Shown: positions 1 through 64,000 of the stretch, piece by piece
Layout of the letters: the number at the start of each line of letters is the position of its first letter
Position numbering within the stretch: the stretch's first letter is position 1
Origin: Gracilimonas sp.
Lineage (GTDB): Bacteria; Bacteroidota; Rhodothermia; Balneolales; Balneolaceae
NCBI GenBank assembly: GCA_022450045.1
Contig: JAKURD010000004.1
Coordinates: forward strand, 105,194-169,193
Direction: 5' to 3'
DNA: 64,000 bases
Position numbers and translations under genes: made by a program
The notes under the pieces: model-generated
The model's database searches: none
Told to the model about the DNA's origin: nothing
What the model saw: the letters and a program-made list of their open reading frames with translations, nothing else

Positions 1-1201
1 AATAAATAGCGTTTGAGATCAGGAAGTTCCTGACCTCTGTTCTGCCATAATTGAAAATGCATGTTCCCCAATCCTTATGTTCGCCTTTACGGGGGTCATC
101 ATGCTCAAAAAGGCCGGTACCGTCAAAGCGGCGAAGGCCGTGATCATCTTTGGCAAAATGTGCAGGAACCCAATCTATGATTACTCCAATATCTGCCTGG
201 TGACACTTGTCCACAAAATACATAAAGTCTTCCGGGGTTCCGAAGCGACTTGTGGGGGCAAAATAACCGGTGATCTGATAGCCCCAGGATGGGTCATAGG
301 GATGTTCCGCGATCGGCATGAGTTCAACATGAGTGAAGCCAAGATCTTTGAGGTAAGGCACCAGTTGATCGGCTGTTTCCCGATAATTCAAGAAACCGGG
401 GTCTTCCCCTACTTTACGACGCCAGGAACCTAAATGCATTTCATAGATAGAAATGGGTTGGTCAAAGGCTTGTTTTTTGTGCCGGTATTTTAACCACTTT
501 TCATCTTTCCATTTATAGTCTTCGATATCCATTACGATGGAAGCAGTACCGGGACGAAGTTCGGAATAGACTGCAAAAGGATCCGCTTTTTTAAGTGGGG
601 GATCTTGTGCCGGGGTTTTGATCTCATACTTATAATGATCACCATCGGTAACGTGCGGGATAAAGATCTCCCAGATTCCCTGGTCATGAAATTTCCGCAT
701 GCGATGAACCCTGCCATCCCAGCTGTTAAACTCTCCGATCACACTAACGCGGGTTGCGCTTGGTGCCGTTACAACAAAATGTGTTCCTTTCACTCCCTCA
801 ATTTCACGCTTATGGGCGCCCATAAATTCATAGGCTTGATGGTGGTTTCCTTCCCCCCAAAGCTGTAGGTCAAAATCACTGATCAGGGATTTGAAACGGT
901 ATGCATCGGTGATAGTAAATTTTTTGCCTTTATGCGGGACTATCTCAAAGTTATAATCGAAGCGATTTTTGCGTCGGAAAAATACTCTTTCAAATAGTCC
1001 ATCTGTAGAAACCGGCTCCAACTCATACTTCTTCTTGTTGATAACAGCCGTTATCGATTTAGCTTCCGGGCGAAAAGCACGTAACACTAATTTTGATTTG
1101 CCATCTATCTCAACTTCATGCAGCCCTAAAACCGAAAAAGGATCCCCATGTGATCCGTCTGAGATGGAATCAATTATTTCTTTTGAAAGTGTCGAATTCA
1201 T
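1..1201 (-). CDS. glgB: 1,4-alpha-glucan branching enzyme, N-terminal part (runs off left edge)
   Basis: Open frame on the minus strand with no stop before base 1, so only the first ~400 residues are present. It begins MNSTLSKEII; an in-frame ATG two codons upstream (1207) is an alternative start. The translation shows a CBM48-like region (WGEGNHHQAYEFMGAH, FVVTAPSATRVSVIGEFNSW) followed by the start of the GH13 barrel (YEMHLGSWRR, FTHVELMPIAEHPYDPSWGY, VDKCHQADIGVIIDWVPAHF). This order is typical of GlgB, which makes alpha-1,6 branches in glycogen in the cytoplasm. The catalytic Asp/Glu lie beyond the window. It diverges from the permease gene at 1305, with about 100 bp between them for both promoters. 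Family assignment is firm; intactness cannot be judged. Confidence 0.9.
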   Translation of the reverse strand, partial: MNSTLSKEIIDSISDGSHGDPFSVLGLHEVEIDGKSKLVLRAFRPEAKSITAVINKKKYELEPVSTDGLFERVFFRRKNRFDYNFEIVPHKGKKFTITDAYRFKSLISDFDLQLWGEGNHHQAYEFMGAHKREIEGVKGTHFVVTAPSATRVSVIGEFNSWDGRVHRMRKFHDQGIWEIFIPHVTDGDHYKYEIKTPAQDPPLKKADPFAVYSELRPGTASIVMDIEDYKWKDEKWLKYRHKKQAFDQPISIYEMHLGSWRRKVGEDPGFLNYRETADQLVPYLKDLGFTHVELMPIAEHPYDPSWGYQITGYFAPTSRFGTPEDFMYFVDKCHQADIGVIIDWVPAHFAKDDHGLRRFDGTGLFEHDDPRKGEHKDWGTCIFNYGRTEVRNFLISNAIY

Positions 1202-1304
1202 CACCATTATTAGGTTTGAAAAGATGACAAAGATATTAAAAATTTAGGAAATGTATGAGTCCTTTTAAAGTGCTTTCGATTGCACGATTCTATATTTTGA
1301 GCTC

Positions 1305-2531
1305 ATGAAAAATTCCGGATTTATTGCACGGCGGTATCTTTTTTCCCGAAAACATATATCGCTGATCTCTACCCTTACATTTATCAGTATTATCGGCATA
1401 ACCATTGGTACGGCTTTGCTTATAGTGGTTCTTTCGGTTTTTAATGGTTTTTTTGATGTGATAAAAAGCTTTCTTCTTTCCTATGATCCCGATATCAGAA
1501 TTGAAGCCTCAGGGATGAATACCTTCGCACAAAATGAGCAGATGATGCAGCAAATAGAATCACTGCCTGAAGTGCGCATCATCTCTCCGTATGTTGAAGG
1601 AAAGGCGTTATTAGCTCTTAATGGAGTTCAGAATGAAGTGGTGGAAGTAAAAGGAGTGCAACGTGATGTGTTCTTCCAGCTGGTGGATATTGAGGAAAGT
1701 GTTACCACCGGTGTTTTCGATATTTCGGTGCGCGAGCAAACTCCCGGCATTATTGTACATGAAGATCTGAAGAATAAATTGCGTCTTAATGTAGGTGACG
1801 ATATTGCCTTGCTGAGTGCGGCCGGAATGAAAAACGCCCTTACCCAGATCACGGTCCCCCAAACCTATCGGTTTGATGTACGGGGAGCCTACTTTTTGCA
1901 GCAAATAGCCGGTGGCTCAAAGGTGTTCATAGACATTGAAGCAGCAAAGCGCTTGTTCCGTACCAGAAATGAGATCACCGGAATGGATATCAAACTTTAC
2001 GACAATGACGATGCCGAAGAAGTAAAAGAAGAACTAAAGGCAACACTCGGTCCGGATTTTGAGATCTCAACATGGTATGACCTTCAAAAACCACTATATG
2101 ATGTCATGTACCTTGAAAAATGGGGTTCCTTTGTGGTCCTGATCCTAATCGTGATCGTGGCGGTACTTAACATCATTGGATCGTTGACAATGATCGTCAT
2201 ACAAAAGCAGCGCGATATTGGAATTCTGATGTCCATGGGATATAGCAAAAAAGGGATCAAAACCATTTTCAGAAAACAAGGATTATATATAGGCTTGATC
2301 GGTTGCGGAATAGGAGGCGCTTTAGGGCTATTCTTGAGTTGGGCTCAAATGAAATTTGGCATGGTAAAGCTTTCGTCCGCTTTTATAATTGATGCCTATC
2401 CTGTACAGATAAGCCCAATTGATGTATCCATTATTTTAGCAGCAAGTTTGTTGCTTTGCGTACTGGCAAGTTGGTATCCTGCTCACCGTGCGGCTCAAGT
2501 TCAACCCGCAGATGCCGTTCGGTATGAATAA
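1305..2531 (+). CDS. LolC/LolE-type ABC transporter permease (FtsX family)
   Basis: 408 residues. One N-terminal membrane segment (about residues 20-45, after the lead MKNSGFIARRYLFSRK), a periplasmic domain of ~220 residues, then three membrane segments in the last ~140 residues: the MacB_PCD plus FtsX layout. The start IARRYLFSRK and the TM1 motif GITIGTALLIVVLSVFNGF are characteristic of lipoprotein-releasing permeases that hand outer-membrane lipoproteins from the inner membrane to LolA. No LolD ATPase gene is adjacent, so the partner must be encoded elsewhere. Bacteroidota-type genomes often encode a single LolC/E-like subunit (family knowledge), so a C versus E name is not justified. 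It ends 80 bp before the convergent Mur ligase gene, with a hairpin between. Confidence 0.85.
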   Translation: MKNSGFIARRYLFSRKHISLISTLTFISIIGITIGTALLIVVLSVFNGFFDVIKSFLLSYDPDIRIEASGMNTFAQNEQMMQQIESLPEVRIISPYVEGKALLALNGVQNEVVEVKGVQRDVFFQLVDIEESVTTGVFDISVREQTPGIIVHEDLKNKLRLNVGDDIALLSAAGMKNALTQITVPQTYRFDVRGAYFLQQIAGGSKVFIDIEAAKRLFRTRNEITGMDIKLYDNDDAEEVKEELKATLGPDFEISTWYDLQKPLYDVMYLEKWGSFVVLILIVIVAVLNIIGSLTMIVIQKQRDIGILMSMGYSKKGIKTIFRKQGLYIGLIGCGIGGALGLFLSWAQMKFGMVKLSSAFIIDAYPVQISPIDVSIILAASLLLCVLASWYPAHRAAQVQPADAVRYE

Positions 2532-2557
2532 GCTTAAATTAGGGAATGTTAAGTTTT

Positions 2558-2588
2558 AAATGTTAAATGAAAGGCTCATTTAACATTT
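2558..2588. terminator. Bidirectional hairpin between convergent genes
   Basis: Perfect 13-bp arms (AAATGTTAAATGA / TCATTTAACATTT) around the 5-nt loop AAGGC, placed between the ends of the permease (+) and the Mur ligase (-). The stem is A/T-rich, with no long T run, so a terminator role is likely but not certain. Confidence 0.55.
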
Positions 2589-2611
2589 AGCATTCAATAA
2601 TTTGAAATTAC

Positions 2612-4300
2612 TTACTCATTATATACATCCGGCAAGTCGTTTTCGTAAAGGATGACATCTCCCGACCGGGCGTGTTTTTTTACCAGTTCATTAGCTTCAA
2701 ACAAACTATTGACCACTCTGACATTCCTCGCAGTGGTATCATGTTCTCTGATTCCTTCCAGGATTGGCTGAGCCCTTTCTTCCCCCACCAATACCACAAG
2801 ATCGAGATTGGCCTTGCCGATAGCTGATCCAAATTTTTTATTTTCCTCGGCTTCTATTTCTCCCAATTCTACCATTCCGGGAGTAATGATAATCCGTTGA
2901 CCGGAATTGAATTGAGCTAATATTTCAACCGCATTTTTGGCACCTACAGGATTAGAGTTAAAAGCATCATCGATTACAAAAAGATCACCTTGCTGTTTCA
3001 GTTCCAGGCGGTGTTCAACAGGTTCGATCTTGGCCGCGGCCAATGCCATGGTCTTCAGGCGGATTCCAAAATGCCTGGCCACGCCCACAGCCAGTAATAA
3101 ATTCTGGACATTATGAGCTCCCAGCAGTTTGGTTTGGAAGCGTTCTTTTTCATCCCCGATCTCCACATCGAATTCCATTCCTGAGGTGTCGTATGAAATA
3201 GCGCTTCCGCGGATCTCTCCTTTTTCTAAGCCGACTAATATGCGATGGATATCAGGCCGCTCGGCTCCCATTTTTGAGACTCTTGGGTCATCGGCATTTA
3301 AAATAGCAACATCACCACCAGCTAAGTTATCGACCAGTCTTCCCTTTTCTTTGGCGATCACATCTTGAGAACCAAATGTTTCAAGGTGAGCAACTCCCAC
3401 ATTTGTAACCACGGCAATATCAGGTTTGGCAATATCGCAGAGCTCCTGAATATTACCTTCGTAACGCGCACCCATTTCGAGGATCAGGATCTGGTGGTGT
3501 GATTGCAGATCGTTGTTTATCACTTTACAAGTTCCCATCGGAGTGTTGTAGCTGCCGGGCGTGGAGCATACGTTGAACCGTTCCTTCAGAAGATCACGGA
3601 TCATGAATTTAGTACTGGTCTTGCCATAACTTCCGGTGATGGCGATCACCTTAAGATCGGGCATGGAAGCCAGTTTTTTCCGAGCCTGCTTCTTGAATCC
3701 GTTTTGGATGAATTTTTCCACAGGGTTGATAAATAAGCCGGAGAGCAAAATGAAGAAGGGAATAAATGTAGCTCCAAACCCCCACCCTACAAGTAGCATC
3801 AGCAGATCAAAAGAGAGAACTCCGGAGAAGTGGTTAGGTAGAGGAATATTATAATAAGGGAAAAACCCTGTAAAGCTCATGTAAGTAAATAGCGCCGGAA
3901 ATATGGCAGAGAGAATAACGTACGGAATCATGAAACGCTTTACGCGGGAAGTATATACCAGTGGTTTTTTAACCTTAGCCTGCATATATCGGGAGGCCGA
4001 ACCAAACCAGAAAATGGAAAACACGAAGAAAATAATACACAAAGACGAATATGTAATGGTTTCCATGATCCAGTCATCAAACCAAAGCAGCAAAAATATG
4101 GCGATGTTGATCATGGCAATATTTGCGGGTATGACCTTTTCGCTCCAGTGGCCTTTCATCCATTGCCAAAACTCGCTGTTCTTATATCCAACTTGCTGAT
4201 AGGTGTGAAGGAAAAAGCGCATACGGAGCCAGGTGTACCGCAGGAAAAGAAGACATAAGAGAATTGCGCCGACATCAAGGAGCGTGTAATACCAGTTCAA
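2612..4300 (-). CDS. Mur ligase family protein (MurF-like) with N-terminal membrane domain
   Basis: 562 residues. The first ~195 are hydrophobic, with five or six predicted membrane segments (about 5-22, 58-75, 82-100, 122-145, 162-190). The Mur ligase ATP-binding loop ITGSYGKTSTK follows at 221-231, then central-domain motifs (ILEMGARYEGNI, NVGVAHLETFGS, NADDPRV) and the C-terminal domain (PVEHRLEL, DDAFNSNPVG). This resembles MurF, which adds D-Ala-D-Ala to UDP-MurNAc-tripeptide. The usual MurF N-terminal uridine-binding domain is absent, its place taken by the membrane domain, so the natural substrate may be membrane-bound or not a UDP-sugar (inference). Length exceeds the usual ~450. It is divergent from the nucleotidyltransferase gene at 4443. 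Confidence 0.75.
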   Translation of the reverse strand: MNWYYTLLDVGAILLCLLFLRYTWLRMRFFLHTYQQVGYKNSEFWQWMKGHWSEKVIPANIAMINIAIFLLLWFDDWIMETITYSSLCIIFFVFSIFWFGSASRYMQAKVKKPLVYTSRVKRFMIPYVILSAIFPALFTYMSFTGFFPYYNIPLPNHFSGVLSFDLLMLLVGWGFGATFIPFFILLSGLFINPVEKFIQNGFKKQARKKLASMPDLKVIAITGSYGKTSTKFMIRDLLKERFNVCSTPGSYNTPMGTCKVINNDLQSHHQILILEMGARYEGNIQELCDIAKPDIAVVTNVGVAHLETFGSQDVIAKEKGRLVDNLAGGDVAILNADDPRVSKMGAERPDIHRILVGLEKGEIRGSAISYDTSGMEFDVEIGDEKERFQTKLLGAHNVQNLLLAVGVARHFGIRLKTMALAAAKIEPVEHRLELKQQGDLFVIDDAFNSNPVGAKNAVEILAQFNSGQRIIITPGMVELGEIEAEENKKFGSAIGKANLDLVVLVGEERAQPILEGIREHDTTARNVRVVNSLFEANELVKKHARSGDVILYENDLPDVYNE

Positions 4301-4442
4301 ATTATTCAGAATATGTTTTGAGGATTAAGCCGTTGTGATTAACAGGAAGGTATGAAATTAACAGTTATTCGAAATCGGTTTAGAACCTTCCTATATTCAC
4401 CGCGCATTCAATAAAATTGTTTCAATAAACGAAGAGAAATAT

Positions 4443-5447
4443 ATGAAATTAATTATCCCAATGGCCGGACGGGGTACACGCGTTCGTCCACATTCCCACA
4501 CAGTTCCAAAACCGTTGCTTCCTGTTGCGGGAACCATGATTGTTGAGCGTATTGTAGAGACCTTTAACCGCACCCTCGATCGTGATATTACCGATATCGT
4601 ATATATCCTCGGTCCCGATTTTGGAGAAGACATCAGGCAGCCACTTCGCGAGATGAGCAAACGCCACAATGCCAAAGCCCTTTTTGAAGTGCAGGCTGAA
4701 GCACTGGGAACCGCACATGCCGTTGCCATGGCCAAAGAGCATTTGGATGGAGAAGTGATCATCGCTTTTGCGGACACCATTTTTGACAGTGAAGAAAAGT
4801 TTGATCTTGGAGATGCAGACAGTGTGATATGGTTAAAGAAAGTCGAAGATCCATCTCGTTTTGGTGTGGCCGTGCATGAGGGCGACAAGATCACTGGGTT
4901 TGTGGAGAAGCCTAAGGAGTTTATTTCTGACCTTGCTATAATTGGGGTGTATTATTTCAAAGATGGAAATTATTTCAAGAAACAAATCGAGTGGGTGCTG
5001 AATAATGATATGAGAGGACCGGGCGGAGAGTATTTCCTAACTGCTGCTCTTGATAAAATGATCAAGGATGGCAAGATCTTCAAGACAGCTACCGTTGATG
5101 AGTGGCTGGATTGTGGAACGCTTCCGGCCTGGCTGGAAACTACCGGCATCATCACCGAAAAAGAATTTGAAGGCGTTGATGAAAGCCGGTTCAAAGAAAC
5201 CAAAATCATTCCGCCAGTATATATCGGGGAAGGGGTTGAAATTGAGAACAGTATTATTGGTCCAAAAGTAAGCATTGAGGCGAATACAGTGATCAAAAAC
5301 TCAACCATTAAAAACACCATCATCCGCGAACACGCCAACCTGGAAAAAGTGGAAACGGAGGGCTCCACAATTGGGGCCCATACGTCTCTCAAAAATGTAA
5401 AGGGAACGGTTGATGTGGGAGATCACAGCATGTTGGATATAGGGTAA
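4443..5447 (+). CDS. Sugar-phosphate nucleotidyltransferase with left-handed beta-helix tail
   Basis: 334 residues. Starts with the nucleotidyltransferase signature MKLIIPMAGRGTRVRPHS and the substrate motif TVPKPLLPVAG; GPGGEYFLTAALDKM and DEWLDCGTLPAWLET belong to the same GT-A fold. From about residue 255 hexapeptide repeats follow (PVYIGEGVEIENSIIG, KVSIEANTVIKNSTIKN), giving a left-handed beta-helix tail like GlmU or long glucose-1-phosphate thymidylyltransferases. It should activate a hexose-1-phosphate to an NDP-sugar for envelope polysaccharide. Substrate and nucleotide cannot be fixed from sequence alone. Divergent from the membrane-fused Mur ligase, hinting at a shared envelope theme. 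Confidence 0.8.
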   Translation: MKLIIPMAGRGTRVRPHSHTVPKPLLPVAGTMIVERIVETFNRTLDRDITDIVYILGPDFGEDIRQPLREMSKRHNAKALFEVQAEALGTAHAVAMAKEHLDGEVIIAFADTIFDSEEKFDLGDADSVIWLKKVEDPSRFGVAVHEGDKITGFVEKPKEFISDLAIIGVYYFKDGNYFKKQIEWVLNNDMRGPGGEYFLTAALDKMIKDGKIFKTATVDEWLDCGTLPAWLETTGIITEKEFEGVDESRFKETKIIPPVYIGEGVEIENSIIGPKVSIEANTVIKNSTIKNTIIREHANLEKVETEGSTIGAHTSLKNVKGTVDVGDHSMLDIG

Positions 5448-5470
5448 AGTTTAGGACTGTATTTAAAGTG

Positions 5471-5833
5471 TAAATAACATGAATTCGAGATAAAGAATTT
5501 TAAAAGGCTATGAGATTCATCTGACGGATACCCCGTCTGATCGACAAACAGGCAGGGTGATGTAATGGGCAAAAAATCCTTTTGAGCTTAGAAGCCCAGA
5601 TCAAACAAACGGCCAGATGGAACTGGAGCCATCGACCGAGAGGCAGGTTAAACATTCCCGGATTCGATCTGATGGATTACCCGTCTGATCGATGATACAG
5701 GGGTCGGTGTTGGATTGGGATAAGGAAAAGACGTAGAAGCCCAAATCAAACAACCGATTAGACGGACCTGGAATCATCAGACCGCGACTCAAAGGCTTGA
5801 ACGAGGATAATTATCTCGAACTGACGTTAAATA
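5471..5833. repeat. Intergenic element with terminal inverted repeats and an internal tandem repeat
   Basis: The left end (5471-5493, containing ATGAATTCGAGATAA) and right end (5811-5833, TTATCTCGAACTGACGTTAA) are imperfect inverted repeats, about 18 of 23 bases matching. Inside are two diverged ~113-bp copies with a 145-148 bp period (5519-5631 and 5667-5779): each opens with ATCTGAYGGATWMCCCGTCT and later contains AGAAGCCCARATCAAACAA. No convincing gene lies inside. A shorter relative with similar ends sits at 37421-37537, so this is a dispersed family resembling a MITE (inference). It fills most of the gap after the nucleotidyltransferase gene; 5834-5984 shows no gene. Confidence 0.6.
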
Positions 5834-5984
5834 AGCTTTTTTATTTTAGATGGAATTTAAGACATCTTTCAATCATGACTAACCGATAAAAATTCCGGCA
5901 CCATGAGATCTTAACCTCATTGCGATAACTTCAGGAGTTATCCTCCTTTTTAGAGGATTGAATTATGCATATCCAATCCTTTAA

Positions 5985-6233
5985 TCCATTATACTCTTAT
6001 GGAGTATTGTTTTGGGCAGCACCGCTTTTGGAGTATATGGCTACAGCATTCAGGATGGGAAACTAAAGATTTTACGGTTAGGGTGGTCAAAAGACATCAA
6101 ACTCTCAGAATTAAATACGATAGAAGAGAAACCTAATGCCATGTTAGGATCGTTAGGAGGTTTGGGGTCGGGAATTTATTCAAAATACTGGGTTCACTTG
6201 AAAATGAAACAAGAGGGGCTCAGGTACTGGTAG
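5985..6233 (+). pseudogene. Remnant of a small PH-like domain protein
   Basis: An open frame of about 80 codons after a stop at 5982, with no ATG in a sensible place (first possible start is TTG at 6012). The translation has a membrane-like stretch (LLWSIVLGSTAFGVYGYSI) followed by DGKLKILRLGWSKDIKLSEL, which resembles bacterial PH-like (PH_10 type) domains. It ends abruptly in KQEGLRYW where other remnants begin. Both ends appear missing, so I read it as a fragment rather than a functional gene. The family call is tentative. Confidence 0.4.
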
Positions 6234-6714
6234 AAATTGAAGATCCGATGCCCAGCCGCTTATCGTGATGGGCGCGATTCCATTCGGAATTGTTGGAGCC
6301 GTGATCGGGCATATTTTATTGGGGTATGACCTTTCCCTTGTCAGTTTGATGGGAGTGATTGCCCTCTCCGGTGTGGTTCTGAATGATTCTTTGATTATGA
6401 TCGATTATGCCAATAAAAAGCGTAAGAAAGGGGAATCGGTGTTTGATGCCATTCATGAAGCCGGGCTCCGGCGTTTTCGTCCGATCATTCTTACTACCCT
6501 AACCACGTTCGGTGGATTAACGCCCATTATTTTGGAAACATATATCCAAGCTACCCAGCTGATACCTATGGCTATTTCTTTAGGCTTCGGTATCGTATTT
6601 GCAACTTCGATTATCCTGGTTCTGGTACTCTGTCTGTATATGATCCTTGAAGATCTTGTTAATATTGTAAAAGAGAACTTTAAGCCTGAAGAGCTTCAAT
6701 TATCACCTGAGTAA
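6190..6714 (+). pseudogene. Collapsed RND efflux remnant (adaptor scrap plus RND C-terminus)
   Basis: From about 6247 one frame reads [20 protein letters not shown] and continues through [20 protein letters not shown] to the natural C-terminus ending at 6714. This is the last ~155 residues of an AcrB/HAE1-type RND pump (the last transmembrane helices); the first ~850 residues are missing. Just upstream, in another frame, [17 protein letters not shown] (about 6196-6249) resembles the C-terminal region of an RND periplasmic adaptor. A large deletion that fused an adaptor-RND operon explains this best (inference). The GTG/ATG at 6265-6268 lies inside a membrane segment and is unlikely to be a real start. 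Confidence 0.7.
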
Positions 6715-6720
6715 TATATT

Positions 6721-8466
6721 TTATCCTCGTTCCTCTACGACTTTCTCATAAGCGGCTTTTACTTTCACACCCGCAATAGCTTCATTCACATTGAACAAGT
6801 GATCGCCAATTTTTTCAAGGCGGTTTAGGTAGTCAAGAAATACAAAGCCGACTTTATTGGAATAGGCCTTGTTCTCAAGTTGACCATAGTGATATTCTAA
6901 CAGTTCATCACGGTAGTCGTTAATGTATTGTTCAATTTCCATCGCCTTATCCAATGTTATATCTCTACTGTCAGCGGTGAGGTTGTTACGAACATTTTGA
7001 ATAGCCTCATGAATAAGATCCAGCATGTTTTTAATGCGAACCATGGAAGGTTCTGTCAACTCAGTCCCGTCAGATTGCATTCGCTCAAAGGTTTTTGACA
7101 TCTGATAGTAGATGTCGCCCACCCTTTCTAAGTCATTGATCATGCTATGTATGTTGCGGATGCGCCGGGTAGCTTCTTCCGTTAAGTTGTAACTTGAGAT
7201 CTTGGTGAGATATTCCGCAATTTCCAGTTCTATGGTATCGGTTATCTCTTCCCTTTTTTTGATCTTGGCTAAAAACTGATCTCGTTTGTTCTGCTTGTTG
7301 AGCAGCAATCCCTGAAAATTGAAGTGTATTTTCTCAATTAGTTTGCCGAAGAGTTCTACTTCTTTGTGGGCTTGCGAAATAGATAACTCCGGAGAAGACA
7401 TCATGCCGGAAGAAATATATTGCAGACGATAGGTATTATCAGCTCCTTTCTTCTCTTTTTGATATTTCTCGATCAGCTTCACAATGCGGGGCACAAAGCC
7501 AAATAACAATAATACATTCAACACATTAAAGGTAGTGTGAAATAATGAAAGAGCAAGAGTGGCATTGGCGCGCCCGATTTCATCTGATGCTGCGAAAACG
7601 GAGCCGGCTTCCGGAGAGAAGTAGCTCATGATATTATCAATACCTATTAAAAAAGGCTGCATTAGTATCAGCATCCAGATCACCCCAAAAATATTGAACA
7701 CAAAGTGAAAGCGAGCAGCTCTCTTTGCATAGACGTTTCCAACAAGGGCAGCAATATTTGCCGTTACGGTAGTTCCGATATTTTCACCAAGTACCATGGC
7801 TGCGGCAATTGGGAAGTCGATCCATCCCTGAAATAACATCACCAAGGTAATGGCGGTCGCAGCGGATGAAGACTGTGTAATTAAAGTTAAAATGGTTCCT
7901 ATTACTACAAAGATTAAAATGGAGATAAAACCAAATTCAGTAAATTGATCAAGGAACATAAACATCTCAGGATTTTCCTGGATGTTAGGGACGGCATTTT
8001 TAATAAAATCGAGTCCTATAAAGAGAATTCCAAACCCGATCATGGCCTCGGACAGGTTGCGTAATTTCTCCTTTCCGAAAAACATAAATGGGAAGAACAG
8101 TCCAATCAGCATAATGGCAATGGGAGTGATCTCCATCTTAAACCCAAAAATGGAAACCATCCAGGCGGTAACTGTAGTGCCGATATTTGCCCCCATAATA
8201 ACCCCGGTTGATTCCACAAAAGTGATAAGCCCTGCGTTTACGAAACTAACAACCATTACCGTTGTAGTGGAAGAAGATTGGGTAATGGTTGTGGCTGTAA
8301 ATCCCGTGAAAAGGCCTCGAAGTCGGGTGGTGGTCATTCCTTTTAGGATAGCGCGAAGCCTGCTTCCGGCAACTTTTTGGAGACCGTCACTAAAGACTTT
8401 CATCCCATAAATAAAGATCCCGAGTGACCCGATCAATTGGAGAAAGTCAAAAAAGCTATAAGCCAT
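6721..8466 (-). CDS. Na/Pi cotransporter family protein with PhoU-like tail
   Basis: 581 residues. Two copies of the family repeat signature are visible: TQSSSTTTVMVVSFV and TQSSSAATAITLVML, each within a Na_Pi_cotrans domain, with eight or more membrane segments in residues 1-320. The remaining ~230 residues are helical and PhoU-like (IHSMINDLERVGDIYYQMSK; YLNRLEKIGDHLFNVNEAI). Members import phosphate coupled to Na+ at the inner membrane; the PhoU-like domain is thought to be regulatory. Start MAYSFFDFLQLIGSLG is the natural family N-terminus. It ends 6 bp from the RND remnant, convergent. Confidence 0.85.
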   Translation of the reverse strand: MAYSFFDFLQLIGSLGIFIYGMKVFSDGLQKVAGSRLRAILKGMTTTRLRGLFTGFTATTITQSSSTTTVMVVSFVNAGLITFVESTGVIMGANIGTTVTAWMVSIFGFKMEITPIAIMLIGLFFPFMFFGKEKLRNLSEAMIGFGILFIGLDFIKNAVPNIQENPEMFMFLDQFTEFGFISILIFVVIGTILTLITQSSSAATAITLVMLFQGWIDFPIAAAMVLGENIGTTVTANIAALVGNVYAKRAARFHFVFNIFGVIWMLILMQPFLIGIDNIMSYFSPEAGSVFAASDEIGRANATLALSLFHTTFNVLNVLLLFGFVPRIVKLIEKYQKEKKGADNTYRLQYISSGMMSSPELSISQAHKEVELFGKLIEKIHFNFQGLLLNKQNKRDQFLAKIKKREEITDTIELEIAEYLTKISSYNLTEEATRRIRNIHSMINDLERVGDIYYQMSKTFERMQSDGTELTEPSMVRIKNMLDLIHEAIQNVRNNLTADSRDITLDKAMEIEQYINDYRDELLEYHYGQLENKAYSNKVGFVFLDYLNRLEKIGDHLFNVNEAIAGVKVKAAYEKVVEERG

Positions 8467-8812
8467 TTTATACGATTAAGTGTGCTGAGATGAGCGGGAA
8501 GATAACAGTTATTATGGCTATCTAAAACCGATTGCGATGTGGTTAAGGAAGCCAAGTGTAACGGAGACAAATAATAGCATTATGTCTATGTTCAGTTGCC
8601 GGGTAGAATACCAGTTGTTGGTTACCTGTTGCCAATCCGGCAGCGTATAGATAAACAATATGATTAGGCTATGGGAATGGAAGTGTAATCTGCGACAAGG
8701 GTTGCAACCCCTTGCCGACATTCCATAGATGACTCCACATTAGTGGGAGTTGCTTTATTTTAAATTTAATTCTTAATTCAGTTGTGGCATAAATAAGGAG
8801 AAATCATGATTC
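8467..8812. other. Intergenic region holding a REP-like palindrome
   Basis: No gene with credible coding signal. A long imperfect inverted repeat spans about 8669-8727 (CTATGGGAATG...CATTCCATAG outside, CAAGGGTTGCAACCCCTTG in the core). A second hairpin (ACTCCAC-ATTA-GTGGGAGT, about 8731-8750) is followed by TGCTTTATTTT and might end transcription rightwards. A 67-codon minus frame at 8518-8721 has a hydrophobic end but crosses the palindrome and has no recognisable family. Confidence 0.5.
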
Positions 8813-9178
8813 ATGGAAACCAAACAGATCATAGAAACGTTTTTTGAGGAACAACTTGGAGAAACCTCTCAATATTTTTTATATAAAGACAAGAAACTGC
8901 TCAATGAAGGGCGATATGTGGAATTTGCTGAAGAGCAGTTAGCTAAAGCGAAGAAAATATTTCTTTCGGTTTCATTTCCGTTGTTAATTTGTTCCTGGTA
9001 TGGGACTATAAGCCTCATTGAATATGGTGCTGACCCAAACTGGTTTGATCTTACTATTGGTCTTGGATTTTGGGTAGCTCTGGCAGGAGTGGCTTTTTAC
9101 GCACCCAAAGAATATTACACCATCAAGAGCTCGATGAATTTATTCATCAAAATGATGAAGGAAAAGGAATCTGGCTAA
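8813..9178 (+). CDS. Small membrane protein of unknown function
   Basis: 121 residues starting METKQIIETFFEEQLGETSQ. The N-terminal ~45 residues are soluble and charged; two membrane segments follow (about 50-70 and 80-98, LTIGLGFWVALAGVAFYAP), then a short basic tail (MKMMKEKESG type ending). I do not recognise the family, though small Bacteroidota proteins of this shape exist. It is convergent with ruvA, whose stop lies 9 bp downstream, and follows a REP-rich gap. No functional context is available. Confidence 0.6.
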   Translation: METKQIIETFFEEQLGETSQYFLYKDKKLLNEGRYVEFAEEQLAKAKKIFLSVSFPLLICSWYGTISLIEYGADPNWFDLTIGLGFWVALAGVAFYAPKEYYTIKSSMNLFIKMMKEKESG

Positions 9179-9187
9179 GGGTTCTGC

Positions 9188-9784
9188 TTATTTATTCAAA
9201 CTGGCCAGTGCTTTCTTAATGACCATCGAAGCATCTTCACTGCCGGTTTCTTTTAGCGCTTTCATTACCGCCTGCTCCGATTCTTTCTTTTTGAAACCAA
9301 GAGATTCGAGAGCGGAAATGGCTTCACCTGTAACGCTGGGTTCAGATGTAGAGGTCGGTTCAACTCCGGCAGAGGCCGCATATTCAGCAAGCTTATCCTT
9401 TAACTCTACAATGATTCGCTCTGCCGTTTTCTTGCCAATGCCCGGCACTTTGGAAAGGGTGCCGGCTTCGCTGTTGATGATAGCCCTAATAAGCTGATCA
9501 GCCGGTAAGCCTGATAAAATGGTAAGTCCTAATTTCGGACCCACTCCTTTTACAGTAATGAGCTTCTCAAAAAGGGCCTTTTCATCCGAAGAGAAGAATC
9601 CAAACAACCGCTGATCACTGTCGGTGATGTGATGATAGGTAAGCAATTTTACTTCTGCCCCGGCGCTTTCAAGTTGCTCTTGGGTGATGGAGGAAATTTC
9701 AACCCGGTAGCCTACACCGGATACATCAAGGATCACAAGTCCTTCTCTTTTTTCTTCGATGTAACCTTTTAAAAAAGCGATCAT
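9188..9784 (-). CDS. ruvA: Holliday junction branch migration protein RuvA
   Basis: 198 residues from the ATG at 9784 (MIAFLKGYIEEKREGLVILD), preferred over an upstream in-frame start at 9841 because the family begins exactly here. Domain I is the OB fold (VGYRVEISS, LLTYHHITDSDQRLFGFFS). Domain II has two helix-hairpin-helix motifs (LITVKGVGPKLGLTILSG, LSKVPGIGKKTAERIIVELK). Domain III is a three-helix C-terminus (EAISALESLGFKKKESEQAV). RuvA tetramers bind four-way junctions and load RuvB for branch migration. ruvC lies 156 bp upstream on the same strand; ruvB is not in the window. Confidence 0.95.
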   Translation of the reverse strand: MIAFLKGYIEEKREGLVILDVSGVGYRVEISSITQEQLESAGAEVKLLTYHHITDSDQRLFGFFSSDEKALFEKLITVKGVGPKLGLTILSGLPADQLIRAIINSEAGTLSKVPGIGKKTAERIIVELKDKLAEYAASAGVEPTSTSEPSVTGEAISALESLGFKKKESEQAVMKALKETGSEDASMVIKKALASLNK

Positions 9785-9840
9785 AGTTAATTTGTTAATA
9801 GAATGCAGGGGCCGTATAACATACGCCCAAAATTGATTCA

Positions 9841-9872
9841 ACCACAGGGCGAATGCGATTCGTCCCTACGGT
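9841..9872. repeat. REP-like palindrome between ruvA and ruvC
   Basis: ACCACAGGGCGAAT-GCG-ATTCGTCCCTACGGT forms an imperfect hairpin with 14-15 bp arms and several G-T or mismatched positions. Its core (AGGGCGAAT...ATTCGTCCCT) resembles the stronger palindrome at 17385-17424, suggesting a dispersed palindromic repeat family. Confidence 0.5.
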
Positions 9873-9940
9873 ATAAATTAAAATTCAAAAACTGAGCGCA
9901 GATTCAATATCCCAAAGCTAACTCCATCAAGGTTCAACTC

Positions 9941-10513
9941 TCACTTAATCACCCGCTCGGGATTGTCTGCCACAAAACTGGCCCAGTCACCTTTGGCGTT
10001 ATTTTGGTGCGTTTTCTTTTTGGAAGAACCGGGAATTCCTTTTCCTTTCATTAAATGACACCATGCAACGGCCAGGGCGTCTGTTGCATCATTAGATAAC
10101 TTCTCATCCGGTAATTTCACCATTTTATTCAGCATAAAAGCGACCTGCTCTTTACTGGCATTTCCATTGCCGGTGATGGATTTCTTCACCACTTTCGGGA
10201 AATATTCTGCCGCCGGAAGGCCGTTATTGGTAATGGCCAGCATGGCAGCAGCCTGTGCCCGTCCCAGCTTCAGCATGGCCATGGGGTCAATCCCATAAAC
10301 GGGAGTTTCAACTGCACAGGAAGTGGGTTTGTTAGAGCGGATGATAGCGGAGATCTTATTAAAAATAACCTGCAATCGCTCGGCATGATCATCGATATCG
10401 GCCATACGAATTACATCACACCGTAAGGCGATCAGTTGTCCGCTTTCTTCCGTTAACAGGGCATAGCCGGTGTTTCGGGAGCCGGGATCAATACCGAGGA
10501 TTATATCGGGCAT
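9941..10513 (-). CDS. ruvC: Holliday junction resolvase RuvC
   Basis: 190 residues. The N-terminal motif ILGIDPGSRNTGYAL supplies the first catalytic Asp; CAVETPVYG supplies the Glu; the C-terminal SNDATDALAVAWCH supplies the last two Asp residues, so the acidic active site is complete. RuvC dimers cut Holliday junctions symmetrically after RuvAB migration. The C-terminal ~30 residues (KGKGIPGSSKKKTHQNN) are basic and variable. The start ATG is 3 bp from the end of fabI, so the two are likely co-transcribed (fabI-ruvC-ruvA order on the minus strand). Confidence 0.93.
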   Translation of the reverse strand: MPDIILGIDPGSRNTGYALLTEESGQLIALRCDVIRMADIDDHAERLQVIFNKISAIIRSNKPTSCAVETPVYGIDPMAMLKLGRAQAAAMLAITNNGLPAAEYFPKVVKKSITGNGNASKEQVAFMLNKMVKLPDEKLSNDATDALAVAWCHLMKGKGIPGSSKKKTHQNNAKGDWASFVADNPERVIK

Positions 10514-10516
10514 ATA

Positions 10517-11353
10517 TTATTCGTCGTCTTTGTCGCCGTAAACTTTAGCAAGATCGTTGATCATTTCTTCTGAAATTCCGGAGTTTACAAAACCGCCATC
10601 GTGGAACAGGTTCTGCATGGTTACTTTTCGGGTAAGGTCAGAGAATAAAGTAACGCAGTAATCTGCACATTCATCCGCAGAAGGATTTCCCATTGGCGCG
10701 ATCATATCGGCAAAGGTGTACATGCCGTCAAATCCTTTGATGCCGGTTCCGGCCGAAGTTTTAGTTGGGGCCTGGGAAACCGTGTTTACTCGAATTCCTC
10801 TTGGGGCAAGTCTGCTTCCATAATTCCGGGCGATGCTCTCAAGCAGGGCTTTTGCATCATTCATATCCGAATATTTGGAGAAAATTCGTTGCGCTCCAAT
10901 GTAGGAAAGTGCCACAATACTTCCTCCGTCATTCAGCACGTCCATTTTCTCAGCATGGTGTAGAACGCGGTGAAGAGAGATCGCGGAAATATCCAGCGTT
11001 TGCTGCAGCCAGTTGTAGTTAAGGTCAGTGTATTCTTTTTTCTTTCGCACGTTTGGCGACATCCCGATAGCATGGAGAATGAAGTCAACTCCGCCCAAAT
11101 GTTCTTTGGTCTGATTCATCAGGTCTTCGATCTCATCATCTTTGGTAACATCACATGCAATGATAGGCGCTCCCGTTTCTTCGCCTAATGCATCCAAAGC
11201 ACCAAGTCGTAATGCTACCGGCGCGTTGGAAAGTACGAAGTCGGCACCTTCCCGCTTACATGCCAGGGCAATTCTCCAGGCAATGCTGCGCTCGTCCAAA
11301 GCACCAAAAATAATTCCTTTTTTTCCTTTTAATAATCCGTAACCGTCACTCAT
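10517..11353 (-). CDS. fabI: Enoyl-[acyl-carrier-protein] reductase (NADH), FabI type
   Basis: 278 residues, SDR fold. The N-terminus KGKKGIIFGALDERSIAWRI is the FabI version of the dinucleotide-binding loop (family form GxxxxxSIAW). The catalytic region ALSYIGAQRIFSKYSDMNDAK holds the FabI Tyr-x6-Lys pair. FabI carries out the last reduction of each fatty-acid elongation cycle in the cytoplasm. The protein is ~15-20 residues longer than E. coli FabI, mainly at the C-terminus. Adjacent and upstream of ruvC with a 3-bp gap. Well supported. Confidence 0.93.
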   Translation of the reverse strand: MSDGYGLLKGKKGIIFGALDERSIAWRIALACKREGADFVLSNAPVALRLGALDALGEETGAPIIACDVTKDDEIEDLMNQTKEHLGGVDFILHAIGMSPNVRKKKEYTDLNYNWLQQTLDISAISLHRVLHHAEKMDVLNDGGSIVALSYIGAQRIFSKYSDMNDAKALLESIARNYGSRLAPRGIRVNTVSQAPTKTSAGTGIKGFDGMYTFADMIAPMGNPSADECADYCVTLFSDLTRKVTMQNLFHDGGFVNSGISEEMINDLAKVYGDKDDE

Positions 11354-11458
11354 TTTTTATCAATTTCTTATTGTTGAATGGTATCCGTGGAAATTCACGA
11401 TAATCTCGGTAAAATGATAGTGTGGAAAGTGCTTCCGTGCGACGTTAGCACCTAAACA

Positions 11459-12544
11459 TTAAAAAGAAAATTCAAGCTGCTCCCAAACTGTTTCTTCATT
11501 CAAATTTAGATTAGACAACGTAATCCCGAGCAATCTCACCGGGCGGTTTCCAACTTCGGTTTCTTCTAAAAGCTTACGCACCACATCCATGATATCCCGA
11601 TATCGGTTGGTGAAATGTGGCAAAGAATAACTACGGGTGATGGTATCAAAATCATCATAGCGGACTTTAAGAGTGATGGTCTTGCCGGCCGCATTGATCT
11701 TTTTCATTCCCTCGGCAATGGTTTGAGCCAGCTCATCCAGGAAATTATTGATCCATTCAAGGCTGTCGATATCTTCAGAAAAGGTTCGTTCTTTTCCATA
11801 CGATTTCCGAACCCGATGCGATTTCACTTCTCTGTGATCAATTCCTCTAACGATCCGGTAGTAGAACCGACCGGACTTGCCAAACGCCTTCACCAGATCA
11901 ATTTCACTCCACTCCTTCAGCTCAGCCCCGGTTTTGATCCCTACGGAATGCATCTTTTTCTGAGTAGCCTTCCCGACACCAAAGAACTTTTTGATGTCCA
12001 GTTCTTCCAAAAAGGCCTCCGCTTTTTCAGGGGTGATAAGCGTTAGCCCATTTGGCTTGTTGATATCGGATGCCACTTTTGCCAAAAACTTATTATGTGC
12101 AATTCCAGCCGAGGCGGTAAGCTTGGTTTCTTCAAAGATTTTTTCTTGAATTTGTTTCGCGATTAAAGTAGCGGAGGGAATTTCTTTGTGATTTTCGGTG
12201 ACATCCAGAAAAGCTTCATCCAGAGATAAAGGTTCTACAAGATCGGTATATTCAAAGAAGATCTCGCGGATCTGCTGGGAGGCTTTTTTATAGGCATCAA
12301 AATTGGCTTTCACAAAAATTCCGTGGGGACAAAGTCGCACCGCTTGTGAAGCCGGCATGGCCGAGTGAACGCCGAATTTCCGGGCTTCATAGCTGCAGGT
12401 TGCCACAACTCCCCGTCCGCTGGGGTTACCGCCAACGATCACCGGTTTACCCCGTAGATCGGGATTATCCCGCTGCTCAACAGAGGCATAAAAAGCATCC
12501 ATATCAACATGGATAATCTTTCGAATGGGGAATTTGGAGCACAT
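11459..12544 (-). CDS. dinB: DNA polymerase IV (Y-family, DinB)
   Basis: 361 residues. Palm motif IIHVDMDAFYASVEQR gives the first metal-binding Asp, and PLSLDEAFLDVT gives the Asp-Glu pair. Fingers (GVVATCSYEARKFGVHSAMP), helix-hairpin-helix thumb (FFGVGKATQKKMHSVGIKTG) and little finger domains follow. The C-terminal QLEFSF matches a beta-clamp binding peptide. DinB performs error-prone translesion synthesis. The leading residues MCSKFPIRK precede the conserved core; a start closer to IIHVDMD is possible but no better ATG is evident. No LexA box was recognised in the short upstream region. Confidence 0.93.
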   Translation of the reverse strand: MCSKFPIRKIIHVDMDAFYASVEQRDNPDLRGKPVIVGGNPSGRGVVATCSYEARKFGVHSAMPASQAVRLCPHGIFVKANFDAYKKASQQIREIFFEYTDLVEPLSLDEAFLDVTENHKEIPSATLIAKQIQEKIFEETKLTASAGIAHNKFLAKVASDINKPNGLTLITPEKAEAFLEELDIKKFFGVGKATQKKMHSVGIKTGAELKEWSEIDLVKAFGKSGRFYYRIVRGIDHREVKSHRVRKSYGKERTFSEDIDSLEWINNFLDELAQTIAEGMKKINAAGKTITLKVRYDDFDTITRSYSLPHFTNRYRDIMDVVRKLLEETEVGNRPVRLLGITLSNLNLNEETVWEQLEFSF

Positions 12545-12664
12545 AACATATATTACACATATAAAAATTAATTCAAAAGAGGAATTCTATATTTACATGG
12601 AACAATAACTCTATATGATGCATTTAACTAAAGGAACACACAAAAAAACTAAAAACCAACATCT

Positions 12665-13459
12665 ATGAAGCTATCGAAACGATTTTTAGCACTAAACGTC
12701 CTGATGTTTTCTTTACTTATTTTTATGGTCAGTTGTTTTAACAACCCAACCGGGGCCGATGATGATGATAATAACGGAGAGCCGGATCAGTATTCACACA
12801 CTCAAAATCCGGGCCTTTCCGCAAATGATTTCCTATCAGGTGAAAGTTATACCGACTTAGTTATTGAAATCGATTACATGCCGGGCTATGCTCCCAATCA
12901 ACAAGCCATTGACAGCCTTCAGGCATTTTTGGAACGGAGATTGCACAAAACAACGGTGACTATTTTGGAGCCGACTGAAATAGCATCCGGAGATCAGAGC
13001 CAATATTCCGCATCTGACGTCCGTAATCTTGAAGATGAGTACCGCGGTGAATTTACTGAAGGCGAAACGCTGGCTGCTTATATGATTATCGTAGATGGTC
13101 AATATGAGCAGCAAAATGTGCTGGGTATAGCTTATTACAATACATCGAATGCATTTTTTGGACCGGCTTATGACCAAGCCTCTTCCGGATTTGGAGCCCC
13201 TTCCCGATATCAGGTGGAATCCACTTCTTTCCGGCACGAATTCGGTCATTTATTTGGTTTGGTAAATATTGAAGGGTCAGGAACCGATATGCAAACAGAT
13301 CACCAGGATGAACAGAATGGGCATCATTGTGACAACGAAAATTGCCTGATGTACTACGCTATGGAACGTCCGGATCTAATTGCTCAATTTTTTGGTGAAA
13401 GCGTTGCTGAGCTGGATGCCAATTGCATTGCTGATTTGCAAGCTAACGGTGGTAAATAA
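12665..13459 (+). CDS. Lipoprotein zinc metalloprotease (metzincin-like)
   Basis: 264 residues. A lipoprotein signal (LNVLMFSLLIFMVSCFNNP) places Cys at the mature N-terminus, followed by an acidic linker (GADDDDNNGEPD). The zinc site is FRHEFGHLFGLVNIEG: HExxHxxG as in metzincins, but the third-ligand position is Asn rather than His. NENCLMYYAM further on looks like a Met-turn. Similar Bacteroidota proteins are annotated as membrane metalloproteases (family knowledge). Expected at the outer membrane or periplasm; substrate unknown. Stands alone and ends in a strong hairpin terminator. Confidence 0.8.
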   Translation: MKLSKRFLALNVLMFSLLIFMVSCFNNPTGADDDDNNGEPDQYSHTQNPGLSANDFLSGESYTDLVIEIDYMPGYAPNQQAIDSLQAFLERRLHKTTVTILEPTEIASGDQSQYSASDVRNLEDEYRGEFTEGETLAAYMIIVDGQYEQQNVLGIAYYNTSNAFFGPAYDQASSGFGAPSRYQVESTSFRHEFGHLFGLVNIEGSGTDMQTDHQDEQNGHHCDNENCLMYYAMERPDLIAQFFGESVAELDANCIADLQANGGK

Positions 13460-13463
13460 ATAG

Positions 13464-13490
13464 AAAGAGGCTCTGAAACAGAGCCTCTTT
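13464..13490. terminator. Intrinsic terminator (bidirectional) after the metalloprotease gene
   Basis: AAAGAGGCTC-TGAAACA-GAGCCTCTTT: perfect 10-bp arms, 7-nt loop, then TAATATTTT on the plus strand. Lies between the metalloprotease (+) and the SulP transporter (-), with A/T runs on both sides, so it can serve both genes. Confidence 0.85.
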
Positions 13491-13499
13491 TAATATTTT

Positions 13500-15029
13500 C
13501 TAAATGGTGTCTAAAGCCATTTTGTAGGTTGGATCTTCGAGTACATTCACGTCGATGATTGCATCCGCATTTTGGAGCATTTTCCGGCAATCTTTACTTA
13601 AATGCTTAAGGTGAACTTTTTTTCCTACTTTACTGTAACGTTCGGTAATCTTATTCAATGCTTCAATAGCCGACATATCTACTACCCGACTTTCTTTGAA
13701 GTCTATGATGATCTCAGCCGGGTCGTTTAGTATATCAAACTTGGAGTTGAATACGGAAATTGAACCGAAAAAAAGAGGACCGTAGATCTCGTAGTGCTTT
13801 GTGCCTTCCTCATCAACATGTTTTCGGGCACGTATTCTTTTAGCGTTATCCCAGGCGAATACAAGTGCGGCGATAATCACTCCAACCAATACGGCCAGTG
13901 CCAGGTTATGGAGCACGGCTGTAACCAGGGTCACCATTACCATTACAAATAGATCGGAAATGGGCATTCGGTTGAAAGTTCTCAAACTTGCCCATTCAAA
14001 GGTTCCGATGGCAACCATTATCATCAAACCGGTAAGTGCAGCCATAGGTAATAACTCGATCATTTCGGAGCCAAACATAATGAATACAAGCAACATCACT
14101 GCTGCTACAATTCCGGAAATTCGGGTACGCGCCCCGGAAGATACGTTGATCAAACTCTGGCCGATCATAGCACAACCGCCCATCCCCGAAAAGAATCCCG
14201 AGAAGATATTGGCAGTGCCCTGTGCAACGGCTTCCTGATTTCCATTTCCGCGGGTTTCGGTGATCTCGTCTATAATATTGAGTGTCAACAAACTCTCTAT
14301 CAACCCAACCCCGGCCATGATCACCGAATAGGGTAAAATCACCATGAAAGCTTCCCCGGTTAATGGGATCTGTGGGATATGGAATGGTGGAAATCCACCC
14401 TGAATAGAGGCAATATCGCCTACTGTTTTCGTCTCAATCCCAAATACAACCACGATGGCAAAAATGGTTACTATGGCGACTAAGGAAGCCGGTATTTTTT
14501 TACTGAACTTAGGTAGTCCCCAAATAATTGCCATCGTTAAAATAACTAATCCAAGTAAGATATAGAGTGGCTCACCGGTCAACCAATCACCGGAAGAGGT
14601 CTTAAATTGGTCAAGCTGAGACATGAAAATGATGACGGCCAGCCCATTCACGAAACCAAAAATTACCGGATGAGGAACAAGGCGCATCAGCTTACCAAGT
14701 TTAAGCACTCCCGCAGCAATTTGAATCAATCCGGCCAAAACGACTGCAGCAAAAATGTATTCGGCCCCATGCGACACAGCTAAGGCTACTAATATGACAG
14801 CTACAGCTCCTGTTGCGCCGGATATCATACCTGGGCGCCCCCCGATAATGGAAGTAACTAAACCCACCATAAAGGCGGCATAGAGCCCGGTTAGAGGAGA
14901 AAGTCCGGCGATCATTGCAAAAGCAACGGCTTCCGGAATGAGTGCCAAAGAAACAGTTATGCCGGCTAAAATTTCAATTTTATAATCAATCTTATCACTG
15001 AGACCGAAAAGGTCTAAATACTTTTTCAT
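13500..15029 (-). CDS. SulP family anion permease with STAS domain
   Basis: 509 residues from the ATG at 15029 (MKKYLDLFGLSDKIDYKIE). A longer frame reaches 15140, but its extra 37 residues are Pro/Phe-rich and unlike the family, so I reject that start. The sulfate-transporter core is evident: AGITVSLALIPEAVAFAMIA near the N-terminus, GLYAAFMVGLVTSIIGGRPG, and about 10-12 membrane segments. A C-terminal STAS domain follows (EIIIDFKESRVVDMSAIEAL). Members move sulfate, bicarbonate or related anions; short bacterial forms like this are often putative bicarbonate or sulfate symporters. Substrate is open. Confidence 0.85.
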   Translation of the reverse strand: MKKYLDLFGLSDKIDYKIEILAGITVSLALIPEAVAFAMIAGLSPLTGLYAAFMVGLVTSIIGGRPGMISGATGAVAVILVALAVSHGAEYIFAAVVLAGLIQIAAGVLKLGKLMRLVPHPVIFGFVNGLAVIIFMSQLDQFKTSSGDWLTGEPLYILLGLVILTMAIIWGLPKFSKKIPASLVAIVTIFAIVVVFGIETKTVGDIASIQGGFPPFHIPQIPLTGEAFMVILPYSVIMAGVGLIESLLTLNIIDEITETRGNGNQEAVAQGTANIFSGFFSGMGGCAMIGQSLINVSSGARTRISGIVAAVMLLVFIMFGSEMIELLPMAALTGLMIMVAIGTFEWASLRTFNRMPISDLFVMVMVTLVTAVLHNLALAVLVGVIIAALVFAWDNAKRIRARKHVDEEGTKHYEIYGPLFFGSISVFNSKFDILNDPAEIIIDFKESRVVDMSAIEALNKITERYSKVGKKVHLKHLSKDCRKMLQNADAIIDVNVLEDPTYKMALDTI

Positions 15030-15295
15030 GCAGTTTAGTCGTACTAAATATTGTTGTTTTAAATTGGGAAAGGTTCTGAGGGGGGAGGGGGGCTTTTTTG
15101 TTGAAAAGAGGAGCAGAACCGTTTCTATTTTATCTTCCAAAATTACGCAACAATTAACCTCTTGGGAACAGGCAAGCTGAATTATTTGTGTTATAAAATC
15201 ATGAACTTAGTTGCATTAAATAAATAGCTTGTGGAAGCGGTTTTTAGGTGAGATAGTCGGGAATAATTTTTTGCTACAGCTATGATTGATATAAA

Positions 15296-15329
15296 AAATC
15301 CTCTCATTCAAGGAAAGAAGAGAGGATTT
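15296..15329 (-). terminator. Intrinsic terminator for prfC
   Basis: On the minus strand AAATCCTCTC, a 14-nt loop, then GAGAGGATTT, continuing into a T-rich run (TTTTTTAT). It lies about 45 bp beyond the prfC stop codon, in the right orientation. Confidence 0.8.
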
Positions 15330-15372
15330 CTAAAAATTTTTGAAATAAATTTTCTGTTTTCTGTGCGAGAAG

Positions 15373-16980
15373 TTATCCCTGCTTAAACTTGAACAGGTTT
15401 TCCTTCCCTACTTTTTCTTCCCCTTGATTTAAGGCATACATGGAATCAAAAAGTACAATTGGATTTTCTTCCATGTCTTTGGTTACATGGGTTGAATAAC
15501 TTGCTTCGAGTTTTTCAATGATATCATCCCTTTCATTGGGAAGCCATCTTGCACAGTGATAGGAAACGGGAGTCTTTATCAATTCAACTCCATATTCGAT
15601 AAGCATGCGGTGTTCCACCACTTCAAACTGAAGCACACCTACGGTTCCCAGCAGCAGCTCATTTCCTACACCATTGGGGACCTCAAATACGTGAACAACT
15701 CCTTCCTCTGAAAGTTGTCTAAGACCTTCACGGAGTTGCTTCCTCTTGAACGGATCTTTGGTTGCCACTTTCTGGAAATGCTCCGGGGTAAAAAGCGGGA
15801 TCACATCAAAATTGACTTCATTCTTTTCATAGATCGTGGTGCCGATTCGGAATGAACCGGGGTTGAAGATTGATACAATATCACCAGGGTATGCTTCTTC
15901 CATGAGCTGCCGGTCATCTCCCATCAAGGTATGGGGTGTCGACATTTTAATTTTCTTACCTGTTGATGCGATCGTCACTTGTTGGCCTCGTTCAAACTTC
16001 CCGGAAGCCACACGGATAAAAGCCGCACAATCACGATGATCAGGATTCATATTCGCCTGCATCTTAAAAATGAAGCCTGAAAAGCCGTCATTCAAATCAC
16101 GTACAATTCCATCTGGGGTTTTATACTGCTGTGGGTGTGGGGCAAGCTTGTGGAAATAATTTAAAAACACATCCAGCCCAAAGTTGTGCAGGGCTGAGCC
16201 AAAGAAAACCGGAGTTACTTTTCCAGAGGCATATTCGCCGCGATCCATTCCTTCATACATTCCTTCAATCAGCATGACTTCTTCGCGAAAAGCTTCCTTC
16301 TCCGTGTCAGACAGAGAAGAAGAATCAATAGCGTCTTCAACATCAAGAACATCCGTTACGGCCTTTTTAGCTCCGTGTTCTGTTTTTTGGTAGATATGTA
16401 CCTTTTTTGCAATAGCATCATATATGCCCTGAAATTTTTGTCCATAACCCATGGGCCAGCTTGCCGGCACGGCTTCAATACCAAGCTTGTTTTCAATATT
16501 ACTTAGTACTTCCAGGGGATCCATACCGGGGCGGTCACATTTGTTTACAAAAGTGATGACAGGAACTTCACGAAGCTTACAAACTTCGAATAATTTCTCG
16601 GTTTGTTCCTCCACGCCTTTGGCAACATCAATAACCATCAGGCCGGAATCAGCTGCTACTAAAGTCCGCAAGGTGTCTTCAGAAAAATCCTTGTGACCCG
16701 GAGTATCTAACAGGTTATACTTGATGCCGTTTTGTTCAAAACGTAACACGGATGAAGTCACAGAGATGCCGCGTTCCTGCTCAATCGACATCCAGTCGGA
16801 GGCTGCGTGCCGGGTAGCCTTTCGGGCGCGTATGGATCCCGCCTCGTGCAGCGCTCCACCATACAGCAACAGCTTCTCAGTAAGGGTGGTTTTACCCGCA
16901 TCAGGGTGTGAAATAATGGCGAAGGTTCGCCTTTTTTTCGCCTCTTTAATAATATTTGTCTCGGCAGTGGCCGTGCTCAT
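15373..16980 (-). CDS. prfC: Peptide chain release factor 3
   Basis: 535 residues from MSTATAETNIIKEAKKRRTF; an in-frame ATG eight codons upstream (17004) is less likely. GTPase motifs: G1 SHPDAGKTTLTEKL, G2 region QERGISVTSSVLRF, G3 LLDTPGHKDFSEDTLR, G4 FVNKCDRPG. The RF3-specific RARKATRHAASDWMSIEQE segment separates it from EF-G, and later VASGKFERGQQV and a C-terminal domain fit RF3 of ~530 residues. It recycles RF1/RF2 from the ribosome after termination. Stands alone with its own terminator. Confidence 0.93.
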   Translation of the reverse strand: MSTATAETNIIKEAKKRRTFAIISHPDAGKTTLTEKLLLYGGALHEAGSIRARKATRHAASDWMSIEQERGISVTSSVLRFEQNGIKYNLLDTPGHKDFSEDTLRTLVAADSGLMVIDVAKGVEEQTEKLFEVCKLREVPVITFVNKCDRPGMDPLEVLSNIENKLGIEAVPASWPMGYGQKFQGIYDAIAKKVHIYQKTEHGAKKAVTDVLDVEDAIDSSSLSDTEKEAFREEVMLIEGMYEGMDRGEYASGKVTPVFFGSALHNFGLDVFLNYFHKLAPHPQQYKTPDGIVRDLNDGFSGFIFKMQANMNPDHRDCAAFIRVASGKFERGQQVTIASTGKKIKMSTPHTLMGDDRQLMEEAYPGDIVSIFNPGSFRIGTTIYEKNEVNFDVIPLFTPEHFQKVATKDPFKRKQLREGLRQLSEEGVVHVFEVPNGVGNELLLGTVGVLQFEVVEHRMLIEYGVELIKTPVSYHCARWLPNERDDIIEKLEASYSTHVTKDMEENPIVLFDSMYALNQGEEKVGKENLFKFKQG

Positions 16981-17431
16981 AGTGTCTCGTTCAGCTTGAT
17001 TCAAACCTTAAAGATACGGCCTTTTGAGTGAAGTTTGTAGTGGAGAGTGGAGGTTAAAAAGTGGAGCTATCCGAACCAGGGTTGTCTATTCAGAAGTTTC
17101 CTCGCTTGGGCGGGGATTAAGGGGGGGCAATGTAGGCAAGGGTTATCATTGTTAATTTCAGCCTATGATCTTATCGTTGGGACCGGGAGGTCCCGCCAGG
17201 CATTCCCAACCGGGTGGTTGGGAACGAGGTTGAAACCTACTTTTTAATCGAACTCAGGTTGGAAGATTTTTTCCTAATAAATTAATGAGTCTATTCACAG
17301 ATATTGAGTTTTCACACAGGCTGGGGTGGTAGTGAACGAGAACAAGGATGGTTATTTCAGAATAATCTTGATCGGGATTTCCCGGTTTGTGCAGGGACGT
17401 ATCACGATACGTCCCTGCACAAACAATCGGG
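16981..17431. other. Intergenic region rich in short palindromes
   Basis: About 450 bp between prfC (start) and the amylase (end). No convincing gene. It holds hairpins GGGACC-GGGA-GGTCCC (17179-17194) and TTCCCAACC-GGGT-GGTTGGGAA (17203-17224) and the long palindrome at 17385-17424. The CGCTTGGGCGG stretch near 17092 recurs near 29980 within another repeat-rich gap. prfC's promoter should lie at the left end. Confidence 0.5.
17385..17424. repeat. Near-perfect 40-bp REP-like palindrome
   Basis: Two perfect 19-bp arms (GTTTGTGCAGGGACGTATC and its complement) around the two bases AC. Lies 8 bp beyond the amylase stop, so on the minus strand it could also act as a 3' mRNA-stabilising hairpin. 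No T run follows, so it is not a classic terminator. The core GGGACG..AT..CGTCCC resembles 9841-9872. Confidence 0.7.
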
Positions 17432-19294
17432 TTATTTTAATTCCCAAACCCCGGCTGTTTTTCCGCCCACCTCAAAATGATCCGATACATCCATCTCTTC
17501 ACCCGAAATCACATCAATCCCAACCTCAAAATCATCCAGGATCTCCGCAAAACGATCACGGTCTAAGGTTACAGCCGCCTCATTTGCATTCATGGCTACC
17601 ATAATGGTTTGATCTTCGTGGATGCGGAAATAAACGTAGGTATTATTCTCAGGGATGAAATGCACCAGCTTGCCTTCGTGAGTTGCTATGGCATCTTTTC
17701 GCCATTGGGTTAATTTGGTGACGTATTCCATGATCTCATTTTCTTTGTCGGTGCGGCCTGCTTTGGTGAATACGCTGCGGTTGTCATCGGGCCAGCCGCC
17801 GGGCATGGTTTGTCGCCAGGCCTCGTCGTCTCCACCACGATTTTCATGAGCCATCATCAATTCGGTACCGTAATATACCTGTGGAATTCCACGAGTGGTC
17901 ATCAAAAAAGCGTAGGCCATTTTGAAGTGGTCCTCATCTTTGCCGATATGTTCGAAATAGCGGCTCATATCATGGTTATCCAGAAAGATGACGTTGCCCA
18001 TCGGATCAGAATAAAGGAAATCCTGGGAAAAGGCGTAGTACAATTGACTGAGCCCTGTGGTCCACCCAAATTCTTCATTGAAGGCATCCCGAATGGCAAA
18101 AGAGAACTGGAAATCGGTAACGCTTGGCAAATGGGACTGGTAGCCATCTTCCACGCCGGGTTTGTCGTATTGCCAATAAGCTTCGGCGGGGACGTTCTCA
18201 ACCCAAGCCTCACCTACGATGTTGAAATTCGGATAAGCTTCGGTCACTTCTTTAGCCCATCGAGCCATATAGTCGCGATCCGGAAAAACGTAGGTATCCA
18301 TGCGGATGCCATCAATACCCGAATACTCGATCCACCAGAGCGTATTTTGAATGAGGTAATCAGCCAGCAGCGGATTGTTTTGATTAAGGTCAGGCATTTC
18401 CGGGACAAACCAGCCATTCGTTAATTTCGTGGAATCATAAGCAGAAGCATAAGGATCAGAAGCTACCACACCTCGATAGTTGGTTTGTCCCACTTCCTGA
18501 TAGTCAAACACCCAGTCGTTGGTTGGCAGGTCATCCATCCACCAGTGATTGATACCAATGTGATTGTGGATCATATCCATAATCACTTTCATGCCCCGCT
18601 CTTGAACTTTGGAGACCAGTTCTTTGTACAATTCATTGGAGCCAAAACGACGATCCACTTTGTAGAGATCGGTAGCGGCATATCCGTGATAGGCGCCGTA
18701 TTCAATGCTCATGTCATTTTCGAACATGGGGGTGAACCAAATGGCGGTCATGCCGAGGTTTTCAATATAATCCAGATGATCCATTACACCCTGAATGTCG
18801 CCACCCTGACGGCGCTGGGGGTTAGAACGGTCGGCCGATTCCAGCATTCCTTCGATAGAATCGTTGGTTGGGTCACCGTTGGCAAAGCGGTCAGGCATCA
18901 TCAGGTAAATGACATCCGACGGATCGAAGCCCTGATTACGGCCTTCCATCGACTCGCGGGTGCGCAGTTCATAGTTGAAGGTGATCTCTTTACTGTGGCG
19001 GCTAAGTGTGATCTCCATATTCCCGGCCTTGGCTTCATCTGAGATATCAAAGTACAGGAACAGGTAATTAGGAGAGTCGACAGCATATTGCCTCAATATC
19101 TTGACGCCGGGGTAATCTGTTTCAGCCCGGTATAACCCAAGTTCATCGCCGTAGAGTTGAATTTGCAGCTCATTGACGGGCATTTCAGCCCACCAAAATG
19201 GCGGATCTATAACCTGAATTTGTTCAGGCAGCTGAGCCTGAATAGCAGGTATTAAAAGAAAAAGTGTAAGAGCAAGTGAGAGTAATTTTTTCAT
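17432..19294 (-). CDS. Secreted GH13 alpha-amylase / cyclomaltodextrinase-like enzyme
   Basis: 620 residues with a signal peptide (MKKLLSLALTLFLLIPAIQA). An N-terminal immunoglobulin-like domain (PPFWWAEMPVNELQIQLYG) precedes the barrel, as in neopullulanase/cyclomaltodextrinase relatives of SusA. Barrel motifs: DVIYLMMPDRFANGDPTND, region I VIMDMIHNHIG, region II GIRMDTYVF with the nucleophile Asp, region III NIVGEAW with the acid Glu, region IV FLDNHDMSR with the stabilising Asp. The active site is complete. It should hydrolyse alpha-1,4-glucans in the periplasm or outside the cell. No SusC/D pair is adjacent. Confidence 0.9.
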   Translation of the reverse strand: MKKLLSLALTLFLLIPAIQAQLPEQIQVIDPPFWWAEMPVNELQIQLYGDELGLYRAETDYPGVKILRQYAVDSPNYLFLYFDISDEAKAGNMEITLSRHSKEITFNYELRTRESMEGRNQGFDPSDVIYLMMPDRFANGDPTNDSIEGMLESADRSNPQRRQGGDIQGVMDHLDYIENLGMTAIWFTPMFENDMSIEYGAYHGYAATDLYKVDRRFGSNELYKELVSKVQERGMKVIMDMIHNHIGINHWWMDDLPTNDWVFDYQEVGQTNYRGVVASDPYASAYDSTKLTNGWFVPEMPDLNQNNPLLADYLIQNTLWWIEYSGIDGIRMDTYVFPDRDYMARWAKEVTEAYPNFNIVGEAWVENVPAEAYWQYDKPGVEDGYQSHLPSVTDFQFSFAIRDAFNEEFGWTTGLSQLYYAFSQDFLYSDPMGNVIFLDNHDMSRYFEHIGKDEDHFKMAYAFLMTTRGIPQVYYGTELMMAHENRGGDDEAWRQTMPGGWPDDNRSVFTKAGRTDKENEIMEYVTKLTQWRKDAIATHEGKLVHFIPENNTYVYFRIHEDQTIMVAMNANEAAVTLDRDRFAEILDDFEVGIDVISGEEMDVSDHFEVGGKTAGVWELK

Positions 19295-19423
19295 GAAAAT
19301 CTTTATTTAATTCCAACGAGATGGATAATAAAGATCAGTCAAGACTTTTTCTTATGTAAATGCTTACATCGTGGATCTTGGAGTTCAGTCAGTAAAGTAG
19401 ATCGTATTCTTAGCAACAGCAGA

Positions 19424-20713
19424 TCAGTTTTGTTGCAATAATCTATAGATTAGTAAAGCCGCTCGTTTGGTAAGCTCTTTGTAAGTTTTGAGGTTTACCG
19501 TCTCATTTGGGCCGTGCGCGCCGCTTCCCATGGCTCCGAGTCCATCCAATCCATCTACGTATTTAGCCACAAATGAGATATCCGCAGCACCGCGTTTACC
19601 CGGGTTGTAGGCTTCGACCTCACCCAAGCCCATATCCACGCTCAGGTCATTTAACACATTCAATACCTTCATGTTACCTTCAGTCGGTTCCATCGGTGGG
19701 TATCCTTCATAAATAGTTAATTCGGCTGAGGTCCTTGGCAGATGCCGATTCGTGATCTCTTCCATTTTTGCAAAAGCACGTTCACCCTGTTCAGAAGTCA
19801 AAAAACGAATGCCTCCATGAGCAATGGTCTTTTTAGGGACAATATTGGTCTTGCCACTTACACTTCCCCTGATCTGCTCTTCGTTATAATCCACTTCATT
19901 TCCGCCGAGTATTACTCCCACGTTATACGTTAGGTTCGTTTCTCGAAGTTCTTCATAGAATTGATGGAGTATTCGTGAGGTTTCATAAATGGAACCGGCT
20001 CCGGTGTAGTCACTGAATATACCTGATGAGTGTGCCTGCCTGCCTTCCACTTCCAGTTTCCAGGAATAAGAGGCACGACGGGCAACCGTGGCATAACTGA
20101 ATCCGGAGGCCGTTTCAAAACCGAGTGCAATATCACTCTTTTTAGCAGCATCAACCAGGTCTTTCCGGCTGATGGATATGGGACTGCCGGCTTTTTCTTC
20201 GTCTCCGGTAAGGGCTACGATGATTTGTGCATCGGGAATGGCACCGGCCTCTTTTAGAGCTTTTAAAGCATAGAGGATCATCACGTTGCCTGCTTTCATG
20301 TCGTTTACTCCAGGACCTGTAGCAACGGAATCATTCAGCATTTCGAATTTTTGAAACGGGCTCTCCGGCTCAAAAACGGTATCAAGGTGACCGATAAGGA
20401 GCAGTTTTTTCCCTGAGCTTCCTTTTTGTTCGGCAAAAAAATGTCCGGCCCGATCTACTTCATCCTGAGGAATCCAGCGGGTTTCAAAGCCAAGCTCATC
20501 ATAGGCTTCGATATAATTTTCCCCAACGTTACGAACGCCATCAAGATTCAGGGTTCCGCTATTGATGTTTACATTGGTTTCGAGGAATTCTAACGCTTCG
20601 GCATGATTGGCATTGATGCGGTCAAGGATCTTTTGTTCCGTTTTTGAAAGGTCTTGAGCAAACAGGTTAAAAGTGATAAGCAAAAACAGTGCAGTGCATA
20701 AAAGCTTCTTCAT
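19424..20713 (-). CDS. Secreted M20 family metallopeptidase (glutamate carboxypeptidase-like)
   Basis: 429 residues, signal peptide MKKLLCTALFLLITFNLFA. Metal and catalytic motifs: LLIGHLDTVFEP, GVNDMKAGNVMIL (bridging Asp), ALTGDEEKAG (catalytic Glu plus metal Glu), and the C-terminal GSGAHGPNETVNL (final His). A dimerisation domain sits near residues 210-320. M20 peptidases of this group remove C-terminal Glu or similar residues; here it should act in the periplasm. It precedes the amylase on the same strand and follows another M20 hydrolase 22 bp upstream, so the two M20 genes probably form an operon. Confidence 0.88.
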   Translation of the reverse strand: MKKLLCTALFLLITFNLFAQDLSKTEQKILDRINANHAEALEFLETNVNINSGTLNLDGVRNVGENYIEAYDELGFETRWIPQDEVDRAGHFFAEQKGSSGKKLLLIGHLDTVFEPESPFQKFEMLNDSVATGPGVNDMKAGNVMILYALKALKEAGAIPDAQIIVALTGDEEKAGSPISISRKDLVDAAKKSDIALGFETASGFSYATVARRASYSWKLEVEGRQAHSSGIFSDYTGAGSIYETSRILHQFYEELRETNLTYNVGVILGGNEVDYNEEQIRGSVSGKTNIVPKKTIAHGGIRFLTSEQGERAFAKMEEITNRHLPRTSAELTIYEGYPPMEPTEGNMKVLNVLNDLSVDMGLGEVEAYNPGKRGAADISFVAKYVDGLDGLGAMGSGAHGPNETVNLKTYKELTKRAALLIYRLLQQN

Positions 20714-20735
20714 AATTTAAGATCTGTTTTTAAAA

Positions 20736-22022
20736 TTAATTTCCTGCGGAGTTCATGTAATCAACAACCAAATTACTCATGGCTCTGACACCGAGTTTCA
20801 TCGCGCTTTCATCCACGAAAAAATCAGGAGTGTGATGACCGCCTGATTCAACATCTGGAGATTTCCCGCCCAGAAAGAAATACAAGCCGGGAATTTTTTC
20901 CTGGAAAAAGGAGAAGTCTTCGGCTCCGGTTACAGCATCCATAATATTGGCGTTTCCATTGGTCACTTCATTCAGGGTTGGAGCCATCATGGCCGTTAAC
21001 TCAGGATCGTTATAGGTAATGGGATATCCTTTATTGATGGTGAGCTCGGCGGCAGCACCGTTACTTTCGGCAGTGTTTTGGACGATGGCCTCCAGGCGCT
21101 TGAAAATAAGCTGACGCATGTCTTCATCTAAAGCGCGGATGGTCCCTTCCATGCTAACAGATTCAGGAATGATGTTATGGCGAACTCCGCCCTCGATTTT
21201 ACCGAAGGTTACTACGGCGGCCTGTTTGGTCAAAGGCATGCTTCGGCTTACAATGGTCTGGGCATTGTTTATGATCTGAGCTGCGGTCACGATAGGATCG
21301 ATACCGGCCCAGGGTGCCGAGCCGTGAGCTTGCTTTCCGGTAATTTCAAGGCTGAAACTGTTTACGCTGGCCATAATCCCTTCAGAACGATATCCAATAC
21401 TTCCGACCGGTTCGCTGTCCCAGATGTGTAATCCGAATATGGCATCCACATCAGGGTTTTCAAGTACTCCTTCTTTCACCATCAATTCGGCTCCGCCTTC
21501 CTCGCCCTGAGGCGCTCCTTCTTCTGCGGGTTGAAAGATAAACTTAACGGTTCCTTTGATCTCATCTTTCATCTCGGTTAGAATTTTAGCAACCCCCATC
21601 ATGATGGCGATGTGGGTATCGTGTCCACAGGCATGCATTACTCCAACTTCTTCTCCCTGGTACATCCCGGTGGCAATGGATTTAAATGGGACATCTGTTC
21701 TTTCGGTAACAGGCAGGCCGTCAATATCGGCACGCAAGCCGATCACAGGGCCTGGTTTCCCTCCTTCCAGAATTGCAACCACTCCGGTATGGGCTACTTC
21801 AGTTTCAACCTCTAATCCCAGTTCATTCAGGTAACCGGCAATGTAGGCAGCGGTCTCAAATTCCCGGTTGGAAAGTTCGGGATTTTCGTGAAAATGCCGG
21901 CGCCATTCAATGACCTGTTCTTCAATTTCATCAGCCTTTTGGTCGATGATCTGCTTGAGGTCTTGAGCGTAGGTTGTTAATGAGATGAGTGAAATTAGAA
22001 AGAGTAGTAACGGTTTTTTCAT
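20736..22022 (-). CDS. Secreted M20/amidohydrolase (hippurate hydrolase-like)
   Basis: 428 residues from the ATG at 22022 (MKKPLLLFLISLISLTTYAQ, a signal peptide); a TTG two codons earlier is also open. Motifs: WRRHFHENPELSNREF at the N-terminus, IGLRADIDGLPV, MHACGHDTH (metal Cys/His), FQPAEEGAP (catalytic Glu). These define the M20D amidohydrolase group (N-acyl-amino acid hydrolases such as hippurate or IAA-amino acid hydrolases). Export suggests a periplasmic role in freeing amino acids from acyl or peptide conjugates. Shares strand and close spacing with the downstream M20 peptidase. Confidence 0.88.
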   Translation of the reverse strand: MKKPLLLFLISLISLTTYAQDLKQIIDQKADEIEEQVIEWRRHFHENPELSNREFETAAYIAGYLNELGLEVETEVAHTGVVAILEGGKPGPVIGLRADIDGLPVTERTDVPFKSIATGMYQGEEVGVMHACGHDTHIAIMMGVAKILTEMKDEIKGTVKFIFQPAEEGAPQGEEGGAELMVKEGVLENPDVDAIFGLHIWDSEPVGSIGYRSEGIMASVNSFSLEITGKQAHGSAPWAGIDPIVTAAQIINNAQTIVSRSMPLTKQAAVVTFGKIEGGVRHNIIPESVSMEGTIRALDEDMRQLIFKRLEAIVQNTAESNGAAAELTINKGYPITYNDPELTAMMAPTLNEVTNGNANIMDAVTGAEDFSFFQEKIPGLYFFLGGKSPDVESGGHHTPDFFVDESAMKLGVRAMSNLVVDYMNSAGN

Positions 22023-22070
22023 GATCAATATCTGTTTGGTAAAATTGAAACAGATATTAACTAAATAGGC

Positions 22071-22718
22071 TCACAAATAAAAAATCTCTTCCAGTTCAAA
22101 AACATGGTAGCCGGGCGGACATTTATGCAATGAATTGATCATCCCTTCAGCAACTTTTTGGGCTAAAATAGGGCGGTATTTTCTAAGTCTGGGGATTTTT
22201 GTGAAGAAACGAACCATTAGCAACCCAAATTTCTCACCGGGTCGGTTCTCATTTCTATCTCCATCTAATATCGACGGGCGTAGAATAGTAGTGACTTCAA
22301 ATGGAAGTTCTTTTACAGCATCATCCAATTCACCCTTTAGGCGAGAGTAAAACATTCGGGATTGATGGTTGGCACCGGCTGAAGACACCAATGAATACTT
22401 CTTCACCCCATTTTCAGAAGCGGCTTTGGCGGTTTCATATTGATAGGTGAAGTCGATGGTATATTGCGCCTCCTGACTACCGGCTTTTTTGATGGTAGTT
22501 CCCAGTGCGGAGTAGAGCTCATCACCGGTGATAAGATGCTTCCATTCATTGATCTGTGCAAAATCGATGATATGTTCTTCCAGTTTTGGATGGCTGATAC
22601 CGGTACTTCGCCGATGGAAGACTTTAACTTTTTGATAGCGATCATCTTCCAAAAGCAAATTCAAAACTTCAGAACCAACCAATCCGGTTGCTCCTATTAC
22701 GATCGCTGTTTTACTCAT
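22071..22718 (-). CDS. NAD(P)H-binding oxidoreductase (HTATIP2-like atypical SDR)
   Basis: 215 residues. Nucleotide-binding motif AIVIGATGLVGSEVLNLLLE at the N-terminus; LYSALGTTIKKAGSQEAQ and KYSLVSSAGANHQSRMFYSR are typical of the short HTATIP2/YwnB-like NAD(P)-binding proteins in bacteria. Function in bacteria is not established; a redox or regulatory role is assumed from fold alone. It precedes the M20 pair on the same strand with a ~50-bp gap. An unusually perfect 19-bp inverted repeat starts immediately upstream of its start codon. Confidence 0.75.
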   Translation of the reverse strand: MSKTAIVIGATGLVGSEVLNLLLEDDRYQKVKVFHRRSTGISHPKLEEHIIDFAQINEWKHLITGDELYSALGTTIKKAGSQEAQYTIDFTYQYETAKAASENGVKKYSLVSSAGANHQSRMFYSRLKGELDDAVKELPFEVTTILRPSILDGDRNENRPGEKFGLLMVRFFTKIPRLRKYRPILAQKVAEGMINSLHKCPPGYHVFELEEIFYL

Positions 22719-22720
22719 TT

Positions 22721-22806
22721 TTGAAAGTTGATAGGGTGAAAGTTGATACGGCTCAATTCAAGATATATAATTTCTATTCAATCAAACTCACCCTATCAAC
22801 TTTCAA
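22721..22806. repeat. Long hairpin with perfect 19-bp arms
   Basis: TTGAAAGTTGATAGGGTGA at 22721 is the exact complement of TCACCCTATCAACTTTCAA ending at 22806; 48 nt lie between. The arm begins 3 bp from the start codon of the oxidoreductase gene and the whole lies between two minus-strand genes. It may end S9 peptidase transcripts or be an inserted repeat. No strong T run follows. Confidence 0.65.
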
Positions 22807-22880
22807 CTCTCACCTCCAACTATTCAATCGAATCCAAGATCCGTTTCACCATTCCCTCGGCAAAAAAGATCTTAAGCCAA

Positions 22881-25061
22881 TTAACGCCTAATTCCTTCAA
22901 GATCGAGTAAGAAAGCATATTCCAATGCTGTTTGTCGATAGCGTTCAAAACGCCCTGATGCGCCACCATGTCCGGCTTTCATGTTAGTCTTGAGAAGCAG
23001 GGCATTATCACCGGCTTTTTTATCTCTTAATTTAGCTACCCATTTTGCAGGTTCCCAATATTGAACCTGTGAGTCAAATAATCCTGTTGTAACCAGAAGA
23101 TTCGGATATTCCTGCTCCGTAACATTGTCATAAGGAGAATAGGAAAGCATGTAGTGATAGGAGTCTTCATTTTTGGGATTCCCCCATTCATCAAACTCAT
23201 TGGTAGTTAGAGGTATGGTTTCATCCAGCATGGTTGAAACAACATCCACAAAAGGCACGGCGGCGATCACACCATTAAATTGGTGTGGAGCCATATTTAC
23301 GACCGCTCCCATCAGCAATCCGCCGGCACTTCCGCCACGGGCATACATGTGAGGCGCAGACGAATAACCATTGCCTTCAAGGTGGTTGGCAACGTCAATG
23401 AAATCGGTAAAGGTATTTATTTTGTTGAACATCTTGCCGTCTTCATACCACTGGCGGCCCATTTCCTGTCCACCCCGAATGTGTGCAATGGTATATATAA
23501 ACCCGCGGTCGAGAAGGCTCAACAAAGAAGAATTAAACCACGGATCGGTTGAGGAGCCATATGAACCGTAAGAATAAAGCAGCAGGGGAGTATCCGGACT
23601 TTTCTCAACGGATTTTTTATAAACAACAGATACGGGAATCATCACACCGTCACGGGCTTCGGCAAAAAAGCGTTCTGTAGTGTAATCATCCGGGTTATGG
23701 CCGCCCACAACTTCTTGCTGTTTCATCAATTCCATTTCACGGGTATCCATGTTGTAATCGTAGGTAGAATTGGGAGTGGTTAAAGAGGAGTAACCAAACC
23801 GAAGGATTTCAGTGTCAAACTCCGGATTAATGGAGGTATAAGCCACATAAGCTTCTTCATCAAACCCGAGGTAGTGCTCTTCTTGTGTGTTTTGGTCTAT
23901 CACTTTAATGTTGGTTAGTGCATTTCCCCGCTCACTGACCACTAGGTAATCCCGGAAAACTTCGATACCGCTAATAAGTACATCTTCCCGGTGTGGGATC
24001 ATTTCTTTCCAGTTACTTTTCTGAGTTGCATTCTCTGGGGTTTCCATCAGCCGGAAATTAGGAGCCTCCCAATTGGTAACGATATAGAATTTATCCTCAA
24101 AGTGATCTATGGAATACTCATGAACTTCTTCACGCGGAGTGAACTGACGAAACTCGCCGTTGGGGTTGTCGGCATCCAGAATGTGATAATCGTTGGCCAG
24201 GGTGCTTTGTTCCCCTATTATGATGTACTGATCTGATTTTGATTTATAAACGCCCAGGTAAAAAGCGGGGTCTTTTTCAGAATACACCAATTTATCCGAG
24301 GAAGGATTATTACCCAGAGTATGCCGGTATATTTTCTCGGAAAGCAGTGACACTTTGTTTTTAGTAGTATAGAAATAGGTGCGGTTATCGTTCGCCCAGG
24401 CTCCGCCTCCGGTTGTATTGTCTAATTTATCATCCAGAAACTCACCGGTTTCCAGGTTTTTAAATCGAATATGATACACCCTTCGGCTCAGGGTGTCTTC
24501 TCCGAAAGCAAGGATCTTGTTATCAGGACTAACCTGAAGTCCCGTTGCTGAATAGTAATCATGCCCATCAGCCAATTCATTCACATCAATGAGAATTTCT
24601 TCTTCAGCATCAAGTGATCCTTTTTTGCGGGAATGAATGGGATATTCGCTTCCCTCTTCGTAACGGGTGTAATACCAATATCCATTTTCGAAATAAGGAA
24701 GACTTTCGTCGGTTTCTTTAATTCTGCCAACAATTTCTTCGTACAGATTCTCTTGAAGCCTTTCGGTATCTTTCATGGCGAGATCGGTGTACTCGTTTTC
24801 GCTATTCAGATAATCAAGTACTCTTTGTGTTTGAGTGTCCGGGGTTTCAGCAATTTTTTGTTCATCAGTAAGTCGCATCCAAAAATAAGGATCGATTCTG
24901 GTGTCTCCGTGAATGGTAAGTACAGAGTCCTGTTTTTCAGCAACGGGAGCAGTAAGATTGGCTATGTTACTTTTTATCGTAGATCCCCGCTGCGAATCAC
25001 ATCCGTTTAGCAATACAAAAGCGAAGAGAATGATTGCAAAATGTTTAAAGTAGAGCTTCAT
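22881..25061 (-). CDS. S9 family oligopeptidase (oligopeptidase B-like), lipoprotein
   Basis: 726 residues. The N-terminus MKLYFKHFAIILFAFVLLNG-C is a lipoprotein signal, unlike cytosolic OpdB. A beta-propeller follows (IDPYFWMRLTDEQKI, WYYTRYEEGSEYPIHSRKKG), then the alpha/beta hydrolase: the nucleophile in RGGSAGGLLMGAVVNM, the Asp in LFDSQVQYWEPAKW and the His in KAGHGGASGR. Family members cut small peptides after basic residues. Membrane anchoring puts it in the periplasm, where peptides small enough to enter the propeller would be digested, in keeping with neighbouring exported peptidases. About 60 residues longer than usual at the N-terminus. Confidence 0.9.
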   Translation of the reverse strand: MKLYFKHFAIILFAFVLLNGCDSQRGSTIKSNIANLTAPVAEKQDSVLTIHGDTRIDPYFWMRLTDEQKIAETPDTQTQRVLDYLNSENEYTDLAMKDTERLQENLYEEIVGRIKETDESLPYFENGYWYYTRYEEGSEYPIHSRKKGSLDAEEEILIDVNELADGHDYYSATGLQVSPDNKILAFGEDTLSRRVYHIRFKNLETGEFLDDKLDNTTGGGAWANDNRTYFYTTKNKVSLLSEKIYRHTLGNNPSSDKLVYSEKDPAFYLGVYKSKSDQYIIIGEQSTLANDYHILDADNPNGEFRQFTPREEVHEYSIDHFEDKFYIVTNWEAPNFRLMETPENATQKSNWKEMIPHREDVLISGIEVFRDYLVVSERGNALTNIKVIDQNTQEEHYLGFDEEAYVAYTSINPEFDTEILRFGYSSLTTPNSTYDYNMDTREMELMKQQEVVGGHNPDDYTTERFFAEARDGVMIPVSVVYKKSVEKSPDTPLLLYSYGSYGSSTDPWFNSSLLSLLDRGFIYTIAHIRGGQEMGRQWYEDGKMFNKINTFTDFIDVANHLEGNGYSSAPHMYARGGSAGGLLMGAVVNMAPHQFNGVIAAVPFVDVVSTMLDETIPLTTNEFDEWGNPKNEDSYHYMLSYSPYDNVTEQEYPNLLVTTGLFDSQVQYWEPAKWVAKLRDKKAGDNALLLKTNMKAGHGGASGRFERYRQTALEYAFLLDLEGIRR

Positions 25062-25132
25062 TATATGTCCTGTTTATTATTGAGTAAAAGAATCTATCAG
25101 TTTTAACTGAAAAGAAAAGTACGTGCAAAAAT

Positions 25133-26347
25133 TTAATTCATGGAATCCAGGACTCTTTTCACCACTCCATCCATTGCATCTCCATTGATCCACCGGGTAA
25201 CGATCACCAGATCATTTTCCTGATCTACATACACCATATTCACTCCGGAGCCAAGATGGAAAAAAGCGGATCTTGGGGCACTTGGCAATCGATCTTTATT
25301 CACATTCAAAAACCAATTCATAAAACCATAATTAGTATTGGCTTCGGTGGGTGTTTGGGCCATTTTATTCCATTCTTCAGATATGATCTGCTCGCCTTTC
25401 CACTTTCCATTTCTCAGGGTAAGCAAGCCAAACCGGGCTTGGTCACGCGCACTGATGAACATTCCGCCACCCCAGTGACCACCCCCACTCACGGCCTGCA
25501 TTTGCTGTCCATCTATAATGACCCACGAATTTTCATATCCCATCCAGCGCCAGGCAGGGGAAGCGCCGATCTTATCCATCACTTCTTCCCGAAGCACTTT
25601 TGGCAGCGGTTCACGCAGCACGTTCATAGCGGCTAAAGCCAGCAGATTTACCCGGACATCATTGTACTCAAAAACAGAACCCGGCTCATGGCGCTCGCGG
25701 GTCATCCATTCAGAGCGATCTCCGCTGGGCCGATCAGCCCAATCCGGTTTTCCCCATAGCGTTCCTTCCCAATCAGATGTTTGACGAAGCAGGTGATTCC
25801 AGGTGATTTTGGAATTGTGCTCTCCTTTGAAGGGCTCAAAAACCTTTGGTTCTTTGAAAACATCGGCTTTGTTTTGATTGTTATCCCATTCCATAAAATA
25901 TATGGGCGCCATGTATTGATCAACCTTCTCATTTACATCACGGATCAAACCACGATCATAAGCAATGCCGATGGTGGTAGTGAGAAAGCTTTTGGTTACG
26001 CTGTGGGTCATATCCACCCGAAATGGCTCTCCCCATTCTGCTATTATATATCCGTCTTTGATGATGATCCCGGTTTGCGTTCCGCGATCTTTGAATGGGC
26101 CAATCCCATCCCCAAACGGTTCACGCCCAAAAGTGCCATAATGATTTTCTTCCATGCTGCGGGGATTATCGGTCTCCTGAGCTTGAGCATATTCAATGGC
26201 TTCCTGAATTTTATTTGCATCTAATCCCACTTCTTCCGGAGAACGTTTTTCCCAATCACCCCAGGTGCCGGGGTAATAGAGGTTTTGGGCAGTAAGAAAG
26301 GTTGGGAGTACGAAAAGTACGAGCAGGAGGAGAGGGAGCTTTTTCAT
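25133..26347 (-). CDS. Secreted serine hydrolase (beta-lactamase/class C fold)
   Basis: 404 residues, signal peptide MKKLPLLLLVLFVLPTFLTA. The SxxK motif is in DMTHSVTKSFL and the expected Tyr motif is FEYNDVRVN (YND rather than the usual YxN). A Gly-rich GGGHWGGGMF and HLGSGVNMVYVD near the end supply the third motif region. This fold covers beta-lactamases, esterases and D-aminopeptidases; nothing identifies a specific activity. Acts in the periplasm. Same strand as the S9 peptidase with a ~70-bp gap, possibly one exported-hydrolase operon. Confidence 0.82.
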   Translation of the reverse strand: MKKLPLLLLVLFVLPTFLTAQNLYYPGTWGDWEKRSPEEVGLDANKIQEAIEYAQAQETDNPRSMEENHYGTFGREPFGDGIGPFKDRGTQTGIIIKDGYIIAEWGEPFRVDMTHSVTKSFLTTTIGIAYDRGLIRDVNEKVDQYMAPIYFMEWDNNQNKADVFKEPKVFEPFKGEHNSKITWNHLLRQTSDWEGTLWGKPDWADRPSGDRSEWMTRERHEPGSVFEYNDVRVNLLALAAMNVLREPLPKVLREEVMDKIGASPAWRWMGYENSWVIIDGQQMQAVSGGGHWGGGMFISARDQARFGLLTLRNGKWKGEQIISEEWNKMAQTPTEANTNYGFMNWFLNVNKDRLPSAPRSAFFHLGSGVNMVYVDQENDLVIVTRWINGDAMDGVVKRVLDSMN

Positions 26348-26480
26348 CAGATTGGGTTGATTTTGATTTGCCCTAATTTCACAGCAATCAGGAAGAATTC
26401 CAAAAGGTGTTACAGGTTTTCAAAATAATTGCTACACTCAGGCAAAGCCATTTTATTGTAAATTTTCCAGATTGGAATTA

Positions 26481-27473
26481 ATGAAGAACTTAATAAACCT
26501 GACGGTAGTAGCTTTAGTTGTCTTTAGCGCTTGTTCAGATAAAAAAGACGAATATGTAACAGAAATAGGAGTTGATCAAGTTGAATGGAGCGAAGTGGAC
26601 AGTATTGATGTAGCGGAGTTTAACAGTGATTTAAAGCAAGGGAAACTCACAATAGATGTGGGAGTCTATTTTCCATCGAATCTGGATGAGTCCTTTGATA
26701 AAGTAACGCTGTTTCGCATGATGAAAAGCCTGCAGGCCGCAAAAGAGATTTATGCCCCCGTAGATGTTCAGATCAACTTATTATGGGTTAAAACCGGGGA
26801 AGTTGACCCGTCGTATTTCGCTATTCAGGCCAATGAGGTGCCGGGTATTCCAAACACAGAGTACACCAATTTATACGAACACAGTTTTCGGAATCCGGCC
26901 AAACTTACAGAGGAAACACAACAAGTATTTGAAAGTATCGTAGAGCCCGCACCAAATAATGACAGAACTATCTATCTGGTTGTTTTGCAAGATGTTTTCT
27001 ATCCATTTTTAACAGTATCGGAAGGAAGGAACTGGATGATGCAAACGGTAAGAACCGGCGGGCTTTCATTTCCGACATATTCCTATCCGGGCACTATTCC
27101 ACAGAAACACAGAGGCGTAATTACGATCACAAATTTGGATCGTACTGATCGGTTCAGGCGAACCATCGCTCACGAAATTGGGCATAAAGCTATTAATGTT
27201 AGCCATGAGTACAAGGACATTAGTCCACAGCATGAAGTGTATGCTGATGGCGGGTTAATGGTGTATGGAGAAGGAGAAGAAATTTTATCCGGAGAAGAGG
27301 GCCGCTGGCATGTAGAGCGACTGCATTTATCACCGTTCTTGTATCGCATGAATGAAAGTGGAAGTAAAGAATGGAATCCGGATTATGAAGAAAATGGCCA
27401 CTATTATGATCCAATTTATGGCGATTATATCATCCACTTTGGAGGGGTGCCACCTATTGAGGGAGGTTGGTGA
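26481..27473 (+). CDS. Lipoprotein with HExxH zinc-protease motif
   Basis: 330 residues from the ATG at 26481; a TTG three codons upstream is open but unneeded. Lipoprotein signal MKNLINLTVVALVVFSAC. The key motif is RRTIAHEIGHKAINVSHEY: HExxH with a further His seven residues on, not the exact metzincin spacing. The rest has no domain I recognise, apart from a Tyr-rich C-terminus (EENGHYYDPIYGDY). It probably is an outer-membrane or periplasmic zinc protease of uncharacterised type. Transcribed divergently from the serine hydrolase and followed by a small membrane protein gene. Confidence 0.65.
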   Translation: MKNLINLTVVALVVFSACSDKKDEYVTEIGVDQVEWSEVDSIDVAEFNSDLKQGKLTIDVGVYFPSNLDESFDKVTLFRMMKSLQAAKEIYAPVDVQINLLWVKTGEVDPSYFAIQANEVPGIPNTEYTNLYEHSFRNPAKLTEETQQVFESIVEPAPNNDRTIYLVVLQDVFYPFLTVSEGRNWMMQTVRTGGLSFPTYSYPGTIPQKHRGVITITNLDRTDRFRRTIAHEIGHKAINVSHEYKDISPQHEVYADGGLMVYGEGEEILSGEEGRWHVERLHLSPFLYRMNESGSKEWNPDYEENGHYYDPIYGDYIIHFGGVPPIEGGW

Positions 27474-27522
27474 GAATTCTTTTAGCTGATTTTGATAATT
27501 TTAAACACTTAAATAAGGTGAA

Positions 27523-27867
27523 ATGCTTCTTTCTGCACTTATTTTAATTACCGCTTTTTTGCTAAACCTGTTTTTACCCTGGTGGAGTATAGCCATTCCG
27601 GGATTGATTTTTGGTTACTTCTTTAATGAAAAAGCAATGCCTTCTTTTGGCTGGGGCTTTTTAGCCCTTTTCCTGCTTTGGGGCGGACAGGCACTGTACA
27701 TTCATTTTGCTAATGATGCCATACTTTCATCACGAATTGCAGAAATGTTTTCAGTTGGTTCTCCAATTTTAGTGGTGATGATTACAGGTATCCTGGGTGG
27801 ATTAGTGAGTGGGTTAGCTACCTTAACAGGTTCTTTGGTTAAGGAGGCTCCGAGGAAGTTTAGCTGA
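27523..27867 (+). CDS. Small hydrophobic membrane protein
   Basis: 114 residues with four predicted membrane segments: residues 2-20, 22-38, 45-62 and 83-105 (VMITGILGGLVSGLATLTGS). Begins MLLSALILITAFLLNLFLPW. Similar Bacteroidota proteins exist as conserved hypothetical membrane proteins; I cannot assign a function. It lies 50 bp after the HExxH lipoprotein gene and may be co-transcribed. Its 3' end is 11 bp from the first repeat copy that flanks the GxxExxY gene. Confidence 0.65.
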   Translation: MLLSALILITAFLLNLFLPWWSIAIPGLIFGYFFNEKAMPSFGWGFLALFLLWGGQALYIHFANDAILSSRIAEMFSVGSPILVVMITGILGGLVSGLATLTGSLVKEAPRKFS

Positions 27868-27877
27868 GCAGGGCGCG

Positions 27878-27976
27878 GATTAAACGGATTTTGAGATTGC
27901 ACTGATTCCATAGAAAATCCGCGTCCATCCTTCAATCCCCTTAATCCGTGATTCTCCGTTGTGAAAGAATTAATCG
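27878..27976. repeat. GxxExxY-flanking repeat, copy A (3' side)
   Basis: About 99 bp, ~83% identical in direct orientation to copy B at 28401-28499. Shared blocks include GGATTTTGRGATTGCACTGA, TAGAAAATCCG and CCTTAATCCGTGATTCT. The last third overlaps the 3' end of the GxxExxY gene: the repeat encodes its final residues (SQRRITD) and stop. Confidence 0.85.
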
Positions 27977-28342
27977 CTTGAATTCTAAACTTTTTGCCCC
28001 GAAGTTAATGAGTAATCCCACCTCAATTTTATACGCTTTCAAATAATTCAGCGCCTGTGCCATGTGGATGTCATCTAATTTTGAAACGGCTTTTATCTCT
28101 ACCAGGACTTTTCCAGCTACCACAAAGTCCGCTCTTCGTGTTCCAATGGGATATTCCAGATCCCGATAATATATCTGTTGGTCAATCTCCCGTTCAAAAG
28201 TTAATTCTGCTTTTTCAAATTCATAAGCCAAAGCTCTTTGATAAATAACTTCCTGAAATCCATTTCCTAAAAACTTGTGAACTTCAAAGGAGGCCCCGAT
28301 TATTTTCTCAGTGACATCCTGATGTTTTAAATTTGATTTCAT
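27941..28342 (-). CDS. GxxExxY family protein (PDDEXK-like), repeat-flanked
   Basis: 133 residues. The family motif is GFQEVIY (residues 28-34) within EVHKFLGNGFQEVIYQRAL. A PD-(D/E)XK-like core follows: RRADFVVAGKVLVEIKAV, with Asp72, Glu82 and Lys84 as candidate catalytic residues, then MAQALNYLKAYKIEVGLLIN. The biochemical role of this family is not established. A second copy, clearly homologous, is at 34242-34646. This one is enclosed by direct repeats that partly encode its C-terminus, suggesting that gene and repeat move or amplify together (inference). Neighbours have unrelated functions. Confidence 0.88.
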   Translation of the reverse strand: MKSNLKHQDVTEKIIGASFEVHKFLGNGFQEVIYQRALAYEFEKAELTFEREIDQQIYYRDLEYPIGTRRADFVVAGKVLVEIKAVSKLDDIHMAQALNYLKAYKIEVGLLINFGAKSLEFKRLILSQRRITD

Positions 28343-28400
28343 TGTTTCCCCGGTTATTGCAACGATATGGAAGGAAAATAGTAAAATGGTTTGAATCGCT

Positions 28401-28499
28401 GATTAAATGGATTTTGGGATTGCACTGATTCCGTAGAAAATCCGTGTCCATTCGTTAATCTCCTTAATCCGTGATTCTATTTCTATGAAAGAATTAACG
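28401..28499. repeat. GxxExxY-flanking repeat, copy B (5' side)
   Basis: Direct-repeat partner of copy A. It also contains the block corresponding to the last ~11 codons of the GxxExxY gene (CCTTAATCCGTGATTCT ... TGAAAGAATTAA), after which similarity stops. That makes it look like the leftover tail of a second, deleted GxxExxY gene copy. Confidence 0.85.
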
Positions 28500-28539
28500 A
28501 CCCTATTCTTCAGTCCGGTTAACCAAAACCTATCGCTTG

Positions 28540-29595
28540 CTACTCCATAATCACATCACGGTATTCCACAAAATGGGTGAATTTTGAATTAGGATCGGAG
28601 CTTTCTTTTAAAAAAATCAGGCTATTTTCTTGAACTCCGAGAACTTTATGGTCTATAGGAATTTCTGCTATAAAGTTTCCATCGTGCGTATAAAATTGCA
28701 GAAATGGATTAGAATCTTCATCCTCCTTTGCAGATTGGCGGTTTACCTGTATGGCAATCCATTCATCGTGGACCAAAATTTTAGTCATAAAATCGAAGTC
28801 ACCCCGTATGATTTCTAATATTCTATTTACCTCGCCTCCTGCATTTTCCAATTCTTTCTTTTTTACATCTATTTGTAGTGGGAAAGCATGAATGGCATCA
28901 TTTTCTAAATTTAAAACATGCAGGTCATCGGTTAAGGGAAGATAGAAGTACAATTTATTGGCATGCTGCTGAAAGTCCATCAAATTGGAACGCAGGGTTA
29001 CCATGCTTTTAGCTGCATCAATTTCCTGGAAGCTAAGGTCGAGCGGTTCGCTGTTTTCATTCTCAAAAATGCGGTGCACCAGTTTTGTAGAATCCGGCGT
29101 CATCATCATATAAGAAGTATTCGCTGTTATAAATGAGGGCTTATTTTCTTCTTTGAAAAGGTAGTAGGCTCCTTGCAAATCTTTTTGGTTGATTTCTCCC
29201 ACACATTCTCCGCTTTTCATATCATAGGTAATAATTTTGGTTTGGGTAGCATCCATCACAAATACCTGATCGTCTGTGGCATCAATGGCCGAAATTTCCT
29301 CAAACTCGCAGGGCCCTTTTCCCGGTTCACCAAAAGACATCGCCATCACGTAATCTTCAAAAAGATATACGCCGGGGGAATTGTCCATCAAAATCCATTT
29401 TGTGTCCGTGAGCATAATCACGTTTCCAATAGTTCCTAAAAGCTGGAGATCATCATTTAAGGCATTTTCTTTTTTAACTTCGGAAAGTGAAACAACGTAT
29501 CCGGGATTGTCGGAAGCTGAGGACTCATCTGGTGAACAAGCTGAAAAAACCAGCATTATAAAGGTGAGAAACGTAAGCGTGCGAAAGTTATACAT
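28540..29595 (-). CDS. 6-bladed beta-propeller lipoprotein
   Basis: 351 residues. Lipoprotein signal MYNFRTLTFLTFIMLVFSAC. The body has repeated beta-propeller-like strands (DTKWILMDNSPGVYLFEDY, DDQVFVMDATQTKIITYDM, GKGPCEFEEISAIDA) matching the Bacteroidota 6-bladed propeller lipoprotein group, often annotated BF0289-like. These proteins sit on the outer membrane, probably facing the periplasm or surface, and have no assigned activity. Transcribed alone. Its promoter region borders the structured-RNA region. Confidence 0.7.
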   Translation of the reverse strand: MYNFRTLTFLTFIMLVFSACSPDESSASDNPGYVVSLSEVKKENALNDDLQLLGTIGNVIMLTDTKWILMDNSPGVYLFEDYVMAMSFGEPGKGPCEFEEISAIDATDDQVFVMDATQTKIITYDMKSGECVGEINQKDLQGAYYLFKEENKPSFITANTSYMMMTPDSTKLVHRIFENENSEPLDLSFQEIDAAKSMVTLRSNLMDFQQHANKLYFYLPLTDDLHVLNLENDAIHAFPLQIDVKKKELENAGGEVNRILEIIRGDFDFMTKILVHDEWIAIQVNRQSAKEDEDSNPFLQFYTHDGNFIAEIPIDHKVLGVQENSLIFLKESSDPNSKFTHFVEYRDVIME

Positions 29596-29710
29596 CGAAA
29601 AATAATTTTGTTACAAGTTATGTGGTATATTCGCATTTCTAATATCTAAAAGAAATGTTGAAAAAACCTATAATCAAAATTGAATACAAATTTTCGGCGC
29701 CTTATCTTAG

Positions 29711-29876
29711 GCAAACTTCAAAAAAGCGCATACCAAAATTAACGATTTAGCAATCCATAGCTTTGAAGCACTGCCAATGCACACCCAAAAATGGAGGTCG
29801 TGCGATTGATGGCATTATTATTCGCCCATATTAATTTTCAAATCCGACGCGGTTTCCGTAGTCGGATTTTTTTTGA
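29711..29876 (+). ncRNA. Candidate structured RNA ending in an intrinsic terminator
   Basis: Nested helices can be drawn by eye: AAAATTAA (29735-29742) with TTAATTTT (29831-29838) as closing stem; inside, GCCA (29773) with TGGC (29810), GCAC (29779) with GTGC (29800) and ACC (29783) with GGT (29796) make a hairpin. The terminator AATCCGAC...GTCGGATTTTTTTT follows at once. The 5' end is a guess. It could be a 6S-like or other small RNA, or a transcription leader 220 bp before carA. No Rfam family is recognised. Confidence 0.4.
29841..29874 (+). terminator. Intrinsic terminator upstream of carA
   Basis: AATCCGAC, a 12-nt loop, GTCGGATT, then a run of T to 29874. No protein gene on the plus strand ends before it, so it must end a non-coding transcript. 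Confidence 0.8.
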
Positions 29877-30096
29877 GCTAAAAATTCCATTTCGTTCGTT
29901 GACTGCTTACAATGCTTTGCGTTGTAAGCAATCCGCTCCGACGCAGAGCGTACGGCGCGAGGCTAAAAATTTCCCCGCTTGGGCGGTCCCGAGCATTCGG
30001 GAAGGGTGGGTCAAAGTAACAAAGGCCCAACCATTTTTTAGCAATTCAGATTCTCATCAAAAACCAATTTCACCAACCCCGAACTATATTTAATCC

Positions 30097-31194
30097 ATGT
30101 CACTAAACGAAAGAAAAAAAGCCATACTTGCACTCTCCGACGGAACCGTTGTTCATGGGAAGGCTGTGGGATATGAAGGCATCACCGGCGGCGAACTGTG
30201 CTTTAACACAAGTATGACCGGCTACCAGGAAATCTTCACCGACCCAAGTTACTACGGTCAGCTTATGATGATGACCTATCCACACATTGGGAACTACGGA
30301 ACCCAGCCGCGCGATGATGAAGCCCGAAAAGTGATGGTGGCCGGTATTATCTGCCGTGCTTTTTCTCATGAATATAGCAACACGATGGCCGACCGCAGTC
30401 TTCAGGAATATCTTGAGGATAATGAGATCACAGGGATATCCGGAGTGGATACGCGGAAGCTGGTTCGTCACGTTCGTGAAGAAGGGGTGATGAATGCAGT
30501 GATATCAAGTACGGAGATGGATGAAGAAAAGCTCATCCAAATGGCTAAAAACTGGGACGATATGGAAGGCCTTGAGCTGGCAAGTAAAGTAACCAGCTCC
30601 GAAGCTCAAACCGTGAATGGTGCAGACGATTTTCGAGTGGCAACCTTTGATTATGGTATCAAGCAGAATATCATAAACAACTTGAATAAACGAGGTTGCA
30701 CGCTTCGGATCTTTCCGGCGAAAACACCACTCGAAGAAATTAAGGCCTGGAAGGCTGATGGATACTTTTTTAGTAATGGACCCGGCGACCCAACTGCAAC
30801 AGCCGAATATGCACTTGAAGCTGTGAACTATGCCAAGGAAACAGGAAAGCCAATGTTTGGGATCTGTCTCGGCCATCAATTAATGGCACTCAGCGAGGGA
30901 CTCAAAACCACGAAGATGTTTGTAGGTCACCGAGGAGCCAATCAGCCTGTGAAAAACCTGGAAACAGGGCTTGTAGAAATCTCAACCCAAAACCACGGTT
31001 TTGCTGTAGATGAGGATTCACTTGACGAAAAGATCGCTGAAGTCACCCACATCAACCTTAACGATGGAACTATTGAGGGATTGAAATTCAAAAACTTTCC
31101 GGGATTTTCGGTGCAATATCATCCCGAGGCATCCCCTGGTCCGCACGATTCCGCGTATCTGTTCGATCAGTTCATCAACATGATGAAGAAATGA
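30097..31194 (+). CDS. carA: Carbamoyl-phosphate synthase small (glutaminase) subunit
   Basis: 365 residues. N-terminal CPSase small-chain domain (ILALSDGTVVHGKAVGYEG, ELCFNTSMTGYQEIFTDPSY); C-terminal class I glutamine amidotransferase with the nucleophile Cys in FGICLGHQLMALSEG and the His-Glu in VQYHPEASPGPHDS. It releases ammonia from glutamine and channels it to CarB. The product feeds both pyrimidine and arginine synthesis. carB follows after 71 bp. The upstream ~500 bp is non-coding and structured, so leader-level regulation is possible. Confidence 0.95.
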   Translation: MSLNERKKAILALSDGTVVHGKAVGYEGITGGELCFNTSMTGYQEIFTDPSYYGQLMMMTYPHIGNYGTQPRDDEARKVMVAGIICRAFSHEYSNTMADRSLQEYLEDNEITGISGVDTRKLVRHVREEGVMNAVISSTEMDEEKLIQMAKNWDDMEGLELASKVTSSEAQTVNGADDFRVATFDYGIKQNIINNLNKRGCTLRIFPAKTPLEEIKAWKADGYFFSNGPGDPTATAEYALEAVNYAKETGKPMFGICLGHQLMALSEGLKTTKMFVGHRGANQPVKNLETGLVEISTQNHGFAVDEDSLDEKIAEVTHINLNDGTIEGLKFKNFPGFSVQYHPEASPGPHDSAYLFDQFINMMKK

Positions 31195-31265
31195 ACATCG
31201 AACATTGAACTTTCAATACTGAACTATTCCATTTCACCATTAACAAATAACCATTCACCAAATAC

Positions 31266-34094
31266 ATGCCCAGACGCGACGACATTCATAAAATTTTGAT
31301 CATTGGTTCAGGACCTATTGTAATTGGACAAGCCTGTGAATTTGATTATTCCGGCTCCCAGGCCTGCCGTTCTCTTCAGGAAGAGGGATATGAAATTGTA
31401 CTCATCAACTCGAATCCGGCTACCATCATGACGGATCCGATTATGGCCGATGCGGTTTACATGCTGCCAATGACCACAGATTCCATCCGGGAAATTGTAG
31501 CCATTGAAAACCCCGATGCTGTACTCCCCACGATGGGCGGCCAGACCGGGTTGAATCTTTGCCGTGATCTTGAAAAGGAAAATTTTTGGAAAGAAAACGT
31601 CATTAAGATTATAGGAGTAGATATTGATGCGGTAGAGCTGACAGAGGACCGCCAATTATTCCGTGATAAAATGGAAGAGATAGGGATTGAGCAGTGCAAA
31701 AGCAGAACTGCTAAGTCGTTACTGGATGCAAAGGAGATCAAAGAAGAGCTTGGCGGCTTACCGATCGTGATCCGACCATCATTCACTATGGGTGGAGCCG
31801 GTGGCGGAATTGTGTGGAATGAAGATGAGTTTGAGCGAAAGGTTTTGCGTGGATTGGAAATGAGCCCGGTTCATCAGGTACTGATCGAGGAATCTATTTT
31901 TGGGTGGAAAGAGTATGAGCTGGAGTTGCTGCGTGATGCCAACGACAACGTGATCATTATTTGTTCCATTGAGAATATGGATCCAATGGGAGTTCATACC
32001 GGGGATTCTGTAACGGTGGCTCCAACGCAAACACTGAGTGATAAGCAGCTCCAACACATGCGCGATGCGGCCATCAAGATGATGCGCAGCATCGGAACCT
32101 TTGCCGGGGGTTGTAACGTGCAGTTTGCGATGGAGCCCGGAACCGATCGGCTGGTTGCCATCGAGATCAATCCGCGGGTAAGCCGGTCTTCTGCACTGGC
32201 ATCCAAAGCCACAGGATATCCGATCGCAAAAGTGGCAACGAAACTGGCCGTAGGTTATACGCTGGATGAACTCAAGAATCAGATCACCGGAACAACTTCA
32301 GCATGCTTTGAGCCAAGCATTGATTATGTTGTGTGTAAGATACCACGCTTCAACTTCGATAAATTCCCAGGAGTGGATGAAGAACTTTCAACCCAAATGA
32401 AAGCCGTAGGCGAAGTGATGTCCATCGGACGAAATTTCCCTGAGGCTTTGAACAAAGCCTGGCAATCACTCGAAGTTGGCCGCGATGGATTGGGAGCAGA
32501 TGGCTACGAAGAATTTGATCGAAAAACCGTTCGTGAGCGGCTATTGAAACCGTATTGGGATCGCTCTATGCAGATCCGAAACGCTTTCAAGCTGGGAGCT
32601 TCGATAGAGGAAATAGCTGATATCACAAAAGTAGATCCCTGGTTCCTGCAACAGATCAGATACATGGTATCGCTGGAAAATCGTACGGAAGGACAAGCGC
32701 TGAAAGAGATCTCCAAAGAAGATTTCTTTGAGCTGAAACAAGCTGGATTTTCAGATTCTCAAATAGCCTTTCTGCTGAGTAAAAGTGGAGAAAAAGTAGA
32801 TGACAAGAAAGTCCGGGATCGTCGAAAAGAGTTAGGTCTTACGCCATCATTCAAAATGGTAGATACCTGTGCGGCTGAGTTCCCCGCAAAAACTCCATAT
32901 TACTATTCAGCTTACGAAGGTGAAAATGAAAGTGAAATAACGGACAATAAAAAAGTGCTGATTCTGGGTAGTGGCCCCAACCGAATTGGACAGGGCATTG
33001 AATTCGATTACTCCTGTACTCATGCTGTGCTGGCGGCTAAAGAAATGGGTTATGAAGCCATCATGGTAAACTGTAATCCGGAGACGGTTTCTACTGATTT
33101 CGACTTTGCCGACAAACTCTACTTTGAGCCGGTGTATTGGGAACGCGTGCTGGATATTATCGAGCACGAAAAACCGGAAGGGGTGATTTTGCAGGTTGGC
33201 GGACAGACAGCCCTTAAACTTGGCAAGCGTTTTGTAGAAGAAGGAATTAACATTTACGGAACTGCTTTTGAGATGATCGACTTTGCGGAAGATCGCGGTG
33301 AGTTCTCAAAATTCCTGAAGAAACTCGACATCCCATTTCCGGAGTATGGCACAGCAAGAGAAGTGGAAGAGGCTGTAAAAATTGCCGATAGAATAGGCTA
33401 CCCGGTGCTTATCCGTCCAAGTTATGTGCTGGGCGGACAAGGAATGCGGATTGCGGTGAAAGAAGAAGAGCTGCGAAAATATGTGGCCAACATCTTGAAA
33501 ACCCATCCCGAAAACGCCTTCCTCATCGATAAATACCTGGAACATGCCATTGAGGTGGATGTGGATTCGGTGTATGACGGCGAACAGCTCCACATATCCG
33601 GAATCATGCAGCATATCGAGCCGGCCGGTGTCCACTCCGGAGATTCTACAGCCGTACTGCCTCCATACTCACTGAGTGATGAGATCATAAAAACCATCGA
33701 AGATCATCAGGAGAAGATCGCGAAGAATATGAAAATTCTTGGATTTCTAAATGTGCAGTATGCGGTGAAGGACGACAAAGTGTATGTGCTTGAAGCAAAT
33801 CCCCGAACCACCCGAACCATCCCGTTCCTTGCTAAAGCTACCCAGCGACCGGAAGCCGCCATCGGAGTGAAAGTGATGCTTGGCGCCAAACTCAAAGACT
33901 TCGACCTCGAATCGAAGTTGGAAAACTGGGCTATCAAAGAACCGGTTTTCCCATTCGATAAATTCCCGGAAGTGAAGAAAGAGCTGGGGCCGGAGATGAA
34001 ATCAACCGGCGAAAGCATCTACTTCGCTAAAGACTTTAATGATGAGCACTTCAAGAAGCCGTATGAGTTTAAGAGCTTGTATCTGTCAAAATAA
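31266..34094 (+). CDS. carB: Carbamoyl-phosphate synthase large subunit (short form)
   Basis: 942 residues. Two homologous ATP-grasp halves are clear: first ILIIGSGPIVIGQACEFDYS and IVIRPSFTMGGAGGGIVW; second VLILGSGPNRIGQGIEFDYS and VLIRPSYVLGGQGMRIAV. The oligomerisation domain lies between (about 400-550). Compared with the ~1070 residues of E. coli CarB the protein stops ~130 residues early, after DFNDEHFKKPYEFKSLYLSK, where the C-terminal MGS-like allosteric domain would start; the UMP/ornithine effector domain is therefore missing. Short CarB forms are, as far as I know, common in this phylum. Forms the synthase with CarA. Confidence 0.93.
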   Translation: MPRRDDIHKILIIGSGPIVIGQACEFDYSGSQACRSLQEEGYEIVLINSNPATIMTDPIMADAVYMLPMTTDSIREIVAIENPDAVLPTMGGQTGLNLCRDLEKENFWKENVIKIIGVDIDAVELTEDRQLFRDKMEEIGIEQCKSRTAKSLLDAKEIKEELGGLPIVIRPSFTMGGAGGGIVWNEDEFERKVLRGLEMSPVHQVLIEESIFGWKEYELELLRDANDNVIIICSIENMDPMGVHTGDSVTVAPTQTLSDKQLQHMRDAAIKMMRSIGTFAGGCNVQFAMEPGTDRLVAIEINPRVSRSSALASKATGYPIAKVATKLAVGYTLDELKNQITGTTSACFEPSIDYVVCKIPRFNFDKFPGVDEELSTQMKAVGEVMSIGRNFPEALNKAWQSLEVGRDGLGADGYEEFDRKTVRERLLKPYWDRSMQIRNAFKLGASIEEIADITKVDPWFLQQIRYMVSLENRTEGQALKEISKEDFFELKQAGFSDSQIAFLLSKSGEKVDDKKVRDRRKELGLTPSFKMVDTCAAEFPAKTPYYYSAYEGENESEITDNKKVLILGSGPNRIGQGIEFDYSCTHAVLAAKEMGYEAIMVNCNPETVSTDFDFADKLYFEPVYWERVLDIIEHEKPEGVILQVGGQTALKLGKRFVEEGINIYGTAFEMIDFAEDRGEFSKFLKKLDIPFPEYGTAREVEEAVKIADRIGYPVLIRPSYVLGGQGMRIAVKEEELRKYVANILKTHPENAFLIDKYLEHAIEVDVDSVYDGEQLHISGIMQHIEPAGVHSGDSTAVLPPYSLSDEIIKTIEDHQEKIAKNMKILGFLNVQYAVKDDKVYVLEANPRTTRTIPFLAKATQRPEAAIGVKVMLGAKLKDFDLESKLENWAIKEPVFPFDKFPEVKKELGPEMKSTGESIYFAKDFNDEHFKKPYEFKSLYLSK

Positions 34095-34097
34095 GGA

Positions 34098-34200
34098 TCA
34101 CAGATTTGTTGGATTGAAGAATTTTAGGATTATGATTGAGTCAATGAATGACTTGTGGAATCCTATAATCCAATAAAATTTAAGTGTAAGGAATTGAGTT
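34098..34200. repeat. GxxExxY-flanking repeat, 5' copy at second locus (degenerate)
   Basis: Between carB and the second GxxExxY gene. The segment GTGGAATCCTATAATCCAAT matches GTGCAATCCCAAAATCCATT of copy B read in the gene's direction, and AGGATCACAGATT matches the ATCACGGATTA end. An internal hairpin pairs TTGGATT and AGGATT with AATCCT and ATCCAA. Similarity is partial, judged by eye. Confidence 0.5.
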
Positions 34201-34241
34201 GGAACTGTTCTAACTGTTGAACAAAAATTTAACAGTTTATT

Positions 34242-34646
34242 ATGGGTGATACTCAAACTCCTGATTTCAAATACAAGAATCTTACCGGTAAGATTATTGG
34301 CGCGGCTATGAATGTTCACTCTGCATTAGGCAATGGTTTCCCGGAAATTATATATCATCGATCAATGATCCATGAATTAACATTTCAGGGGTTAAGCTTT
34401 GAAAGTGAAATATCGATGCCCCTTTTCTATCGAAATGCTAAAGTCGGAAGCCGTAGAGTTGATCTTCTCGTTGAAGGAAAAATTTTGGTTGAATTAAAAG
34501 CAGTTGGAGAAATAAATGATCAGCATATCTCTCAGGTTTTAAACTATTTAAAAGCTTATAAACTCGAAGTTGCTTTACTTTTAAATTTTGGCGAAAACAG
34601 CCTTACCTTTAAGCGCATTGCAAAACTCGAAAATTATAAGAATTAA
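34242..34646 (+). CDS. GxxExxY family protein (PDDEXK-like), second copy
   Basis: 134 residues starting MGDTQTPDFKYKNLTGKIIG. The motif GFPEIIY is at residues 32-38 inside NVHSALGNGFPEIIYHRSM; the nuclease-like core RRVDLLVEGKILVELKAV gives Asp74, Glu84 and Lys86; then ISQVLNYLKAYKLEVALLLN. Similar to the 27941-28342 product along its whole length but clearly diverged, so not a recent duplicate. It sits between carB and recQ, separating two housekeeping genes, and is flanked on both sides by degenerate copies of the same repeat family. Function unknown. Confidence 0.88.
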   Translation: MGDTQTPDFKYKNLTGKIIGAAMNVHSALGNGFPEIIYHRSMIHELTFQGLSFESEISMPLFYRNAKVGSRRVDLLVEGKILVELKAVGEINDQHISQVLNYLKAYKLEVALLLNFGENSLTFKRIAKLENYKN

Positions 34647-34649
34647 AAG

Positions 34650-34720
34650 TGGATTCACAGATAAAGAATGACAAGATAAAATCTGTGAAATCCCAAAATC
34701 CCCCTAATCTGTGATCAAAG
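34650..34720. repeat. GxxExxY-flanking repeat, 3' copy at second locus, reaching into recQ
   Basis: Contains GTGAAATCCCAAAATCCCCC followed by TAATCTGTGATC, matching copies A/B in the orientation of the gene. Internal inverted pieces: ATTCACAGAT near 34654 and ATCTGTGA near 34681. The GTG start codon of recQ (34711) is inside the terminal AATCTGTGATC. Confidence 0.65.
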
Positions 34721-36897
34721 AAGCAAAAGAGACCCTAAAAGAAACCTTCGGCTACGATACCTTTAGGCCCCTACAGGAAGACATTATTAGTCAGGTTACC
34801 CAGAGAAAAGATGCACTTGTAATTATGCCTACCGGTGGAGGGAAATCTCTCTGCTACCAGATTCCGGCGCTGCTGTTCGATGGATTAACAATCGTGGTTT
34901 CCCCGCTCATTTCGTTGATGAAAGATCAGGTGGAACAGCTTAGGGAATATGACATTAATGCCGTTCACCTGAACAGCTCACTATCACCGGAAGCCTATGG
35001 ATACAACCGCCGCCAGGTTTTACAGGGCAAAGCAAGGTTGCTATACATCGCCCCGGAAACATTATTGATGGATAAGACCAGGGATTTGCTTAAAGATATC
35101 AAGGTAGATCTGTTTGCAGTAGATGAGGCACACTGTATTTCAGAATGGGGACATGATTTCCGCCCGGATTATCGTGAATTAGCCCGTGTTCGGAAGGAGC
35201 TTTTCCCAGACGCCACTTGTATGGCCCTAACCGCTACGGCAACGCCACGCGTTCGTGAGGATATCAAAAAAACACTGGAGTTTGGAGAGTCGGAAGAATT
35301 TATTGCAAGTTTTGATCGCCCGAACCTGTTTTTGAAGATCGCCGATAAAGACGATGCTACCAATCAGGTATTGGATTTTTTGTACACCCGTAAAAATCAA
35401 TCGGGCATTATTTACTGCATCTCACGCCGGCAGGTGGATGAATTGTATCAGGCGCTGGAGGATGAGGGTTATTCGGTGAAACCATATCATGCCGGGCTTT
35501 CGGATCGGGATCGCGCTATCAATCAGCGGCAGTTTATTCGGGATGATGTGCAGATTATTGTGGCAACTATCGCATTTGGGATGGGGATCAATAAGCCGAA
35601 TGTGCGTTTTGTGGTTCATTATGATATGCCGCAGAATATTGAGCAGTATTATCAACAAATTGGTCGGGCAGGAAGAGATGGATTACGTTCCGATTGCGTG
35701 ATGCTCTTCAGCTACAACGACCGCCATAAGATCAAATACTTTATCAACAAAAAAGAAGGGCGGGAAAAAGAGGTGGCTGAAAAGCACCTGGAAGACCTTG
35801 TCAAATTCATTGAGACTAAAAAATGCCGTCGGATTCCGCTGATGAAATATTTCGGCGAAGAATACCCCAAAGATGAATGCGGAATGTGTGACAATTGCAT
35901 TTCCAAAGATGAAGATGTTGAGGACTTTACCCTTCAGTCCAAAAAATTAATGAAGTGTATCTTGGACCTGGAAGAAGGATTTGGGAAAACACAGGTGATC
36001 AATATACTGCGGGGGTCGAAAGCGCAAAAGGTATTAGAGCTGGAGCATGAAAAACTGGACTCCTACGGAACCGGTAAAGAATGGTCTAAAAATCAGTGGG
36101 AACAACTATCGCGCATGTTGATTCGACAGGACTATCTTTCAAAAGGAGAACATGCTGAGTTGAAGCTCGAGGAGAAAGCTCATGCGGTAATCAGTGGAGA
36201 TGAAAATGTTTTCGGAACCTTAGATCGAACGGCAACTGCCATGAGTACCGAAGAGGCAGCGCGTGTTACCAGCGAAGTGGAAGCCCGGTATGATGAGAAC
36301 CTGTTCGAGATCCTGCGTACAGAACGAAAGAAAATGGCCGACGAAAAAGGCGTTCCCCCCTACACCATTTTCCCGGATACCACACTGATGGAAATGGCAT
36401 ACTATTTTCCCAAAGACAAAGAGCACCTGCTTCCCATGTATGGTGTGGGTGATGTGAAGCTGAAGAAATACGGTTCTGCTTTTATAGGGGTGATCAAAAA
36501 GTACACGGCTGAACATGGCATTGAAGCCAAAGAAGATTCATTGCTGGAAAAAGTGGAGGAATTAGAGAGCGTGGAATTGCATCAGCAGATAGGGAAAGCG
36601 TTTAATGACGGACAGTCAATTGCGCACCTTGCGGAAGAACACGGGGTGAAGGAAGTCACAATTCTTAATCACTTGAAAGAGTATCTGAATGAAGGCAACG
36701 ATCTCAGGCTCGAGGGAATTACCGAAGCCACTTCACTTTCGCTGCGACAGCAGGATGAGATCATCAAGGTGTTTGATGAAAAGGGTTCACATATGCTGAA
36801 AGTGGTGTATGACAGAATGAATAAAAAGATCGGGTATGATCAGATCCGGATCATGCAGCTTTATTTTATGGCAAATGAAGCTGCGGAGAAGGGTTAA
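34711..36897 (+). CDS. recQ: ATP-dependent DNA helicase RecQ
   Basis: 728 residues from a GTG start. An in-frame stop at 34705 forbids a longer protein, and TFGYDTFRPLQEDIISQV is the usual RecQ N-terminus (motif 0), so the GTG is well placed. Helicase motifs: I IMPTGGGKSLCYQIPAL, II FAVDEAHCISEWGHDFRP, III ALTATATPRVREDI, VI QQIGRAGRDGLRSD. The zinc cluster is in KCRRIPLMKYFGE and ECGMCDNC; winged helix and HRDC domains follow, with an extra helical C-terminus of ~100 residues. It unwinds 3'-5' in recombination and fork repair. Its start codon is supplied by the adjacent repeat. Confidence 0.93.
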   Translation: MIKEAKETLKETFGYDTFRPLQEDIISQVTQRKDALVIMPTGGGKSLCYQIPALLFDGLTIVVSPLISLMKDQVEQLREYDINAVHLNSSLSPEAYGYNRRQVLQGKARLLYIAPETLLMDKTRDLLKDIKVDLFAVDEAHCISEWGHDFRPDYRELARVRKELFPDATCMALTATATPRVREDIKKTLEFGESEEFIASFDRPNLFLKIADKDDATNQVLDFLYTRKNQSGIIYCISRRQVDELYQALEDEGYSVKPYHAGLSDRDRAINQRQFIRDDVQIIVATIAFGMGINKPNVRFVVHYDMPQNIEQYYQQIGRAGRDGLRSDCVMLFSYNDRHKIKYFINKKEGREKEVAEKHLEDLVKFIETKKCRRIPLMKYFGEEYPKDECGMCDNCISKDEDVEDFTLQSKKLMKCILDLEEGFGKTQVINILRGSKAQKVLELEHEKLDSYGTGKEWSKNQWEQLSRMLIRQDYLSKGEHAELKLEEKAHAVISGDENVFGTLDRTATAMSTEEAARVTSEVEARYDENLFEILRTERKKMADEKGVPPYTIFPDTTLMEMAYYFPKDKEHLLPMYGVGDVKLKKYGSAFIGVIKKYTAEHGIEAKEDSLLEKVEELESVELHQQIGKAFNDGQSIAHLAEEHGVKEVTILNHLKEYLNEGNDLRLEGITEATSLSLRQQDEIIKVFDEKGSHMLKVVYDRMNKKIGYDQIRIMQLYFMANEAAEKG

Positions 36898-36909
36898 AAC
36901 AGGATTGGA

Positions 36910-37380
36910 TTAATCCGGTTCATTGGTTGTTATCACAAAAATGATCAACGGCTGGTCGCCGGTATTCTTTACAGCATGAAAGGCATCGCCCCTTACCGTT
37001 GTCAGGTTGCCTTTTTCAAGTGGAAAAGATTTCACTTTACTGTCCCAATTCTTTTTTTCCAGATACTCTCCCCGTCCGTTAACTACAAGGTAGATCTCCT
37101 GTTCACTTCGGGTGCCATGGGTGTGAAAGCCGCAGCTGTCTTCCGAGGTTGGTAAAATCATATAGGCACCAATCCTATTATTGACCAGCTCATCATCGTT
37201 AAACATTTGCAGCAGGTAAACAACCCCGGTTCCCCCATACATGTTGGTTCGTTTATCATATCGCTTTACGGAATGATCATCGGATCCAAGGTGATGCACC
37301 TTTGGGTTTAAAAGCTCTTTGAGCATGGAATCCAATTGATCAATTTCCTCCGGTGAGGGAGTCGTGCGTTTTTTGCTCAT
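36910..37380 (-). CDS. Cupin domain protein
   Basis: 156 residues starting MSKKRTTPSPEEIDQLDSML. Cupin motifs: SEDSCGFHTHGTRSEQEIYL with two His and a Glu as metal ligands, and GDAFHAVKNTGDQPLIIFVI with the third His. Only one cupin domain. Such proteins bind a divalent metal and may act as isomerases, dioxygenases or sensors; no specific activity can be claimed. Ends 13 bp from the recQ stop (convergent), and its 5' side borders a small repeat element. Confidence 0.7.
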   Translation of the reverse strand: MSKKRTTPSPEEIDQLDSMLKELLNPKVHHLGSDDHSVKRYDKRTNMYGGTGVVYLLQMFNDDELVNNRIGAYMILPTSEDSCGFHTHGTRSEQEIYLVVNGRGEYLEKKNWDSKVKSFPLEKGNLTTVRGDAFHAVKNTGDQPLIIFVITTNEPD

Positions 37381-37420
37381 GACTTAGCCAATGCTGATTA
37401 AAGTGAATATAATGGTAAAT

Positions 37421-37537
37421 TAAACTAACGTGAATTCGATATAAAGACCATTTGATTTCCGTCTGCGTGGGAATGACCATAATTATCAATTTTTATGCTT
37501 TTATCTTAGTTCTTACCTGAATCTGACGTTAAACTAA
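37421..37537. repeat. Short relative of the 5471-5833 inverted-repeat element
   Basis: The left end TAAACTAACGTGAATTCGAT and right end CTGAATCTGACGTTAAACTA match the ends of the 363-bp element and are loosely inverted repeats of each other (AACGTGAATTC versus AACGTCAGATTC). The interior is short (~75 bp) and contains TTTCCGTCTGCGTGGGAATG. The right end overlaps the stop codon of the sensor kinase gene. Confidence 0.5.
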
Positions 37538-38967
37538 CAATCATCCCGAATGGGAATAGAAATTGAGAATTCTGCTCCACACCCGGTTTTGTTGGCAACG
37601 TCAATTTCTCCTCCGGCCTGACCAATGATCTCACTTGAGATCGCAAGCCCCAGTCCCAATCCAAATTCTGCTCCCTGATTTTTAGTGGTGAAATTTGGTT
37701 CAAAGATCCTGGGTAAGATGTTTTCAGGTATACCCGGACCGGAATCAGAGATCCTGACCAAAATACTCTCATCATTGCTTTCAGTGGATATCCTCAGGGC
37801 GCCCTGATCTTTCATCGCATCGCAGGCATTTACAATAATGTTGGTCCAAACCTGATTGAGGTCTCCTACATTAGCGCAGGTTCTGGGTATATCATGGAGT
37901 TTCAGATCCAGATCTATGAACTTTAAGCGATTGCTGAGTACCAATATGGTATCCTGAATTCCGTCACGAATATCAGCATATTCTTCCTTATTCTGATCCT
38001 GCCGGCTGTAACTTTTCAGACTCTTGACAAGATTCACAATGCGGTTACTGGCAATTCGGATATTATGGATCATCTTACCGGCTTCATAATGATTTATAAG
38101 GGTATCCATTTCGCCCTTTTTGCGGTTTTCATCGATCAGGTTCAGGGCTTCATCAGACATGTGAGCCAGTTTTCTTACTGATGAGCGCTCATGGATCCAT
38201 GGGTAACGTTTTTCGATCATCAACATGCGTTCGCGCTGGGTATTGCTATCTACCGGTTGAGCATTAAGGCCCAGCTTAAACAGTTTGTAAGAGTAATGGC
38301 TGCTTTCAAATTTTGAATAGATCTCGATGAGGTTTTCTGCCGCTCTCATTAATGCGGAGGCCGGATTGTTGACCTCATGGGCAAAGCCTGAAACTAACTC
38401 GCCAAGCGTGGCCATCTTTTCCTGGTGCACCAACATCTGATGGGTTTTTTCCAACTGTGCGTAGGCTTTTTTTAGATCATTACGCTCTTTATTGAGCTCT
38501 TTGCTAAGTAGATGAGTTCTGGTTTGAAGCCTGAGGTTACTTTTATACCTCTGGATCATATTATTCAGCATAAGTTGCTGAAGCGGGTGTTTTAACCTGG
38601 GATGATCATTCAAATATTGCTCAAATTGCTGAGGGCGCATTTTTAAAGCCTGCCCTTGTTGGGAGATCCGTCCACTTGTTAAGGTTGGCTCACCGGTTGT
38701 AAATGCGATAAGTCCAGCAAAACTGCCGGGACCAAGAGTAATTAGTTTAACTTCTGATTCATCTGGTTGTGTGCGGGTTAACGTAATATTTCCTTCAAGA
38801 ATCAGGTACATGTGTTCAAGCGGATCGCCTTGTGAAAACAGCAAATCACCTTCATTAAGGTTCATTAACCGACCTTTTAATTCGGGAAGTTCATGGATCA
38901 GCTTATGAATAAATTTTAGAATGGCTTGGGTGTCATTAAGCCATGATATGCCCTGGTGATTATTCAT
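37534..38967 (-). CDS. Sensor histidine kinase with N-terminal cyclic-nucleotide-binding-type domain
   Basis: 477 residues, no membrane segment. Residues ~30-125 form a cNMP-binding-type beta-roll (NEGDLLFSQGDPLEHMYLIL, LGPGSFAGLIAF). A coiled coil (about 140-185, THLLSKELNKERNDLKKAYA) leads to the H-box ATLGELVSGFAHEVNNP with His197 and the ATPase domain: N-box VWTNIIVNACDAM, G1 ISDSGPGIP, G2 GLGLGLAIS. So it is a soluble kinase, presumably switched by a small ligand. The single-domain receiver gene starts 1 bp upstream, the obvious partner, and a DASS carrier precedes that. Signal unknown. Confidence 0.87.
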   Translation of the reverse strand: MNNHQGISWLNDTQAILKFIHKLIHELPELKGRLMNLNEGDLLFSQGDPLEHMYLILEGNITLTRTQPDESEVKLITLGPGSFAGLIAFTTGEPTLTSGRISQQGQALKMRPQQFEQYLNDHPRLKHPLQQLMLNNMIQRYKSNLRLQTRTHLLSKELNKERNDLKKAYAQLEKTHQMLVHQEKMATLGELVSGFAHEVNNPASALMRAAENLIEIYSKFESSHYSYKLFKLGLNAQPVDSNTQRERMLMIEKRYPWIHERSSVRKLAHMSDEALNLIDENRKKGEMDTLINHYEAGKMIHNIRIASNRIVNLVKSLKSYSRQDQNKEEYADIRDGIQDTILVLSNRLKFIDLDLKLHDIPRTCANVGDLNQVWTNIIVNACDAMKDQGALRISTESNDESILVRISDSGPGIPENILPRIFEPNFTTKNQGAEFGLGLGLAISSEIIGQAGGEIDVANKTGCGAEFSISIPIRDDC

Positions 38968-38968
38968 A

Positions 38969-39466
38969 TCAATGGTCGGTCATTTTGTGTTTTCGCATCT
39001 CCTCTGAGAGTTTTTCAGCGTCCAGGATCTGCATGTATGCGAGCAGGTTCTTTTCATTTTCGATCACGTAATCAGTCAGCTGGTCTCTGACCACTTCCTG
39101 CAACTCTTGCTCAGTCCATGGCTTGGCTACATAATGATCAAGGTCGGCTTTGTTAATGGCCAAAATGGTATCTTCATGGCCTGCTTGGCCGGTGACCAAT
39201 ATTTTTTTACTTCTTGCCGTAGCCTCATCTTTTTGCAGTTCAATGAGGAGGTTGACCCCATTTTTACCCGGTAATACGTGATCGCAAAGGATCAAACCGA
39301 TCTTATGTCCATGATCAAGAATGTAATCTATTACATTCATGGCCTCAGTGGTATCATTTGCGGTCTCAACCGGAAAGATTTTTTCGAAGTTTTCGAGGTC
39401 TTTAACAAGGGCATCCATTACTTCCAGTTCGTCTTCAACGATCAGTATATAAATTTTGTGATCCAT
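38969..39466 (-). CDS. Single-domain response regulator (receiver)
   Basis: 165 residues. Acidic pocket in ILIVEDELEVMDAL, phosphoacceptor Asp62 in LILCDHVLPGKNGVNLLIEL, Thr/Lys positions in KILVTGQAGHEDT and YVAKPWTEQEL. The last ~40 residues are a helical extension without a DNA-binding domain, so output must be through protein contact, perhaps with the adjoining kinase. It lies 6 bp after the DASS transporter gene and 1 bp before the kinase gene, implying a three-gene operon. Confidence 0.87.
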   Translation of the reverse strand: MDHKIYILIVEDELEVMDALVKDLENFEKIFPVETANDTTEAMNVIDYILDHGHKIGLILCDHVLPGKNGVNLLIELQKDEATARSKKILVTGQAGHEDTILAINKADLDHYVAKPWTEQELQEVVRDQLTDYVIENEKNLLAYMQILDAEKLSEEMRKHKMTDH

Positions 39467-39472
39467 GTTTTT

Positions 39473-40873
39473 CTAATTTAAGATTATCGGCCAGTAGAAC
39501 AAGGCATAAAGAGCTACCATTAAAAGCCCAAAGATTCCTACAACGAATCCGGAACGTGTCATGTGTTTTGTTTTAAACGTTCCGGTGCTGATCGCAATGG
39601 CATTGGGTGGAGTTGATATCGGAAGCATCATAGCAAGACTTGCACTCACTCCAATGACCAGACTAATAAGAACAAGGCTGAAGCCCTCTCCTGCTGCTCC
39701 TGAAGTAGTCAGGCTAAGGGCCAGGGGAATTAAAAGAGTTGCTGAAACGGTGTTGGACAGAAAATTTGACATCACAATGGCCACAAGGCTGAAGATTATG
39801 ATCATGAATACCGGGGAGAAGATACTCCACTCAATGTTTGTGATGATCCATTCAGCTAATCCGGTGCTTTCCATCGAAATACCCAATGAGATACCGCCTG
39901 CAACCAGCCAAAGGACTTCCCACGGCAGCTGACGTATGCCATTTTTATCCAGAATTCCTGTAAGAGCCAATACGGTCACCGGAATCAAAGCTATGATACT
40001 GCTTCCAATACCATGCAGGCTTTCAGTGACCCACAATAGAACGGTTGCACCAAATATCACATAGACGAGAATAGCCGATGCATTCTTTTGAAACTTACCT
40101 TCAAAGTCCATGGGAATGGAATCCGTTTCAGGTTTGAACATCCGGAGAATAACCAGCCAGGTAAAAAACAATACAACCACTACCAAAGGTCCGGCCAGGA
40201 TCATCCACTCAGTGAAAGCAATGTCAATACCCTGATTCGATAAGGCTCCAATGACCACCGCATTTGGAGGCGTTCCGATGGGGGTGGCAATACCTCCGAT
40301 ATTAGCAGCAAAGGGGATGCTCAATGCGATGCCAATACGTAAGGGGTCTGAGGCCTCGGTTTTGGCAATGATTGGCAATATAACCGTCATCATCATGGCG
40401 GTAGTAGCCGTATTACTCATAAATGCTGAAAGCAGAGCGGTTATAACCATAAGCCCAAGAATGATAAATTTTGGATTGGAGCCAAAGGGTTTAAGTAAGA
40501 TGCGTGTGAAGTTCTTGTCCAGATCGTATTTAACAGCGGCATCAGCGAGCACAAAACCTCCTAAAAATAGTATAATGATAGGATTGGCAAGGGTACCCAT
40601 AAACTCAGTATATGAATCAGGCGAATATTCAGCCGTTACTTCCGGAAACAGAACTCCTTGTTTACTCAGAAAAAAGACCTGAAGCAGGATCACCATTATG
40701 GAAGTGGCGTAAATAGGAACCGGCTCGAGCATCCAAAAGATGGCAGCAATAATGAAGATACTCAATGCCACATGTCCGGCTTCAGAGAGGCCGGGAATAT
40801 TTAAGAAAAAAGGAATGATGAAACCAATGACCCCGATCAGTATAGATACAAGATCTTTTAAGTTAGTTTTCAT
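39473..40873 (-). CDS. DASS/SLC13-type Na+/dicarboxylate symporter
   Basis: 466 residues and about 12 membrane segments. Family features: the SNT motif in AFMSNTATTAMM and again in MSNFLSNTVSATLLIPLAL, the conserved IGTPPNAVV and ISTPPNAIA loops. These pumps import succinate, malate or related anions with Na+ at the inner membrane; sulfate is an alternative. It leads a compact operon with a receiver and a sensor kinase (minus strand), so the two-component proteins may sense the same metabolite or regulate uptake (inference). The upstream 137 bp holds two TACATGTA palindromes. Confidence 0.87.
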   Translation of the reverse strand: MKTNLKDLVSILIGVIGFIIPFFLNIPGLSEAGHVALSIFIIAAIFWMLEPVPIYATSIMVILLQVFFLSKQGVLFPEVTAEYSPDSYTEFMGTLANPIIILFLGGFVLADAAVKYDLDKNFTRILLKPFGSNPKFIILGLMVITALLSAFMSNTATTAMMMTVILPIIAKTEASDPLRIGIALSIPFAANIGGIATPIGTPPNAVVIGALSNQGIDIAFTEWMILAGPLVVVVLFFTWLVILRMFKPETDSIPMDFEGKFQKNASAILVYVIFGATVLLWVTESLHGIGSSIIALIPVTVLALTGILDKNGIRQLPWEVLWLVAGGISLGISMESTGLAEWIITNIEWSIFSPVFMIIIFSLVAIVMSNFLSNTVSATLLIPLALSLTTSGAAGEGFSLVLISLVIGVSASLAMMLPISTPPNAIAISTGTFKTKHMTRSGFVVGIFGLLMVALYALFYWPIILN

Positions 40874-40912
40874 GGTATTAACCTGAATAGGAATACTTAA
40901 TGAGTTTGTGAG

Positions 40913-40981
40913 TACATGTAGTATAGATGTTCTTTGCGAAAACTTTGTGAAGATTAACGCCGCTACATGTAATGACTTTCA
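40913..40981. promoter_or_regulatory. Pair of TACATGTA palindromes between divergent genes
   Basis: TACATGTA occurs at 40913-40920 and 40974-40981, 61 bp apart (about six helical turns), in the divergent gap between the DASS operon and the DUF58 gene. A half-like ACCATGTAG lies at 41001. They may be operator sites; the binding protein is unknown. Confidence 0.35.
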
Positions 40982-41010
40982 AATATTGATTTATACCGTT
41001 ACCATGTAGT

Positions 41011-41931
41011 ATGATCTTAGAGCCAAGCATATTATCCAAACTGTCTTCCCTGGAACTTCGCGCAAAGAAGATCGTGGAGGGATTTATATCCGGATTGCAC
41101 AAAAGTCCGTTCCATGGGTTTAGCGTAGAGTTTGCAGAACACCGGCCATACAATCCCGGCGATGATTTCAAACATATCGATTGGAAAGTGTATGCTAAAA
41201 AAGAGCGGTTTTATGTAAAACAGTATGAAGAAGAGACCAATTTAAGGTCCTACATCATGTTGGATACCAGCACCTCCATGAACTTCAAATATTTTGCTGA
41301 ATGGAGTAAACTGAGGTATGGCATTCATTATGCAGCTTCGCTGATGTATCTCATGCATCGGCAGCGTGATGCCTGTGGGCTGATTCCATTTAATTCTAAG
41401 ATTGATGCTTTTATCCCGGCAAAATCTACGTATGCGCATTTACGTCAGACCTATACTGAATTGGAACGGGAGTTGATCCGTGAAGAGAAAAAAGATTCTA
41501 AGCAAAGAAAAACGGCATCAGCTCAAGCTATTCACGAAGTGGCAGAGCGATTGAATCACCGCAGCCTGGTGGTGATTATTACTGATCTTTTTGAAAATGC
41601 AGGTGAACACGAAGAATTGATCTCTGCTTTAAAACATCTTCGTCATCGGAAGCATGAAGTGCTGCTATTCAACGTACTTGAGAAAAAAAGTGAACGCGAC
41701 CTGGATTTCCCGGACCGGCGCTTTGTGTTCGAAGACATGGAATTGGGTGATGAAGTGGAAGTGCTTCCTGCCCAGGTTCGAAAAGATTATCAAGAGAAAG
41801 TGGCTGAGTACACCAAGAAATTTCGAATGGCATGCAGTGAGTTCGAGATCGATTTTGAGGAAATGGATACCCAAAGCCCTTTTGACCAGTCTTTGCTGGC
41901 GTATCTTACCAAACGCAAAAGATTGGGGTAG
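41011..41931 (+). CDS. DUF58 domain protein (vWA-like)
   Basis: 306 residues. The DUF58 signature is FAEHRPYNPGDDFKHIDWKV with the following KKERFYVKQYEEETNLR, then a vWA-like core (YIMLDTSTSMNFKY as the MIDAS DxSxS, SLVVIITDLFENAG). No membrane segment. DUF58 proteins usually accompany MoxR AAA ATPases and vWA-membrane proteins in chaperone-like complexes; none of these partners is adjacent here, so it is isolated from its usual cluster. Role unproven. Confidence 0.85.
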   Translation: MILEPSILSKLSSLELRAKKIVEGFISGLHKSPFHGFSVEFAEHRPYNPGDDFKHIDWKVYAKKERFYVKQYEEETNLRSYIMLDTSTSMNFKYFAEWSKLRYGIHYAASLMYLMHRQRDACGLIPFNSKIDAFIPAKSTYAHLRQTYTELERELIREEKKDSKQRKTASAQAIHEVAERLNHRSLVVIITDLFENAGEHEELISALKHLRHRKHEVLLFNVLEKKSERDLDFPDRRFVFEDMELGDEVEVLPAQVRKDYQEKVAEYTKKFRMACSEFEIDFEEMDTQSPFDQSLLAYLTKRKRLG

Positions 41932-41942
41932 TTTCGTTATTG

Positions 41943-41985
41943 GTTAAGGGTTATTCGTGTAACCGGCAAACTAATAACCCTTAAC
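41943..41985. terminator. Hairpin between convergent DUF58 and SDR genes
   Basis: Perfect 13-bp arms GTTAAGGGTTATT / AATAACCCTTAAC with a 17-nt loop, centrally placed between two gene ends. Probably a bidirectional terminator; flanking CGTGT/ACACG bases extend possible pairing inside the loop. Confidence 0.6.
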
Positions 41986-42004
41986 GAATACACGAATAAT
42001 GAAC

Positions 42005-42802
42005 CTACGTTACCTTTTGGTTTTTCAGGATCTTATTCAGCAGTGTAGGTGAAAAGCGTTGCACCCAAAGCGCCAACCCTTCCTTTAAGCCGGTCACATA
42101 AATTTCTTCTTTTTGGGCTTTAATTTTAGGCATCACCTTCGTTACCATTTCGTCGGCGGTCATGGCTGTGAAATGAGCATCCCCCATTTTGTTGAATTTA
42201 GATCCGTCTCCGGTCAGTGCATTTTTACTGATATTTGTTTTGATAAATCCCGGACAAAGTAAAGTAACGGCTACGTTATGTTCATACATTTCCTGACGAA
42301 GAGAGTTAAAGAAACCTTGTACCGCATGTTTACTTGCAGCATATCCGGATCGGAATTTAGTCCCGATCTTCCCGGCCACGCTGCTTGTAACAATAATATA
42401 GCCGGATTTTCGCTCAACCATATGAGGCAACACTTCTTTGGTCAACCCAACAGCACCAAAGTAGTTCACTTCCATAAGCCGCCGATAGGTGCTCATCTCA
42501 GAATCCAGAACGGTTGAACGCTGACTTACCCCTCCATTATTGACCAAAACATCGATCTGCCCGAATGCCGCTATGGCTTCGGTTGCTTTTTTGGGGAAGG
42601 AGTCGGTATCTGTAAGGTCCACCATGACGATCTTTACATTTTCGGTGTCATCCCCAAGGCTTTCCTTCACTTCCAAAAGAGCATCTTCTCTGCGGGATGA
42701 AAGGATCAGATTTGCACCTTCTTTATAGAAAGCCCTTGCAAAGGCCTCTCCGATTCCTGAAGAAGCCCCTGTGATCCATATGGTTTTTCCTTGGTAATTC
42801 AT
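42005..42802 (-). CDS. Short-chain dehydrogenase/reductase
   Basis: 265 residues. Cofactor loop TIWITGASSGIGEAFARAFY, NNG motif LVNNGGVSQRS, catalytic Ser in IIVTSSVAGKIG and Tyr-x3-Lys in RSGYAASKHAVQGFF. A classical SDR resembling DltE/DHRS7-type proteins with a C-terminal hydrophobic stretch (LALWVQRFSPTLLNKIL). Uses NAD(P)H to reduce or oxidise a lipid-like or carbonyl substrate; substrate unknown. Divergent from the two-component pair at 42925. Confidence 0.85.
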   Translation of the reverse strand: MNYQGKTIWITGASSGIGEAFARAFYKEGANLILSSRREDALLEVKESLGDDTENVKIVMVDLTDTDSFPKKATEAIAAFGQIDVLVNNGGVSQRSTVLDSEMSTYRRLMEVNYFGAVGLTKEVLPHMVERKSGYIIVTSSVAGKIGTKFRSGYAASKHAVQGFFNSLRQEMYEHNVAVTLLCPGFIKTNISKNALTGDGSKFNKMGDAHFTAMTADEMVTKVMPKIKAQKEEIYVTGLKEGLALWVQRFSPTLLNKILKNQKVT

Positions 42803-42844
42803 GTGTAAATTCTGATTTTTAGAGCGATGGTTTTATAGCCCTGT

Positions 42845-42897
42845 AGTGTTGTGGTGTTAAGATAATATTTTCTTGATTACCTTAACACCGCAACACT
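42845..42897. repeat. Inverted repeat between divergent genes
   Basis: AGTGTTGTGGTGTTAAG (42845-42861) and CTTAACACCGCAACACT (42881-42897) pair at 16 of 17 positions. It lies where both divergent promoters (SDR and response regulator) should be, which is odd for a terminator; an operator, cruciform or inserted repeat is possible. Confidence 0.5.
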
Positions 42898-42924
42898 CAA
42901 ACATCTTAACAAAAAAACTACACG

Positions 42925-43626
42925 ATGAGCAACAAACACACCATACTTTTAGTGGAAGACGAGGAAGAATCCGGTGAGATGCTGGCTAATTTTCTGGAAT
43001 TGAATAATTACAAGGTGCTTTGGGCAAAGGACGGTAAAAAAGCCATTGAGCTGATCGATAGTAATGCGAATGATCTTCATCTGGCTATCCTGGATATTAT
43101 GGTGCCGCATCATGATGGGAAGGAAATATGCCGACATATTCGTCAGCATCCTGTGGTTTATGAGATCCCTGTTTTGTTTCTAACGGCTCGAGATGAAGAG
43201 AAAGATGAGATCGAAGGACTGGAGTTAGGCGCGGATGATTACATCAAGAAGCCGGCAAGTCTGAATTTGGTTAAAGCTCATGTGGAAACGCAGTTACGCC
43301 GCCGTTCAAACGAGCGCAGTAACTGGATTCAATATGGGAAAGTGTATGTAGATCTTGACTCAAAAGAAATGTATATCAATGATGAACTGGTTGATCTTAC
43401 TCATACCGAATATACCATCGCGGAGATGATCTTCCAGAACCCGAAATTGGTATATAGTCGTCAGCAGATCCTGGAGAAGATCTCGGACGAGGAAAAGTAC
43501 GTGTTTGACCGCACGGTTGATGTGCACGTAAAAAATCTGCGCCTGAAAATGGGTGATGAGGGTAAGCTTATAAAAACCTACCGTGGGGTGGGGTATGGAT
43601 TTAACAAAGAATTCCTTCACGCATGA
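42925..43626 (+). CDS. OmpR/PhoB-family response regulator
   Basis: 233 residues. Receiver: acidic patch ILLVEDEEESGEML, phosphoacceptor Asp57 in LAILDIMVPHHDGKEI, PVLFLTARDEEKDE and DDYIKKPASLNLV with Lys. DNA-binding winged helix: LTHTEYTIAEMIFQNP, DRTVDVHVKNLRLKM, IKTYRGVGYGFN. It overlaps the start of the sensor kinase gene by 4 bp (ATGA), the hallmark of a translationally coupled two-component pair. Target genes unknown. Confidence 0.92.
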   Translation: MSNKHTILLVEDEEESGEMLANFLELNNYKVLWAKDGKKAIELIDSNANDLHLAILDIMVPHHDGKEICRHIRQHPVVYEIPVLFLTARDEEKDEIEGLELGADDYIKKPASLNLVKAHVETQLRRRSNERSNWIQYGKVYVDLDSKEMYINDELVDLTHTEYTIAEMIFQNPKLVYSRQQILEKISDEEKYVFDRTVDVHVKNLRLKMGDEGKLIKTYRGVGYGFNKEFLHA

Positions 43627-45023
43627 AGATCCGCTCCAAACTGGCATGGACCTACATCATTCTCCTGGTTATCGGGATCATCACCATAAGTGCGTATTCG
43701 ATCTTGACCATCCGGAGTTTTCTGCTGGAGGAGGGAGAGGAGCAATTCGAAAGGGATGCACTTTCACTCGCACTTGCAGCAAGTAGTTTTAAGGATGATG
43801 GTCAGTTTGATGATAAGATCAGAAAACAAGCTGAACTATCGAGGTATGAAATGGCTGTTTATGATAAGGAAGGAATCCGATTTTTAACCTTTCCTGAAGA
43901 CGCTTTTGATATGGTTGATATGCGTTTAAATAATCAATTGTTGTCAGAGTTGGAGCAGAGGGATGGATCGCCGATCGTTCAAAACAATAAACAGTCTCCA
44001 AAGCTGATCGCCTATGTTGATCTGGGGCAATCTGATAATAGAGCGCAATACCTGAGGATCAGTCAGGATAAAAGTGAATATTATGCGGCTGTGGCAAGTA
44101 TCAGACACATTATTTATGCGGGGATGTTCTTCTCCATTGGGGCAGTTATCATTGTTAGCTTTTTGTTTGCGAGATACATTGCTTCTCCCATCCTCCGCCT
44201 GAACTCTGCAGCCTTGGATATCGCGCGTGGAAACCTGGATCGTAAAATTGATCTGAAACGTAACGATGAATTTGGAACCCTTGCGGATTCGCTAAATCAT
44301 ATGGCCAGTACGCTTCGGGCCGATAATGAAAAACTAAAAAAGCTGAATGAAAAGCAGAGCCAGTTTTTTGCGGACATCACGCACGAAGTAAGAAATCCAT
44401 TGCATACCATTTCAGGTGCTTTGGAAATGCTGGAGCTGGCAAATCTTCAACCAGAGAAGAAAAAACAGTATATGATAACGGCTCGGAAGCAGATCAAGCG
44501 GGTGGCTCGGTTATTTGAAGATATCAAGACACTGCAGCGCTACGATTTTGATGAAAGCTTCATCAACAGAAAGAAGATCGACCTCAAACAGCTGATAAAA
44601 GAAGCAGAGCAGGCCTATCAGCCCATTGCGCAGAAAAAAGGATTGGAGCTTATTGCAAAAGACATTTCTTCATGCAAGGTAAATGCTGACCCGGATAAAC
44701 TGGAACAGGTGTTGGATAACCTGATCTCAAATGCCATTAAATATACCCTCACGGGAACGGTGGAAGTTGGCTTTGAGAAGAAGGAAGAGGTGGTTGAGGT
44801 GTACGTAAAAGATACCGGCTCGGGAATAGGCCAAGAGCATTTAGACCGGTTGTTCGATCGTTTTTATCGAACCGATAAAGCAAGATCAAGAGATAAGGGC
44901 GGAACCGGTTTAGGACTATCTGTGGTAAAAGGAATACTAAATGCCCACCAAAGTGAAATCAAAGTGGAAAGTAAGGAAGGAAGCGGAAGTAAATTTTATT
45001 TTACGCTTCCTATTTTGGATTGA
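43623..45023 (+). CDS. Membrane sensor histidine kinase (HAMP, PhoR-like)
   Basis: 466 residues. Two membrane segments (about 9-30 and 163-183) bracket a ~130-residue periplasmic sensor region; HAMP follows (ARYIASPILRLNSAALDIAR). The H-box is FFADITHEVRNPLHTISGAL with His254, then N-box LEQVLDNLISNAIKYT, G1 VKDTGSGIG, and G2 GGTGLGLSVVKGIL. Partner of the overlapping response regulator. The sensor domain has no family I recognise. Its stop overlaps the convergent aquaporin gene end by 14 bp. Confidence 0.92.
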   Translation: MKIRSKLAWTYIILLVIGIITISAYSILTIRSFLLEEGEEQFERDALSLALAASSFKDDGQFDDKIRKQAELSRYEMAVYDKEGIRFLTFPEDAFDMVDMRLNNQLLSELEQRDGSPIVQNNKQSPKLIAYVDLGQSDNRAQYLRISQDKSEYYAAVASIRHIIYAGMFFSIGAVIIVSFLFARYIASPILRLNSAALDIARGNLDRKIDLKRNDEFGTLADSLNHMASTLRADNEKLKKLNEKQSQFFADITHEVRNPLHTISGALEMLELANLQPEKKKQYMITARKQIKRVARLFEDIKTLQRYDFDESFINRKKIDLKQLIKEAEQAYQPIAQKKGLELIAKDISSCKVNADPDKLEQVLDNLISNAIKYTLTGTVEVGFEKKEEVVEVYVKDTGSGIGQEHLDRLFDRFYRTDKARSRDKGGTGLGLSVVKGILNAHQSEIKVESKEGSGSKFYFTLPILD

Positions 45024-45624
45024 AATAATCAAAAGAGAATGCAGCCAGAGCTCCTCCGCATAAAGGAGCAATAGTATAAAGCAGTATATGGTAATATGAA
45101 TCTCCTCCTTGGGCCAGATCAAAGAGGCCGGTCCCGATGGAAGTCGCAGGATTTAAGATCCCGCCAGAGATAGGCGTGCTTACCATCAGCATTCCGGCGA
45201 AAGTTAGTCCAACTACCAGTCCGTTAAGATGATTTTTGCGATGAAAGTTTGCTAACGATAATATGAGCATAACCAAAGTGAAGATCGTTGAAAAAAATAC
45301 TTCTGAAAAAGCCTGTTGATAAAGTCCGGTGTCGGAAGGCGGTTCCACATAAAAAACGGACCCCGAAAGAAAGTACAACAAATAGGCTGCAAGAAGGCCT
45401 CCGATCAATTGAGCGGCTACATATCCTGAAAATTCATAAAATGAAAGTTTACGCTTCAGGAAAAAAGCAAAAGAAACAGCAGGATTATAATGCGCCCCAG
45501 AAATGGGAGAGCCGATATAAACCAAAGCCATTAATGTTAAACCAATGGCGAGCGGATCTCCCGTAAAGCCAAAAACCAATACGAAAAAAAAGGCTCCGAA
45601 CGCCTCAATTGTATATGTGCGCAT
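45010..45624 (-). CDS. MIP family channel (aquaporin/glycerol facilitator)
   Basis: 204 residues and six membrane segments. Both pore NPA motifs are intact: GAHYNPAVSFAFFLKRK and GGILNPATSIGTGLFDLAQ. Short even for the family (usual 220-280), trimmed at both termini. The residue after the second NPA is Thr, where many aquaporins have Arg, so the selectivity filter differs from typical AqpZ; substrate may be water, glycerol or another small solute. Stands alone, convergent with the kinase gene. Confidence 0.87.
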   Translation of the reverse strand: MRTYTIEAFGAFFFVLVFGFTGDPLAIGLTLMALVYIGSPISGAHYNPAVSFAFFLKRKLSFYEFSGYVAAQLIGGLLAAYLLYFLSGSVFYVEPPSDTGLYQQAFSEVFFSTIFTLVMLILSLANFHRKNHLNGLVVGLTFAGMLMVSTPISGGILNPATSIGTGLFDLAQGGDSYYHILLYTIAPLCGGALAAFSFDYFNPK

Positions 45625-45807
45625 ACCCTATGTGTTAGTCTGTAAAACTCCAAATATCCTTCCTTATAGCTGAAACTACCTGCCCGAAGCAGGAATAGCA
45701 AGGAAGCAATTCCATAAATTGTAAAAAGAATCCCAATGATATTTATAACTATTTGACTTCATATAGGTTTAGAAAAAGGATATTTTCAGTGAAATAAAAT
45801 TTATTGC

Positions 45808-46115
45808 ATGCATTTAATAGATAAATTGAAATCCCGGTGGGAAATTGAAAGTAATTTCCAGATCATCATGGTTATGATGGTGTTCACGATTACCGGATTT
45901 AGCTCCTTTTTTGCCAGACGCCTTATTTTTCCACTGATAGGAGTTGAAGCAGCAGATCTTTTTGGTATAAAACCAACATCCGGTTGCTAACAATATTTCC
46001 CGTGTATAATATTTTGCTTCTAACCCATGCAGCTTTATTTGGACAGCCCCACTTTTTTTGGAAATTTTTTAAGAAAATGATGAGCAAGTTTATTCCCGGG
46101 AATTCAGGAGCTTAG
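45808..46115 (+). pseudogene. DUF6787-type small membrane protein, frameshifted
   Basis: The first frame reads MHLIDKLKSRWEIESNFQII with a membrane segment and stops after GIKPTSGC at 45990. The -1 frame continues with RLLTIFPVYNILLLTHAALF, then GQPHFFWKFFKKMMSKFIPG to a stop at 46115. Together they give a ~100-residue, two-segment protein of the DUF6787 shape (short basic N-terminus, FGQxxFFW-Fxxxx near the end). A one-base loss near 45975-45980 separates the halves. Either a real mutation or a sequencing error. No function is known for the family. Confidence 0.65.
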
Positions 46116-46122
46116 GTTGATT

Positions 46123-46473
46123 TCAGGATGTTAATTTTATGCGATCTTTTTTAGGAAGCTTTTCTACAACAAGGTCATACGAATGCCGGATAAGCTCTAA
46201 GATAAACTCATCTTTTAGATCGCCTTTTGTACTTATAGTGTTCCAATGCTTTTTGTTCATGTGGTAACCCGGTTGAATTTCTTCATATATGGCTCTCAGC
46301 TTAAGTGCCTTTAAAGGATCACACTTCAGGTTGATGCTCTTGAATTCATCTACATTTGTGAGGGCAAACATCTTTCCCATCACTTTAAATACCAGCGTTT
46401 GTTTGTCAAAAGGAAAGGCTTCGGTAGCGCCGGGAAGGGAAAGGCAATAGATATAGAAGGCTTCGATGTGCAT
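46123..46473 (-). CDS. MmcQ/YjbR family DNA-binding-like protein
   Basis: 116 residues, starting MHIEAFYIYCLSLPGATEAF. Motifs of the family are seen: PGATEAFPFDKQTLVFKVMG, INLKCDPLKALKLRA, PGYHMNKKHWNTIS. The YjbR fold resembles DNA-binding double-wing proteins; the real role is unsettled. Overlap or close spacing with the next upstream gene (3 bp) suggests co-transcription with the exported hypothetical protein. Confidence 0.85.
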   Translation of the reverse strand: MHIEAFYIYCLSLPGATEAFPFDKQTLVFKVMGKMFALTNVDEFKSINLKCDPLKALKLRAIYEEIQPGYHMNKKHWNTISTKGDLKDEFILELIRHSYDLVVEKLPKKDRIKLTS

Positions 46474-46476
46474 GGC

Positions 46477-46980
46477 TCAGTTCACGCTTTCGTAGTCGAT
46501 ACGAAAGTTGGAGGCAAGCCGCGATGAACGCGAGGTGATGTAGTCTGCCAGGCCGGGCGTAACCACTCCTATAAAGCTATCATGCCAGGTAGAGGCCATG
46601 GTACGAACGTCATTGTTTAGCGGAAGCTTCGCTGGTTGGTAGAACATGAGCTGTCCTGTAAAAGAAAGAGCCCCTGCCATTCCTTCTATAATATTGATAT
46701 GCAGATAAAGAATGGGAAGCTGATCAGATTGCTGAAGTGTTTCATACTCTAAAATAGTAACGGGAAGACTGCTGAGCTCCTCAAGCAGCAGCTTTCGAAC
46801 GCTATCAACAGGAATAGAGATCTTATCCAGGCTCCCGGGCTTTTCCACATTCACAACTACCCCAAATTCAGAGATGCCATAAAGGGAATTTTGCTCGCGA
46901 AGCACTTCATTCTGAGCATATCCTGAAGAACTAAGGAGCAGAATCAAAAAAATTGAAAAGAATATGGTTAGGTATTTCAT
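46477..46980 (-). CDS. Exported protein of unknown function
   Basis: 167 residues from the ATG at 46980 (MKYLTIFFSIFLILLLSSSG, a signal peptide cut near YAQ); an earlier in-frame ATG at 46989 would add MIG. The mature part is alpha/beta with no motif I can name (SIPVDSVRKLLLEELSSLPV; TWHDSFIGVVTPGLADY). Periplasmic or outer membrane. Lies 3 bp upstream of the YjbR gene on the same strand. Confidence 0.6.
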   Translation of the reverse strand: MKYLTIFFSIFLILLLSSSGYAQNEVLREQNSLYGISEFGVVVNVEKPGSLDKISIPVDSVRKLLLEELSSLPVTILEYETLQQSDQLPILYLHINIIEGMAGALSFTGQLMFYQPAKLPLNNDVRTMASTWHDSFIGVVTPGLADYITSRSSRLASNFRIDYESVN

Positions 46981-47067
46981 GCCAATCATAATTTATAAAC
47001 CTGAGTTAAGGTTTTAAATACAGGATCCATACATAGTAAATCATAGCAGGGAATATATCATTCCGCA

Positions 47068-47445
47068 TCAATTGTTCATCTTTAAGATCTTGATGCTGAA
47101 AACGATCCACCCAAGAATAAAAGCTACTCCTCCTATTGGCGTAATAGCCCCCAGCCAGCCAATACCCGTCAGGCAAAGCACATATAGGCTTCCTGAAAAA
47201 ATCACAATTCCTGCCAAGATCAACGAAGCAGGCCAGGTAATAGCAAGGTCAAATTGAACTCCGATCAGGGCGATCAGCATCAGCCCCAAAGCATGCCAAG
47301 CGTGGTACTGAACGGCGGTTTGCCAGGTTTCCAATCGTTCAGCACTAAGCACATTTTTGAGAGCGTGGGCTCCAAAAGCCCCGGCCGCAACAGCAAGTGC
47401 TAACAGGATGGCGGCGATGGCAATAAGAATCTTCGGATTGGACAT
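47068..47445 (-). CDS. DUF423 family membrane protein
   Basis: 125 residues with four membrane segments. Family hallmarks: GAFGAHALKNVLSAERLETW, VQYHAWHALGLMLIALIGVQ, and the C-terminal ITPIGGVAFILGWIVFSIK. Widespread small inner-membrane proteins of unknown role (YgdD-like). Start MSNPKILIAIAAILLALAV is natural. No functional link with the neighbours is visible. Confidence 0.88.
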   Translation of the reverse strand: MSNPKILIAIAAILLALAVAAGAFGAHALKNVLSAERLETWQTAVQYHAWHALGLMLIALIGVQFDLAITWPASLILAGIVIFSGSLYVLCLTGIGWLGAITPIGGVAFILGWIVFSIKILKMNN

Positions 47446-47453
47446 TGTTCTGG

Positions 47454-47527
47454 TGTAATGGTTAATCGTTATTGGAAATTAGGTTCTGGATGCAAATTAA
47501 GTTAACAAATACCCAATAACCATTACA
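47454..47527. repeat. Inverted repeat between DUF423 and CDGSH genes
   Basis: TGTAATGGTTA(atcgtta)TTGG around 47454-47475 pairs with CCAATAACCATTACA at 47513-47527. The right side resembles the AATAACCCTTAACGAAT stretch at 41973, so this could be a recurrent intergenic sequence. Possible terminator for the CDGSH gene. Confidence 0.4.
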
Positions 47528-47540
47528 TCAATAACGAATG

Positions 47541-48200
47541 TTAACTGGAAACAAAGCCTATTTGCTTATGTGCCCCATCACAAAATGGTTTGGTTGAAGA
47601 TCCCCCACAACGACAAAAACTCATCTTCTTACTGCAGGTTTCCCGCCCGGTTTCTTCTCCCACCAAGTCATAATTTCCCTGAACTAAAAACGGGGCATTA
47701 TCGAACAACTTAATGGAAAGCTCTCCGCCTTTGCCGTTTACCGGTTCCGTTCTCAGTCGCTCTGCATTGTATGAAGTGTCGGCTTTAAATTCGGCGTCAA
47801 TATGCGAATTATCACAAAGGGGTTTGTTTTTTGATTTTCCACACCGGCACATAGCTACGCGGGTATCTTTGAGCACGACGTTTTCATCTGAATCGCGAAT
47901 AACCACCTCACCATAAATATAAATAGGCCCGTCTTCCTCAATGGTAATCACGTTCTGTTCCGGTGGCTGCTCTTCTTTATCCTCACTCATCAATTGATAG
48001 TGCAAAGCTCCGGTTGGGCAGCGTTTTATCACTTCCGTAAGCTCATCCACGGCAGCATGTTGGGGTTGTATCCAAGGTTTTTTATTGGGATCAAAAACAT
48101 TTGGCAGGCCGTGAACACATTCCTCGGCATGGATACATCGTTTCAAATCCCAGGTGACTTTAATTTCTTCAGTTGAGTAGGAGAGTATTTTTTCTTGCAT
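47541..48200 (-). CDS. CDGSH iron-sulfur protein with ferredoxin-like N-terminal domain
   Basis: 219 residues. The N-terminal ~70 residues match the divergent 4Fe-4S mono-cluster domain (KRCIHAEECVHGLPNVFDP ... VIKRCPTGALHYQL). Two CDGSH zinc-finger-like motifs follow: CRCGKSKNKPLCDNSHIDAE and CRCGGSSTKPFCDGAHKQIG, each with Cys-Cys-Cys-His for a 2Fe-2S cluster. Such proteins are redox or cluster-transfer factors, often in stress settings. It is the last apparently intact gene before the metal island. Confidence 0.88.
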   Translation of the reverse strand: MQEKILSYSTEEIKVTWDLKRCIHAEECVHGLPNVFDPNKKPWIQPQHAAVDELTEVIKRCPTGALHYQLMSEDKEEQPPEQNVITIEEDGPIYIYGEVVIRDSDENVVLKDTRVAMCRCGKSKNKPLCDNSHIDAEFKADTSYNAERLRTEPVNGKGGELSIKLFDNAPFLVQGNYDLVGEETGRETCSKKMSFCRCGGSSTKPFCDGAHKQIGFVSS

Positions 48201-48330
48201 TGATGAATAGACTTGATTTACAGTTTAAGGATGATAATGAAGCAAGCCCATCAAACCAAGTTAAGCAGCGCAAAAGTCTTTAGCCTCTCTCAATATGCCT
48301 GTCTTTTTTTACGTGACTAAATTGAAGATC

Positions 48331-48852
48331 CTATACCATGCTTTCCTTCAGAATTCGACCTCCCTTTAATATCTTCAAACGGTACTGAACATACAGCGGA
48401 ATAGTTACATTGCAATGATAAGTGTGCCTGTTATGAAATTTACACTCAGCCACAAAAACATCTATTTCGCTTTCTGAAATTGCATCAATCTCGTGAGATA
48501 CGCAATGCCCCAGCACTACGGTGCCGACCTGTGTAGAATACCCAAGCCGGTTAAAAACTTCCGCGATAAGCAGCTCGAACGGATATCCTGAGGATCCCAT
48601 TTCAAATAAAGCCTCCTTTAATTTATACCGCCCGGCAACCCGTTTTGGTCTTTGCTTAAGCAATCGGTATGCCTCCTGGTACATTTTCTTTGTGGTGATG
48701 CCATCCCGGAAATACCCATTTTTGTTGAGGTGATCAATCACCGCATTTATCATGACAGGCTGCGCTCCGGCATTGGATAGGGAACGCTTCAGCTTTGAAA
48801 ACTTGAATTTTTCTCGTTCACTGGTAGCTTTAACGACTTCAAATGGTTCCAT
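48331..48852 (-). pseudogene. ATP-cone plus Mrr-like restriction endonuclease, truncated
   Basis: 173 residues. Residues ~5-95 form an ATP-cone (VVKATSEREKFKFSKLKRSL, KKMYQEAYRLLKQRP); then PFELLIAEVFNRLGYSTQVG and HEIDAISESEIDVFVAECKF with the PD-(D/E)XK residues Asp and Glu-x-Lys. After IPLYVQYR the frame gives an unlike tail; the neighbouring frame continues RFEDIKGR, as relatives do, so a base is missing near 48377. Even then a stop follows within ~15 codons, and the C-terminal ~100 residues expected for the family are absent. Nuclease core residues survive, but the gene is probably dead. Overlaps the MerR gene by 14 bp. Confidence 0.6.
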
Positions 48853-49317
48853 TCATCGATCTTAAATTCTTTTTCGTTTCACTATCTTTTTCCAAAGCGT
48901 TTATTATAGGACAGTCTCCCTTCGGTCCTTCTCCAGCACACGAATCAATTAAATCTATAAGAGTATTTTCGATTTGTTTTAGATCTTTGATCTTCTCAAC
49001 GACATCTTGATATTTTTCCTGTGCCTCACTTTTGATCTCCGAGCAGGTGGTGTCTTCATCCATCCGCAGCTCCAGCAATTCCTTTATTTCACTGAGGGTA
49101 AAACCCAGCTCCTGTGCCTGCTTAATGAACTTAATTTGGTCAATATGTCGCCGGTTAAAAATGCGGTAGCCCGAACGTCGTCGGTCGGGTTTAGGTATGA
49201 GCTCCCGCTTTTCGTAGTAGCGAACGCTTCTTTGTTGACGTCAGCACGGCGGGCCACTTCCCCGATTTTAAAGGTAGTGACACCGTCATACCTCTCTTCC
49301 ATGTCATCTCTTAACAT
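48839..49317 (-). pseudogene. merR: MerR-family regulator of the mercury type, frameshifted
   Basis: The 5' frame gives TTFKIGEVARRADVNKEAF (helix-turn-helix), then shifts near 49230; the next frame continues SVRYYEKRELIPKPDRRRSG, GFTLSEIKELLELRMDEDTT and on to the stop at 48839. One missing base near CTTCTTT explains it. The effector region has three Cys placed as in Hg(II)-sensing MerR: one in DTTCSEIK, and two nine residues apart in SCAGEGPKGDC. That supports Hg(II) or a similarly soft metal as inducer rather than Cu(I). It closes the operon headed by the merT-like gene. If the shift is real, control of both metal operons is lost. Confidence 0.75.
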
Positions 49318-49344
49318 GTCGATATCTGTTTGTATGAAATTGAA

Positions 49345-49842
49345 TCAAGCTTTTGTTTTATCAACGCTATCTACCCACAGTTTAATCCCGGACTCATCAC
49401 TCGTTTCCGCTTTGCCGGTTATAGTTACAGAGCCTTTGGCTTTTGAAATATCATCCAATGTTTTTTGCTCTTCAGATTTCAGTGTAAACCGTTCTCCCGC
49501 TATGGTTTCCAGAATAAGTTTGCCGGACTCATCTTGTGTCACTGTTCCTTTAACAGTAATATTGGCTTCTTTAGCTTTAAATCCGCTTTCTTCTACGGCT
49601 TTGCGAATCCTTTCAAGCGTTAGTTGATTATCTTTGGTCAGATTGGTCGTCAACAGTCCATCATTAAGACTGACTGATGCCGACTGCACACCGTCAATTT
49701 GTTTGATGCGTTTTTCTAACCCATAAGCACACGGGGCGCAGTCCATGCCAAAAACGGTTTGTTTGACTTCCAATAGTTGTGCCTGTGCTTGAAATGGTAT
49801 CAAGAAAAGGCCAATCATAAAAGTTAACATGTAATTCTTCAT
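49345..49842 (-). CDS. Exported HMA-domain metal-binding protein
   Basis: 165 residues with a signal peptide (MKNYMLTFMIGLFLIPFQAQ). HMA domain at residues ~24-90 with the metal-binding CxxC in FGMDCAPCAYGLEKRIKQID. The last ~70 residues form a second domain (GTVTQDESGKLILETIAGER, DISKAKGSVTITGKAETSDE), perhaps OB-like. It should capture a soft metal in the periplasm, analogous to MerP. Lies between the beta-barrel protein gene and merR, in the merT-led operon. Confidence 0.8.
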   Translation of the reverse strand: MKNYMLTFMIGLFLIPFQAQAQLLEVKQTVFGMDCAPCAYGLEKRIKQIDGVQSASVSLNDGLLTTNLTKDNQLTLERIRKAVEESGFKAKEANITVKGTVTQDESGKLILETIAGERFTLKSEEQKTLDDISKAKGSVTITGKAETSDESGIKLWVDSVDKTKA

Positions 49843-49863
49843 AAAGTGATCTCCATTTAAAAG

Positions 49864-50736
49864 TTAAAACCAATATGATAAAACGAAGTTAAGCCGATAC
49901 GATTCTGTTTCTTGTGTTTCGGAAACACTGGAATAGATCGGAAATAGAATGCCTCCGGATAGTCCCCATTTGCCATATAGCCCGAGCACGCTGGGACCGA
50001 GCAGCGATTTTGTGCCACCCGTTTCAATTTGTTCAATACCATTAAGCTCACTATTTTCCACCAATTCGGTAACGCTTTCCACAAAAATCCGCCAGTCGGG
50101 CTTGGGATAGTCATGCTGAAACAGCGGCGGCCGGTACCCGATCACTCCGGTGATATAGGCAATATCGCCCAGCCGGTCGTTATGTTGTTCAATATAATAC
50201 TGATAACCGCCTCCCGCCCACGCATACAATGTCCGTGAAGCGTAGCCGGTTACAAGTCCGCCATGCAGGCTTGGACCTACATCAAGGCCTCCTCGCTTAT
50301 CCTCGGTGGGAATCGATCCGCTGAGCAGCACAGTCGCTTCAAATCGTTGTCCTACTCCGGGATAGGTCTTAAAAAAGCGAAACAGCCCAGACACCTCCAG
50401 GTCGCCGTAACTGCCCATCATAGTGCCAAGACGTTCTTGGGGAGGATTGTCAATTCTTTGTAAAGGAGTAGGGACTGACACATTCAATTGAATATCCTCG
50501 GTTAGCCCGTAGTGCCAGTTCTGGCGGAGCATCCATGCCGAATTTCCTTGCCGGGTGGACATAGCCATCACATCAAAACTGAGTTCACCCTGTCCCAGGG
50601 TAGGAGTAGCCAACGTGAATACCGGTCCATGGCCGCCTTGGGCATATAACTTATTTACGGCTGCCAGAGATAATACGAGGATAACTAGAGTTAATAATAT
50701 TTTGAAAGAGGTCTTTGGCAAATGAGTACGTATCAT
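49864..50736 (-). CDS. Outer-membrane beta-barrel-like protein of the metal operon
   Basis: 290 residues with a signal peptide (ILLTLVILVLSLAAVNKLYA). The mature protein alternates amphipathic strands, ends in LNFVLSYWF (C-terminal aromatic, as in outer-membrane barrels), and has barrel-like segments such as GLTEDIQLNVSVPTPLQR and KWGLSGGILFPIYSSV. No specific family recalled; comparable proteins are annotated as putative outer-membrane transporters. Its position between merT-like and merP-like genes suggests it passes or binds metal at the outer membrane (inference). Confidence 0.65.
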   Translation of the reverse strand: MIRTHLPKTSFKILLTLVILVLSLAAVNKLYAQGGHGPVFTLATPTLGQGELSFDVMAMSTRQGNSAWMLRQNWHYGLTEDIQLNVSVPTPLQRIDNPPQERLGTMMGSYGDLEVSGLFRFFKTYPGVGQRFEATVLLSGSIPTEDKRGGLDVGPSLHGGLVTGYASRTLYAWAGGGYQYYIEQHNDRLGDIAYITGVIGYRPPLFQHDYPKPDWRIFVESVTELVENSELNGIEQIETGGTKSLLGPSVLGLYGKWGLSGGILFPIYSSVSETQETESYRLNFVLSYWF

Positions 50737-50760
50737 AATATTTAGCTGTGAAATAAATGG

Positions 50761-51177
50761 TTAGATTCCAAGAAATCTCATAATTGGTACCAGGGCATAG
50801 GCAAAAAAGGCCCCGGTGATATAAATAATAATCGACGACCAGAGCATAACTTTAGTGAATCGACCTGCGACTTCGCATCCTTCGCCACCGGTAATACTGC
50901 AGGCCATTTTTCCTTTGGGACGATACACCAAAATACCGCTGATAAGCAACATAATCCCTGATCCAAAAAAAATCCATTCTTTATAGCCAGACAAAGTAAC
51001 CATCCAGGGGAAGGTGGAAATCATGGAGGTCACGGCAGCACCTCCTGCAAAAGCAGCTACCGCTGCAGGCAGGGCACAGCAAATTAATGTGCCAGTAGAG
51101 GTAAACAGGGCAAAGAAGCTGGAGGCTTTCTGTTTCCAGGTTTGATTGCTGGGTTTAGTGGCTTGGGTCGAATCCAT
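50761..51177 (-). CDS. MerT-like mercuric/soft-metal membrane transporter
   Basis: 138 residues. Three membrane segments as in MerT: the first carries the vicinal Cys pair in TSTGTLICCALPAAVAAFAG, a cytoplasmic loop after the second holds a second Cys pair (ACSITGGEGCEVAG), then a third segment. MerT accepts Hg(II) from MerP and carries it inward to the reductase. No merA is in the window, so the incoming metal must go elsewhere, perhaps to the HMA carriers and ATPase upstream. First gene after the MerR-type promoter at 51208-51239. Confidence 0.82.
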   Translation of the reverse strand: MDSTQATKPSNQTWKQKASSFFALFTSTGTLICCALPAAVAAFAGGAAVTSMISTFPWMVTLSGYKEWIFFGSGIMLLISGILVYRPKGKMACSITGGEGCEVAGRFTKVMLWSSIIIYITGAFFAYALVPIMRFLGI

Positions 51178-51207
51178 AATAAAAGACTGTTTTATATTCT
51201 ATCAGAC

Positions 51208-51239
51208 AATATAAGGCCTGTACCATACCCAAGAGTCAA
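51208..51239 (-). promoter_or_regulatory. MerR-type promoter of the merT-like operon
   Basis: Minus strand: -35 TTGACT, 20-bp spacer containing ATGGTACAGGCCT, -10 TATATT. The spacer is longer than the usual 17 bp, the hallmark of MerR-activated promoters. The -10 lies 31 bp upstream of the merT-like start. Nearly identical to 55432-55463. Confidence 0.75.
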
Positions 51240-51247
51240 GTAATAAT

Positions 51248-51817
51248 TTACCGGCGTCCACCAGGCCAGACCAGTACGGGCATATTGACCACAATGCCGG
51301 GCTCCTCAATCACAAGTTCTCCACTTGATTGGGCCTCCATGAGAGCCTCGACTGTTTTCAGTTCTCGGGGCTGGGCATCTTCGTTCCAGCGTACCAGGTG
51401 AATGGAGCGCAGCGGACTGTAGTTAGGATCGCCAGGTATAGAACCGAAGATATCAGGTTGAAACCCAAACGGGCCGTGGCCCTCTATCCCATTTTTAAAT
51501 ACATAGATATCAGCAAACAGGGAATCCGGCATTTGTGCCAGCTTCGGCATATGCACCACCTTGGTTCCCATCATTTTGGTCAACATATTAGCTACCCAAG
51601 AATCCGATGCTTCGGTGTGGATGAAGTAGAGATCCCCACCATTGTGATAGCCTTTTACCAATGGCGCCAGATTCATGGTCTGCAGGGAGTCGGGTACTAC
51701 GCCCATGGCCGCGGTCATATCCTGCGGTTTTTTGTCCCAGTCTTTGACGAAATTTTGTTTGCAACCTGAGAATAGAAGTACAAGCGATATTAAAACAAAG
51801 ATAGAATATCGTATCAT
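51248..51817 (-). CDS. Lipoprotein of the DUF7482 type
   Basis: 189 residues, lipoprotein signal MIRYSIFVLISLVLLFSGC. The central part GYHNGGDLYFIHTEASDSWV and TKMMGTKVVHMPKLAQMPDS resembles DUF7482-like proteins; GHGPFGFQPDIFGSIPGDPN follows. No known activity. It has His and Met residues that could bind metal. Last gene of the ATPase-containing operon, 23 bp after the ATPase stop. Confidence 0.65.
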   Translation of the reverse strand: MIRYSIFVLISLVLLFSGCKQNFVKDWDKKPQDMTAAMGVVPDSLQTMNLAPLVKGYHNGGDLYFIHTEASDSWVANMLTKMMGTKVVHMPKLAQMPDSLFADIYVFKNGIEGHGPFGFQPDIFGSIPGDPNYSPLRSIHLVRWNEDAQPRELKTVEALMEAQSSGELVIEEPGIVVNMPVLVWPGGRR

Positions 51818-51840
51818 AATAAATGAGCTTTTAATAGAAG

Positions 51841-54270
51841 TTATCGGTGTTCCAATTCAGGTTTATATCCCATTTCCACCAGTGCCTCGCGCAGGCTGGA
51901 ATCGTTAACGTTGCCATTGGTGAACACAACCGTAACTTCGCTTTGATCCAGATCCGTTTCTACGATAATATCCTCAAATCGCTTGTTGAGTGTGGTGGTA
52001 ATGGTTTCTACACAATGTTCGCAGTGCATGTTGGGGACACGATAGGTAATGGATCGCTGTCGATTTTTCTCCTCCTCCCGGAACCGGGAAGCTTTGGAGA
52101 TCAATCGTCCCCAGAAGGAGTTGGCCAGTACGGCCGTCACGCTGGCCACCATGGCGATCATCGCCCAGACCGGGTAGAGCAGTCCAGTAGTGGCCAAGGG
52201 CACGCCGATGCCGTTGAAGCTGAAGGCCAGCAACAGGTTTTGCTTGGTTTTCTTGAAGGAGTTTTCGCCGATTTCAAAGGCCTCGACCAAGGCGTACAGT
52301 CTTTCTCCCATCAGGATCACATCGGCTGATTCGATAGCAATATCGGTGCCCGTACCAATGGCCATGCCCACATCGGCCTGGGTGAGGGCCGGGGCGTCGT
52401 TGATGCCGTCGCCGACCATCGCCACGCGTTTTCCTTCTTCCTGAATACTGCGGATACGTTTGGCTTTCTGGTCGGGCTTTACCCGGGCTTCAATCTGCTC
52501 GATTCCCACCTGCTTGGCGATGGCGCGAGCGGTGCGCTCGTTGTCGCCGGTGAGCAGAACAAGATTCCTGCCCTGATCTTTCAGGCGGCTGACGGTCTCT
52601 TTGGCATCATCTTTAAGCGTATCGGACAAGGCGAAGAAGCCCGACAGGATTCTATCGGTTGCCATTGCGATGATCGTGTGCCCCTGATTCTCATGATCAG
52701 AGATCCACGAGGTATCGGCTGGCATCTCTACACCCTGTTGTTCTAAATATTCCAGGCTTCCCAAAATCACGGTTTGTCCTTCAGTCTTGGCCCTTATTCC
52801 TTTACCGGTTGTTGAGTCGAATTCATCGGCTTCGGGAAAAGCCTCTACTTCGGTCTTTGCATGTTCCACTACGGCTTGTGCTAGCGGGTGTTCGGAGTAC
52901 TGCTCAGCGGCCCCGGCCAGCCTTATAAATTTATTCTTGGACAGCTGATCGGTCGTAAACACATCCACAACGTTGGGTGCGCCAATAGTAAGCGTACCCG
53001 TTTTGTCCAGCACAACCGTGTCGATATCTTTCATGATCTGGAAGGCTTCCCCCGAGCGCATCAGGATACCCCGGTCGGCGGCCATGCCTTCGCCGCGAAT
53101 CATCGCCAGTGGCGTAGCCATGCCGAGGGCACAGGGATAGCCCAGCACAAAGACATCGAGCATGGCAAAGATACCGCGTGGCAGGTTGGTTTGACCCGTT
53201 AGGAGCCAGAGGCCCAGCGTCCAAATAAGTATGGAAACAATCGCAAAGCCCACCACTCCCGGTACGTAATATTTAAGCACCCGGTCCACCAGCTGGATAA
53301 TACTCGGTTTCATGGCGCGGGCCTCTTCAATATGCCGGGCAATCTGGTTAAGAAAAGAATCATCACCCAGGGCTGTTACCTTTACCAGTATCGTGCCGGT
53401 CTGATTGATGGATCCGCCTACAACGTTATCACCTTCGTCTTTTTCAACCGGAATGGATTCTCCGGTGACAATACTCTCGTCCACCCCCGATCGGCCATCG
53501 ATAATTTCCCCGTCCACCGGAATGTTTTCTCCGGGACGGATGCGCACGCGGTCGCCAATCTCCAACTGATTGATCTCCACTTCCTGCTCGTTGCCTTCTT
53601 CGTCTATCTTGCGGGTGGTATCGGGTTGCAGGTCGAGCAGCTTGCGTACCGATTCCGAAGCGCGGGCACGCACCTTGTTGGCCGACCATCCCGACAGAAT
53701 ATGGTAGGTAGTAATAAATACCGAGACACCAAAAAACTCGGTGGCCGGAAAGACGGGGTTGTACAGGCCAGCAATACCGCCGATTAGTCCAGAAAAAGCG
53801 CCAAACTCCAGCAGATTGTGTTGGTTCAGAATACCCCTTCGCAGTGACTGCCAGGCTTTCTTTTTGATATACCAACCCGGACCGAACATGGTGGCGAGTG
53901 CCAGACCTAAGGTCGCCCAAGGATGCCACCAGGTCATGATGCCCGTCCACATCATTGCCATGATACCCAGGGCAGCCAGCGTTAACACCGATGAAATCAT
54001 CAGGCGGTTGCGGTGCGTTTTTAGCTCCTGTTGCTGCTCTTCAAAGGCCTTGACCTTGTCCGGGTCGCGGATGGTATAACCCAGATCGAGCAGGATCTGC
54101 TTCAGCTCGGACTCCTGAATATTATCAGAATTGTACTCAATCAGTACCTGCTCGTGAGCCAGGCTTACGTTCACTTTTTTAACGCCTTCCCGCCGCCCGA
54201 TGGCTTTGTCAATGCTTTGGGCACAAAACGAACAGGCCATGCCATCGATATGGAATTGAAGATTTTGCAT
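51841..54270 (-). CDS. P1B-type metal ATPase with YPC motif and HMA domains at both ends
   Basis: 809 residues, intact. N-terminal HMA with CSFC (13-16) in [14 protein letters not shown]; eight membrane segments; actuator [11 protein letters not shown]; membrane metal-site [12 protein letters not shown] (Tyr378-Pro-Cys380) where CopA has CPC; phosphorylation Asp422 in [32 protein letters not shown] second HMA follows at residues 745-809 ([16 protein letters not shown]). It exports a soft metal from the cytoplasm using ATP. The missing first Cys of the membrane site and the C-terminal HMA are unusual; with a MerR and MerT next door, Hg(II) as well as Cu(I) should be considered. Confidence 0.87.
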
Positions 54271-54333
54271 AACTTATTTTTGCTTGCCACGAAAAGACTA
54301 ATACACAAAAATGATTTTAGTGTTTTTGTGGTG

Positions 54334-54543
54334 TTATTTCTTTGCGGTATAGTTAGCCTTGTCCAAGGCTTTTTCCATTTCTTCAAAGGAAGTCCGGCCC
54401 GAATCGTATTCGACCTCGGCAGATTTAGTATCAAAGGAAACATCGGCTTTTTGAACGCCATCGATCCGCTTAAGGATATTGGTCGAGCGGTCGGTGCAGC
54501 CTTCGCAGTGCAGGTCAGGGATGTTGAATGTTAGTTTTTCCAT
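54334..54543 (-). CDS. Cytoplasmic HMA-domain metallochaperone (CopZ-like)
   Basis: 69 residues, a single HMA domain without signal peptide. Metal site CEGC in NIPDLHCEGCTDRSTNILKR; core VQKADVSFDTKSAEVEYDSG. CopZ-like proteins pass Cu(I) or a similar metal to a P1B ATPase; the ATPase gene starts 63 bp downstream on the same strand. Expected partner of its HMA domains (inference). Confidence 0.85.
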   Translation of the reverse strand: MEKLTFNIPDLHCEGCTDRSTNILKRIDGVQKADVSFDTKSAEVEYDSGRTSFEEMEKALDKANYTAKK

Positions 54544-54577
54544 AATGCATTTGTTGTCTATGAATCAAAAGTTCTAT

Positions 54578-55010
54578 TTACAATACTAAAAATTGTGCCA
54601 CTATGTAGGTTAGTGCTACCAAGAGCGGCAGTTGCAATACCGGAGTTACAGCCACATCACCCAGACTTTTCGGAAAGTGAGGCACCTTCCGGTTAAAGTG
54701 CCACCAGTCCAGCCGTTGGGCTGTCAGTTCGGTGAGGTAGGCTCCTATAAAGCTTATAAGCAAGACAAAACCATAGTGCAGTATGCCTGCCTCACTGAGC
54801 CACTGATAGTCCGAAAGCCACCAGCCGATCATGATAGTACAGACCTATGGTATATAGCACGTCCGAAACAATGCCTATGGAACAATTTCCTAATCGAATG
54901 GGCCAGGGTTTGCCGGCACAGGTGCTCAACGCTTTGGTCTGTGCCAGCTCCCACGGGGTGTGCAGGAGTAGCGCTATTGTTGCGAGAAATACAACTAATT
55001 CAACAGACAT
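54578..55010 (-). pseudogene. Four-helix membrane protein of the metal operon, frameshifted
   Basis: The first frame gives MSVELVVFLATIALLLHTPW, ELAQTKALS and SDVLYTIGLYY, then shifts near 54833; the other frame continues MIGWWLSDYQWLSEAGILHY and FVLLISFIGAYLTELTAQRL to the stop at 54578, about 143 residues in total. One extra base (C) explains it. The shape matches the intact protein at 61855-62307 (HTGWEFGQ near the N-terminus; four membrane segments), so both belong to one uncharacterised family associated with metal genes here. Role unknown. Confidence 0.6.
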
Positions 55011-55013
55011 AAC

Positions 55014-55358
55014 TCAAGAGTCCTGGTCAGAATCATCCTTCGTGTCCCGCTGAACCTTCACCAATTTGAAACCGGCATTTTCAACCGTCTCTTTCAAGGT
55101 GCGGTCAGAGGGTATATGAGCCTGTTTGAACGACAGCTTGGCAAAACCTTCCTTGGGGTCAATCTGATGAATGGAAATGCCATCCAACTTTTCCAGTGAG
55201 CTTTTCAGTCCTCGTGCGCAGAATTCGCAAGACATGTCTTCAATTTTAAGTGTGATGGCCTTATCTTGCTGTATGGTTGTTGTAGTGTCTGCTTGACCGT
55301 AGGTATTTAGTGATAGGGCACCTACCAATATCAATAGAATGGATACGATTTTTTTCAT
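55014..55358 (-). CDS. Exported HMA-domain protein
   Basis: 114 residues with signal peptide MKKIVSILLILVGALSLNTY. The HMA core has CEFC in KIEDMSCEFCARGLKSSLEK. A polar acidic tail (DTKDDSDQDS) follows. A second MerP-like periplasmic metal trap, here heading the operon that contains the chaperone and the YPC ATPase. First gene after the MerR-type promoter at 55432-55463. Confidence 0.82.
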   Translation of the reverse strand: MKKIVSILLILVGALSLNTYGQADTTTTIQQDKAITLKIEDMSCEFCARGLKSSLEKLDGISIHQIDPKEGFAKLSFKQAHIPSDRTLKETVENAGFKLVKVQRDTKDDSDQDS

Positions 55359-55431
55359 ACTTCCTTCCTTTGCATGGTAATTTGTTCTTCTAAAACAGGC
55401 TTATTATTGTAATAAAACCTAATTCACCTGT

Positions 55432-55463
55432 AATATAAGGCCTGTACCATGGTCGAGAGTCAA
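55432..55463 (-). promoter_or_regulatory. MerR-type promoter of the HMA/ATPase operon
   Basis: Minus strand: TTGACT, 20-bp spacer (CTCGACCATGGTACAGGCCT, with ACCATGGT as a central palindrome), TATATT. Identical to the 51208 promoter except for about five bases in the spacer's -35-proximal half. -10 lies 74 bp upstream of the exported HMA gene. Confidence 0.75.
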
Positions 55464-55504
55464 GAGCTTTTTTTACCTTATCCAGAACCGTACTTTTAAT
55501 CATT

Positions 55505-57553
55505 TTACTTTTCCATTTCTAAAAATCGTCCGTTGATTGCAACTATGACCGTACTCAAGGACATTAAAATAGCTCCTACGGCCGGACTTAAAATAATGCC
55601 CCAGGCAAATAACACACCGGCTGCCAGAGGAATGGCGCCAATATTATACCCGGAAGCCCACCACAGGTTCTGGATCATTTTCCGATAGGTAGATTTAGAA
55701 AGTTTGATAAGGGCAGTTACATCTTCAGGGTTGTTTTTCACGAGTACGATATCTCCCGTTTCAACTGCCACATCAGACCCGGCCCCAATGGCAATACCGA
55801 CATCAGCCTGAGCAAGTGCGGGAGCATCGTTCACACCGTCTCCGGTCATGGCAACAAGCTTACCCTGTTCCTGAACTTCTTTCACTTTATTGGATTTTTC
55901 ATCGGGAAGCACTTCAGCGAATACCTGATCGATCCCTAATTCTTCAGCTACATAATCTGCGGTCTGCTGATTATCTCCGGTGAGCATAATGCACTCGATA
56001 CCCATATCATGCAGGGCTTTAATAGCGTTTTTAGAGGATTCACGAATTTCATCTCCTAATGCAACTGCTCCTGCAAGGGAGTTCTCGATAATCACAAACA
56101 CCACGGTTTTTCCTTGGGATGAAAGCTTTTCTACTTCATCTTCGGGATACGACATTTCATTTTCGCGGATGTAACCCGGACTCACAACCTTCATCGATTT
56201 TCCATTCACTTCCCCTTCAATACCTTTCCCTGTGATGGAGTTAAACTCCTCTGGTTCCCAGGTTTCATCTGCTTTCTCTAAAATACCTTTGGCCAGTGGA
56301 TGTTCAGAATTTTTCTCTAATGAGGCCGCATATTTCAGGATCTCTTCATTGGAAAATTCATTACTAAAATTCAGGATATCGGTTACGGTGAAGGTGCCTT
56401 CGGTTAGTGTGCCGGTTTTGTCAAAAATGACGGCATCCAGGTTTCGGGCTTGCTCAAAAGCTGCCCGGTCACGGATCAAAAATCCGTTGGTGGCTGCAAT
56501 GCTGGTGGATCTTGAGACGACCAGCGGAATGGCGAGTCCCAGTGCGTGCGGACAGGTGATCACCATCATGGCCACGGTTCGGTTCATCGCAAAATCGAAA
56601 CTTTGTCCGGTAAAAAAGACCCAGGCTCCAAAGGTAATGAGTCCGGCTGTGATGGCTACAATAGTCAACCAAAAAGCGGCCCTATTAGCCAGATCCTGTG
56701 TTCGTGATTTACTTTCCTGTGCTTGTCTTACCAGATCAATTACCTGAGACAAGAACGAATCGTCCCCAGTCTTAGATATCTGTACGGTGATGGAGCCTTT
56801 TTCATTTACCGAGCCACCAATGACTTCATCGTCCTTTTGTTTACTTACCGGCTTTGATTCTCCGGTGAGCATGGCTTCATTTACGCTCGATTCTTCTTTC
56901 ACTACCACACCGTCCGCCGGTATTTTCTCTCCCGGTTTGATAAGGATTTTGTCACTCTGTTGTAATTCTTCCACCGGGACATCTTCGGTAGACCCATCCT
57001 CGTTTACGCGATGGGCCTCACCGGGTATCAAAGCAGCCAGTTCTTCCAAAGCTGAAGAGGCACTCATTACGGAGCGCATTTCGATCCAGTGGCCCAGCAG
57101 CATAATTCCGACTAAGGTTGAAAGCTCCCAATACAACAGATCTCCCTCAAAACCCAAAAACCACAGCCGTGCTGTATAGATAGGCAATGGAAATGGCAAG
57201 ACCGATTAATGTCATCATGTCCGGCTGTTTTTTCTTGAGTTCATCCACTAGACTCTTTAGAAATGGCCACCCCCAAAGAAGTAAACCACGGTGGAAAGTG
57301 CGGCAAGGATCCATTTGTCTGCAGTGAACTTCCAGTCCACGCCAAGGAATTCCTGGATCATTGGTGATAGCGCCATGATGGGCAGGGTTAATCCAAGCAC
57401 CCACCAAAACCGGAATTTAAAGTCTTGAACCATCATTTTATGATGATCGTGGTGAGAGTGGCCTTCATGTCCACTGTGGTCTTGGTCGTGCCCCTTATCG
57501 TGGTTGTGACCGTTGTGATTATGGTCTTCGTGATTGTGATGTTGGTGGTTCAT
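55505..57553 (-). pseudogene. copB: CopB-like P1B-ATPase (CPH type) with His-rich N-terminus, two frameshifts
   Basis: Three frames join: the His-rich start (MNHQHHNHEDHNHNGHNHDK ... HHKMM) through LSTVVYFFGG; then WPFLKSLVDELKKKQPDMMT to STAVVFGF; then FEGDLLYWELSTLVGIMLLG to the end. Lesions are at a C run (57270-57274) and at A runs near 57149-57160. Motifs in the main part: MLTGESKPVSK, membrane CPH in MVITCPHALGLAIPL, IFDKTGTLTEG, KNSEHPLAKGI, MTGDGVNDAPAL. CPH-type pumps with His-rich heads move Cu(I)/Cu(II) or Ag(I). The 564-residue stretch from 57199 could be made alone but lacks the first membrane helices. Confidence 0.8.
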
Positions 57554-57585
57554 GTTGAGCTACGTTTAGTTAAATCGTTTGTTGC

Positions 57586-58023
57586 TTATCGGGATGACCA
57601 ATGAATGGCGGCAATTTTCCATTGTTCACCCGCTTTTCTCAGTACGGCCAGTTCAAGTGAGGCCAAGTCTATTTCTCTTTCGGAATATGTTCCTTTCATG
57701 GTACTTACCGTGCTAACCCAAGCGGTAGTTCCTTCAGTAGTAACTTTTTGAGTAAGGATCTCACGCTTCATGGCTTTCAGGAATTTTCCATCAGAGTGAA
57801 AGTGATGGGACAGGTATTCCTCCTTCGTCTCCATTCCGCTTCCTTCCAGTATCAGGGCATCATCAGCCAATAAATTGGCGGCGGCTTCCGAATCATTATC
57901 AATGATCGCTGTTTTAAAATCTCCCAGCGTCTTTAACACGGTTGTCTCTGCCTGATTTGTTTGACCCGTCACCGTTCCTGATAACAAAAGGAGCGCGCCG
58001 GTTATTTTTATAAGTGATTTCAT
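57586..58023 (-). CDS. Exported SnoaL/DUF4440-like protein
   Basis: 145 residues, signal peptide MKSLIKITGALLLLSGTVTG. The mature part is an NTF2/SnoaL-like alpha+beta cone (LGDFKTAIIDNDSEAAANLL, DDALILEGSGMETKEEYLSH, VLRKAGEQWKIAAIHWSSR). Proteins of this fold in metal and stress clusters have no agreed function. Located 32 bp upstream of the CopB-like gene on the same strand, so presumably co-transcribed. Confidence 0.75.
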   Translation of the reverse strand: MKSLIKITGALLLLSGTVTGQTNQAETTVLKTLGDFKTAIIDNDSEAAANLLADDALILEGSGMETKEEYLSHHFHSDGKFLKAMKREILTQKVTTEGTTAWVSTVSTMKGTYSEREIDLASLELAVLRKAGEQWKIAAIHWSSR

Positions 58024-58041
58024 AGGTATGGTATTCTTTGA

Positions 58042-59115
58042 TTACAGTTTAGTCATTTCAATTTGAGATAGCAGGATCGAGCCACTGCCTTGTATTTTTA
58101 GTCCGATGCTTCCGCTTTCAGAAGCATCATCGTGGCCATGTACTTTCATTTCCCGGTTTACATATCCCCGAAAATGAGTTCCATCTCCAACCACACGCAA
58201 AAACAGTTCTCCTCCAGCATCAAAGGTGCCTTCTTCAAATATGATTTCGTCTCCATTTTGAATTCTTCCCTGACGAATGATGCCTGATGAATTCAGAGAT
58301 ACGAAATCGTAATTATTCGCATCCTGTAAGTGATGAACGAGTTCCACCTCTCCATCTAAGTTATCCAGGTTGAGATAGTAATCGACCTGAATATTTTGGT
58401 AAGAGTCATGAGTCACAAACAGATTTGCTTGTTCTGAGGCTTCGAGTCGCAGCCATGGAGGTTCAGTTTGAGTGATTGCTGGTTTCAAGTTTTGAACGGA
58501 ACCTTCCACCCAGTGAAAATTAGTGATCAGGTCACTCACAGAATTTGAGTTAATAGTCCAAGTCCAATCTCCATTCTCTTTAGTAATAAAAGATGAAGAG
58601 ATGGTTGACGCACTATCGGTTGGTTCAGTAGCCTCTCGTTCTTCGGGTTGCAAAAGTTGCCCGGTTCCTGCTCCATAGCCATACACCATTTTCCCACCGT
58701 ACTCAGCGGTTTCATATACCATAAATAAACCCGGTAAAACCGTTATAAAAGCTATGACTTTAAAGGTTTTTTTCTGGAAAAGATCAAACCAGTGAAAGGC
58801 TATTCTCAATATGCCATAGAGAGTAAAAAACCAAAGGAGATACTCCGCCCAGTCGGCGTGTTCACTAAGCACGGATTGAGCTTCCGTAGGAAGAAAGATA
58901 CTATCTGCGGCTATGGTTCCGCTGTAGTAGGTGATACCGGCGAACAGAGCTCCTGATACATAAAGGATTGTATTTTTTATTTCATCCTACCATTTCTCAG
59001 GAATAAAAAAGGTAATAAAGTTTGCGAATGCGGCCACCACTAACAGTGCAATAGGAAAGTGCACAAGTAGTGGATGGATGTTTGGAGCCCAATCGGGCGT
59101 TATCAGCAGTTCCAT
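58042..59115 (-). pseudogene. DUF2231-type membrane protein with C-terminal domain, internal stop codon
   Basis: From the ATG at 59115: MELLITPDWAPNIHPLLVHF, PIALLVVAAF and FIPEKW, then an in-frame TAG (58987-58989), then DEIKNTILYVSGALFAGITY and on without shift to the stop at 58042. Relatives have a second Trp here (KWWDE-like, inferred), so TGG to TAG is likely. The N-terminal ~140 residues are a DUF2231-like membrane domain (four segments); the C-terminal ~190 form a beta-rich lectin or DUF1080-like domain (WLRLEASEQANLFVTHDSYQ). The downstream 276 residues are open but lack the first helices. Metal link unknown. Confidence 0.65.
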
Positions 59116-59131
59116 GTTTGTTTATTTTAGT

Positions 59132-60337
59132 TTAGAGTAATTGGGTATAGGCAAAAAGAGATAACCCTATCAGGTTGATGAGAATAAATAGGCTTACTGC
59201 AATTTTCTTAATCTTACCTCCGCCTTCCATTTTCATCATTTTCATCTCGTGATTTTGTAAATACTTCTTATTAAGCCAGATTAGAACACCGGCGATAAAA
59301 GTGAAAACGATATTCATCCAAAAGGTATAGTCTATTTTGAATTGAGTGATTTCCGATACCACGCGGGCACTTTCAGGTACGATTCCCAGGAACGAAAAAA
59401 GGCCGTTGAGAATCAGGGCCGTAGCTACAATGCTGACGTACATCACTCCGGCAATATACAGTGCCACTCTCCATCCATAATATTTTGCGTTGATGTGAAC
59501 CAGCGGCGGCACCATCAGATCGGAGTAGATAAATCCCGTAATTCCGGCAAACAGTACGCCATTTTCATTCAAAACGGTAGCCAGCGGAATATTTCCCATC
59601 GAGCCAATAAAGGTTGATGCAGCTACAAATGGCGCAATGAGAGCGTTTTCGATTGCCACAACCCAATTCGGAAGGTCCTGGACTTCTGCCAAAAACAAAG
59701 CAGACCAAAACGACTCGGGCACTAAAAACAGCTACAAAACCGGCAATGGTAAATCCGATCAAAATGTCTTCCCAGGCCATTTTCCAATCGTTGACAAATT
59801 TATGGCCTACCAACTTCCAGCCTTCTTTACTTTTAATTCTTTTTTTCCAGTCAAAATCCTCTTCAAGATCGCTTCCTTCAGATTCCACTTTTTCACGTGC
59901 AGCTTCCATCCAGCTCTTTGGGTATGTCAGCTTAATTAACACACTACTTATGGCGATCAAAATAATCCCACCGATGATCTCAGCCGCTAAATACTGCCAT
60001 CCCAGAAAAATGAGGATTAGTATTCCCAGTTCGATTACCAGATTGGTAGAGGCAAACATAAATGCTACCCCAGCTATAAAATGCGCCCCTTTTTTGATCA
60101 GTGCCCGGGCTGCAGCAAGAGCAGCAAAAGAGCAGGATGAGGAGGCCGCCCCAAAGAAGGTGGATAGGGAGATGCTTTTTAAGTCAGCACCTCCCATATA
60201 CTTGGTCAACTTTCCTTTGGGCACAAAAGCCTGGATCATGCCTGATACAAAATAGCCTAAAACAAATGCCCAGCCGGCTTTCCAGAAAAAGCCGAAGGCT
60301 GTTTTTGCTGATTCTCCAAATGATTGAATGTTTCCAT
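59132..60337 (-). pseudogene. ArsP/DUF318-type permease, frameshifted at start and middle
   Basis: Reading frames: from 60337 ATG-GAA loses the frame at once; adding one G gives MGNIQSFGESAKTAFGFFWK, which flows into AGWAFVLGYFVSGMIQAFVP. The main frame runs through FFGAASSSCSFAALAAARAL to IGFTIAGFVAVF, then shifts near 59726 into VPESFWSALFLAEVQDLPNW and IGSMGNIPLATVLNENGVLF to the stop. Eight or more membrane segments with the permease family's CSF motif (here SSSCSFA). Relatives export arsenicals or accompany copper genes. As written only pieces would be made. Confident on family, not on substrate. Confidence 0.7.
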
Positions 60338-60394
60338 AATGTATATTCAGTTATTGATTTATTTTTTGTGGTGATATAATTGGTGTCTATCGGA

Positions 60395-61858
60395 TTAAAC
60401 GATCTCCAAATTCGCCATCATTCCATTGTCTTCGTGTTCAAGATTGTGACAATGAAATACGTACATGCCTTTTTGAGCATCAAACTTCATGATCACACGA
60501 ACGATTTCTTTGGGCATAACAAGTACGGTGTCCTTCCACCCAGCTTCAGTGGGCGTTAACCCTCTTGTTCCGCTTCTACCCAGAACTTTAAACTGAACGG
60601 CATGCACATGCATTGGGTGAGGAACATTTGAAGTATTGATAAATTCCCAAATTTCGGTACTTCCTTGCTCCACGCTCTCATCCACGCGTTCCATTTCAAA
60701 CTGACGACCGTTAATAGTGTGACCGTTCATCATTTTCATAGCTAATCGTATCTCGCGTGTACGGTCTGCAGATGATTCGTCAGGAAAACTTGCCGGGGTA
60801 AGTTGTTGGGGAAGGTCAAACGGATCTTGATGGGTTGTCTCACCAATGTTGAATTTCATTAGTGTAAACCCGGTTCCCTGATCCGGCCCACTACCTCCCA
60901 TCATGTTTTGCATTCCCATCATGCCGCTACCTGAGGGCACATCAAACGGCTTACTAATGAGTTGAATATTGCTTTCAGCCACTTCAGAAAAATCGACCAG
61001 TATATCAGCTCTTTCCCCGGGAGCCATTAATAATTCATTGGTTTCAATAACCTCGGGTAGAAGGCCGCCATCGGTGCCAATAACCCTAAAAGAGAGGTCG
61101 TTTTGGAAGGCTAAATTATAAATACGGGCATTGGATCCATTTAATATCCTCAGGCGATACACACCGGGTTCTACATCGTGATATGGGGAAGGAACCCCGT
61201 TTACTAAAATGGTATCCCCCAAAAACCCAGTCATCATCCGTTCTGGCATAGATGGATTATAGATAATCTGCCCGGTTTCACTAATTCTCCGATCCTGGAT
61301 AACAAGCGGTATCTCGTAGTTGCCACTTGGTAAATTGAGCGCTTTTTCCTCTTCATCTTCAATAATAAAAAACCCTGCTAAGCCGCGATATACCTGCTCT
61401 CCGGTTATTCGGTGTGGATGCGGATGGTACCAGTATGTGCCGGCTCTTTGATTGAGGCTGAACTGATAAGTATAGGCCCCGCTTGAAATGGCATCTTTAG
61501 GATGTCCGTCTATTTCGGGGGGCACAATGAGTCCGTGCCAGTGAATAATACTTTTCTGTCCAATGTTATTTTCAAAGCGAATATGTGCTGTATCTCCACG
61601 TTTTTTCCGGATGGTGGGTCCGGGGATGCTACTGTTAAACTGAAAGGCGGATTGCGCGTACAAATCTCCAATTTGAATATTGGAAGGAGATGCATTCAGT
61701 GTGCTGCTGCTACCTGTCAGTTCGGAAGGAAGGACCAGCGGTAGTTGAAATTTTCCATTCAGTACGGAATTTTTGTCAAGACAAGAGACCAAGAGAGGCG
61801 AAAGTGTGAATGCCCCTGCACCCAATCCCATTCGTTTAATGAATTCCTTTCGTTTCAT
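60395..61858 (-). CDS. Multicopper oxidase (CueO/FtsP-like)
   Basis: 487 residues, intact. N-terminal export region MKRKEFIKRMGLGAGAFTLS-PLLVSC: twin-like basic start and a possible lipobox Cys. All four copper motifs are present: IIHWHGLIVP, YWYHPHPHRI, HPMHVHAVQF and VFHCHNLEHEDNGMM. A Met-rich stretch near the middle (GSGMMGMQNMMGGSG) recalls the Cu(I)-binding segment of CueO-like oxidases. It should oxidise Cu(I) to Cu(II) in the periplasm. Its start overlaps the end of the membrane protein gene upstream by 4 bp, so the two are translationally coupled. Confidence 0.9.
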   Translation of the reverse strand: MKRKEFIKRMGLGAGAFTLSPLLVSCLDKNSVLNGKFQLPLVLPSELTGSSSTLNASPSNIQIGDLYAQSAFQFNSSIPGPTIRKKRGDTAHIRFENNIGQKSIIHWHGLIVPPEIDGHPKDAISSGAYTYQFSLNQRAGTYWYHPHPHRITGEQVYRGLAGFFIIEDEEEKALNLPSGNYEIPLVIQDRRISETGQIIYNPSMPERMMTGFLGDTILVNGVPSPYHDVEPGVYRLRILNGSNARIYNLAFQNDLSFRVIGTDGGLLPEVIETNELLMAPGERADILVDFSEVAESNIQLISKPFDVPSGSGMMGMQNMMGGSGPDQGTGFTLMKFNIGETTHQDPFDLPQQLTPASFPDESSADRTREIRLAMKMMNGHTINGRQFEMERVDESVEQGSTEIWEFINTSNVPHPMHVHAVQFKVLGRSGTRGLTPTEAGWKDTVLVMPKEIVRVIMKFDAQKGMYVFHCHNLEHEDNGMMANLEIV

Positions 61859-62307
61859 ATTCTATCAATTATTTTTTTCCATTTTATACTAAACCTGTCA
61901 GCCAAATAAATACTGGCTGCAGGAAGTAATGTTATTTGTACAATTGGAGAAAGTCCAACTTCGTAGCTGAATACCGTTAATACAGGCATCGCATTGGAAT
62001 ATTCCCACAGATATAGTGCAATCGCTATCCATTCCAATAAAATGCTTACAACAAAACTGAGAACAATCAGAAACAAATAACTTATAGCATTTGGCTGTGA
62101 GTAATTTATAGAAGGCACAAGAGTTGCTGAAACCTTCCAGAGGGCCAAAACAATGAGGATATCCCCAAAAATGGCACCCCACATCCAGATGGTAGCTTTT
62201 AAAAACGGCCAATCCCACATATCGTATAGAAACAGGCATTGCCCAAATTCCCATCCGGTATGTAGGATAAAAGCCCAAAGGATAATTTGTTTAGTTAGAT
62301 TATTCAA
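61855..62307 (-). CDS. Four-helix membrane protein linked to the multicopper oxidase
   Basis: 150 residues, four membrane segments, starting MNNLTKQIILWAFILHTGWE. The HTGWEFGQ near the N-terminus and the overall pattern match the broken protein at 54578-55010 (HTPWELAQ). Unknown family. Overlaps the oxidase gene by 4 bp. Confidence 0.7.
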   Translation of the reverse strand: MNNLTKQIILWAFILHTGWEFGQCLFLYDMWDWPFLKATIWMWGAIFGDILIVLALWKVSATLVPSINYSQPNAISYLFLIVLSFVVSILLEWIAIALYLWEYSNAMPVLTVFSYEVGLSPIVQITLLPAASIYLADRFSIKWKKIIDRI

Positions 62308-62332
62308 TTGCTGTATCCATCATAAGTCAGGC

Positions 62333-62608
62333 TTATTCCTCAACAAGGCCAAAATTATAAATAGCTGCAATTAGTGCACCGGATATCCATCCAAGGATAA
62401 ATGTGAGCACAATTCCCAGGGCAACTTCCCAAAAAGGGATGTCCATTCGAGTTAGGCCGGCGGTGTCCAGCCCGTGCAACAAACTGTTAAAAAACAGGGT
62501 AGTAGATTGTGCGCCAAGAATGGACGTCAGTATGATACAGCCGATGTAAAATAGTGTGCCCGTGAGAGCAAAAGCTACTCCTAACCGGTTTATATGTAAA
62601 CGTTTCAT
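62333..62608 (-). CDS. Small membrane protein of unknown function
   Basis: 91 residues with two membrane segments (about 10-32 and 62-84, EVALGIVLTFILGWISGALI). Starts MKRLHINRLGVAFALTGTLF. Similar small proteins are common in copper clusters, but no name fits. Lies 25 bp upstream of the four-helix membrane protein gene on the same strand. Confidence 0.65.
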   Translation of the reverse strand: MKRLHINRLGVAFALTGTLFYIGCIILTSILGAQSTTLFFNSLLHGLDTAGLTRMDIPFWEVALGIVLTFILGWISGALIAAIYNFGLVEE

Positions 62609-62668
62609 GGTTTCATATTTAAGATTTATGATGATAGACTAAAATGCAGCTCAGGAATATTCACTCTA

Positions 62669-62884
62669 TTACGAAAGCAGTTCCTTTTTCCGTTCTTCAA
62701 ACTCTTCCTTATTGATTTCCCCGTTAGCATATCGCCGTTTGAGGATGTCCATAGGAGTTTCTGTTTTGGTGTTTTGTTTATCCGTATTCATCAGTGCCCG
62801 GACAACAAGTACAATCAGTGCGAGTATTAAAAACCACCAGAAGAACATCATCCAGCCACCTCCAAAAAATTGAAAATCGTGCAT
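62669..62884 (-). CDS. SHOCT-domain membrane protein
   Basis: 71 residues from the ATG at 62884 (MHDFQFFGGGWMMFFWWFLI); the longer frame starting at 62935 adds an unlike stretch and is rejected. One membrane segment, then a C-terminal SHOCT motif (DILKRRYANGEINKEEFEER). SHOCT proteins of this short form are frequent beside copper resistance genes; the domain may mediate oligomerisation. Located between the Met-rich protein and the membrane protein gene. Confidence 0.82.
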   Translation of the reverse strand: MHDFQFFGGGWMMFFWWFLILALIVLVVRALMNTDKQNTKTETPMDILKRRYANGEINKEEFEERKKELLS

Positions 62885-62948
62885 AGTGTATGTAATTAAA
62901 GAATTTAAATTAGGGGATGACATGAGAGTGCACATCCCTATATCATTT

Positions 62949-63413
62949 TTAGTTATGATGCTTCATTTCATTGTTTTTAGTGGAATCCGATCCCATTTTC
63001 TTGCCGGAATCCATCATACCTTCCTGCATCATTTGCATGTTCATCATGGAAGAATCGCCCATCATGTCCATCATCTTTGAATGATCCATATTACCATCCA
63101 TCATAGACTGCATCATCTCCATATGCTTTTTCATGCGTTCTTTCATTTGGGGGTTCTTCATCATGGAGTTCATATTTTCCATCTTGGCAGCATGGTCCAT
63201 TTCTTTTGAATTCATCATTCTCTGCATCATCCTGGCACGCATTTCTGGATTCTTCATCATGTGGTCCATCATCATGGTTTGCATGGATGAGTCCTGCATC
63301 ATGGTCATCATCTGTTGTTTCTTTTGTTCTATATTTTGTTGTCGAGCTGCTGCTGTTATGGATAATCCAAAACTTATTAAAAGCACCAACAGGGTAGTTT
63401 TCATCTTTTTCAT
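62949..63413 (-). CDS. Methionine-rich exported protein
   Basis: 154 residues; a signal peptide (LLVLLISFGLSITAAA) precedes a mature part in which over a quarter of residues are Met, often as MM or MxM (KQQMMTMMQDSSMQTMMMDH). His pairs occur too. Such low-complexity Met/His sequence in a copper cluster is best read as a periplasmic Cu(I)/Ag(I) binder (inference). No fold or family is evident. Sits at the head of the copper genes and behind a very AT-rich ~200-bp upstream region. Confidence 0.75.
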   Translation of the reverse strand: MKKMKTTLLVLLISFGLSITAAARQQNIEQKKQQMMTMMQDSSMQTMMMDHMMKNPEMRARMMQRMMNSKEMDHAAKMENMNSMMKNPQMKERMKKHMEMMQSMMDGNMDHSKMMDMMGDSSMMNMQMMQEGMMDSGKKMGSDSTKNNEMKHHN

Positions 63414-63630
63414 AACTCTATATTGATTTGATTATTATTAACTATATTTAGTATATAATATATTTAATGATATATCTTATATAATATTGATTCATGTTTG
63501 TTAAATACCAAAAATTTATGTTATTCGATGACTTCAGCCCCTTGTTTACCATCCCTGATCCTGATCATGGGTACTTACCCAACTAGTGTGTCTGTAGGTC
63601 TTCTTGTGCAAGATGACAACTTAAGGAATG
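63414..63630. other. AT-rich promoter region and IS end
   Basis: 63420-63500 is almost entirely A/T (TATATAATATATTTAATGAT), likely the promoter of the copper operon reading left. From about 63560 the sequence changes; GGGTACTTACCCAACTAGTG may be part of the IS terminal repeat, but the other end is outside the window. Confidence 0.4.
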
Positions 63631-64000
63631 TTAGTAATTTTTTTCATGGTATGATCGGGTAAACAGTTTTTTCTCATATTTCAGTTTTGGAACCTTTCTG
63701 GTATAGGCGCTTTTATTCATTGCTACATGTCCCATTAACGTTATTACTGACTGCGCATCCGGCATGCTGTTTCGGGCTTTTAACACCCTTCGAAAGTCTT
63801 TGTTAAGTCGCTCGATCCAGTTCGTGGTATAGATCATCGAGCGTATGCGGTAATCATACTTCAAATAGCTAAAGCATGGACGGTACATTGGGGCATTCTT
63901 AAACTCAAAAAACGGTTTATACGTAGCGCCCCACTTTTCGCACATTACCTGCCAACGTGCCCAGCCCTTTTCGGGGCTATCTTTTTGCCCGTCAGTAGCA
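63631..64000 (-). mobile_element. IS256-family transposase, C-terminal part (runs off right edge)
   Basis: The open frame continues past the apparent ATG at 63945 to the window edge (ATDGQKDSPEKGWARWQVMC). The protein shows the IS256 C-terminal region: MIYTTNWIERLNKDFRRVLK (family TTNxxERxN), then AQSVITLMGHVAMN. Only ~122 residues are visible. The element borders the copper genes, a plausible source of island mobility. Confidence 0.85.

Follow-up and report, generated by a model that had tools for sequence, protein, structure and literature searches.

Genes of the GxxExxY family are mostly framed on both sides by inverted arrays of short, phased repeat words, and the apparent exchange of gene and frame as a unit points to a widespread, undescribed kind of selfish mobile cassette. 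The locus at issue lies in a 64,000-nucleotide stretch of a Gracilimonas contig, referred to here as the window. The anatomy of the cassette, its generality, the distribution of array spacing on the protein tree, and its presence or absence, inversion, replacement, and local identity peaks can be read from the sequences themselves. We assign a probability of roughly one-half to the reading that these are homing-like selfish cassettes, in which a small nuclease would recognize its own arrays. The window holds two such genes, whose features are as follows.

27941 to 28342, minus strand: GxxExxY gene, 133 amino acids (aa), with a predicted Cas4/RecB-like PD-(D/E)XK nuclease fold (profiles and AlphaFold2 model)
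27874 to 27955, no strand: repeat copy A, built of GGATT/CACGGATT units as an imperfect palindrome; it lies downstream of the gene and overlaps its last codons
28397 to 28478, no strand: repeat copy B, the same palindrome as copy A, upstream of the gene
34242 to 34646, plus strand: second GxxExxY gene, 134 aa, located between carB and recQ; it has flanking repeats of its own that differ from those of the first gene
34096 to 34178, no strand: left flanking repeat or hairpin of the second gene (z = −2.52)
34650 to 34718, no strand: right flanking repeat of the second gene (z = −2.71 for 34640 to 34722)
34186 to 34213, plus strand: promoter-like motif GTAAGG-N16-TCTAA ahead of the second gene, recurring upstream of GxxExxY genes in the census

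Copies A and B are 89% identical over 82 nt without gaps (86% over 87 aligned positions when the ends are set slightly wider), are spaced 523 nt apart, and form the sole direct-repeat family of at least 25 nt reported between positions 26000 and 31000. The original prediction had placed repeats on both sides of the gene, with the last residues and stop of the gene inside copy A and the same tail-coding block, lacking a gene body, in copy B. All of this is borne out, as the final four codons and stop (AGA ATC ACG GAT TAA) are located within copy A and the corresponding block is present in copy B. Phased GGATT/CACGGATT units make each copy an imperfect palindrome in folds computed with RNA parameters. 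Under DNA parameters, A (z = −0.40) and B (z = −1.69) fold weakly, and a solo copy at the same site in the congener G007 folds strongly (z = −6.28). The 133-aa product scored 132.9 bits against TIGR04256 (cutoff, 35) and 126.6 bits against PF13366 (cutoff, 22), PDDEXK_3 being the only Pfam domain found. Hairpin-like stretches of the form GTTCCGACGCAGAGCGT..CGGAAC, possibly REP elements, were also seen near carA (around window positions 29930 to 29990) and in empty sites (the L286 and L294 gaps).

A search for the family in 37 related genomes found the gene in 23 of them, with 72 match rows, 69 of which had a locus; 61 loci were full length and 58 had flanks. Using a score for inverted repeats between the upstream and downstream flanks (limit, 16), we found inverted ends in 43 of the 58 genes and in 0 of 115 displaced windows. 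Mispaired flanks reached the limit in 4 of 146 same-genome pairs and in 22 of 291 pairs between genomes (at most 76). Fifteen genes fell below the limit, 9 of which have words on both sides by eye, leaving six without clear words on both sides (L019, L033, L039, L192, L211, and L218). A stricter array detector identified both ends in 16 of the 58 genes, versus 0 of the 115 displaced windows. A cross-locus flank-pairing control, in which 8 of 52 exceeded the 99% level, was inflated by motif sharing and was replaced by the displaced windows and same-genome mispairs.

The same arrangement is found in many phyla. We took named loci from the best 80 of 556 relatives, a sample biased to one part of the family, and 73 had long enough flanks. 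Inverted ends were present in 62 of the 73 (11 were below the limit) versus 4 of 250 controls, and phased arrays at both ends were present in 45 versus 0 of 250, with neither feature in 6. The repeat type is thus tied to GxxExxY genes far beyond the window locus (43/58 and 62/73 with inverted ends). The arrays face inward: among 52 loci, inward-sense arrays occurred upstream in 30, downstream in 29, and at both ends in 25, versus 5 upstream and 5 downstream in the opposite sense (0 and 2 in far windows). Both-end arrays were found in 13 phyla (Bacteroidota, Cyanobacteriota, Planctomycetota, Pseudomonadota, Thermodesulfobacteriota, Chloroflexota, Ignavibacteriota, Fidelibacterota, Acidobacteriota, Lentisphaerota, Verrucomicrobiota, Spirochaetota, and Nitrospirota), several of which rest on single metagenome-assembled contigs, so that binning errors are possible. 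The only archaeal locus (L103) has an array downstream only.

The family is present in about half of the sampled genomes of the phylum (152 of 296), many with several copies; the genomic contexts are varied, and some copies are fragments or contain stops. Among 50,697 phage records there was no match to the window protein. The protein of locus L014 matches 8 of 72,556 plasmid records, of which the Bacteroides one resembles a chromosomal contig, and viral contigs yielded one match, with arrays by eye.

All five GxxExxY genes of the Gracilimonas genome itself are flanked by inverted repeats (scores of 16 to 30), and the repeat words differ among them: CGCAGAG, CACAGAG(G), GGATT, CACAGATT, and ACGGATTT. 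The exact window repeat has a strong match in this genome at the window locus only, the next match (E = 0.007) adjoining the second GxxExxY gene of the window. Because the exact repeat is nearly confined to its locus, it is the architecture that is general and not the sequence. A restriction of the repeat to this one locus thus very nearly holds for the exact sequence within its own genome and fails for the repeat type, each of the five genes having inverted repeats of its own. The array detector marked five places along 400 kb of contig C1: a single one at a GxxExxY gene, three inside a miniature element (MITE) described below, and another that is chance-like. A strict setting (at least three words) detected no arrays in the 64-kb window, because the arrays there are too diverged for it.

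A promoter-like motif, GTAAGG-N16-TCTTA/TCTAA, which we take to resemble an ECF-sigma promoter, precedes 14 of 61 GxxExxY genes and has 5 matches elsewhere in 178,695 nt (both strands). By eye, it is also found ahead of a Y1 gene at the carB-recQ site in genomes G001 and G006.

Array geometry was examined in 165 loci, 73 of which have arrays at both ends. The array word resembles CRCNRAK, and successive words are mostly 8 to 13 nt apart, most often 8 to 10. In the 73 both-end loci the medians are 18 nt between array and start codon, 9 nt between stop codon and array, and 461 bp between the two arrays, and the array overlaps the end of the open reading frame (ORF) in just 3. The idea of a mobile "gene plus 3′ tail" unit is therefore not sustained, since the arrays are found at both ends of the gene, point inward, and seldom extend into the coding end. 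The overlap of copy A with the tail codons of the gene is a by-product of the tight packing of gene and arrays.

Array spacing follows the protein tree. We built a FastTree phylogeny of the 165 proteins and divided the loci into spacing classes (median below 9 or at least 9.5); of 106 loci with at least three words, 31 of intermediate spacing were left out of the count. The spacing class changes 4 times on 75 tips, versus 19 to 31 times in 500 shuffles; for the named loci alone there are 2 changes on 46 tips, versus 9 to 14. The overall spacing histogram is not clearly two-peaked. Letters 2 and 5 of the word also track the tree (0 of 500 shuffles for all loci; 16 and 4 of 500 for the named loci). 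For phylum the count is 26 changes on 78 tips, versus 31 to 35 when shuffled, and both spacing classes occur within Bacteroidota and within Cyanobacteriota. Since gene and arms are linked, common descent alone yields part of the spacing correlation, and the conservation of a noncoding word across phyla suggests constraint.

The protein has the hallmarks of a PD-(D/E)XK enzyme. Its GxxExxY and PD-(D/E)XK residues (G28, E31, Y34, D72, E82xK84, and Q96), the active site included, do not vary among 20 aligned proteins. The AlphaFold2 model (mean pLDDT, 92.7) resembles Cas4/RecB nucleases in its predicted fold: the best PDB match is to Cas4 SSO0001 (4ic1; E = 1.6e-4; TM, 0.50 to 0.57), followed by weaker matches to ACE1, lambda-type exonucleases, and AdnAB (E = 4e-3 to 1e-2). 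A Cas4b profile matched the window protein (E = 4e-5) and not the product of the second window gene, and a search for sequence relatives with solved structures yielded none up to an E value of 1. Purifying selection is strong, with dN/dS values of 0.02 to 0.04 in the 3 computable pairs of 8.

Comparison of fixed sites within the genus (genomes designated by G numbers) gives a picture of gain, loss, and exchange. At the DUF114-carA site, the Gracilimonas genome of the window carries the GxxExxY gene with its palindromes, as does G003, also adjoining carA, while G007 and G002 have a solo palindrome without a gene and G004 has nothing. Between carB and recQ, one GxxExxY subfamily is found in the window genome, G003, and G008, and another, 46 to 51% identical to the first, in G007, G004, and G005, with further copies in G013 and G014. 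The same interval in G001 holds a Y1 transposase gene (PF01797; E = 2e-26), and G006 has the same kind of ORF by eye. Between G008, with GxxExxY, and G001, with the Y1 transposase, the right arm is kept. Because a Y1 transposase reuses this interval, site reuse is not special to GxxExxY. In G002 the interval contains a decayed 3′ remnant (by eye). Two side observations concern this interval: the Y1 (IS200-like) ORF is framed by GC-rich hairpins in two congeners (L187 and L188), and in G013 (L190) a tandem duplication of about 200 bp that includes the 3′ end of carB lies beside the GxxExxY gene (by eye).

Two further sites are polymorphic. The L015 site is filled in the window genome, G002, and G003 and empty in G001, G004, and G005; the empty alleles have no arms by eye, which argues that arms are not always a preexisting target. 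The L018 site is filled in the window genome, G001, G006, and G008 and empty in G002, G003, and G005, and only the right arm remains in G004. The original prediction had regarded solo tails as scars of lost genes. That is plausible at some sites, by eye, given the remnants between carB and recQ in G002 and at the L018 site in G004, though gain and loss are not separable at every site. The existence of solo copies without a gene is confirmed, both by the palindromes at the same site in G007 and G002 and by dispersed arm copies in Nostoc-like genomes.

Many same-site copies look vertically inherited. Flanks are shared in 28 of 52 protein pairs with at least 65% identity. The other 24 were first scored as lacking shared flanks in a single-strand comparison; six of these are the same site inverted (three shown by alignment, three inferred) and a seventh is the carA site, which has a local insertion, leaving about 17 of the 52 similar pairs, two of them within one genome, at different sites.

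The clearest exchange is at the L025/L022 site, where G001 and G008, whose carB genes are 98% identical, have flanks that are 97% and 95% identical over 300 nt and a cassette that is inverted and 70% identical. The G008 gene at this site is instead 95% identical in DNA sequence over 302 positions to that of the more distant G006, whose copy aligned only partly to the family model and may be disrupted; an upstream flank of this pair is 78% identical. Identity profiles of G006 versus G008/G001 show peaks of 95 to 98% over the cassette at two sites, fading to a background near 80% within 200 to 400 bp. The profile of a third shared site (L034/L199) is indistinct, and four other comparisons have no such peak. 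Of 18 syntenic pairs, 3 (two of which share a site) had a gene exceeding both of its flanks by 10 points or more, and all clear peaks involve G006 versus the G001/G008 lineage at two sites. From these sequence comparisons, gene and frame seem to be exchanged, inverted, acquired, and lost together. A near-identical empty counterpart in G001 of the G008 locus L199 was not found in 36 stretches of 20 kb, so that no base-exact insertion site was obtained, and a synteny search for cyanobacterial empty sites gave no usable overlap.

Solo arms are dispersed in some cyanobacteria. A 46-nt arm of four units had 22, 17, 6, 11, and 19 matches in five genomes of Nostoc, Komarekiella, and Anabaena, counts that include arms beside GxxExxY genes, with ends that are mostly the same. 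It had 0 matches in three other cyanobacterial genomes, two of which carry the gene with differently spaced arrays (L136 and L128); in the third (L124) the flank is too short to read. Among 30 fetched matches, 4 had a GxxExxY gene in the locus and 26 did not (two on short stretches). By eye, several solo arms occupy the same site across genomes, indicating that not all are recent. On a plasmid of Nostoc sp. C057 (L385, 2340 to 2560), a phased palindrome split by a GC-rich stretch lies between vanadium nitrogenase (vnf) genes; the unit number of one arm is four in C057 and two in C052, and the palindrome is absent in UHCC 0926 (by eye). These alleles are too diverged for exact ends to be read.

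A palindrome family in the window genome has a different origin. It has 24 matches, eight of them full length including the query (the other seven being 93 to 97% identical), and sits within a MITE of about 295 bp with terminal repeats CAATAGCGTCCTAAACGTTG and, by eye, 9-bp target duplications (L273 and L276). Copies include L251 (C1:353655), L273 (C45:74589), and L276 (C35:10169). The MITE carries a phased CGCAGAG palindrome, some copies lacking 22 nt of the array, and in 18 other genomes searched it gave weak partial matches only, in 3. We therefore rejected the solo palindromes of this genome as proof of GxxExxY-driven dispersal, since the MITE spreads them; outside the MITE, repeats in this genome are not high-copy.

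We propose, at about even odds, that the GxxExxY gene, together with the inverted phased arrays flanking it, constitutes one compact selfish cassette. The small Cas4/RecB-like nuclease would recognize the phased words of its own cassette type and would most likely cut or open alleles with no cassette or with another one, solo palindromes and arms among them. Host recombination would then copy the cassette in together with short coconverted flanks, in the manner of intronless homing. Mirror-image arms would allow entry in either orientation, and solo arms and palindromes would represent empty or emptied sites. DNA recognition, cleavage, and nuclease-driven transfer are steps that we infer from sequence patterns. 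Homing fits insertion in either orientation, the short tracts, and site fidelity, and ordinary transfer with selection could also be a source of the identity peaks. In its broadest form the proposal is more tentative: the cassettes may make up a minimal mobile-element class of about 0.46 kb in many phyla, in which a Cas4-like nuclease would recognize the phased inverted arrays of its own cassette (spaced by about 8 or about 10 to 12 nt, according to protein clade) and spread between species by homing-like conversion in either orientation, leaving or seeding solo intergenic arms.

The dispersed solo arms are better fitted by a RAYT-like route, in which the nuclease would move short palindromes or arms around the genome and gene copies would be occasional passengers; TnpA-REP is thought to move REPs in this manner. 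Such a route is favored by the arm matches in five cyanobacterial genomes (6 to 22 each, most sharing the same ends), by the 26 of 30 fetched matches without a GxxExxY gene, and by the Y1 transposase between carB and recQ in G001 and (by eye) G006. We nevertheless consider it unlikely, as the protein is not a Y1/HUH enzyme, the repeats of the window genome are not high-copy outside the MITE, and, by eye, several of the solo arms in cyanobacteria share their site across genomes. A host role, in which a housekeeping nuclease would use the arrays as operators, terminators, or loading sites and the swaps would reflect ordinary homologous recombination under selection, would account for the strong purifying selection (dN/dS computable in 3 of 8 pairs), the promoter-like motif ahead of 14 of 61 genes, and the site stability of many copies across species (shared flanks in 28 of the 52 pairs). 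It accords poorly with patchy presence (152 of 296 genomes) and several copies in many genomes, with inversion, replacement by divergent copies, and fragments or stops in some copies, and with the symmetry of the two ends in varied contexts; we regard it as about as unlikely as the RAYT-like route.

That the arrays are the terminal inverted repeats of an ordinary transposon, moved by a transposase encoded elsewhere, is suggested by the inverted ends and compact unit and by the MITE, which has its own ends and target duplications and carries a phased palindrome. We found no clear target duplications at the arms, however: direct matches of at least 7 nt occurred in 6 of 75 loci versus 5.5% of control pairs, and the mean match was 4.97 versus 4.57 in controls, with one locus having a 13-nt match. 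The array word also differs by locus within one genome, which would be unexpected from one transposase, and this explanation is very unlikely. Mimicry of repeats by AT-rich flanks, to which the weak DNA folds of A and B might lend some color, is refuted by the displaced and mispaired controls and by the recurrence of the same word and geometry in distant phyla, and its probability is negligible.

The GxxExxY family, found in about half of the sampled genomes of the phylum, is annotated merely by its motif. If the arrays are DNA targets, a large uncharacterized family would become a known mobile element, a class of phased intergenic repeats in distant phyla would be explained, and a Cas4-type nuclease would be added to the enzymes known to drive selfish DNA. 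For each family member that has them, the matched arrays are ready substrates, which makes the idea directly testable.

By its profiles the window gene is a clear member of TIGR04256 (GxxExxY) and PF13366 (PDDEXK_3). In the portions of the literature that were available, papers naming GxxExxY contained passing mentions, without repeats or mobility; a full-text search for PDDEXK_3 by name returned nothing, and six repeat words had no literature match. The available literature on RAYTs/REPINs, Cas4, homing, and Nostoc repeats, a scope that left subscription papers largely outside, described no such system. The GxxExxY cassette shares compactness and inverted ends with MITEs and insertion sequences but has no clear target duplications at its arms, and its gene is no known transposase by TIGR04256 and Pfam profiles. 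The predicted fold is common to Cas4, RecB, and lambda exonuclease nucleases. Cas4 has four cysteines for an Fe-S cluster, whereas the window protein has no cysteine and thus no Fe-S cluster of the Cas4 kind.

The REP/RAYT (TnpA-REP) family is similar in that short palindromic repeats flank and scatter around a small single-domain nuclease gene. Dispersal of the GxxExxY arms varies, with 6 to 22 matches in five cyanobacterial genomes, 0 in three, and few in the window genome outside the MITE. The likeness to REP/RAYT systems with a PD-(D/E)XK-type protein, as originally suggested, is upheld as a parallel. GxxExxY proteins differ in being of the PD-(D/E)XK rather than the Y1/HUH type, in having arrays of phased heptamer-like words that vary from gene to gene within one genome, and in belonging to cassettes that swap at fixed sites. 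Free-standing homing endonucleases (T4 seg/mob and intronless homing), as described in the available part of PMC2988022, are lone nuclease genes with coconverted flanks. GxxExxY is likewise a lone nuclease gene, and the identity peaks at two sites may reflect transfer with coconverted flanks. Unlike T4 seg/mob, it resides on bacterial chromosomes, has a Cas4/RecB-like fold and putative cleavage activity, and is framed by its own inverted arrays.
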